Part shown: positions 1 through 35,805 of the stretch, piece after piece
Layout: the number at the start of each line of letters is the position of its first letter
How positions within the stretch are numbered: the stretch's first letter is position 1
DNA from: Gammaproteobacteria bacterium
GTDB lineage: Bacteria > Pseudomonadota > Gammaproteobacteria > Eutrophobiales > Eutrophobiaceae
Direction: 5' to 3'
DNA: 35,805 nucleotides
Assembly (NCBI GenBank): GCA_028281365.1
Contig: JANQJZ010000043.1
Coordinates: forward strand, 1-35,805
Translations under genes and position numbers: made by a program
Notes under the pieces: model-generated
What the model was told of the DNA's origin: nothing
The model's input: the letters and a program-made list of their open reading frames with translations, nothing else
Database searches by the model: none

Positions 1-11
1 AGGTAGACTAT

Positions 12-635
12 TTATAGTTTACTTTTTACTAATTCATAAATATCTTCTTTAAGCACCTCCATACCATTCAACAGTTTTTCCAGCTTAACTCTGCGGTCAT
101 TTACAAATTCTTCATCCTTGATACTACCAATATTTATATAAACATTTAAAGCAGCACTTCTTAGGCCTGCATAACCCGCTAACACAGCAACGCCAGCATC
201 ACTGATTACATTAATATTGCCCTTTTCTGCAACAGGTTGACTGAGATTTATCACCTCACGACACAAACGGGCACATTCCAACGGGACATCTGTGGCAGCC
301 TTTAATGCAGCTTGTATTTCTTCAGAGCGTGCTGCTTTTTCCTCATCCGTTTCTTTTGGCATACCGTATGAAGCCATTACCCGATTAAATACATCAACAT
401 CATCTTTAATGGCTTCGGTCAACCTGGAGCGCAGATCTTCAGATTGCTCGAGGATAGATTTAGCCTCTTCCTCGACATCCTCCATACCTTTTTTACCCAC
501 AGTAAATACAGCCACCATACTAATCAATGCGGCACCCATTGCGCCTGATACTGCAGCTGCGCCTCCCCCACCAGGAGTTGATTGCCTTGCGGCCAGGCCA
601 TCCAGGAACTCCTGAATTGACATATCTTTTATCAT
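12..635 (-). CDS. fchA: Methenyltetrahydrofolate cyclohydrolase (FchA, cyclodeaminase/cyclohydrolase family)
   Basis: The 207-residue cytoplasmic protein belongs to the formiminotransferase-cyclodeaminase/cyclohydrolase family. It would interconvert 5,10-methenyl-H4F and 10-formyl-H4F. The length matches methylotroph FchA (about 208 residues), and the glycine-rich N-terminal motif TPGGGGAAAVSG lies near residues 20-31. The ATG at 635 is supported by an AGAGGAAA-like ribosome binding site 8-9 bases upstream; a second in-frame ATG four codons in is possible. The gene diverges from mtdA, whose product makes its substrate, which favours the methylotrophic cyclohydrolase over a histidine- or purine-degrading cyclodeaminase. 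Family membership is clear; the exact substrate is inferred from the neighbour. Confidence 0.88.
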   Translation of the reverse strand: MIKDMSIQEFLDGLAARQSTPGGGGAAAVSGAMGAALISMVAVFTVGKKGMEDVEEEAKSILEQSEDLRSRLTEAIKDDVDVFNRVMASYGMPKETDEEKAARSEEIQAALKAATDVPLECARLCREVINLSQPVAEKGNINVISDAGVAVLAGYAGLRSAALNVYINIGSIKDEEFVNDRRVKLEKLLNGMEVLKEDIYELVKSKL

Positions 636-903
636 TCTATTTTTCCTCTAGCTCTTTAAAAGGACGGCGATTATATGCCAGTTCTCCCTATTCCGTTAAG
701 GTTTGTTAATATCTCATTGTCTTCGCAACATATTACTGTGCATTCCCTGGCAATAAGTCGGTTGTCGCAAAATCCGGCATCAGGTACCTTATGCGTCTTC
801 TACCGGGGATATATTATAATTCCACATTCAATAATTTATATATAGTATTGATTTATATAATTATTTAATAAACAATATTTAAGAACTAGAGGAAATAAAA
901 ATA
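636..903. promoter_or_regulatory. Divergent fchA/mtdA promoter region
   Basis: This 268-bp AT-rich spacer separates the divergent fchA and mtdA start codons and must hold both promoters. A TATAAT hexamer at 815-820 (+ strand) is a candidate mtdA -10 box, but the matching -35 region is weak. An AGAGGAAAT ribosome binding site at 888-896 precedes the mtdA ATG. I see no RNA gene or small ORF with support here. Confidence 0.4.
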
Positions 904-1764
904 ATGAAAAAATTGCTTTTCCAACTTGATACGGATGCTCATCCGGCTGTATTCGACACAGTGGTGGCTTATGATGGTGGTGCTGATCACGTCATCGGGC
1001 ATGGCAATGTTACACCCGAAAATGTTACACCTTTAGTCGAAGGCGCTATTTTTACCCGTGCTCCAAAAGAAAAAAAATATACTGCCCTGTTTGTGGGTGG
1101 CAGCGACATGGTAGCAGGTGAACAGTTATTTAAAGCCGTACAAAAAAACTTTTTCGCTGATTTTCGTGTTTCTGTCATGCTCGATAGCAATGGCAGTAAC
1201 ACAACTGCAGCTGCAGGTGTTGCAAAGTTATTAAACAGCGGCGAAGTCAAAGGGAAAAAAGCGGTTATTTTGGCTGGAACTGGCCCAGTTGGCCAGCGCG
1301 CTGCGGTTATGTTAGCAAAAGAAGAGGCAAGTGAAGTTGTTATTACTTCCCGCCAATTAAGTCGAGCGGAGAAAGCCTGTGCAGATATTAATAAGAGTTT
1401 TGGTGTAGATATTACGCCTGCTGAAGGGGCAGATTATGATGCCCGTGCCAAGGCAATCGAAAATGCTCAGATTGTCTTTGCTGCTGGTGCTGCGGGTGTT
1501 GAATTATTAAAGCCTGAACACTGGGAAACTAATTCAAATATTGAATTAATGGCCGATGCAAATGCCACACCGCCGATTGGTATTGGTGGTACAGACATGA
1601 TGGATCGAGGACAAGATCGAAATGGTAAAATTGTGTGGGGTGCGATCGGGTTTGGTACATTAAAACTCGCTGTTCATCGCGCATGTATCGATAAGTTATT
1701 TGAAAGTAATGATCAATTATTTGATGCAGAAGAGATATTCAGTCTTGCCAAGACAATGGCGTAA
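904..1764 (+). CDS. mtdA: NADP-dependent methylenetetrahydrofolate/methylene-H4MPT dehydrogenase (MtdA)
   Basis: This 286-residue protein resembles MtdA of methylotrophs along its whole length. The start (KKLLFQLDTDAHPAVFDTVV), the block MLDSNGSNTTAAAG and the C-terminus ending FDAEEIFSLAKTMA are all characteristic. The Rossmann glycine motif GTGPVG lies at residues 125-130 and would bind NADP. The enzyme oxidises methylene-H4F (and in characterised MtdA also methylene-H4MPT) to the methenyl form, in the cytoplasm. The start is supported by an AGAGGAAAT site about 8 bases upstream. The divergent fchA provides the next step, which supports MtdA over the H4MPT-only relative MtdB. No strong terminator follows. 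Confidence 0.9.
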   Translation: MKKLLFQLDTDAHPAVFDTVVAYDGGADHVIGHGNVTPENVTPLVEGAIFTRAPKEKKYTALFVGGSDMVAGEQLFKAVQKNFFADFRVSVMLDSNGSNTTAAAGVAKLLNSGEVKGKKAVILAGTGPVGQRAAVMLAKEEASEVVITSRQLSRAEKACADINKSFGVDITPAEGADYDARAKAIENAQIVFAAGAAGVELLKPEHWETNSNIELMADANATPPIGIGGTDMMDRGQDRNGKIVWGAIGFGTLKLAVHRACIDKLFESNDQLFDAEEIFSLAKTMA

Positions 1765-1848
1765 AATAGTAATTAAATAAAATTAACATTATTGTAAAAA
1801 CAGGCTATAACTCAATTGGAACATTTAACTAACAAGATATTTTCAAGG

Positions 1849-2988
1849 ATGAAATGCTCTGTTTTTACATTTTTTTTAATACTATTTTCATCTTCCATCT
1901 TTGCTGCAAGCTACCAGGAAGGAAAAGAAGCCTACCTCAATAAAGACTATGCCAGAGCACTTGAGATTCTTAAGCCCTTGGCTGAACAAGGTAATTCACA
2001 AGCTCAAATTACCATTGGCCTTATGTATGATTACGGTCATGGTGTTAAAAAGGATCCAGCTGAATCGATCAAATGGTATCGAATGGCAGCTGAACAAGGC
2101 GTACCACTGGTTCAACATGATATCGGCGTTAAATATTTTCAGGGACAAGGTGTAGAACAAAATTATCTGGAAGCTGCCAAATGGTGGAAATTGTCTGCTG
2201 CTGCAGGAATTGCTGATTCGCAATTTAATCTGGGCCTGATGCATTATCGTGGCATTGGGATTGAAAAAGATTATGTTAAAGCTGCAGAGCTTTTTGAAGC
2301 AGCCGCAAAACAAGGTCACGGTAATGCGCAATATAGTCTTGCAGTTATGTATGCTTTCGGTCAAAGCAAGGAAAAAGATTACAAAACGGCACTTGAATGG
2401 TTCGGGAAAGCAGCAGATCAAAAAATTGCACAGGCACAATTTAATTTAGGTGTCTTTCATGAAAATGGTTACGGCGTTAAAAAAAATAATAATAAAGCCT
2501 GGGATTGGTACAAATTGGCTGCCGATCAAGGTTTACAAGAAGCCATTGAAAAACTCAAAACCTTGAAAAAAGAACCTGCTCAAATAGCCGAAACCGCAGA
2601 AACTGAAATTTCTGCGTCTTCAACTGAAGATACATCAGAAGCTATTGGTTCATCATTTTCTATCCAGGACTTGACTACGGACACTTCTCGAGAGGGTCTA
2701 AATGTCAGTGATTGGCTTCGTCAACAATCGCCAAAAAACTATACCTTACAACTTGCCAGTGTTGTTAATGAAAACGATATAATTAAATTTATTAAAGAAT
2801 CCAATTTTGGTCCAAAAGCCGGCTATATTGAAGTTATTGTTGATGGAACTAATCGCTATACTGCGGTATATGGTCTCTATGATACATACAAACAAGCCGA
2901 GCTTGCGATTAATGAATTACCAGCTTCGATACAAAGAGCAAAACCATGGGTCCGCAACACAGGAATTCTTCAGGGCATTTTGCGCTGA
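1849..2988 (+). CDS. Secreted Sel1-repeat protein with C-terminal SPOR domain
   Basis: The protein starts with a signal peptide (basic start, hydrophobic stretch, SSSIFAAS cleavage region). It then carries about five or six Sel1-like TPR repeats of 36 residues, recognisable as A-x-x-G-x-x-x-A-Q-x-x-L/I-G-x-M-Y followed by Y/W-x-x-AA. A low-complexity Glu/Ser/Thr linker leads to a C-terminal domain of about 80 residues beginning NYTLQLAS, which fits the SPOR family (binds denuded peptidoglycan glycans). It is therefore probably a periplasmic scaffold at the cell wall. I chose the ATG at 1849; an in-frame TTG at 1816 would add 11 residues to the signal peptide. Two unknown genes follow closely (22 bp, then 9 bp) and probably share the transcript. 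Confidence 0.8.
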   Translation: MKCSVFTFFLILFSSSIFAASYQEGKEAYLNKDYARALEILKPLAEQGNSQAQITIGLMYDYGHGVKKDPAESIKWYRMAAEQGVPLVQHDIGVKYFQGQGVEQNYLEAAKWWKLSAAAGIADSQFNLGLMHYRGIGIEKDYVKAAELFEAAAKQGHGNAQYSLAVMYAFGQSKEKDYKTALEWFGKAADQKIAQAQFNLGVFHENGYGVKKNNNKAWDWYKLAADQGLQEAIEKLKTLKKEPAQIAETAETEISASSTEDTSEAIGSSFSIQDLTTDTSREGLNVSDWLRQQSPKNYTLQLASVVNENDIIKFIKESNFGPKAGYIEVIVDGTNRYTAVYGLYDTYKQAELAINELPASIQRAKPWVRNTGILQGILR

Positions 2989-3010
2989 TTATTAAAGGGG
3001 CAATTACCTA

Positions 3011-3739
3011 ATGGCCTCGTTTAAGGAAATATTACGCAATAGTGAAGAAGAGTTACTCCAGCTCCTATATAAGTTTAATAAATCTGAAATTAGTGACAAA
3101 GACAAGGCTGAAGATATTGCAGCACAGTTAAAATTGCGTGAGGCCCAGTTAATTTGCGCAATTGGTTTTAACGAAAATGTAAAAGAAATACCTGAAATAC
3201 CAATTATACTCGGATTCGAAAGTCTGGATGTATTATTCAATTCAAGAAATGAATATTTTACGACTGATATATACAAGCTTTTAACACTGGATAACATCCT
3301 GTCAATTTATTCTGCAGTCAAAAGTGACGTTCAGAATAAGCAAATCATGGAGTATCTATTAAAAAACCGGTTGATTACCATTGAAAAAAGAATCGAAGAA
3401 ACCGTTAATTCCCTGATTATTGATAAATATAAAGCTGAGATGAAAGCTATATATTCGGATGAAATAGTTAGTATTGATTTTGTCGAAAACCGTTTAGACC
3501 AGTCTGATAGCGGGTTTCGGGCGCTTCTGAATGAAGTGACACTGATTGTTGAAAGTAAAATAATCCCTGTAGGTGATATTTTTTTTAGAGATTCTATCCT
3601 GCCTCAGGAAAAACGGAAGTTACTCGACAAGGGTTTGATACCTTCAAACCTGATTGAAATGCGTTTGGGTGATCCAAACATTACAGATGTAGAAAAGAAA
3701 ATACTTTATGATTATAAAAAAATGCATCGCGAGAGCTAA
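3011..3739 (+). CDS. Unknown protein, first of a tandem paralogous pair
   Basis: I do not recognise this 242-residue protein. It has no signal peptide or membrane segment and is rich in charged residues and predicted helices, so a soluble cytoplasmic protein is likely. It aligns end to end with the next gene: shared blocks are SF-x-E-x-L near the start, QL-x-CA-x-GFN near residues 46-53, LGF...RNE-x-FTTD-x-Y...DNIL-x-IYS near 66-100, an RL/EAN-like block, and a C-terminal FF-x-D-x-L...EK-x-x-L. An AAAGGGG ribosome binding site precedes the ATG. It follows the Sel1-SPOR gene by 22 bp, so a shared operon is likely. No catalytic motif is evident. Confidence 0.75.
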   Translation: MASFKEILRNSEEELLQLLYKFNKSEISDKDKAEDIAAQLKLREAQLICAIGFNENVKEIPEIPIILGFESLDVLFNSRNEYFTTDIYKLLTLDNILSIYSAVKSDVQNKQIMEYLLKNRLITIEKRIEETVNSLIIDKYKAEMKAIYSDEIVSIDFVENRLDQSDSGFRALLNEVTLIVESKIIPVGDIFFRDSILPQEKRKLLDKGLIPSNLIEMRLGDPNITDVEKKILYDYKKMHRES

Positions 3740-3748
3740 ATAATAACA

Positions 3749-4462
3749 ATGCCAAGTTTTACAGAATTACTAACTGCATCGGATGATGAACTCGTCCGGA
3801 TCTTTTATAAAGCCAGTGCGGGTGATGAAAGCGATTTTATCAAACGTATCAATATTATTGCCACGCAGCTTGGGCTTAATCATACCCAACTGGTATGTGC
3901 ACTTGGATTTAACAAACATATTCGCGATCTGACAGATATTCAACAACAGTTGGGATTTAGATCATTTAAATTATTGACCTTAAGGCAAAACGAACTATTT
4001 ACCACAGACACCTATACACAATTATCGATAGATAACATCCTGGATATCTATTCAGAAAGACTGGAAGACCAGGAAGTACTGGATACCTTACGGGAATTAT
4101 TGCGACCCCGGCTTGAGCATATTGAAGCGAGTATCGAAAAAACCGGGGATCCGGGACACATCATTAGTTATAAAATGGAAATTCATTCCATCTATACTTC
4201 CAGAATAGCTGATAAGGAATTCGCCGATGACCGCTTAAAAAAGAATATCGGTAAATACCGCCAAATGGCGAATGAAGCAAATGTGATTATCGAAGCAGGC
4301 TATCATCCCCCAAGCAATCTGTTTTTTATGGATACGTTATCACCGGGGGAAAAACAGGATCTAATTGCTGGCGGTCATATTTCTACTGATATGATTAAAA
4401 ACCGGCTACAAAACGCCAAGATCTCCGATGAAGAGCGTGAAATTCTGGAAGAGCATTTATAG
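3749..4462 (+). CDS. Unknown protein, second of a tandem paralogous pair
   Basis: This 237-residue soluble, mainly helical protein is a paralog of the gene directly upstream, sharing its block order without large gaps, so the pair arose by tandem duplication and has diverged considerably. The start lies 9 bp after the previous stop, with only a weak ribosome binding site, which suggests translational coupling. Conserved features are SF-x-E-L near residue 3, TQLVCALGFNKH near 46-57, LFTTDTY...DNILDIYS, and LFFMDTLSPGEKQDL towards the C-terminus. No known enzymatic or DNA-binding motif is visible. Its stop codon overlaps the first of two palindromes upstream of the TonB-dependent receptor gene. 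Confidence 0.75.
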   Translation: MPSFTELLTASDDELVRIFYKASAGDESDFIKRINIIATQLGLNHTQLVCALGFNKHIRDLTDIQQQLGFRSFKLLTLRQNELFTTDTYTQLSIDNILDIYSERLEDQEVLDTLRELLRPRLEHIEASIEKTGDPGHIISYKMEIHSIYTSRIADKEFADDRLKKNIGKYRQMANEANVIIEAGYHPPSNLFFMDTLSPGEKQDLIAGGHISTDMIKNRLQNAKISDEEREILEEHL

Positions 4463-4500
4463 GAATTTTTCCTGATAAATATAGGGAATTTTTCCTGTAT
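4460..4500. promoter_or_regulatory. Doublet of GGAATTTTTCC palindromes (candidate operator)
   Basis: Two near-identical palindromes share the 13-base core GGAATTTTTCCTG, at 4462-4474 and 4485-4497, 23 bp apart. The first (AGGAA-TTT-TTCCT) overlaps the stop codon of the upstream gene; the second reads TAGGGAATTTTTCCTGTA. Neither is followed by a T-run typical of a terminator. Their position about 100 bp before the TonB-dependent receptor start suggests a protein-binding operator. The regulator is unknown. Confidence 0.4.
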
Positions 4501-4600
4501 TTAACCCAGATTTTTACCTATTGCAGCAACATATAGAATAACTTTAATTACTTACCTAATATAACACCACCAAATATAGACTCTGAGGGGGAGATATATT

Positions 4601-6979
4601 ATGTGTACGCGTGGTATTGTCATTGGTATTACATTCATCATATTCTGGTCCACTGAAACCGCCTTTGCGGATGAACATATTCAGGAAAACGAGGCGATAG
4701 AAGTTATTGGTATCACACCTACTCACGGTGTTGGTTTACCGGAAGAATTAATCCCGTATAACGTTCAATCCGCTTCCAGTGATGACCTTGAGAAAAGCCA
4801 AACACTAAGCTTGACTGATTTCATGAATTTCAATCTGGGTAGCGTCACGATTAATGATGCTCAAAATAACCCGCTGCAAGCAGATGTACAGTTTCGCGGC
4901 TATACACTTTCCCCATTATTAGGATTACCGCAGGGCTTGGCAGTCTTTCAAAACGGTGTCCGGATTAATGAACCCTTCGGCGACTCAATGAACTGGGACC
5001 TGGTTCCGGAATCATCGATTGCCAGTATCAACCTGATTGGTGGTGCAAACCCTGTATTTGGTTTGAATACCCTGGGTGGTTCCCTATCAATCACTACAAA
5101 GAATGGTTTTACCCACCCCGGGCATAGTATTGAAACTTATGGTGGTTCATTCGAACGAATCGTTTCTACTATTGAATCAGGTTGGAATAATGGTACATGG
5201 GGATATTTTATTACAGCCAATTATTTTGATGAAGATGGCTGGCGAGATGCTTCACCTTCGGATGCGTTGAACTTTTTTGGTGCTGTCAGTTATCGTGGAA
5301 CAGATACAACTCTTGATTTAACACTGAACCAGGCGCATACCGATCTGATTGGTAATGGTTCATCACCCGCAGAATTATTAGAGCTGGATCGTGCTGCTGT
5401 TTTTACGTCACCTGACCAAACAAAAAATGAATTAACCATGTTTAATCTCGAAGGTACGCATTGGGCAACGGATACGATTCAAATCAGTGGTAATGCATTT
5501 TATCGAAGGAACAGAACTGAGAGCTTTAATGGTGACGGAAGCGAGTTTGAAGGTGCCGGTGGTCTATTACAAGAGGATGGCGTAAATATAGAAGACCAAA
5601 ATGGAGGTAACATAGCGGACACCAATGCCAACGGTTCAGAAAGAAATGCAATCAATAATATCAGCAATCGTGATCAGGAAGGCTTTGGTGCCAATATGCA
5701 ATTTACATTGCTTGGTGATTTGTTTGGGCGTCAAAACCAGTTTATTTTCGGTGGTGGCTATCAGCAAGGCCTGATTGACTTTTTCTCTGCTGTTGAAATC
5801 GCAACGTTAGCATGTGAATTTAATGGACAAGATTGTACATTGGCAAATGCGGACCGATCGACGATTAGTACCGGACTATTTGTACCTGAAGAAGGCACAA
5901 ACATTAAAGCCCACAACCGTGTCTGGTCACTTTATGCTACAGATACAGTTTCTATTACTGATAAGTTAGCGGTTACAGCATCAGCAAGATTTAATCACTC
6001 ACATATTGTTCTTGGTGACAGATCACCTTCTTACGACTTTGCTGATCCGGATGACCCTGATGCACTGAATGGCGAACATGATTTTGACCGTATCAATCCA
6101 GCATTTGGTATAACCTATCAGATTAATGATAACAATGGTGTTTATGGTAGTTATAGCGAATCATCGCGCGCACCGACACCGATTGAATTATTATGTGCGG
6201 ATGAAAATGCGCCATGTAACTTACCTAATGCGTTCCTTGCTGATCCACCACTGGAACAGGTTGTCACAAAGAGTTTCGAAGGCGGCTTCAGAGGAACATT
6301 GACTAATGGTATCAATTATCAAATCAGTGGTTTTCATAGCACCAATAATGATGACATCATCTTTGGTTCAACCGGTGGCACAACCTCCAGTCAGGGCTTT
6401 TTCAGAAACGTTGGCGACACACAACGTGTAGGTGCTGAAATCGGATTATCTGGTGTCTTCTGGAAAAACCTTCAATGGTATGCCGGTTACAGCTTTGTCA
6501 GCGCTACTTTTGAAGATGACTTTATCGGAATAAGTGCAAATCATCCAAACGCGGTTGATATAAATGGTGATGGCGACGCTGATGAAATACAAGTAAGTGA
6601 CGGAGATCGCATTCCAGGTATTCCGGAACATTCCATTAAACTGGGTGGCTTATATAACTTCAATGATAGTTTTTCCGCCGGCATTAATATGATCTATAAC
6701 TCAACGCAGATCTTACGCGGTGACGAAAGTAATGAACTAGGTCCCGTCGATGGATATGCTGTCGTTAACCTGAATGCAACATACAAAGTTAATAAAACTT
6801 TTTCATTCTTCGTCAGGGCAAATAATATATTTGACACCGATTATGAAACCTTCGGATTGCTAGGTGAAGGTGATGAGGTTTTTGATGGCTCTGGCGCTAC
6901 GCAAGAATTTAGCGATGCGACATTTCTTGGACCAGGTGCCCCCATAAATGCATTTGCAGGGATAACTATTTCGTTCTAG
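4601..6979 (+). CDS. TonB-dependent outer-membrane receptor
   Basis: This 792-residue protein has a signal peptide ending in TAFA near residue 23, a TonB-box-like stretch EAIEVIGIT near 31-39, a plug domain (about 50-165; GVRINEPFGDSMNWDLVP and NTLGGSLSITTK are typical) and a long beta-barrel ending in the terminal Phe expected of outer-membrane proteins. It would import a scarce ligand using energy from TonB-ExbBD; the substrate cannot be told from sequence. A loop with DINGDGDADE resembles a calcium-binding motif. The ATG at 4601 is supported by a GAGGGGGA site 9-10 bases upstream. There is no cobalamin riboswitch in the leader, and no periplasmic binding protein or ABC genes adjoin it. A rho-independent terminator follows. 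Confidence 0.88.
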   Translation: MCTRGIVIGITFIIFWSTETAFADEHIQENEAIEVIGITPTHGVGLPEELIPYNVQSASSDDLEKSQTLSLTDFMNFNLGSVTINDAQNNPLQADVQFRGYTLSPLLGLPQGLAVFQNGVRINEPFGDSMNWDLVPESSIASINLIGGANPVFGLNTLGGSLSITTKNGFTHPGHSIETYGGSFERIVSTIESGWNNGTWGYFITANYFDEDGWRDASPSDALNFFGAVSYRGTDTTLDLTLNQAHTDLIGNGSSPAELLELDRAAVFTSPDQTKNELTMFNLEGTHWATDTIQISGNAFYRRNRTESFNGDGSEFEGAGGLLQEDGVNIEDQNGGNIADTNANGSERNAINNISNRDQEGFGANMQFTLLGDLFGRQNQFIFGGGYQQGLIDFFSAVEIATLACEFNGQDCTLANADRSTISTGLFVPEEGTNIKAHNRVWSLYATDTVSITDKLAVTASARFNHSHIVLGDRSPSYDFADPDDPDALNGEHDFDRINPAFGITYQINDNNGVYGSYSESSRAPTPIELLCADENAPCNLPNAFLADPPLEQVVTKSFEGGFRGTLTNGINYQISGFHSTNNDDIIFGSTGGTTSSQGFFRNVGDTQRVGAEIGLSGVFWKNLQWYAGYSFVSATFEDDFIGISANHPNAVDINGDGDADEIQVSDGDRIPGIPEHSIKLGGLYNFNDSFSAGINMIYNSTQILRGDESNELGPVDGYAVVNLNATYKVNKTFSFFVRANNIFDTDYETFGLLGEGDEVFDGSGATQEFSDATFLGPGAPINAFAGITISF

Positions 6980-7003
6980 TTAAACTACTCGTGTTTTGAT
7001 TCC

Positions 7004-7031
7004 AAGGCGGGCTACTAGTCCGCCTTTTTTT
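7004..7031 (+). terminator. Rho-independent terminator after the TonB-dependent receptor
   Basis: The stem AAGGCGG / CCGCCTT (7004-7010 and 7020-7026) with a 9-base loop is followed by a T-run to 7031. The T-run overlaps the stop codon of the convergent histone-like gene (7030-7032). The reverse strand lacks a T-run at this hairpin, so it terminates mainly the + strand transcript. Confidence 0.8.
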
Positions 7032-7428
7032 ATTTGTCTCGAAGCTTAATTCTTATTGCACTACCAATTGTAAAGACAATGGGTCTTTTTTGTGTTGGCA
7101 GAATATCAACTTTAGTACCACTTTTAGATTGCTTTATTCTTTTCTTAACGGATGTTTTTTTTCTTGAACTTTTCTTTTTTTTAACTTTTTGAGAAGTTTT
7201 TTTACCAGGAACTTTCTTCTTTTTTTTCTTTCTCGTTACTTTCTTTTTAGTAGCAGCTTTTTTATTTGATGCTTTCTTGCCAGTAGTTTTTTTCCTGGTT
7301 TTCTTTTTAGCTACTTTCTTTTTAGTAGCGGCTTTTTTACTTGATGCTTTCTTACCAGTAGTTTTTTTCCTGGCTTTCTTTTTAGTAGTCTTTTTCTTTA
7401 CGGTTTTTTTTGATTTCTTTTTAACCAT
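7030..7428 (-). CDS. Lysine-rich histone H1-like nucleoid protein
   Basis: This 132-residue protein is extremely basic: most of residues 1-100 are Lys, with Arg, Thr, Ala and Ser, in H1-tail-like KKxxxKK patterns. A 25-residue unit (RKKTTGKKAS...KAATKKKV) occurs twice in tandem, corresponding to a 75-bp DNA repeat. The last 30 residues are different, less basic and more hydrophobic (DILPTQKRPIVFTIGSA). This composition matches the histone H1-like/AlgP-type nucleoid proteins, which bind DNA without sequence specificity. The start has an AAGGAT ribosome binding site upstream. It lies 30 bp downstream of tRNA-Thr on the same strand. Low-complexity repeats make copy number prone to slippage; homology assignments are weak. 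Confidence 0.7.
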   Translation of the reverse strand: MVKKKSKKTVKKKTTKKKARKKTTGKKASSKKAATKKKVAKKKTRKKTTGKKASNKKAATKKKVTRKKKKKKVPGKKTSQKVKKKKSSRKKTSVKKRIKQSKSGTKVDILPTQKRPIVFTIGSAIRIKLRDK

Positions 7429-7458
7429 ATGACTTATCCTTAAAACAAGTTAAAAAAC

Positions 7459-7534
<76 letters not shown>

Positions 7535-7559
7535 AATAAAAAGATTTAAAAGAATTTGT

Positions 7560-7985
7560 TTAGGGTTTATTTTTAACTCGAACAATAATATCAATACCAG
7601 ATTTTACAGTATTACCCGGTAACTCAGGCATTGGATCAAACGTCATACTGTTGGATTCGAAATCCGAAAGTTCACCAGTATCTTCATTGTAAAAATGACA
7701 ATGGTAAGAAGTATTCGAATCATAAAATATCTTTACAGGATCAATAATAACCTGTCGCAACAAACCTTTTTCAACGAACAGATTCAGCGTGTTATAGACC
7801 GTTGCTTTGGAAACATGTCCACCACTCTCATTGACCAAAGATAATACCTGTTCAGCAGAAAGATGCTGTGGCTTACTCAACATAACACGGGCAATCTCGA
7901 TACGCTGCATGGTTGATTTGATGTTTAAACCTTGCAGAATTTCGTGCATTGATGCCCGTACATCCGATAATTCTTTAACGCTCAT
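7560..7985 (-). CDS. Fur-superfamily regulator, Irr-like
   Basis: The protein (141 residues from the start chosen here) has the Fur winged-helix region with the recognition segment SKATVYNTLNLF, then the dimerisation domain. The metal-site region reads SYHCHFYNEDTGELSDF, and the CxxC pairs of classic Fur/PerR structural zinc sites are absent. The EDTGEL signature after a His-rich patch resembles Irr, a regulator that senses iron through haem in alphaproteobacteria; assignment to Irr is by motif only. I chose the internal ATG at 7985 because it has a GGAG site 9 bases upstream, while the upstream ATG at 8000 has none and would sit almost at the predicted transcription start. Targets are unknown. 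Confidence 0.8.
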   Translation of the reverse strand: MSVKELSDVRASMHEILQGLNIKSTMQRIEIARVMLSKPQHLSAEQVLSLVNESGGHVSKATVYNTLNLFVEKGLLRQVIIDPVKIFYDSNTSYHCHFYNEDTGELSDFESNSMTFDPMPELPGNTVKSGIDIIVRVKNKP

Positions 7986-8006
7986 TTTCTGTTTCTCCAT
8001 TAAACT

Positions 8007-8012
8007 ATTATA
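8007..8012 (-). promoter_or_regulatory. -10 box of the Fur-family gene
   Basis: The reverse strand reads TATAAT here. A start of transcription near 8000 would leave a leader of about 15 bases to the ATG at 7985, enough for its GGAG site. The -35 region is poor, so the promoter may need an activator. Confidence 0.4.
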
Positions 8013-8061
8013 TTAGATGAAACGCTGTAAGTGGAGTTAAATAGGAGTCATTATTATTTAA

Positions 8062-9159
8062 TCAGGCAATTTTTAGCGAGTTTTCTACTCTGGACGGATT
8101 AAAATTTTCCAGGGACATGAAAGATGTGATTCCAGCTAAATGATCGACAAGCAATTTTGCCGAAACAGGTGCCTGCAAAATACCTTTCCTGAAATGGCCG
8201 GCATTGATATAGATATTTTCATATCCTGTTATCGACCCAATAAATGGTTTTTGATCACCCGATGCAGGCCGTAACCCGGACCAATGTTTAATCAGCGTCG
8301 CCTTATTAATATCCGGGTAAATCGATATGGCCCAATCGAATAATTCCCGATATGCCGTTTCAGTGACGCATTTATTAAAACCTGTATCTTCCATCGTACT
8401 ACCAACCAAAATATGCCCATCTAGTCTTGGAATCAGATAATGCCCACCGTCGAGAATAATAGATATTAATTCACGCTGCTTGAGTTTAAGACAAAGCATT
8501 TGTCCATGAACTGGTTTTAACCTAATTTCTCGATTGATGTTTTTTAATATTGAATTACACCATGCACCGGCTGTAATTATTAAAGAACCCGCTGATACAC
8601 TTCCTTTATCAAATACTACGCCGGTAAATCTACTGTTATGCGTAATTATTTTTTTTACTTCTGACTCTTCGAAAATGTCTACTGATAATAGTTTTAAACT
8701 TTTACATAATGCCGCTATTAATCTGGGTGGTCTGATCTGGGCGATCTCAGGCAATAAAACGGATATTTGAGGCAAATTAATAGCTGCAGGAAGGTTATCT
8801 ATATCTATGCATTGAATCTCTTTATCCTGTTGTGCCCAATTTAAGAGTCGATCGATATGATCCTGATCGATAACAATCAAACCGGAACGAAAATACCCAG
8901 GATCAATTCCAGTTTCATCTTTTAATGATTCACAATAATCCGGATACAGGGCTTTCCCCCGTCTGGACAATTCTGCGGAGTCAGGATGCTCTTGCCAGGG
9001 GCGCATAGACGATAAAATACCGCCTGCTGCCCAGGAAGCTTCCATGCCTAATATACCGCGATCAAAAATCGCAACACTGGCACCTCTCTTTGCGAGCTCA
9101 CGTGCAGTTGTCATACCAATAACACCCCCACCGAGCACAATATAATCGTAATTATTCAT
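8062..9159 (-). CDS. thiO: Glycine oxidase ThiO (FAD-dependent, thiamine biosynthesis)
   Basis: This 365-residue flavoenzyme of the D-amino-acid oxidase (DAO) family has the FAD-binding motif G10-x-G12-x-x-G15 right after the start, then EASWAAGGIL, typical of ThiO. The C-terminal part has HWSGLRPASGDQKPFIG and INAGHFRKGI, which is the substrate and FAD region of this family. It oxidises glycine to iminoglycine for the thiazole ring of thiamine, in the cytoplasm. Its place directly upstream of the minor-pilin operon matches the Pseudomonas gene order as I recall it. No TPP riboswitch is visible before it. Other small amino-acid oxidases are possible but less likely. Confidence 0.82.
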   Translation of the reverse strand: MNNYDYIVLGGGVIGMTTARELAKRGASVAIFDRGILGMEASWAAGGILSSMRPWQEHPDSAELSRRGKALYPDYCESLKDETGIDPGYFRSGLIVIDQDHIDRLLNWAQQDKEIQCIDIDNLPAAINLPQISVLLPEIAQIRPPRLIAALCKSLKLLSVDIFEESEVKKIITHNSRFTGVVFDKGSVSAGSLIITAGAWCNSILKNINREIRLKPVHGQMLCLKLKQRELISIILDGGHYLIPRLDGHILVGSTMEDTGFNKCVTETAYRELFDWAISIYPDINKATLIKHWSGLRPASGDQKPFIGSITGYENIYINAGHFRKGILQAPVSAKLLVDHLAGITSFMSLENFNPSRVENSLKIA

Positions 9160-9202
9160 GATGTTAAAATGCCAACCAGTTCACAAAAAACGCCATATGG
9201 TT

Positions 9203-9233
9203 ACCGTTCATCGACCTAATTCTACCGTTTGTC
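9203..9233 (+). promoter_or_regulatory. Pair of LytTR/AlgR-type binding sites before the pilus operon
   Basis: Direct repeats ACCGTTCATC (9203-9212) and ACCGTTTGTC (9224-9233) start 21 bp apart. Each differs at one base from the AlgR site ACCGTTCGTC, and both fit the general LytTR repeat pattern (W-M-M-GTT-N-R-K) with 12-bp spacing between nonamers. They lie just upstream of the probable promoter of the fimT/U-pilVWX-pilY1-pilE genes. In P. aeruginosa the FimS/AlgR system activates the corresponding operon. The regulator gene itself is not in this window. Confidence 0.6.
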
Positions 9234-9261
9234 TATTAACACTTAAGTACTTGAAGATATT

Positions 9262-9270
9262 TGCTATAAA
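9262..9270 (+). promoter_or_regulatory. Extended -10 promoter of the minor-pilin operon
   Basis: TGC-TATAAA at 9262-9270 is an extended -10 element. The -35 position (about 9242-9247, CTTAAG) is poor, as expected for an activator-dependent promoter with the LytTR sites ending 9 bp upstream. Transcription would begin near 9277, giving a leader of about 40 bases before the first pilin gene. Confidence 0.4.
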
Positions 9271-9317
9271 TACAATTATAAATTATTTCGTTTAATTTAA
9301 TCGCGCGGAAAAAATTA

Positions 9318-9812
9318 ATGAAAAAAAGAAAAAACCAGGCATTGGGGTTTACCATTCTTGAAATGATGATTGCAGTCGCAATCGCGGGCGTCATGGCTGC
9401 TGTTGCAGTTCCTAATTTAACAGCATTCGTAAAAAATAATTGTATGACGACATCTGCAAATAACCTGATTACCAGTCTTCAAATTGCAAAAAGTGAAGCA
9501 GTAAAAGGACGAACCACTATTACTGTTAACCCATCAAAAAATTCAGGGGATGCTGATTATGCAACTAATGAATGGGGCGAAGGTTGGACGGTATCAAACG
9601 CTACAGAAACCATTCGCGTTACCGAACAAACCTGTGGTATTGGTTCCATCACAATTGATGGTGACGATACGTCAGTTAGCTATGATTCTTCCGGGTTCAC
9701 GAACACGACTTCTACTTTCACCATTTGTGATGACCGAACAGGCGAGACAGGACGTGTGGTAAGTCTAAACACACTTGGCAGACCCGCCACCACTAATGCA
9801 ACTTGTCCATAA
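9318..9812 (+). CDS. fimT: Minor pseudopilin FimT/FimU (GspH-like)
   Basis: The 164-residue protein has a type III prepilin leader: a short basic start, then G/FTILEMMIAVAIAGVMAAVAVP, with Glu at mature position 5. Cleavage by PilD would fall after the Gly. The remainder fits GspH/FimT: a helix with LITSLQIAKSEAVKGRTTITV and a C-terminal beta domain with a Cys pair (ICDD... and the terminal CP). FimT/FimU-type subunits form part of the minor-pilin complex that primes type IV pilus assembly at the inner membrane and caps the tip. It is first in the operon, 10 bp before pilV. FimT versus FimU cannot be decided from sequence alone. Confidence 0.82.
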   Translation: MKKRKNQALGFTILEMMIAVAIAGVMAAVAVPNLTAFVKNNCMTTSANNLITSLQIAKSEAVKGRTTITVNPSKNSGDADYATNEWGEGWTVSNATETIRVTEQTCGIGSITIDGDDTSVSYDSSGFTNTTSTFTICDDRTGETGRVVSLNTLGRPATTNATCP

Positions 9813-9822
9813 GGTGAATAAG

Positions 9823-10281
9823 ATGAAATACAAAAAGATGACAGGTTTTTCACTAATTGAAGTATTAATCACATTACTAATCGTTGCTGTTGGTATTTTG
9901 AGCATCGCCGCTCTTCAATTCAGGGGGCTGCAATACAGTAACGATGCACATATGCGCAGTAATTATAATATCTTTGCTTACGACATTATGGATCGTATGC
10001 GCAATAACATGGCAAATATTGCGAACTATACGGGTGACTATGAAGTTCCAACGACCTGGCCATCGGGTGATGTCTGCAATGAAAACACAAGTCCTCCAAC
10101 TGCAGCAAATGATCTGATTTGTTGGCGACAACAACTCTTCAATCATTTACCGCCAGGCAGTAATGCAAATATTACTACTGCAGCCGGGGTTGGCTACACG
10201 CAATACATTATTACCATGGATTGGAGAAGTAGAGATGACACTCTAAACACAATCAGACACATGCTAGCGGACCCAACATAA
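9823..10281 (+). CDS. pilV: Minor pilin PilV
   Basis: This 152-residue protein has the prepilin motif G/FSLIEVLITLLIVAVGILSIAALQ; the VGIL-x-x-AALQ continuation and the following RSNYNIFAYDIMDRMRNN are characteristic of PilV. It belongs to the minor-pilin tip complex with PilW, PilX, FimU and PilE. I chose the ATG at 9823, which has AAGGTG six bases upstream; an in-frame TTG at 9775 lies inside the previous gene and would place 20 or so non-leader residues before the prepilin motif. The stop overlaps the pilW start (TAATG), so the two are translationally coupled. Two Cys residues in the globular part probably form a disulfide. Confidence 0.87.
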   Translation: MKYKKMTGFSLIEVLITLLIVAVGILSIAALQFRGLQYSNDAHMRSNYNIFAYDIMDRMRNNMANIANYTGDYEVPTTWPSGDVCNENTSPPTAANDLICWRQQLFNHLPPGSNANITTAAGVGYTQYIITMDWRSRDDTLNTIRHMLADPT

Positions 10282-11261
10282 TGAATACTTATAAAAAACA
10301 ACACTTCGGATTGTCGCTCGTTGAATTACTGGTAGCGATTACTATTGGCGCATTGCTGCTAACTGCTGCAACAAGCTTGCTGGTTAACAATAAACGGATA
10401 TATCAAACACAAAACGTGCTTGGGCGAGTACAGGAAACTGCCCGATTTTCAGTTGCAAGACTGGTGAATGATATCAGTATGGGTGGCTATTTTGGTTGTT
10501 CAGGTGATCTCAATACCGTTACAAATAACCTCAACGGAGTTACTAGCGGTAGTACTTATGATGTAGCAAACCCGGTTGAAGGTTTTGAAAATGCTGGCAA
10601 CTGGCAACCTTCTAACACTGCCACAGGACTGACGCTTGTTGCCGGTACGGATGGCATCACTATCCGGCATATGTCAGGTGCGACATATAACATCGCAACA
10701 CCTTATGTCGATGATGTCAGTGATGATGTATTTGTCGATGCCGCAAGCGGGATACAAGCCAATGACTACGTCGTTATATCCGATTGCAAAAGCACAGACA
10801 TTTTCCGGGCAACCTCGGTTACCGAAATTGACGATGATACCGATGGCAACGCCGACAGGCTGCAAATTAAACACGCAGCAGGCTCGGGAAATAATACGAC
10901 TGCCAATCTGGGTAATAAATATACGGATGATGCTGGCCGGTCAGCCCGGATGATTGTCAGACGTTATTACATTGCAACGGGCGCGAATGGACCTGGTTTA
11001 TTTATGAATGGCGAAGAGCTGGTTGAAGGTGTCACCGATATGGAAATAGTTTATGGCATCAATTCCGATAGCGATGCTGATGCCGATGCCGATTCCTATG
11101 TCAGTGCCGATGCAGTGGGTGCGGCAAACTGGGCTAATGTCGTCAGCGTAAAAATAACCCTGACGTTTACCGCTCTAAATGAAGATTTCAGGGATATCCA
11201 GTCGAACGATTGGACATACACGACGACAGTAAGAGTACGTAACAACACGATTTCAATATAA
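10281..11261 (+). CDS. pilW: Minor pilin PilW
   Basis: This 326-residue large minor pilin has the prepilin motif G/LSLVELLVAITIGALLLTAATSLL, with Glu at mature position 5, then the PilW-typical NNKRIYQTQNVLGRVQETARFSV and MGGYFGC. The C-terminal region includes GVTDMEIVYGI and VVSVKITLTF, also typical. A Asp/Ala-rich stretch (DSDADADADS) may bind calcium. It overlaps pilV by one base and is followed by pilX. PilW is a GspJ-like tip component that with PilX links the minor-pilin complex to PilY1. Confidence 0.88.
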   Translation: MNTYKKQHFGLSLVELLVAITIGALLLTAATSLLVNNKRIYQTQNVLGRVQETARFSVARLVNDISMGGYFGCSGDLNTVTNNLNGVTSGSTYDVANPVEGFENAGNWQPSNTATGLTLVAGTDGITIRHMSGATYNIATPYVDDVSDDVFVDAASGIQANDYVVISDCKSTDIFRATSVTEIDDDTDGNADRLQIKHAAGSGNNTTANLGNKYTDDAGRSARMIVRRYYIATGANGPGLFMNGEELVEGVTDMEIVYGINSDSDADADADSYVSADAVGAANWANVVSVKITLTFTALNEDFRDIQSNDWTYTTTVRVRNNTISI

Positions 11262-11290
11262 ATTATTAAATAGTTTTTGGAGTTTTTTTA

Positions 11291-11764
11291 ATGATTAATA
11301 AAACAAAATTTAAAGAAATTAACAATCAAGATGGTGCGGTTTTATTTACTGCGCTTATGTTTTTGATCATCTTGACCATGCTGGCCGTATCGTCAATGAC
11401 GACGAATACACTGGAAGAAAAAATGGCGTCTAACGCAGTTGAAAATAATTTATCTTTTCAGGCTGCCGATTCAGTCATGCCTGTGGCATGGGAAGATTTC
11501 TGGAATTCCGACGTCGCTAACTATAGTAACTTTGCTGATGTCACAATTACAAATTTTGATGGTAATCAAACTAGCATTACTTACTCGGCTGCACATGAGC
11601 AACAATCTGAAGCCGGACGCTGTGATGTTTCAAAACCGGAAGAATGTAATGAAAGTGGTGAAACCGCCAAACAACATTATCGAATAACGAGTACATCTAC
11701 CACCTCTACAGGTTTAAACACTGTTGTATATGCGGGGGGCTATCGATGGGGGCCTGCATTTTGA
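11291..11764 (+). CDS. pilX: Minor pilin PilX (GspK-like)
   Basis: The 157-residue protein starts with a short leader ending NNQDG, then AVLFTALMFLIILTMLAVSS and TTNTLEEKMASN, the N-terminal signature of PilX. Mature position 5 is Thr, not Glu; GspK-like subunits that sit at the very tip of pseudopili likewise lack Glu5. A GGAG site lies 8 bases before the ATG. Two Cys (RCDV, EECNE) are in the globular domain. By analogy with P. aeruginosa it works with PilW, PilV, FimU and PilE to recruit PilY1 and start the pilus. Confidence 0.85.
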   Translation: MINKTKFKEINNQDGAVLFTALMFLIILTMLAVSSMTTNTLEEKMASNAVENNLSFQAADSVMPVAWEDFWNSDVANYSNFADVTITNFDGNQTSITYSAAHEQQSEAGRCDVSKPEECNESGETAKQHYRITSTSTTSTGLNTVVYAGGYRWGPAF

Positions 11765-11810
11765 CAAATTTGATTTTGAAATTTAGAAATTTATTTTTTG
11801 GAGATTAAAA

Positions 11811-12083
11811 ATGAAACCTATCGTATCAATCCTTGCACTACTTATACCTTCAGTTTTGTCTTTTAATATTTCTGCTGGTGAACGCGGTGCCACCACTTTG
11901 GACCGGGGTCTTGATGGCACCATTCGTTACTACGATGTGATCTGTCCATCTGAAAAACGAACCGCATTAAGTTATGACTTTCAAACCAAGGAAACCTGCG
12001 TCATACCGGTCAGTGGTGACGGAACAGAAGTTTGTAAAGTCAACTGGGACAAAGACCAGGCAGCAAAAGACGCCTGCAAATAA
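11811..12083 (+). CDS. Small secreted Cys-containing protein of unknown function
   Basis: The 90-residue product has a signal peptide (KPIVSILALLIPSVLSF, probable cleavage after ISAG). The mature part of about 65 residues has four Cys (in VICPSE, ETCVIP, EVCKV and the C-terminal ACK), enough for two disulfides. A GGAG ribosome binding site precedes the ATG. It sits between pilX and pilY1 with short gaps, so it is probably made and exported with the pilus tip proteins. In P. aeruginosa a small gene, pilY2, lies on the other side of pilY1; this may be a functional counterpart, but I cannot show homology. Confidence 0.7.
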   Translation: MKPIVSILALLIPSVLSFNISAGERGATTLDRGLDGTIRYYDVICPSEKRTALSYDFQTKETCVIPVSGDGTEVCKVNWDKDQAAKDACK

Positions 12084-12123
12084 TCTGCCTTAAAACAACA
12101 AATCGAATTTAATTAGTGAGATC

Positions 12124-15100
12124 ATGATTATGAACTACTCAATCCTTAAAAAACTGGGCTACTTTTTCATGAGTTTTACTCTTGTTATAAGTGGCAACGC
12201 GAGTGCGGCAATCATTGCCGATGATACCGAGATCTATTTCAGTGCCGGAACCGACACATCCGGTACGGTTGATCAAACTATCATTCCCAACATCCTGTTT
12301 ATCCTTGATACCTCCGGTAGTATGACAGCATCCGTCCCACAGGCCGGTGGTGATCAGCGAATCAAGGTATTGAAGGACGCGATGAAGTCAATTATTAATG
12401 ATGTCGAGGATGTCAATATTGGCTTAATGCGTTTCACCTCGGGTTCCGGTGGTCCTGTTTTATTCCCAGTTTCATTTATCGATGGAAATGTCGGTAATGT
12501 TGTCAGCGAGGTGGGGTCTGCTAACGAATTAACGTATGAAGCGACCGTATCCAGTGGCCTGAATGACGGTGAAGAGAATAATGATGGCGCCGGTGATGAC
12601 GGTGAAATGACATTAGGTGATACGATCCTTGAGACCATTGCCATTGAAACCGTTACCAATATCGGTTCAACCGTAGATATCTCTCAACGTATTGATGGTG
12701 GTAACCGCGACGCCGAGGAAGACCTCGACGATGGCAGTATGTCCCGTGGTGGTAGCCAGTTAGACCACCGTACCAGTGGTAGTACCGAACTGGTCGGCCT
12801 GGTATTTCGTAATATAAATATTCCTGATAACTCACTTATCAATAGTGCCTTTATCGATTACACCTGTCGTAGAACAGGATCATCGTCGACCAACATGACG
12901 ATACATGGTTTCGATGAGGACAATCCATCTGATTTTGCCAACACAGCGTTTGATATCTCCAGTCGTACCAAGACCACAGCATCTGAGACCTGGACCGGCG
13001 TTACGCCTTGTACCAGCACTAACCAAGTAATTACCAGTGTTGATATCAAGGATATCGTGCAGGAGATTGTCAGTCGAGGTTGTTCCAATGCAGCATCGGC
13101 GACACCTGATCCAACAGATTGTACTTATGCCAATGACCGTATGGGTTTTATCGTGACGACGACAACCGGTAACCGTAAGATTCGCAGTCGAAACGACAGT
13201 AGTAGCAGGGCACCCCGTTTGCGTGTCCAATATGAAACTACTACGGCCGTCTCCGGTGCCGGTGATAAACAGATCATTGGTTTCAGGTTTGAAAACATCA
13301 AGATTCCAAAAGACGCCACCGTGACTTCGGCCAGTCTGGTATTCACACCGCAGGTGGATGATACCGGAACCACCGTCTGGGATATCGATGCCGAAGATTC
13401 TGGCGATTCCGCTGAATTTGACATCGCCGACACCAATTTTTCCGGTCGAACCATGACCGGTACGCCGGCGAAATGGAGTGTCCCTGCCTGGACAACTGAC
13501 GTTCAGGTAGAAACCACCGATAACAGTACGCGTGATTTAAAACAAGTTGTGGCGGATGTTGTATCACACGCAGACTGGTGTGGTGGCAATTCAATGAGTT
13601 TCTTTATTACCGATGCGACAAACTCGGCTACGGTTTTCCGTGAGATACAGAGTTTTGAAAACAACTCATCCAATGCAGTTAAATTTAAATATGGCTATAC
13701 CAGTGGTACGGGTACCTGTTATGCGGCTACAGAAACTGGTCAGAGTTCAATCCTGGCTGACGATGCCGAACAAAATGGCACGACCGTTACCATTAATGGC
13801 ACAGATCTGAGTCTCGGAACAGATACGGTTGGTATCCGTTTTCAGGGGATAGAAGTCCCTCCAGATGCATCCATTACTGATGCAAGATTGAAATTCTATG
13901 CGAAATCGACAGATACCAGTACGGCCTCGTTTACCATCAAAGGTGAACTACCGAGTGACGGCGATTCCAATGTCTTTACGGCGTCAGATAACGATATCAG
14001 CAGTAGAACCTTTTCAAGCACTACTGTTACCTGGGTCCCTGATGAATGGAACACCGTTGGTTCCTTATATACCAGCGATGATATCAAATCCATTGTCACT
14101 GACATGGTAAAATCTTCCAATAGCTGGGCCAGTGGCAATGATATGGCTTTCGTGATTGCACCGGGCTCCGGTACTCGAACTGCAGAAAGTTGGGACAGCA
14201 ACCCGGCATTTGCGCCTCGTTTGACCATCACATACGAAGACACGGCCGACAGTAGCTTCAAGACAGTCAGGGAACGATTGATCGAGGTAGTTGACGATCT
14301 ACCCGCAACTGGTGCAACGCCGGTAACCGAGACCCTGACCGAAGCAGCCTATTATTGGCGGGGTGAAGATGTGAAATGGGGCTTAAACCGTGCAAGTAAT
14401 CGTCGAAACAGGATTAGCCATGCCGGTAGTTATTGTATTGATAATAGTGGCACCCTGGATTGCCGTGGTGCTGATGTAAGTGACAGTTCATATAGTCCTG
14501 CGACAGATCAATTTGGTGTGCAAACATCGACGAGCTGTAATATGGCAACTAACCCGAGCGGTTCAAGTTGTGCTAGCCAAAATATCAAAGGGACGCCAAC
14601 CTATATCAGCCCGTTTAGCTCGACACTGACATGTCAAAATAACTATCAAGTCTTGCTAACAGACGGCTCCGCTAATAGCAGCAGCAGTGCATCCCAAGAT
14701 GATGTAGAAGCTATCATTGGTGCAAGCAGTTGTTTGGCAAATAATAGTTCCTTTAAAACAGCGGGTGATAGTTCGCACACTTATACTAGCAGCGAAAAAT
14801 GTTCAGTCGACCTGGCAAAACACATGCAAGAGAAAGACCAATCGACATCTAGCGTGGGTAACAACCTGGACGGTAACCAGACCGTCAGGAGTTACACCAT
14901 TGGTTTCAACCTCGGTACCAGCACTAGTGCACTGGCCAACAAGCAGTTCTTAACAGATATTGCCCGGGTTGGTAATGGTGAATACTTCGATGCGACGACA
15001 GCGGGTTCACTGGTAGATGTGTTTAATACTATTTTGACGGATGTTAAAAGTGATCCGACATCATTCTCGGCACCATCTATCGCGGTGAATACCTTTAACC

Positions 15101-17370
15101 GCCTGTTTAGCCGGGATGATATTTACTTTGGCTTGTTTACTCCGGCACTGGAAACCCGGTGGGAAGGTAACCTGAAGAAATATAATGTCTGTACGGTTAC
15201 CGATTTTAACAATACACCTAGTGACACAAGTGATGATTGTGAATTAGGTGAAGTACTCGACAAAGACAACCTATCAGCCGTTGTTGATGATAGTACTGCT
15301 GTTGACGATGGTGAATTCAAGACAACGGCCACCAGTGAATGGACCAATGCCGCTGTTTCTCCTGATGGCCGTGCCGTCGAAGTCGGTGGTGCCGGTGGTG
15401 AAATAACGGACTATACAGACCGTATCATATATACGGACATCAACAATTCCGGTACGGCTTCTAGCGGTACTGCTCTTTCCAGTACCGGTTTCAAGATCAC
15501 GGACACCAACTGGACAGGTAGTAATACGACATTGACCAAGGTCAGGAATACTGTTTGTACCGGTACCGACACACCACCGGACACTGATTGTGTTGACTTG
15601 ATGAACTGGATGCTGGGTAAAGACGTCGATGATGAGGACAATGACGGTAGTTCCACAGATACCCGTTTCTGGTTCTCCGATGTCTTGCATTCCAGTCCAA
15701 ATGTCATGACCTATGCCTTTGATAACACCAATAGCAAGTTTATTGACAAGATCTTGGTGGGATCCAATGCCGGCGGTTTACATTTTATTAATGGTGAATC
15801 CGGTAAGGAGGAATGGTCTTTCGTACCGAATAGCTTATTAGCTAAACAAGCTGCCTTACGGACAAACCTGACCACTGCCCATACCTATGGCCTGGATGCG
15901 ACGCCGGTACTACGTGTTGAAGATGCTGATGAAGATGGAACGATTGAATCGGGAGACAAGGTACACGTCTACATGACGATGCGACGTGGTGGTACATCTA
16001 TGTATGGCCTCGATATATCTGCAGTGCTGGGTGATGGCGATGTCAATGCAACCAACCTCGTTGTGCCCAAATTCCTCTGGCGAATCGACGCTGTCGACAA
16101 CTCCAGCGGTGGACTTGATAGTGCAACAGGTGACTTCTCACGGATGGGACTGACGTTCTCAGAACCGGTCGTTGCCGACATAAATACCAGTGGTGGTACG
16201 ACTAAAACTGTCCTGATATTTGCCGGTGGCTATGATGAAGACCTGGATAGTTTTGATGGCAGCGGCAATAAAAAGTTTGGCCTCGAAGCAGGTTCACCTA
16301 ACCAGGGTAATGCCATCTATGTCGTTGATGCCGATACCGGCGCGCTCATCTTCTGGATAAGTCATGCTGCAGATTCGACTGAGGGTATCACTGCCAGTGG
16401 TGCTGATATAGAAATGCCCGGTATGTGGTACTCCATCCCATCAAATATCACAGTATTTGATTCGGATGGCGATGGTGCAGATGATCGTCTGTATGTCGGT
16501 GATACAGCCGGTAAGATCTGGCGTGTTGATCTGGGTAACGATATTAATCCAGGTGGTTCGGATCCGGAAGGCAGTACTGTCGTAGGTCAATTCGCTGACT
16601 TATCTATTGCCGGTACTGTTGCACAAGAAAGACGTATTTTCTTCCGTCCTTCGGTTGTACAGGTACGCGACACGACTTTCTCGAATGCTGCAAACGGTGA
16701 GTATGATTACGTTGTCGTCACGACAGGTAACAGAGCGAACCCACTGGCGCTATCCACTTCTGATAGACTGTATGCGCTACGAGATAGTCAGATCAGTGTC
16801 ATGACCGACGGTGGGAACGGTGTGGCAAGTGGTTACCCGAATAATATTGCCGGAGCATCTAATTCCGCTCCGATTGATAATGACGACCTGGTTGGTATTA
16901 CCTTGGGAACAGGCTTAACGGGAACAACCGATGAGCTAAATGCTGAAGGTTGGTATCTTGATTTCGATACCACGGGTATCGCAATTGACGGTAGTTCTGG
17001 TAATACCGATGGTGAAAAAGGTCTGGCAGCAGCCAGAGTCCTGTTCGGTACCATCCTGTTCTCAACCTTCGTCCCTGAAGATGCAAGCCAGATCATCACT
17101 GGTGAAGAAGCCTGTGAAGCACAGGTGGGTGATGGACGTGCATATAACCTGGGGATCCTGGATGGAAAACCAACGTTGAACTGGGACGGCAACACGTCAA
17201 CCAATACAGCTGCCGATGCAGTGATGACCCTGGGTGCAGGAGGTATCCCACCTGAAGTGGTACCTGTCTATACCACTGAAGGAACAACCTACCTGTTCGG
17301 TAAGGAAAACCCGCCAGGCACGTCTGCAAATACAGCCCTACAGACTTACTGGTACCAGGAGCAAAAATAG
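12124..17370 (+). CDS. pilY1: Type IV pilus tip adhesin/assembly protein PilY1, enlarged
   Basis: The 1748-residue secreted protein has a signal peptide (to about residue 29). A von Willebrand A domain begins with the metal-site motif D62-T-S64-G-S66 and resumes only near residue 710, with LLTDG at 844-848. Between the two parts lie three tandem beta-sandwich-like repeats (about 182-375, 379-525 and 541-706). They share G-x-R/V-F-x-x-I-x-I/V-P, DISSRT and a closing APRL-x-x-x-Y. The C-terminal half is the PilY1 beta-propeller, with the calcium loop D1446-S-D1448-G-D1450-x-x-x-D1454 followed by RLYVGDTAGKIWRVD. PilY1 proteins are usually near 1,150 residues; the excess is mostly the repeat block. 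PilY1 caps the pilus, promotes extension and acts in adhesion and surface sensing. A second ATG two codons in is possible. Confidence 0.93.
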   Translation: MIMNYSILKKLGYFFMSFTLVISGNASAAIIADDTEIYFSAGTDTSGTVDQTIIPNILFILDTSGSMTASVPQAGGDQRIKVLKDAMKSIINDVEDVNIGLMRFTSGSGGPVLFPVSFIDGNVGNVVSEVGSANELTYEATVSSGLNDGEENNDGAGDDGEMTLGDTILETIAIETVTNIGSTVDISQRIDGGNRDAEEDLDDGSMSRGGSQLDHRTSGSTELVGLVFRNINIPDNSLINSAFIDYTCRRTGSSSTNMTIHGFDEDNPSDFANTAFDISSRTKTTASETWTGVTPCTSTNQVITSVDIKDIVQEIVSRGCSNAASATPDPTDCTYANDRMGFIVTTTTGNRKIRSRNDSSSRAPRLRVQYETTTAVSGAGDKQIIGFRFENIKIPKDATVTSASLVFTPQVDDTGTTVWDIDAEDSGDSAEFDIADTNFSGRTMTGTPAKWSVPAWTTDVQVETTDNSTRDLKQVVADVVSHADWCGGNSMSFFITDATNSATVFREIQSFENNSSNAVKFKYGYTSGTGTCYAATETGQSSILADDAEQNGTTVTINGTDLSLGTDTVGIRFQGIEVPPDASITDARLKFYAKSTDTSTASFTIKGELPSDGDSNVFTASDNDISSRTFSSTTVTWVPDEWNTVGSLYTSDDIKSIVTDMVKSSNSWASGNDMAFVIAPGSGTRTAESWDSNPAFAPRLTITYEDTADSSFKTVRERLIEVVDDLPATGATPVTETLTEAAYYWRGEDVKWGLNRASNRRNRISHAGSYCIDNSGTLDCRGADVSDSSYSPATDQFGVQTSTSCNMATNPSGSSCASQNIKGTPTYISPFSSTLTCQNNYQVLLTDGSANSSSSASQDDVEAIIGASSCLANNSSFKTAGDSSHTYTSSEKCSVDLAKHMQEKDQSTSSVGNNLDGNQTVRSYTIGFNLGTSTSALANKQFLTDIARVGNGEYFDATTAGSLVDVFNTILTDVKSDPTSFSAPSIAVNTFNRLFSRDDIYFGLFTPALETRWEGNLKKYNVCTVTDFNNTPSDTSDDCELGEVLDKDNLSAVVDDSTAVDDGEFKTTATSEWTNAAVSPDGRAVEVGGAGGEITDYTDRIIYTDINNSGTASSGTALSSTGFKITDTNWTGSNTTLTKVRNTVCTGTDTPPDTDCVDLMNWMLGKDVDDEDNDGSSTDTRFWFSDVLHSSPNVMTYAFDNTNSKFIDKILVGSNAGGLHFINGESGKEEWSFVPNSLLAKQAALRTNLTTAHTYGLDATPVLRVEDADEDGTIESGDKVHVYMTMRRGGTSMYGLDISAVLGDGDVNATNLVVPKFLWRIDAVDNSSGGLDSATGDFSRMGLTFSEPVVADINTSGGTTKTVLIFAGGYDEDLDSFDGSGNKKFGLEAGSPNQGNAIYVVDADTGALIFWISHAADSTEGITASGADIEMPGMWYSIPSNITVFDSDGDGADDRLYVGDTAGKIWRVDLGNDINPGGSDPEGSTVVGQFADLSIAGTVAQERRIFFRPSVVQVRDTTFSNAANGEYDYVVVTTGNRANPLALSTSDRLYALRDSQISVMTDGGNGVASGYPNNIAGASNSAPIDNDDLVGITLGTGLTGTTDELNAEGWYLDFDTTGIAIDGSSGNTDGEKGLAAARVLFGTILFSTFVPEDASQIITGEEACEAQVGDGRAYNLGILDGKPTLNWDGNTSTNTAADAVMTLGAGGIPPEVVPVYTTEGTTYLFGKENPPGTSANTALQTYWYQEQK

Positions 17371-17380
17371 TGGTTAAGTG

Positions 17381-17402
17381 CCCCGGGCTACATAGCCCGG
17401 GG
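17381..17402. repeat. Perfect GC-rich hairpin between pilY1 and pilE
   Basis: CCCCGGGCTA and TAGCCCGGGG form a 10-bp perfect inverted repeat with two central bases, 10 bp after the pilY1 stop. No T-run follows, so it is probably not a full terminator. It may stabilise the 3' end of the pilY1 message or set the level of pilE. Confidence 0.6.
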
Positions 17403-17468
17403 CTAATTATTCTGGAGAAATATTGTGATACGATCTGTATGTCCTAAATATAAAAATGGAAGAAACGA

Positions 17469-17903
17469 ATGATGCTTTCAATTAAAAGATCCCCTGGTTT
17501 CACACTGATAGAATTAATGATTACTGTCGCTATTTTGGCAATCATAGCTGCGATCGCCATCCCTAACTACTCCAAGTACAGCATGCGAGGAAAACGAGCT
17601 GAAGGTCGTGCAGCATTGTTAAATGAAGCTGCGTTACAAGAAAGGAATTACTCTAATAATCGTCAATATACAAGCACTGTTCTTTCCGGAGATCCACCCA
17701 CCTGTACTGTTGCTGGGACGCAGAGTGAATCATGTAATTACACTTTGTCAGTTGTTGCCTCGGGAACAGGAAATCAGGATTTTGATGCTACTGCTACTCC
17801 TTCAGGTTGGACGGATGATGAATGTGGTGCACTAGGTCTTGATGAAACCGGAACAAAAACAGAAGGTGGAACTTCAGATGTAGCGTATTGTTGGGGCAAA
17901 TAG
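17469..17903 (+). CDS. pilE: Minor pilin PilE
   Basis: The 144-residue prepilin has leader MMLSIKRSPG followed by FTLIELMITVAILAIIAAIAIPNY with Glu at mature position 5. The next block, RAEGRAALLNEAALQERNYSNNRQYTS, is typical of the PilE minor pilins that close the fimU-pilVWXY1 operon. Cys residues near the middle (TCTV, SCNY) and the end (ECGA, YCWGK) form likely disulfides. A GGAAGAA site precedes the start. PilE links the minor-pilin complex to the major pilin PilA. It is separated from pilY1 by a hairpin and about 100 bp. It could in principle be a major pilin, but operon position argues for PilE. Confidence 0.85.
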   Translation: MMLSIKRSPGFTLIELMITVAILAIIAAIAIPNYSKYSMRGKRAEGRAALLNEAALQERNYSNNRQYTSTVLSGDPPTCTVAGTQSESCNYTLSVVASGTGNQDFDATATPSGWTDDECGALGLDETGTKTEGGTSDVAYCWGK

Positions 17904-17946
17904 TCTACGTAGTTCTGCGTTTCCTAATAACATCTTTTTAAAAATC

Positions 17947-18753
17947 ATGTGTAATCTTATTTCACTTTTACAAGTTTCCTGTCGGCTATTATTTGTGTCA
18001 TTTGTTTTATGTTCTCTTACCAGTTGTACAGATGAACAGGATAAAAATAAAACAACACCGAACTCTATTACAACTGTAACAGGGCAGGAAACCAATATCG
18101 CTGACACAGCAGCCGAGAAGCAAATAGAACAGGCATCACCTGGAACAAAAACGAACTATGCGGTTTTACAAAAAAAGATAATTTATGGTGCAGCAAAACT
18201 CGCTGATGTAAAACTCGCATTAACTGAAAAAGATGTCGGCTCTCTAACGAATACCGTGCACGGTTTATACTCAATGCGCTGGCACAGAGGTGTTTATAAT
18301 TTACTGGATGATATGTGGGATCTAAATAAAGAGAAACATCCTGATCTTGCCTGGGAGTTACTGGAAAAGGCGCCGGTTAGAATTGCTCTGGCAAGCACAA
18401 TTAACAGAACAAAAATAGTCAATACCGAGGAACAGAAAGAGTACATTCGTGCACACAAATATGACGACCACGAATTTCATCGCGCACAGGTTGTTGTTGC
18501 ATTGGGTATGAATGGTGAGGTCTCTGATATTGAATACATCAAATCAATGGCCTCAGGGGATAATCATTATGTCGCCCAAAGTGCGATTAGTGGACTGGCA
18601 TTGATGGGTGGTAACGAAGCTAAATACGCTCTTGCTGAAATTTGGCGAAACTTTCAGGGAACAAAGAGAGGTGAACTTGCAAAAACTCTAATCCAAAAAG
18701 TTTATAATCAAACGCCGACTCTGGATAAACCTGAACAGATAAAAGAAGAATAA
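17947..18753 (+). CDS. Lipoprotein with HEAT-like helical repeats, unknown function
   Basis: The 268-residue protein has a lipoprotein signal peptide with lipobox LTSC (lipidated Cys27), then a Thr/Gln-rich linker. The body is helical. Near the C-terminus, HRAQVVVALGMNGEVSDIEYIKSMA and HYVAQSAISGLALMGGNEAKYALAEI look like two HEAT-type repeats. It is therefore probably a membrane-anchored periplasmic protein that binds a partner protein. The ribosome binding site is weak. It lies 43 bp after pilE on the same strand and may be read from the pilus transcript, which would hint at a pilus-related role; this is inference only. Confidence 0.7.
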   Translation: MCNLISLLQVSCRLLFVSFVLCSLTSCTDEQDKNKTTPNSITTVTGQETNIADTAAEKQIEQASPGTKTNYAVLQKKIIYGAAKLADVKLALTEKDVGSLTNTVHGLYSMRWHRGVYNLLDDMWDLNKEKHPDLAWELLEKAPVRIALASTINRTKIVNTEEQKEYIRAHKYDDHEFHRAQVVVALGMNGEVSDIEYIKSMASGDNHYVAQSAISGLALMGGNEAKYALAEIWRNFQGTKRGELAKTLIQKVYNQTPTLDKPEQIKEE

Positions 18754-18771
18754 AAATATTTTATTGTTTAG

Positions 18772-19233
18772 TTAATTACACGCTTCTTTTACTTGCTCTT
18801 TAGCACGCGCCAAACCTGCCAGTCGTTCTTCTTCTCCCATAATTGTTCGGCTGCCATCATCATTTACATAATTTACCCGTGGTCGTTCAAAACTTGCCTG
18901 GCTGGCTTTGGCAGCCTGACAACGCGCTTCTTTTTCTGCCGCAATTTTCTTTTCTTTTTCGGCTAATTCCACCCGTTTTTCCCTATCAGTCTGCAGCTTA
19001 TCAGCCTGTTTCCTTTGTGCCTCAAGTTGTTTTTGTGCTGCTTCGGTGTCGACCCTGGGTGGTGGGCTAATTTCTTCGCCCTGGATATCTCCCGGAGGAG
19101 GACTTTGTGTATAGTGGGTATTCCCATCTTCATCGACCCATTTATACATTTCAGCTAATACGCTTTCAGGGAGAGCGCACAACAGTATTAGTGTTAGAAG
19201 TACATTAAATCTATGATCTATTAAGAATTCCAT
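18772..19233 (-). CDS. DUF4124-domain secreted protein
   Basis: The 153-residue protein has a signal peptide (cleavage near SVLA/EM, residue 27) and then the DUF4124 signature YKWVDEDGNTHYTQSPPP. A charged coiled-coil stretch of Ala, Glu, Lys and Gln follows (about residues 60-110), ending with two Cys (RCQAA, ACN). DUF4124 proteins are common exported proteins of gammaproteobacteria without a settled function. The start has AAGGTG upstream. It faces the HEAT-like lipoprotein gene tail to tail and diverges from a second DUF4124-like gene, suggesting the pair shares ancestry or function. Confidence 0.8.
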   Translation of the reverse strand: MEFLIDHRFNVLLTLILLCALPESVLAEMYKWVDEDGNTHYTQSPPPGDIQGEEISPPPRVDTEAAQKQLEAQRKQADKLQTDREKRVELAEKEKKIAAEKEARCQAAKASQASFERPRVNYVNDDGSRTIMGEEERLAGLARAKEQVKEACN

Positions 19234-19416
19234 TTTTCACACCTTAAAAATATGTGTCAGATTGATGAATTTCATGTGTACCTATTTATAAAACTATTGT
19301 AACCTATTGAATATTCTTATGTATATGACAATTAATAGATATCAGGGTTCAAAATATTCAGACAATATCTATTATGGTTTAAATTGCTTAATCGATTTAC
19401 TGATTTGGAGAGAAAT

Positions 19417-19911
19417 ATGAAAAAACTCATGATCATTTTTTTATTTTCAATCCCGTTTTGCATGAGTATTTCGACCTTCGCTGCGGTAAAAATTGTTGAA
19501 TGTGAAGATGAAGAAGGAAACCGCTCGTTTTACAAAAACTGCCCGCCCGGTATGACCATTGTAGGTGAAAAAAAGGTGAGTACGGGCACAGGTACTGTTG
19601 AGAATGTGGTCGCACCTGGCCTGGGTGCCAAAAAATCTGCAACCTTATATGTTATACCTGGATGCGATACCTGTGATGAAGTCAGGGAATTTTTAAAGGA
19701 CAATGAAGTATCTATAACAGAGATAGATGTTTCCAGTGATTACGAAGTACAGACAAAATTTGAAGCAATTGCAGGCGAATTGCGCGTGCCGGTCACAGTA
19801 ATCGATGGGCAAGTTATCCATGGGTATAAACGCTCAGAGTTTAAAACCGCATTGGGACTAGGCTCAGAAAGTGCGGCTCAAAAACCGGAAGAAGAAACAG
19901 AAAAAAATTAA
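19417..19911 (+). CDS. Secreted DUF4124-like protein fused to a glutaredoxin domain
   Basis: The 164-residue protein has a signal peptide (MKKLMIIFLFSIPF..., cleavage near TFA/AV). A short DUF4124-like segment follows (IVECEDEEGNRSFYKNCPPG), then a thioredoxin-fold domain with the redox motif C83-D-T-C86 and a cis-Pro region RVPVTVIDGQ. It is likely a periplasmic thiol-disulfide protein. I chose the ATG at 19417 because GGAG lies six bases upstream; an in-frame TTG at 19384 has no such site and would spoil the signal peptide. Given the Cys-rich pilus proteins nearby, a role in their disulfide chemistry is possible but unproven. It ends one base from the convergent ispH stop. Confidence 0.8.
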   Translation: MKKLMIIFLFSIPFCMSISTFAAVKIVECEDEEGNRSFYKNCPPGMTIVGEKKVSTGTGTVENVVAPGLGAKKSATLYVIPGCDTCDEVREFLKDNEVSITEIDVSSDYEVQTKFEAIAGELRVPVTVIDGQVIHGYKRSEFKTALGLGSESAAQKPEEETEKN

Positions 19912-19930
19912 ATCACGCGATTTCTTTTTC
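19900..19930. terminator. Possible bidirectional terminator between convergent genes
   Basis: The two genes here end tail to tail with a single base between stops. An AT-rich hairpin AAATC-ACGC-GATTT (19910-19923) lies over both stops, flanked by an A-run on the left and CTTTTT on the right, so each strand would see a short hairpin followed by U residues. The stem is weak. Confidence 0.35.
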
Positions 19931-20866
19931 CTGAAGTAATTCTTTTGGCAAGGAAAATACAACCCGTTCTGTTTTTCCAGGCGCTTCTTCTACCATAGTG
20001 GCACCCCACTCCTTTAGCTTTGCAATTACTTCTTCTACCAATACTTCAGGTGCGGAAGCGCCCGCAGTCAAACCTATATTTACCTTGTTGTTAAGCCATT
20101 CCTTTTTGATTTCCGATGCATCATCGATCAAATAAGCCGGAACACCTGCCTTTTGTGAAATTTCCATCAAGCGTGTGGAGTTGGAACTATTAGGTGAACC
20201 AACAACCAGGATCAGATCACATTGTGTCACAAGTTTCTTTACCGCATCCTGGCGATTTTGTGTGGCATAACAGATGTCTTCTTTCTTGGGACCATCAATA
20301 TTTGGAAACCTTTTTCGTAACGCATCGATAACTTCAGCGGTGTCATCCATTGATAAAGTAGTTTGAGTTACAAACGCTAAAAATTCAGGATTTTTAACCT
20401 GTAACTTCATAACATCCTCGACTGATTCAACCAGATACATACCACCATTTCCATTCCTTGGTCTGTACTGACCAATTGTTCCCTCTACTTCCGGATGACC
20501 TTCGTGACCAATCAATATACATTCACGTTCTTCATCCTGATATTTGCCTACTTCCATGTGTACCTTGGTTACTAAAGGGCAAATCGCATCAAAAACTCTG
20601 AGATTACGTCGGCTAGCTTCTTCCCGAACAGCCTTTGATACACCATGGGCACTGAATATGACGGTTGAATCATCAGGAACTTCATCCAGTTCTTCGACAA
20701 ATACAGCACCTTTATCACGTAATGAATGTACAACATATTTGTTATGCACAACTTCATGACGCACATACACAGGCGCACCAAATAAAGATAAAGCTCGTTC
20801 AACAATTTCTATCGCCCGATCTACCCCGGCACAAAAACCACGAGGATTAGCAAGTAATATCTGCAT
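19913..20866 (-). CDS. ispH: 4-hydroxy-3-methylbut-2-enyl diphosphate reductase IspH
   Basis: The 317-residue enzyme matches the E. coli length (316) and has the three Cys that hold the Fe-S cluster: C12 ([11 protein letters not shown]), C96 ([11 protein letters not shown]) and C199 ([10 protein letters not shown]). It makes IPP and DMAPP in the last step of the MEP pathway, feeding IspB (encoded 10 kb away) and, here, hopanoid synthesis. It is the last gene of the murJ-ribF-ileS-lspA-ispH set. The fkpB peptidyl-prolyl isomerase gene usually found between lspA and ispH is absent; only 46 bp separates them. Confidence 0.96.
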
Positions 20867-20912
20867 TTATGTTTATCCCGTTAAATAACTATCAGGTAAT
20901 TATATCAATATA

Positions 20913-21386
20913 TTAGGATTCAATCTTGGCATCACTGAATAAAAAGGCATCGATTATTAGCATTATGGCACCAATGGTAATCGCCGAATCCGCGATATTG
21001 AAAGCTGGCCAATACCATTCACGATAATAAACCTCAATAAAATCGACAACATATCCTAAATTTATGCGGTCCCATAAATTTCCAAGCGCACCTCCAAGAA
21101 CAAAAGCCAGCGCAGTTAACAACCAACGACGGTCTTTTGGCAAACCGAACATCCAGATTATTATTGCAAGGCTGATGATCGAGGCCAGTACTATAAAAAA
21201 CCAACGTTGCCAACCACCCGCCTGGCTTAAAATGCTGAAGGCAGCACCGGTATTGTGCATTAATGTCAGGTTAAAACCGGGTACAACAGGAACCGCCTGA
21301 TATAAAATTAATTCACTGGAGGCATAGCTTTTCGTAACTTGATCGAGAATCAAGATAATTACTGATAAAACTAGCCATTTAACCAT
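20913..21386 (-). CDS. lspA: Lipoprotein signal peptidase LspA
   Basis: The 157-residue inner-membrane aspartyl protease has four membrane segments. Its catalytic residues are D115 (in GYVVDFIEVY) and D133 (in FNIADSAITIG), with the family blocks DQVTKS near residue 15 and HNTGAAFS near 44. It cleaves the signal peptide of prolipoproteins, such as the HEAT-like lipoprotein in this window. It lies 17 bp after ileS, the usual arrangement. Confidence 0.96.
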   Translation of the reverse strand: MVKWLVLSVIILILDQVTKSYASSELILYQAVPVVPGFNLTLMHNTGAAFSILSQAGGWQRWFFIVLASIISLAIIIWMFGLPKDRRWLLTALAFVLGGALGNLWDRINLGYVVDFIEVYYREWYWPAFNIADSAITIGAIMLIIDAFLFSDAKIES

Positions 21387-21403
21387 AACGATAACTGATC
21401 ATT

Positions 21404-24181
21404 TTAAATAGAGATGTTTTTTACACAACGACCACATAACTCCGGATGATCTTTGTGACTCCCAACATCTTCACGATGGTGCCAACAACGAATACATTTT
21501 TCATGTTTTGATGGCGTTGCATATACATACAGACCTTTTATATCTGTTTCTTTTGCCTCATCGATCCGATCCTTTTCTGCATTAACCCGGGCATATGATG
21601 TAATCAAAATAAATCGTAATTCGTCACCAAGCTTTTCAAGCTGTTGATATATTTCTCCATTACAATAAATATCAACTTCTGCATCGAGCGGTGAACCGAT
21701 CTCACCATCGACCCTGAGTTGTTCCAGTTTTTTATTGATCTCATCGCGAACTGAAATTATTGATTGCCAATATAACAACCTGTCCTGGTTAACTTCGATC
21801 TCTAACTGATACCAATCCTCAAGAAATACAGAAATGCCACGCTTACCCGGCAAATTCTTCCATATCTCATCGGCAGTAAAACTTAATATCGGTGCCAGCC
21901 AACGTACCAACATCTCGACAAGATGATAGTTTACTGACTGCGCAGAGCGTCTTTCCAGACTGGTTTCGGGTGTGGTGTAAAGACGATCTTTGATGATATC
22001 CAGATAAAAGCCGCCCATCTCGACCACACAAAATTGATGTAACATCTGATAGATCAAATGAAATTCAAAATCATCATAGGCTTTAATTATTTTTTTCTGT
22101 AACGCGAATGCATGTTCAATAGCCCACTTATCAAGTTCCAGCATCTCATTGAATGGGACAATATCCTTTTCCGGATCAAAACCATTTAAATTTGAAAGTA
22201 AATAACGCGTGGTATTACGAATACGTCTATATGCATCGGCCATCCGCTTCAGAATTTCATCGGAGACATTCATTTCATTACTATAATCTGTTGCCGCAAC
22301 CCATAACCGTAAAATATCCGCACCTAAAACATTCATGACTTTTTGTGGAGCAACAACATTACCTTTCGATTTGGACATCTTCATGCCCCTGGCATCAACA
22401 GTAAAACCATGTGTCAGAACATTTTGATACGGTTGCCGACCCTGATGAATTGCAACAGAAGTTAACATCGATGACTGGAACCAGCCGCGATGTTGATCAG
22501 AACCTTCAAGATAAAGATCAGCAGGGAAATGTAATCGTTCATCAGCATTAAGCACTGTGTCATGTGTTACACCTGAATCAAACCAGACATCGAGTGTATC
22601 GACGACTTTTGAATATCGATCAGCATCATCACCTAGAAGCTCTTTTACCTCTAATTCAAACCACGCATCGATTCCTTGTTGTTCAATTTTCCTTGCTACT
22701 TTTTCGATTAACGCTGGTGTATCAGGATGTAATTCCTGAGACTCTTTATCAATAAATACTGTTATTGGAACACCCCATGTCCGTTGTCGAGAGATACACC
22801 AGTCCGGCCGGTTCTCAATCATTCCATAGATGCGTTCCTCGCCCCAGCCTGGTTTCCATTTAACATTTTTAACGGCTGTTAATGCCTGGGCACGTAGACC
22901 ATTTGCATCCATACTAATAAACCATTGTGGTGTCGCACGAAAGATAATCGGTGTTTTATGCCGCCAACAATGTGGATAACTATGCAACATTGTTTCCTGA
23001 TGCAAAAGCAAACCGTTTTTTTCTAATACGTTTATTACAGAATCATTCGCTTTAAATACATATTGGCCAGCAAATAATTCCGTGTTTGGTAAAAAGCAGC
23101 CGTTATCGCCGACAGGATTATCAACAGGCAGGTCGTATCGCTGGCCAACAATAAAGTCATCCTGACCATGCCCCGGTGCTGTATGCACGGCACCCGTTCC
23201 TGCCTCCAGGGTGACATGTTCACCTAAAATAATCGGCACTTGTCGATCATAAAGCGGATGCTGGAGTTTGATGCCTTCTAATACTTCACCTTTACATCGA
23301 CCCAGTATATCTCCGGTGTCTTTTCCACTTCTGCCTAAAACAGATTCATAGAGTCCTTCAGCAAGCAGTATGATTTCATTATCAACATCAATGAGCACAT
23401 AATCATATTCAGGATGAATGGCAACAGCCTGATTTGCAGGAAGGGTCCATGGTGTTGTTGTCCAGATAATTACAAAAGCCGATTCGATACTGTCATTCAA
23501 ATTAAAGCACGATGTTAATTGTTCCAGATCAATTACTTTAAAACGAACATCAATTGCCGGTGATTGTTTGTCTTCATATTCAACTTCAGCTTCAGCAAGG
23601 GCCGAACCACAATCCGTACACCAATGGACCGGTTTCACGCCTTTGTTTAAATGACCCGCTTCAATGATCTTGCCTAATGAACGAACAATATTTGCCTCTG
23701 TAGCAAAACTCATTGTTAAATAAGGTCGTTCCCAATCCCCAAACACACCTAAACGAATAAAATCCGTTTTCTGTTTTTCTACCTGTTTTAATGCGAATTC
23801 CCGACATGCATTTCGAAATGATGTTGCATCAACCTTGACACCTGCCTTACCAACTTTTTTCTCAACCTGAAGCTCAATCGGTAAACCATGGCAATCCCAA
23901 CCAGGAACATAAGGCGCATCAAAACCATTCAGGCTTTGAGATTTAACAATAATGTCTTTTAGAATTTTATTTACCGCATGACCAATGTGTATATCACCAT
24001 TTGCATAAGGTGGACCATCATGCAAAATAAATTGCTTATTACCTTTTCGTTTTTCCCTGATCTGCTCATATAGATCATTTTCAATCCAATGTTTTAACAT
24101 TTCAGGCTCTCGTTGAGCCAGATTCGCCTTCATAGGAAAATCCGTTTTCGGTAAATTTAATGTATCTTTGTAGTTACTCAT
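21404..24181 (-). CDS. ileS: Isoleucyl-tRNA synthetase
   Basis: The 925-residue class I synthetase has the HIGH motif at residues 65-68 ([12 protein letters not shown]), the KMSKS loop at 601-605, the editing domain between them ([13 protein letters not shown]), and a C-terminal zinc site with CIRC and CGRC. It charges tRNA-Ile in the cytoplasm. It corresponds to the bacterial type rather than the mupirocin-resistant eukaryote-like type, judged from length and zinc tail. It is 14 bp downstream of ribF and 17 bp upstream of lspA in one probable transcript. No T-box precedes it. Confidence 0.97.
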
Positions 24182-24195
24182 TAATATATTAGTTT

Positions 24196-25128
24196 CTAGT
24201 TATAATTTTTTAAACTTATCCTGGCACTCTCGATGTCCAGTTTTATTTGCGCGATCAATTCTTCCTCTGAATCAAAATGACCTTCTCCACGTAATTTTTC
24301 CAAAAATTCTACTCGCAGGCTGTGTCCATAAAGTTCCTGATCGTAATCCAGTATATGCACTTCCAGTACTACCTTGTCGCCTTTATAAACCGGACGAGAA
24401 CCGACATATACTACGGCATCAAGCGGCTCTTTTTCCAATCCATATACTCGACCGGAAAATATTCCTTCAACGGGTGAAAAGTAACGATGTAGTTCTATAT
24501 TTGCCGTAGCAAAACCTATTCTGCTTCCTCGTTTGTCTCCATGTACGACCCTGCCACTGATACGATAAGGCCGGCCTAACATATCTGTTGCTTTAGTCAT
24601 CTTCCCTTCTGCCAAAGCCTTTCTAATCAATGTACTGCTAATACGCTCATCACCCAGGTTATATGATTCGGTCTTGCTAACAACAAAATCGTGCAACTTG
24701 GCTGCTTCCAATAAATATCGAAGATCCCCTTCACGGTTTTTTGCAAAACGAAAATCATCACCAACAATCAATCTTTTAACTACCAGTGCAGAGACAAGTA
24801 TTTCATCGACAAATTCAACGGCAGATTTATTTGCCATGTCTTCATCAAATTTGAGACATACAACGCGGTCAATTCCTTCACGCTGAAACTCATGCAATTT
24901 TTCTCGCAACCGTGTCAAGCGGGATGGTGCCTTATCAGATGAAAAAAATTCAATCGGCTGTGGTTCAAAGATTAATACTGTCGATACCAGATTCGATTCT
25001 ACAGCAACAGTTTTCAATTGTTTCAAAACTGCCTGATGTCCCAGGTGGACACCATCAAAATTACCTATCGTTAAAGCACAATCCTTTTTATTATTGAGAA
25101 GATTTGCAAACCCTCGAATAAATTCCAT
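24196..25128 (-). CDS. ribF: Bifunctional riboflavin kinase / FAD synthetase RibF
   Basis: The 310-residue protein has the N-terminal nucleotidyl-transferase domain with G22-NFDGVHLGH (residues 22-31) and [12 protein letters not shown]. The C-terminal riboflavin kinase domain runs from about residue 185 ([24 protein letters not shown]). It converts riboflavin to FMN and then FAD. It sits between murJ (18 bp upstream) and ileS (14 bp downstream). FAD is used by ThiO in this window, though that is a housekeeping link only. Confidence 0.96.
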
Positions 25129-25146
25129 TAGCTATCAAACTCCTGA

Positions 25147-26694
25147 TTATACTGATTGCACAGGCGCTGTCATTTCTTTCAATCGCAAACCTAATATCAT
25201 CAAAACAATAAAATAAACTGCCATCCCTGCAAATACCCATAAGCAAAGATTTGATACGCGTTGAAATACACTCCATTGATACCAGACTACATTTTCACCA
25301 GCGCCGACGAACACCAGCAAACCCATGAGTGTTATACCTGCCATAATTTTGAACAAGAATGCCATCCAGCCTGATTTAAGGATATAAACCCGATCACGTT
25401 TTAATACCCAATATAAAATTATTGCTTGCAGACAAGCTGATAATGATGTCGCCAATGCAAGCCCTGTATGCGCCAGTGGTCCGACTAGCAGTAAATTTAA
25501 TACCAGATTTGTAAACATAGCGATAACACCGATCTTTACCGGTGTTTTAGTATCCTGACGGGAAAAAAAGCCTGCCGACAAAACCTTAATTAAAACAAAT
25601 GCAGGTAAACCGACTGAATAGGCAATAAGACTTTGGCTCGCCATCTCTACGTCATAGCTTGAAAACTCTTTATATTGAAACAATGTTGTTAATAACGGTG
25701 CAGCCAGGGTAATTAATCCTATAGCTGCAGGTAATGAAATCAAAAATACCCAACGTAATGCCCAATCCAGCATATTCGAAAAATTTTCACTCGAACCCTG
25801 GGCATGTTTTTCAGATAAATTTGGAAGAATAACAGTCGCTAAAGCAATGCCAAATACGCCAAGTGGAAACTCGACTAACCGATCTGAAAAATATAACCAG
25901 GAAATACTACCCGTTACCAGAAATGAGGCGATTAATGTATCGATTAATAAATTAATTTGCACAATAGATACGGCAAACAGTATCGGCAACATTAATTTTA
26001 AAATTCGTTTTACTCCCTCCGGATCTCGATTAAACCCCGGCCGGGGCAACATACGAATCTGCAACAGGAACGGTAATTGAAATAACAATTGAACTACGCC
26101 TGCTATAAAGACACCCCAGGCTAATGCCTTTACCGGTGTTTCCATTAATGGCGCCAACCAGATTGCACAGATTATCAAAGAAAGATTAAGTAATACCGGT
26201 GTAAAAGAAGGAACAGCAAACCTTTTATAGGTATTTAGAATACTTCCGGCAAATGCCGTTAATGATATAAACAGAATATATGGAAAAGTTATCTTCAGTA
26301 GATCACTTGCCAGGGTATGTTTTGCTGAATCACCGATAAACCCAGGGGCGAATATACTGATGAGTACAGGACTAATCACAACTCCCAAAATGGTTACGAT
26401 AAATAAGACTAAACTTAATGTCGCCGCAGTCTGATCGATCAAGGCATGGACATCTTTTTCATCACGTTGCTCTTTATACTCAGCTAAAACTGGAACAAAT
26501 GCCTGGGAAAATCCACCTTCTGCAAACAGTCGGCGAAGAAAATTTGGAATACGAAATGCCACAATAAAGACATCAACGCCTAAACCTGCACCAAAAAAAC
26601 GGGCAATGACAATATCGCGTATCAATCCAAAAATACGTGATATCGAAGTCATCCCGCCGACGGTAAAGGTCGATTTCAATAATTTCAGGCTCAT
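25147..26694 (-). CDS. murJ: Lipid II flippase MurJ
   Basis: The 515-residue polytopic membrane protein of the MOP superfamily has about 14 hydrophobic segments. The start, LLKSTFTVGGMTSISRIFGLIRDIVIARFFG, and FRIPNFLRRLFAEGGFSQAFVPVLAEYK are strongly conserved in MurJ (MviN). It flips lipid II across the inner membrane for peptidoglycan synthesis. It heads the ribF-ileS-lspA-ispH series and diverges from rpsT, as in Pseudomonas. Confidence 0.96.
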   Translation of the reverse strand: MSLKLLKSTFTVGGMTSISRIFGLIRDIVIARFFGAGLGVDVFIVAFRIPNFLRRLFAEGGFSQAFVPVLAEYKEQRDEKDVHALIDQTAATLSLVLFIVTILGVVISPVLISIFAPGFIGDSAKHTLASDLLKITFPYILFISLTAFAGSILNTYKRFAVPSFTPVLLNLSLIICAIWLAPLMETPVKALAWGVFIAGVVQLLFQLPFLLQIRMLPRPGFNRDPEGVKRILKLMLPILFAVSIVQINLLIDTLIASFLVTGSISWLYFSDRLVEFPLGVFGIALATVILPNLSEKHAQGSSENFSNMLDWALRWVFLISLPAAIGLITLAAPLLTTLFQYKEFSSYDVEMASQSLIAYSVGLPAFVLIKVLSAGFFSRQDTKTPVKIGVIAMFTNLVLNLLLVGPLAHTGLALATSLSACLQAIILYWVLKRDRVYILKSGWMAFLFKIMAGITLMGLLVFVGAGENVVWYQWSVFQRVSNLCLWVFAGMAVYFIVLMILGLRLKEMTAPVQSV

Positions 26695-26800
26695 AGCTGC
26701 ATTTGATACCGATTTAGATTATTAAATATAATTTCTATCTGTTTGTTTTTTCATAGAATTATTACTGGGTTACATAGCATAGCATATCCTGTGTTGAGGA

Positions 26801-26829
26801 TTGACAAATAGCCTCAATATCCGCATGAT
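26801..26829 (+). promoter_or_regulatory. rpsT promoter
   Basis: A consensus -35 box TTGACA (26801-26806) and a CATGAT -10 box (26824-26829, four of six matches) are separated by 17 bp. Transcription would begin near 26836, right after a GC-rich discriminator (GTCGCGCC), the kind that makes ribosomal promoters sensitive to ppGpp. Confidence 0.6.
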
Positions 26830-26864
26830 GTCGCGCCTTTAAACAAGCTAATCAGGAGCAAAGT

Positions 26865-27125
26865 GTGGCAAATATCGCATCAGCGAAAAAGCGTGCAAAA
26901 CAGGCAGAAAAATCACGCCTGCATAATGCAAGTCAGCGTTCTATGCTGAGAACCCAAATCAAGAAAGTAATAAAGGCAATCGACGCAAAAGATAAGGAAG
27001 GCGCTCAAAACGCTTACAAAGATGCCGTACCTGTCATCGATGCTATGGTAAGCAAGGGAATTATCCATAAAAACAAGGCCGCACGCCATAAATCAAGACT
27101 TAATTTAAACATCAAGGCATTATGA
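26865..27125 (+). CDS. rpsT: Ribosomal protein bS20
   Basis: The 86-residue, Lys- and Ala-rich protein has the bS20 pattern: [20 protein letters not shown] at the start, and [10 protein letters not shown] near the end. It binds 16S rRNA in the small subunit. Translation starts at GTG, with AGGAGC five bases upstream. E. coli rpsT uses a UUG start as part of autoregulation, so a non-ATG start here may have the same purpose. It is alone between divergent murJ and convergent proB. Confidence 0.97.
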
Positions 27126-27130
27126 TAATT

Positions 27131-27154
27131 AAACCGGCACAAGCCGGTTTAATT

Positions 27155-27156
<2 letters not shown>
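27131..27156. terminator. Terminator between rpsT and proB
   Basis: The inverted repeat AAACCGGC-ACAA-GCCGGTTT is followed by AATTTT on the + strand, 5 bp after the rpsT stop. The reverse strand gives the same stem followed by AATTAT, so it can act on both convergent transcripts. The distal end touches the proB stop codon. Confidence 0.7.
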
Positions 27157-29294
<2,138 letters not shown>

Positions 29295-29299
29295 CTACC

Positions 29300-29600
29300 T
29301 ACGCCTTTTGCTCCAGATCTTCGTTGCTTACCTTTTATCCTTGGTCATGTATTAATACATACACTCGGCTTTGGCTTCCTCGATTGCCGTACCCAAGGGC
29401 AGGCCGCGCACTTCCAGACGCAATTCTATCTCCCCCGTCCATGGGGTCGTGCGTCGCTCTCGGCCTCCGTTCCAGACTCGGCTCTACCGATTACATCCAT
29501 GTAATCGTACCTCCTCCATTATCCATGCAATCGTCCGTTCCTCGAAAGACTCGCGTCTTGTACTAGAACAAACTACTCGGTTTTAACACCGAAGTTAAAA
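29300..29600. repeat. Palindromic repeat element A, upstream of obgE
   Basis: This gene-free stretch between rpmA and obgE is a chain of small palindromes. The clearest are CGATTACA-TCCA-TGTAATCG (29488-29507), CCCCG-TCCA-TGGGG (29433-29446), a 14-base palindrome centred on TTAA (29347-29360) and TTTTAAC/GTTAAAA (29581-29600). The 43 bases at 29379-29421, read on the - strand, match 31498-31540 at 37 of 43 positions, showing that this is a repeat family. ORFs crossing it look like chance. Confidence 0.65.
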
Positions 29601-29616
29601 TTAATACCCATAAAAA

Positions 29617-29644
29617 CAAAACCCCGCCAGTGGCGGGGTTTTAT
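29617..29644 (-). terminator. Rho-independent terminator after rpmA
   Basis: AAAACCCCGCC-AGT-GGCGGGGTTTT forms a strong 11-bp stem. On the - strand it is followed by GTTTTTA, 20 bp after the rpmA stop. It separates rplU-rpmA from obgE. The + strand side also carries T residues, so it may work both ways. Confidence 0.85.
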
Positions 29645-29664
29645 TTCAATTCTCTATGTCTCGA

Positions 29665-29922
29665 TTAACCCGCGACCACATCCACGAAAGTACGATTCTT
29701 TGGTCCACGTTGTTTAAACTCAACCTTACCATCTGCAGTTGCAAATAAAGTATGGTCATGTCCAAGACCAACATTCACACCAGCATGGTACTGTGTGCCA
29801 CGTTGACGGATGATGATATTACCGGCTCTAACTTGCTCACCACCATATTTCTTAATACCCAAACGTTTCGATTGGGAATCGCGTCCGTTTCGTGTACTAC
29901 CACCTGCTTTTTTATGAGCCAT
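29665..29922 (-). CDS. rpmA: Ribosomal protein bL27
   Basis: The 85-residue basic protein begins [20 protein letters not shown], the universal bL27 start, and continues with [10 protein letters not shown] and IIIRQRGT. Its N-terminus reaches the peptidyl-transferase centre. It follows rplU by 15 bp in the standard order and ends before a strong terminator. Confidence 0.98.
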
Positions 29923-29937
29923 TATTACACTCCAAAG

Positions 29938-30252
29938 TTATTTAACTGCAATATCAGTAATGGATAGTTCTGTATAAGCCTGACGATGACCCATTTGCTT
30001 GCGATGATGCTTACGACGGCGAAACTTAACGATCTTTACTTTAGGTCCACGGCCATGACTTTCCACTTTCGCTGTAACCTTTGCACCTTTAATATAAGGT
30101 GTACCAACAGTGACATTTTCGCCATCAACAAGCATCAGAACATCTGAAATATTGACCTTTTTACCTTCATCAGTATCAAGTTTTTCGACTTTCAGCTTGT
30201 CGCCCTTTTCCACTTTATATTGCTTGCCACCGGATTTGATTACCGCGTACAT
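29938..30252 (-). CDS. rplU: Ribosomal protein bL21
   Basis: The 104-residue protein starts MYAVIKSGGKQYKVEKGDKL and ends with the basic block VKIVKFRRRKHHRKQMGHRQ, both diagnostic of bL21. I chose the ATG at 30252, which has GGAG 7-10 bases upstream; an upstream in-frame ATG at 30276 would add eight residues not found in the family. It is the first gene of the rplU-rpmA transcript and diverges from ispB, as in most gammaproteobacteria. Confidence 0.98.
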   Translation of the reverse strand: MYAVIKSGGKQYKVEKGDKLKVEKLDTDEGKKVNISDVLMLVDGENVTVGTPYIKGAKVTAKVESHGRGPKVKIVKFRRRKHHRKQMGHRQAYTELSITDIAVK

Positions 30253-30300
30253 CCTGAATCTCCATACTTTGCACAACGTGCCGATTAATAAAGGGGGCAG

Positions 30301-30329
30301 ATTCTAAGAAATTCAACAGGTGGTGACAA
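30301..30329 (-). promoter_or_regulatory. rplU-rpmA promoter
   Basis: On the reverse strand, TTGTCA (30324-30329) and TAGAAT (30301-30306) are each one base from consensus, with a 17-bp spacer. A GC-rich discriminator (CTGCCCCC) follows, typical of ribosomal promoters. Transcription would begin near 30294, giving a leader of about 40 bases. Confidence 0.65.
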
Positions 30330-30358
30330 GACAAGAATGATAAAATCGGCAAATATCC

Positions 30359-30387
30359 TTGAATTAACCCTGCTCAGGCAGTATTTT
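30359..30387 (+). promoter_or_regulatory. Possible ispB promoter
   Basis: TTGAAT (30359-30364) and TATTTT (30382-30387) are separated by 17 bp and lie about 48 bp before the ispB start. They are moderate matches to the sigma-70 consensus, diverging from the rplU promoter. Confidence 0.35.
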
Positions 30388-30434
30388 TCATATAAATTAT
30401 TTATTTTTCAGCAACTTAAATAACAATACCGATT

Positions 30435-31442
30435 ATGGCCCAGAATGATGCTACAGCGACCGAATCTGAGTTAATGGATATAGACCAAATTCGCGAACTA
30501 ATTTCGGCCGATATGGACCTGGTTAACAAGCTCATTGAAGACAGCCTTTATTCCGAAGTCGGACTAATTGATCAACTCGGGCATTACATTATCAATAGTG
30601 GCGGAAAACGGCTCCGGCCTGTGGTCGTCTTACTCAGTGCCCGGGCCTTTGCTTATCAGGGTGATCAACATATTAATCTGGCCGCCATTATTGAATTTAT
30701 CCATACCGCGACCCTTTTGCATGATGATGTTGTCGATGCCTCATTACTACGGCGAGGACATGAAACCGCAAATCAACGCTGGGGTAATGAAGCCAGTGTT
30801 TTAGTTGGCGATTTTGTTTACTCACGCGCCTTTCAAATGATGGTTAATGCCAATTCAATGGAAGTTATGAATATTCTGGCAGAAGCGACCAATACCATAG
30901 CAGAAGGTGAAGTGCAGCAACTCATCAACAGGCATGATCCTGAAACAACTGAAGAAAGTTATCTTGCAGTTATCCGAAATAAAACTGCCAAGCTTTTTGA
31001 AGCTGCTGCTCAATTAGGCGCTGTCATTTCGCAACGTCCCAATGAAGAGAAGCTCGCTATGGCAAAATATGGCAAACATCTTGGGACAGCATTTCAACTG
31101 ATTGATGATGTATTGGATTACAGTTCTTCATCCGATGAACTCGGTAAAAATATCGGCGATGATCTGGCAGAAGGAAAACCAACCTTGCCGTTACTTTATG
31201 CTATGTGGAATGGTAATGAGGAAGAAGCCGGAATAGTACGTGATGCTATTGAAAATGGCGGGCTCGAAAATATAGAAAAGATAAAACAAACTATCAATAA
31301 AACAGGTGCCATTTCTTATACAGCCAGGATTGCAAATCAAGAGGCAAACCTTGCAATAGAAGCATTAACGGGATTACCCTCTTCTGAATACCTGGATGCA
31401 CTCTATGCACTGGCAAGATTTTCTATAGAAAGACAATACTAA
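30435..31442 (+). CDS. ispB: Octaprenyl/polyprenyl diphosphate synthase IspB
   Basis: The 335-residue trans-prenyl synthase has the two Asp-rich motifs that bind Mg-diphosphate: D97-D-V-V-D101 and D224-D-V-L-D228. GGKRLRP and EFIHTATLLHDDVVD are typical of IspB. It elongates FPP with IPP to the C40 (or similar) side chain of ubiquinone. An alternative ATG at 30474 would give 322 residues, nearly the E. coli length (323), and aligns with its first residue; neither start has a strong ribosome binding site. Product chain length cannot be read from sequence with confidence. It ends 5 bp before a tRNA-Pro pseudogene. Confidence 0.94.
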   Translation: MAQNDATATESELMDIDQIRELISADMDLVNKLIEDSLYSEVGLIDQLGHYIINSGGKRLRPVVVLLSARAFAYQGDQHINLAAIIEFIHTATLLHDDVVDASLLRRGHETANQRWGNEASVLVGDFVYSRAFQMMVNANSMEVMNILAEATNTIAEGEVQQLINRHDPETTEESYLAVIRNKTAKLFEAAAQLGAVISQRPNEEKLAMAKYGKHLGTAFQLIDDVLDYSSSSDELGKNIGDDLAEGKPTLPLLYAMWNGNEEEAGIVRDAIENGGLENIEKIKQTINKTGAISYTARIANQEANLAIEALTGLPSSEYLDALYALARFSIERQY

Positions 31443-31447
31443 CAATT

Positions 31448-31617
31448 CGGGGTGTAGCTCAGCCTGGTACGACTGCATGGATGCAGGAGGTAGAGTCGCG
31501 TCGGGAAGTGCGCAGCCTACCCTTGGGTACAGCGACCGAGAGCGCATTTAATATATCGCGCAGCGATGGCCCGAAGGGCGGAGTACATGGACGTACGGAG
31601 TAAATCCTGTCACTCCA
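31448..31617 (+). pseudogene. tRNA-Pro pseudogene split by a repeat element
   Basis: The first 22 bases (31448-31469: acceptor strand, D-arm up to GGTA) are identical to the intact tRNA-Pro 200 bp downstream. The last part (AAATCCTGTCAC then TCC, 31602-31617) matches its T-arm and acceptor 3' strand with substitutions. The anticodon arm and variable region are missing and replaced by about 130 bases of palindromic repeat. The acceptor stem is damaged (a G-U and a C/A mismatch) and the CCA context is lost, so it cannot be a working tRNA. Confidence 0.75.
31470..31601 (+). repeat. Palindromic repeat element B, inserted in the tRNA-Pro copy
   Basis: The insert contains GCAT-GG-ATGC, GTACATGGACGTAC (palindrome with one wobble) and GCCCGAAGGGC. 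Positions 31498-31540 match element A (29379-29421 reversed) at 37 of 43 bases. Positions 31567-31608 match element C (31812-31853 reversed) at 35 of 42, and one outer stem pair changes from G-C to A-T between copies, keeping the palindrome. The insert is therefore a mosaic of modules also found in A and C. Confidence 0.7.
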
Positions 31618-31647
31618 TATATATAAATTTTATAATTCCAATTCAGT

Positions 31648-31724
31648 CGGGGTGTAGCTCAGCCTGGTAGAGCACCACGTTCGGGACGTGGGGGTCGTAG
31701 GTTCAAATCCTGTCACCCCGACCA
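31648..31724 (+). tRNA. tRNA-Pro (anticodon CGG)
   Basis: The 77 bases fold as a cloverleaf: acceptor CGGGGTG/CACCCCG, D-arm with AGCTCAGCCTGGTAGAGC, anticodon stem CCACG/CGTGG with loop TTCGGGA (anticodon CGG at 31682-31684, Pro codon CCG), T-arm GGTTCAAATCC and encoded ACCA. The C1-G72 pair is the normal proline identity element. It is flanked by a broken copy of itself on the left and a palindromic element on the right. Confidence 0.97.
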
Positions 31725-31752
31725 ATACTTATTATAAATTTAAAAATAGTGA

Positions 31753-31923
31753 TTTTTTCGTGAGTGCGAGAAGTCCCCGCGCACAGAACCGGAGTGTATA
31801 AATAATACATGAGGATTTGCTCAATACATCCATGTATCTCGCCCTTCGGGCCAGCCTTCGGCTGTCCAAAATTTGCTCCTGCAATTTTGTGAGCACGGAG
31901 ACGACGAAGCAATCGCGAAAAAA
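31753..31923. repeat. Palindromic repeat element C with terminal inverted repeats (MITE-like)
   Basis: The 171-bp element begins TTTTTTCGTGAGTGC (31753-31767) and ends with its inverse GCAATCGCGAAAAAA (31909-31923; 13 of 15 paired). Inside are ATACA-TCCA-TGTAT (31824-31837), GCCCTTCGGGC (31841-31851), AGCCTTCGGCT (31853-31863) and an imperfect CAAAATTTGC...GCAATTTTG hairpin (31867-31889). It lies 28 bp after tRNA-Pro and carries no credible ORF. Size, terminal repeats and shared modules fit a small non-autonomous repeat family. Confidence 0.6.
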
Positions 31924-31932
31924 GTGCATTTT

Positions 31933-32637
31933 TTAAGTATGGTAACCCCTAGCCCTTTCAAATAAATCTGTTATCCAGTAAATCTGTGCTCCGATTGCTG
32001 CAAATGGAAGTAATATCCAGGTGATATTAAACAAGGCTAATATCAAAACAATAATACAAAAGTCCGCCCTGCTCAGTTTGTGGAATATATAAATAACCCA
32101 GTCCAGTCTATCTTGTGGTTTTTTCGGTTCTGACGCTTGCTCTTCCCGTGTCCGACCAGTTTCCTCTTTTTCTTCTTTGGAGTGATAAACAAGATCAACA
32201 ATATAATCAATAAATGCACCTGCTGCTGCGGCACAACCTAACCAAAACCAGAAGGGTTGCTGCATGACCTGGCTTGTTCCATAACCTAACGCAGCAAAAA
32301 AACTCGCATCGACAATCCAGTCAGCCATATCATCAAATTTTGCTCCAAATTCAGATGACATTTTTTTTATACGTGCAATTTCTCCATCACAATTATCAAA
32401 CGTATAACTTGCTGTTAAGAATAAAGCACCAATAATACCTGTAAGATAATTTCCACTCAGAAAACAAAGCGCACATAACAATCCAAGGACTAAAGAAATC
32501 GCTGTTACCTGATTTGGTGTTAAAGACGTATTCAATAATACAGGCGTTAATCGATAAGACAGGTGACGAACTAATGGGAATAATTGAGTTGGCTTTGTAA
32601 TAGCATCATCGTTATTTTTTTCTTGTTCTGAATACAT
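31933..32637 (-). CDS. CDP-alcohol phosphatidyltransferase family membrane protein
   Basis: The 234-residue inner-membrane protein has about six hydrophobic segments. It carries the complete family signature: D81-x-x-D84-G85-x-x-A88-R89, then G98, D102 and D106. These residues bind the CDP group and metal. Such enzymes move a phosphatidyl or similar group from a CDP-alcohol to an acceptor alcohol. The acceptor is not readable here; PgsA, PssA and inositol-phosphate relatives share the motif. A charged Lys/Glu-rich stretch sits between membrane segments near residue 160. It diverges from the hpnL-like gene, so a lipid role linked to hopanoids or the envelope is possible. Confidence 0.85.
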   Translation of the reverse strand: MYSEQEKNNDDAITKPTQLFPLVRHLSYRLTPVLLNTSLTPNQVTAISLVLGLLCALCFLSGNYLTGIIGALFLTASYTFDNCDGEIARIKKMSSEFGAKFDDMADWIVDASFFAALGYGTSQVMQQPFWFWLGCAAAAGAFIDYIVDLVYHSKEEKEETGRTREEQASEPKKPQDRLDWVIYIFHKLSRADFCIIVLILALFNITWILLPFAAIGAQIYWITDLFERARGYHT

Positions 32638-32760
32638 TTAATTAATAAATCGCCTAATTTATTTTCTAGTATGTTGCTGTCTCAGTTGGTATTCTAATGT
32701 GTACAACATAGATAATACCCAGTTTACTATCATACATCTTCCCAATTTTACGATTGTTTC

Positions 32761-33738
32761 ATGATCCGGATTGCTTCATACATTGGCCTGATTGCAGGAC
32801 TGGTTACACTTACCATACTTATCATATGGCAAGGCGTTGGCGAGATTTTTGAACTACTCATTGAATCCGGGTTTTCATTATTACTATTACCTTTTGTCTG
32901 GCTGCCCAGTTTTTTAGTTGCGGTTGTATCCTGGTACTTACTCTTTCCTATAAAAAGAATCCCGCCATTTACAGAACTAACACTCGCCCTATGGATGGGT
33001 CGTGCAATTAATACATTATTACCCGTTGCGACCATCGGGGGAGAAATTGCCAAGGCAAGATTATTGATACTTTGGGGTAGAGATGGCGTTGACGCCAGTG
33101 CATCTGTCCTGGTTGATAAGACAGTTCAGGCACTTGCGCTTATTCCCTGGGCCATCATTGGTACAGCCCTGCTGGTTTATCTTGCTATTGATAATGAATT
33201 AGCCATGTGGATACTGCTGGGCACATTATTACTTGGACTTGGTATAGTTGGATTTATTATTGTGCAACGTGCCGGCATGTTCGGTTTTATTGCCAGATTG
33301 GTCGGAAAATTTAATACATCCGATGGCTGGGGCAAAATTACAAACAATGCACATGAAGTAGATAGCCTGGTTAAAGTAATTTACGGAAATAGAAAACGAT
33401 TCCTGCTCGCAATTTTCTGGAGAACGCTTGGACTCATTTTACAGACTGCTGAAGTCTGGCTGGCGTGCTATTTGTTAGGGCATCCAATCAGCTTAATCGA
33501 GGCCCTGATGTTAAAAAGCCTGACGTCTATTATCACCGATCTCGCTTTTATCATCCCCAATGGCTATGGGGTACAGGAGGGCGGCTATATTATGCTCGGC
33601 GTATTGATAAGCTTAACACCTGAATTCGCACTGGCTGTCTCTCTCGCCACGCGCGTGCGCGAATTAATCATAGATTTACCCGGATTAGTCTATTGGCAGC
33701 ACGTTGAGGCGAAGTATCTAATGGAGAAAACTCCCTAA
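32761..33738 (+). CDS. hpnL: HpnL-like membrane protein (LPG synthase TM-domain / UPF0104 family)
   Basis: The 325-residue protein has about eight hydrophobic segments. It resembles the transmembrane half of lysylphosphatidylglycerol synthases: ALWMGRAINTLLPVATIGGEIAKARLL and LIEALMLKSLTSIITDLAFIIPNGYGVQEGGY are typical. Members linked to hopanoid genes are called HpnL and are thought to be lipid flippases or transporters. Here hpnI and hpnJ follow, after a 246-bp gap, which supports the name. The ribosome binding site is weak. The family is broad, so the exact role is inferred from the neighbours. Confidence 0.78.
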   Translation: MIRIASYIGLIAGLVTLTILIIWQGVGEIFELLIESGFSLLLLPFVWLPSFLVAVVSWYLLFPIKRIPPFTELTLALWMGRAINTLLPVATIGGEIAKARLLILWGRDGVDASASVLVDKTVQALALIPWAIIGTALLVYLAIDNELAMWILLGTLLLGLGIVGFIIVQRAGMFGFIARLVGKFNTSDGWGKITNNAHEVDSLVKVIYGNRKRFLLAIFWRTLGLILQTAEVWLACYLLGHPISLIEALMLKSLTSIITDLAFIIPNGYGVQEGGYIMLGVLISLTPEFALAVSLATRVRELIIDLPGLVYWQHVEAKYLMEKTP

Positions 33739-33858
33739 ATTTCAATTAGTTCGACCACATATTCTCAATATGTAACAAATCGGTAAAAATTTGCTTTAGT
33801 GCAACAAAATCAATATCCTTCGCGCTTAGCTTTGTGGGGGAAGGATTTCACTTTATAC

Positions 33859-33888
33859 TTGTGTTTTCTTCTTAGAAAGATTTATAAT
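33859..33888 (+). promoter_or_regulatory. Possible promoter and leader of hpnI
   Basis: The 246-bp gap before hpnI is AT-rich. TTGTGT (33859-33864) and TATAAT (33883-33888) with an 18-bp spacer form a plausible promoter; further TATAAT hexamers occur at 33911 and 33951, so the true start is uncertain. Two weak hairpins lie upstream, ACATATT-CTC-AATATGT (33757-33773) and ATCCTTC...GAAGGAT (33815-33846), neither with a T-run. Confidence 0.35.
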
Positions 33889-33984
33889 TAGCCTTTCCAA
33901 GTTACTGTTATATAATGAATTTATTAAACAGAAATTTATCTACACAGGGCTATAATTTTATTAACATGACAATACGATAAACTG

Positions 33985-35217
33985 ATGCAGATTGCGTTAT
34001 TAACGATTTTTGACTTTTTTTTGCTCTTAATAGGCGTATGTTCGTTCGCATACTTACTGTTCGCCATTTTTTCTGTTGAGTTGTTCAACCTCAAACGTAA
34101 AAAATCAAATTCTTCAATAGACTTTCAACCGCCAGTAACAATATTAAAACCAATTTGCGGATTAGATCCTGAACTTGAAGAAAACCTGAGAAGTTTTTGC
34201 CAGCAAAACTATTCAAAATATCAGGTTATATTCGGTATCCAGGATAAAAACGATCCGGCAATACCGATTGTAAAAAAAATAATTAACGAATTTAAAGACG
34301 GCGATGTCAGTTACGTCATTGATGCGCGTCTCTACGGGACTAACCATAAGATTTCCAATCTTATTAATATGTATCCCGGGGCAAAATATGACTATCTGTT
34401 AATAGCCGACAGTGATATGCGAGTACCTGATGATTATCTGGCTAATGTGATGACACCATTCGCCGATCAACAATTAGGCGCTGTTACTTGTCTTTACTCC
34501 GGCACATCCAAAGGCAGACTTGCTTCGTCATTAAACGCGATGTTTATTAACGAATGGTTTTTTCCATCCGTCCTCATCTCCAGAATTTTACAACCTATAA
34601 AATTCTGTCTTGGTGCAACAATGGTTATTCATCGCAATGTCTTGAATGAAATAGGTGGATTTAATTCTTTATCAAATTATCTGGCCGATGATTATATGTT
34701 AGGAAAAATGATCACCAGGCTTGGATATAAGGTAAAGATGAACGATTATATCGTAGAGAATATTGTTGAAGAGGCATCCATCAAGGATTTATTTATTCAT
34801 GAATTACGCTGGGCAAGAACCTTAAAACGCGTTGAACCGCTTGGTTACGCGCTGACATTTTTAACAGATACCCTGGTTATTGCTGCAGTTGTTGCACCGG
34901 TAATTTACACGTTTACATTAAATATAATTTGGTCATTGCTCCCATTATTTACCGTATTTTTACTGCGCATTCTGTTACATGTCCGCAGTAAACAGGTTAC
35001 AAATACCAGTAATGGCGGTTCAATCTGGCTAATTCCTTTAAGAGACTTACTATCTTTTATCATAAGAATTATCAGCTTTGCAGGAAACTCCGTCCAGTGG
35101 CGAAACAATCTATTTAGCGTCGATACTGCCGGTCTTATTCATACCGAACTTGATTACGAATTTGAACATAGTCCAGTAAAAGATATTCCTGATCTGGCTG
35201 CAACCCAAGATTATTAA
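33985..35217 (+). CDS. hpnI: Hopanoid glycosyltransferase HpnI
   Basis: The 410-residue protein is a GT21-type (ceramide glucosyltransferase-like) enzyme. It has an N-terminal membrane segment, a GT-A domain with D142-S-D144, a second acidic motif LADDYMLG (D235-D236) and H272-x-x-R275-W276 in place of the (Q/R)xxRW motif, then C-terminal membrane segments (about 290-370). In studied bacteria HpnI adds an N-acetylglucosamine to bacteriohopanetetrol on the way to the cyclitol ether. HpnK (deacetylase) should act next but is not in the window. The hpnJ start follows 18 bp later. Confidence 0.88.
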   Translation: MQIALLTIFDFFLLLIGVCSFAYLLFAIFSVELFNLKRKKSNSSIDFQPPVTILKPICGLDPELEENLRSFCQQNYSKYQVIFGIQDKNDPAIPIVKKIINEFKDGDVSYVIDARLYGTNHKISNLINMYPGAKYDYLLIADSDMRVPDDYLANVMTPFADQQLGAVTCLYSGTSKGRLASSLNAMFINEWFFPSVLISRILQPIKFCLGATMVIHRNVLNEIGGFNSLSNYLADDYMLGKMITRLGYKVKMNDYIVENIVEEASIKDLFIHELRWARTLKRVEPLGYALTFLTDTLVIAAVVAPVIYTFTLNIIWSLLPLFTVFLLRILLHVRSKQVTNTSNGGSIWLIPLRDLLSFIIRIISFAGNSVQWRNNLFSVDTAGLIHTELDYEFEHSPVKDIPDLAATQDY

Positions 35218-35235
35218 TCCGGAGTTTTCCCCTCA

Positions 35236-35805
35236 ATGATGAAGTCATTATTTCTTAATCCGCCTTCATATAACGGTTATGATGGCGGTGCGGGTTCCCG
35301 TTATCAATGTACCCGCGAAGTAAAATCCTTTTGGTATCCAACCTGGTTAGCACAATTAGCTGCACTGGTAGAAGGTAGCAAATTAATCGATGCCCCAGCC
35401 CGGGGAATGACATTGGATGATGTCCTGCCACTGGCAAACGATTATGAATTCCTGGTGCTTTATACAAGTACCCCTTCATTTCCTAATGACGTAAAGATTG
35501 CAGAAGCCTTCAAAAATGCGAACCCTGATTTGCTAATCGGTTTCTGTGGTGCCCATGTCGCAGTTAATCCGGATCATTCCGTATTGGCTTCAGAGGCAAT
35601 CGATTTTGTCGCCGGCAATGAATTTGATTTTACGATTAAGGAAATCGCAGAAGGAAAATCGTTAGAGGACGTGGATGGAATAGTGTATAAAAAAGACGGC
35701 AAACCTGTTCACAATAAAGCTCGCGCATTAATTGAGGACATGGATACCCTGCCCTGGGTAACGCCGGTGTATAAAGAGAACCTTGTAACTAGCGACTACT
35801 ATAAC
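35236..35805 (+). CDS. hpnJ: Hopanoid radical SAM enzyme HpnJ, 5' part (cut by window end)
   Basis: 190 codons are open to the window edge. The start, MMKSLFLNPPSYNGYDGGAGSRYQ and SFWYPTWLAQLAALVEGSKLIDAPARG, is typical of HpnJ, a B12-binding-type radical SAM protein. The visible part is the N-terminal cobalamin-binding-like domain; the CxxxCxxC cluster motif would lie beyond the edge. HpnJ contracts the glucosamine ring of BHT-glucosamine to the cyclitol ether of bacteriohopanetetrol. GGAG lies 12-15 bases upstream; a second ATG directly follows the first. It is in the same transcript as hpnI. Confidence 0.87.
   Translation, partial: MMKSLFLNPPSYNGYDGGAGSRYQCTREVKSFWYPTWLAQLAALVEGSKLIDAPARGMTLDDVLPLANDYEFLVLYTSTPSFPNDVKIAEAFKNANPDLLIGFCGAHVAVNPDHSVLASEAIDFVAGNEFDFTIKEIAEGKSLEDVDGIVYKKDGKPVHNKARALIEDMDTLPWVTPVYKENLVTSDYYN

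Follow-up and report, generated by a model that had tools for sequence, protein, structure and literature searches.

A broken tRNA-Pro(CGG) copy with hairpin cassettes in two loops, and half-copies beside many tRNA genes of the same family

A broken tRNA-Pro copy flanked by ispB and an intact tRNA-Pro gene

The window (the whole stretch of 35,805 nucleotides that we analyzed, from a gammaproteobacterium of the family Eutrophobiaceae) contains a broken copy of tRNA-Pro(CGG) at 31448-31616. Upstream of it is an ORF from the ORF listing (30435..31442, + strand), which encodes a polyprenyl diphosphate synthase-like protein, is a conserved neighbor of tRNA-Pro in relatives, and which we take to be ispB. 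Downstream is the intact tRNA-Pro(CGG) gene (31648..31724, + strand), found by ARAGORN and by the Rfam tRNA model (RF00005, 64 bits). The original prediction had suggested a check with tRNA-finding programs; ARAGORN and Rfam call the intact copy alone, and recognize a cloverleaf only there.

All parts of the broken copy are on the + strand. Its 5′ part (31448..31469) comprises the 5′ acceptor strand and the D-arm up to GGTA, and is identical to 31648-31669 in 22/22 positions, as the original prediction stated; when one preceding base is included, the match to the start of the intact gene is 23/23. A D-loop hairpin cassette of type M1 (CGACTGCATGGATGCAGGAGGTAGAG...GCGACCGA, 31470..31539) is inserted after GGTA. 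It is followed at 31540..31547 by a remnant of the 3′ strand of the D-stem (GAGCGC, 31540-31545) and the start of a degenerate anticodon arm, as judged by eye from the intact copy and from the corresponding copy in genome G013 (L015). Next comes a T-loop hairpin cassette (31548..31601), whose first hairpin is degenerate and which covariance models R1 and R2 (see below) relate to the core of RtT RNA. The copy ends with the 3′ side of the T-loop and a remnant of the T-stem and acceptor (AAATCCTGTCACTCC, 31602..31616); 14/15 of its nucleotides are identical to the intact tRNA-Pro, so this end is as recognizable as had been claimed. The replaced center (31470-31601) spans 132 bases, in agreement with the roughly 130 bases originally proposed. 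However, it is not one repeat, as had been thought, but two cassettes split by the GAGCGC remnant.

The modules were also said to recur at 29.4 and 31.8 kb, and they do, as inverted relatives. A relative of the D-loop cassette module lies at 29379..29450 (− strand) and is 81% identical over 72 nt to 31469-31540, while 31567-31608 is 83% identical over 42 nt to 31812-31853, inverted. The T-loop cassette core also occurs as a free copy, outside of any tRNA remnant, at 31819..31889 (− strand; model R2, 62.4 bits, E 2.5e-15). The beginning of the D-loop cassette recurs at 18 other places in this genome.

Broken tRNA copies in related genomes

We compared 26 tRNA-Pro loci, from 21 genomes of the family and 5 named public contigs. 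The gene ispB is upstream of tRNA-Pro at 25 of them, and at 21 of these 25 there is an intact tRNA-Pro alone, with no broken copy. We therefore regard the broken copy as derived, i.e., as an addition. An upstream broken copy is present at three of the 25 loci (in this genome, G025 and G013), and the locus in G022 has a 3′ half-copy downstream. No genome with two intact tRNA-Pro copies, for which the original prediction recommended looking, was seen. Neither did we find the whole segment conserved without a tRNA-Pro neighbor, the observation that had been named as speaking against the prediction; the T-loop core by itself is present at sites distant from tRNAs.

Orthologous sites occur in empty and filled states. 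G025 and G013, which belong to one genus (g14), share an old broken tRNA-Pro copy. The D-loop cassette of G013 has the same site and left end as that in the window, and is absent from the same old broken copy in G025. At the tRNA-Pro(GGG) locus of genus g4, the site is filled in 2 genomes and empty in 9, and one further g4 genome is unreadable at this locus, having a stretch without a full tRNA. The broken and intact copies had been proposed to form a dated record of the event, but nothing in these loci dates it.

Partial copies are not restricted to tRNA-Pro. We examined 225 tRNAs called by ARAGORN in 162 stretches from seven genomes of the family, and defined an end-copy as a match to either tRNA end within 450 bp, on the same strand, with at most 3 mismatches in 20 nucleotides. 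The numbers of ARAGORN tRNAs examined and of tRNAs listed by the Rfam model were, respectively, 31 and 32 in this genome (G000), 39 and 40 in G008, 33 and 34 in G011, 25 and 26 in G022, 31 and 36 in G015, 32 and 43 in G014, and 34 and 44 in G025. End-copies are present at 39 of the 225 tRNAs: 7/31 in this genome, 8/39 in G008, 13/33 in G011, 8/31 in G015, 3/25 in G022, and none in G025 (0/34) or G014 (0/32). G014 also lacks any match to the cassette. The broken tRNA-Pro copy of G025 has 4 mismatches in the 20-mer and was thus missed by our rule, so this test does overlook some copies. Searches of the opposite strand and of shuffled flanks of the 225 tRNAs found no end-copies, and we reject chance as the origin of those at the 39 tRNAs.

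The end-copies obey an outer-end rule. Upstream copies keep the 5′ end of the tRNA in 21 cases and the 3′ end in 0, and downstream copies keep the 3′ end in 21 cases and the 5′ end in 1; an inner end thus accounts for 1 of 43 end-matches. The positions of the breaks are similarly constrained. The break is in the T-loop in 19 of the 21 downstream copies, while the 21 upstream copies break in the D-loop (13), in the T-loop (3) or elsewhere (5, including one in the anticodon loop of a tRNA-Ser(CGA)). That broken copies elsewhere almost always have the outer end only fits partial duplications that break at a loop.

Two further observations concern these copies. Initiator-tRNA copies in this genome and in G008 (L110, L135) break near the anticodon loop and have similar short inserts. 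We also considered whether the downstream cassette is invariably preceded by a tRNA 3′ half in inverted orientation, and cut this claim back: for 11 of 21 downstream copies, the match to the cognate tRNA ranked within the top 5% when compared with non-cognate tRNAs. This inverted 3′ half is probably the 5′ strand of the outer helix of RtT.

The cassettes and their kinship with RtT RNA

The T-loop cassette has the order TTCGA, hairpin CAAATTTG..CAAATTTG, a variable hairpin, GCCCGAAGGGC, hairpin GTACATGGATGTAC, GGAGTA and AATCC. A consensus query of the cassette has matches in 23 of 53 genomes of the family, and in 61 of 369 genomes sampled from the class, where two candidates were scored per genome. 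Among the best 30 loci of the family, a script finds a tRNA 3′ end at the terminus of 16; 9 more lie in a tRNA 5′ half as judged by eye, and 5 do neither. The script allowed at most 4 mismatches in 18 nucleotides against a library of 198 tRNAs, and was positive for 17 of 37 family matches. These proportions should be read with the caveat that the consensus query itself has tRNA-like ends and therefore favors tRNA-associated loci. An intact tRNA is present at 20 of 29 class loci, and the 3′ end of that same tRNA follows the cassette at 13 (at most 4/18 mismatches). Cassettes occur in both orientations among the replica intervals.

Some copies of the core are not beside a tRNA. A Salmonella record (L359:540-760) and a Proteus record (L358:601-677) each have the core at 77 bits, with no tRNA in the single 1.28-kb stretch covered; the latter is apparently inside a coding stretch, and the flanks of the former look like an ERIC element. 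In a separate observation, a solitary 3′ part of a tRNA-Arg (L327, ~1311-1407, minus strand) has an RtT-like core in its T-loop and is ~2.3 kb from the nearest tRNA of this genome.

The Rfam model of RtT (RF00391) does not match the window copy up to E 10, leaving it below the gathering threshold, and does not match the family loci tested up to E 1. One class locus (L329) passes the threshold, with 46.3 versus 45 bits, as the sole pass among 20 class and own-locus sources, and eight more class loci match at E 5e-5 to 0.33. Because the Rfam model misses the window and the family loci tested, we built our own covariance model, R1, from 29 downstream units, none of which come from this genome or E. 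coli; 3 of 32 units were left out of the alignment as partial or misplaced. R1 matches the T-loop cassette of the window (31525-31620, 45.3 bits, E 1e-12) and the free copy near 31.8 kb (55.5 bits); in E. coli, it recovers each of the four tyrT/tyrV RtT repeats (E 2.5e-11 to 2.8e-6). With the tRNA-derived ends removed (model R2), the window cassette scores 39.6 bits (E 3e-9), and three of the four E. coli repeats match at 1.3e-4, the fourth at 0.11. R2 matches 39 times in the tRNA regions of three genomes of the family (203 kb in total), versus 0 in 104 kb of control (tRNA regions of G014 and regions around Y1 transposases). Judging by these models, the T-loop cassette is part of a class-wide family, distantly related to the E. 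coli RtT repeat, and its core is homologous to the RtT core, the link running through intermediates.

The order of parts agrees with RtT RNA (RF00391; tyrT/tyrV, rttR), i.e., GGTTCGAC, hairpins, CCCGAAGGGCGRAG, a hairpin, GAGTAATCC and the 3′ end of the adjacent tRNA. In contrast to RtT, the cassettes lie beside many tRNA isotypes, both upstream and downstream, and in both orientations. The window copy differs further in that it is upstream, composite and truncated and is missed by the Rfam model. It has 15 nt of T-arm and acceptor and no CCA; downstream copies in relatives carry the tRNA 3′ end. As it is below the Rfam threshold, we class the window copy as related to RtT and not as a member. 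Earlier work describes RtT as an RNA released from transcripts of tRNA operons, tyrT among them, and places Actinobacillus members upstream of tRNA genes (PMC4986893); another paper links RtT-like sequences to BIMEs and attenuators (PMC2965389).

The cassettes in the D-loop are diverse. A second family starts immediately downstream of the D-loop GG (GG|GYGAR...) at many isotypes, with a hairpin GAAA..TCCRGTGGA..TTTC whose stem varies while its pairing is kept; it occurs in upstream copies at L099, L102, L150, L151, L153, L158, L161, L162, L176 and L177. In G015 (L176, L177), another cassette contains, after GGACA, the same M1 module (CGACTGCATGGATGCAGGAGGTAGA) as the window, so modules insert into modules. 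Upstream copies of tRNA-Leu(CAA) from two genera (L196, L252) have common cassettes whose stems differ yet remain paired and whose GGA loops are kept (by eye); each 5′ half follows the tRNA of its own genome.

Mobile cassettes, functional RNAs and other explanations

We consider it probable that tRNA-Pro(CGG) was partially duplicated and that the segment is the dead duplicate, bearing mobile hairpin cassettes in its D-loop and T-loop, with one tRNA left intact. The cassettes may travel as hairpins of DNA or RNA and may prefer ...CGA in the loop of a hairpin. Their insertion into a tRNA gene would be tolerated only when coupled to a partial tandem duplication that spares one tRNA. If this duplication has one of its breakpoints within the tRNA, where the cassette sits, the outer half would survive and the inner half would be lost, and the broken half would decay afterwards. 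The outer-end rule would follow from such a duplication, as would the fact that the tRNA gene always stays intact. The occurrence of the core away from tRNAs (at 31.8 kb, in Salmonella and in Proteus) favors a mobile hairpin cassette over an RNA gene bound to tRNAs.

An alternative is that the half-copies and cassettes are selected, functional RNAs made from tRNA transcripts, such as RtT-type small RNAs, processing switches or decoys that bind CsrA. In the core, 97.4% of cells are paired, and both sides have changed in 10 of 17 pairs; none of 500 shuffles scores as high on any measure of pairing, although kinship alone can inflate such counts. These compensatory changes would fit a functional RNA, but mobile hairpins that are copied as such would covary too. 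The presence of the cassette throughout the class could equally mean selection for an RNA. Moreover, upstream copies of tRNA-Gln in five genomes (G058, G007, G032, G009, G024) resemble, by eye, circularly permuted versions of the downstream form. In them the strand GGATGAGAAC (or one closely similar) follows the cassette, where the downstream form has it in front, and the same pairing strands are kept. The window copy is without the GGATGAGAAC strand. One report states that E. coli RtT is released from tRNA transcripts (PMC4986893).

The case for CsrA comes from hairpins with GGA in the loop, which are dense in the replica intervals (43 sense and 20 antisense in 6.6 kb over all intervals, versus 2 sense and 3 antisense in 12.8 kb of G014 flanks). 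These loops could be CsrA-binding sites, a putative role that we assign from sequence; a CsrA consensus of RUACARGGAUGU is given in PMC7652899. A csrA gene (PF02599, E 1e-26) adjoins the tRNA-Ser array of this genome. At L114:2416-2598 and 2722-3405, this csrA is situated by a tRNA-Ser(GCT)/tRNA-Arg array, and both tRNAs have half-copies that bear cassettes. Separately, the region of the tRNA-Leu upstream copy in G022 (L252:1040-1157) has a weak match to RsmY (27.6 bits, E 0.007, threshold 57), in keeping with GGA-loop hairpins. Against a functional RNA, in seven downstream loci all of the GGA hairpins are antisense, because the cassette is reversed there; the degenerate first hairpin of the window copy and the cores located off tRNAs also argue against it. 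On balance, we find a functional role unlikely.

The original prediction envisaged that tRNA-Pro was first duplicated completely in tandem and that one copy then lost its center to an incoming small repeat. Much of this idea holds up, namely a duplicated tRNA-Pro, a copy broken by mobile-looking hairpin repeats, and the targeting of tRNAs. A whole-copy duplication followed by a single repeat does not. It is true that the broken copy has both 5′ and 3′ pieces, and that a tRNA copy in G015 likewise retains 58 nt of the 5′ part plus a 3′ piece of the T-arm. However, there are two cassettes in two loops, inner ends are nearly absent from the end-matches, contrary to what complete duplication predicts, and none of the genomes compared has both copies intact. 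We therefore judge a complete duplication to be quite improbable.

It is highly improbable that the half-copies are scars (attL/attR) of tyrosine-recombinase integration into tRNA genes: downstream copies do span the T-loop to CCA, which is the usual att segment, but the replica intervals measure ~80-420 bp, upstream 5′ half-copies are as common as 3′ half-copies, and cassettes occur in both orientations. Integration has been described as leaving tRNA gene fragments (PMC9897764), and our loci resemble this outcome in having one complete and one partial tRNA copy. They differ from it in that the interval is ~130 bp with no integrase; the window interval between the tRNA-Pro copies has no integrase gene and no ORF of at least 80 aa.

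As to what might move the cassettes, we could link neither a transposase nor a recombinase to them, and no mobilizing protein was identified at the Y1 loci or in the window interval. A Y1 transposase (PF01797) is encoded in 26 of 53 genomes of the family. The core was found at 0 of 11 Y1 (RAYT) loci, and an M1 module was near one of the 11 (L322); we rejected an origin by the REP/RAYT route on the former count. The cassettes are like REP/BIME elements with RAYT in being small, palindromic, mosaic repeats in intergenic DNA, and unlike them in that they are precisely placed in tRNA loops and their core is off the Y1 loci. GTAG- and CGTC-tagged palindromes are covered in one review (PMC3733652). 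The Salmonella core, inside sequence that looks like ERIC, is reminiscent of ERIC elements with internal insertions, and differs from the tRNA-associated cassettes in lacking a tRNA.

Returning to mobile cassettes, we tentatively suggest a more general version, which is possible but doubtful. RtT-type cassettes would be class-wide mobile hairpins that home to tRNA loops and always spare the working tRNA through a coupled partial duplication; the D-loop family would do likewise upstream, the fold would tolerate circular permutation, and the RtT of E. coli would be one old, domesticated case. RtT itself is already known, and papers on it were found. We found no paper that reports the two-sided half-copy pattern at many isotypes in the literature searched, which mostly excluded subscription journals.

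Through these loci, an orphan small RNA familiar chiefly from the tyrT operon of E. coli is tied to a general process at tRNA genes of Gammaproteobacteria. If the cassettes are mobile, which can be tested through empty and filled sites, they would exemplify how an element can exploit the most highly conserved genes and yet leave its host alive. If they are instead functional, many tRNA transcripts would contain a previously unrecognized RNA domain.
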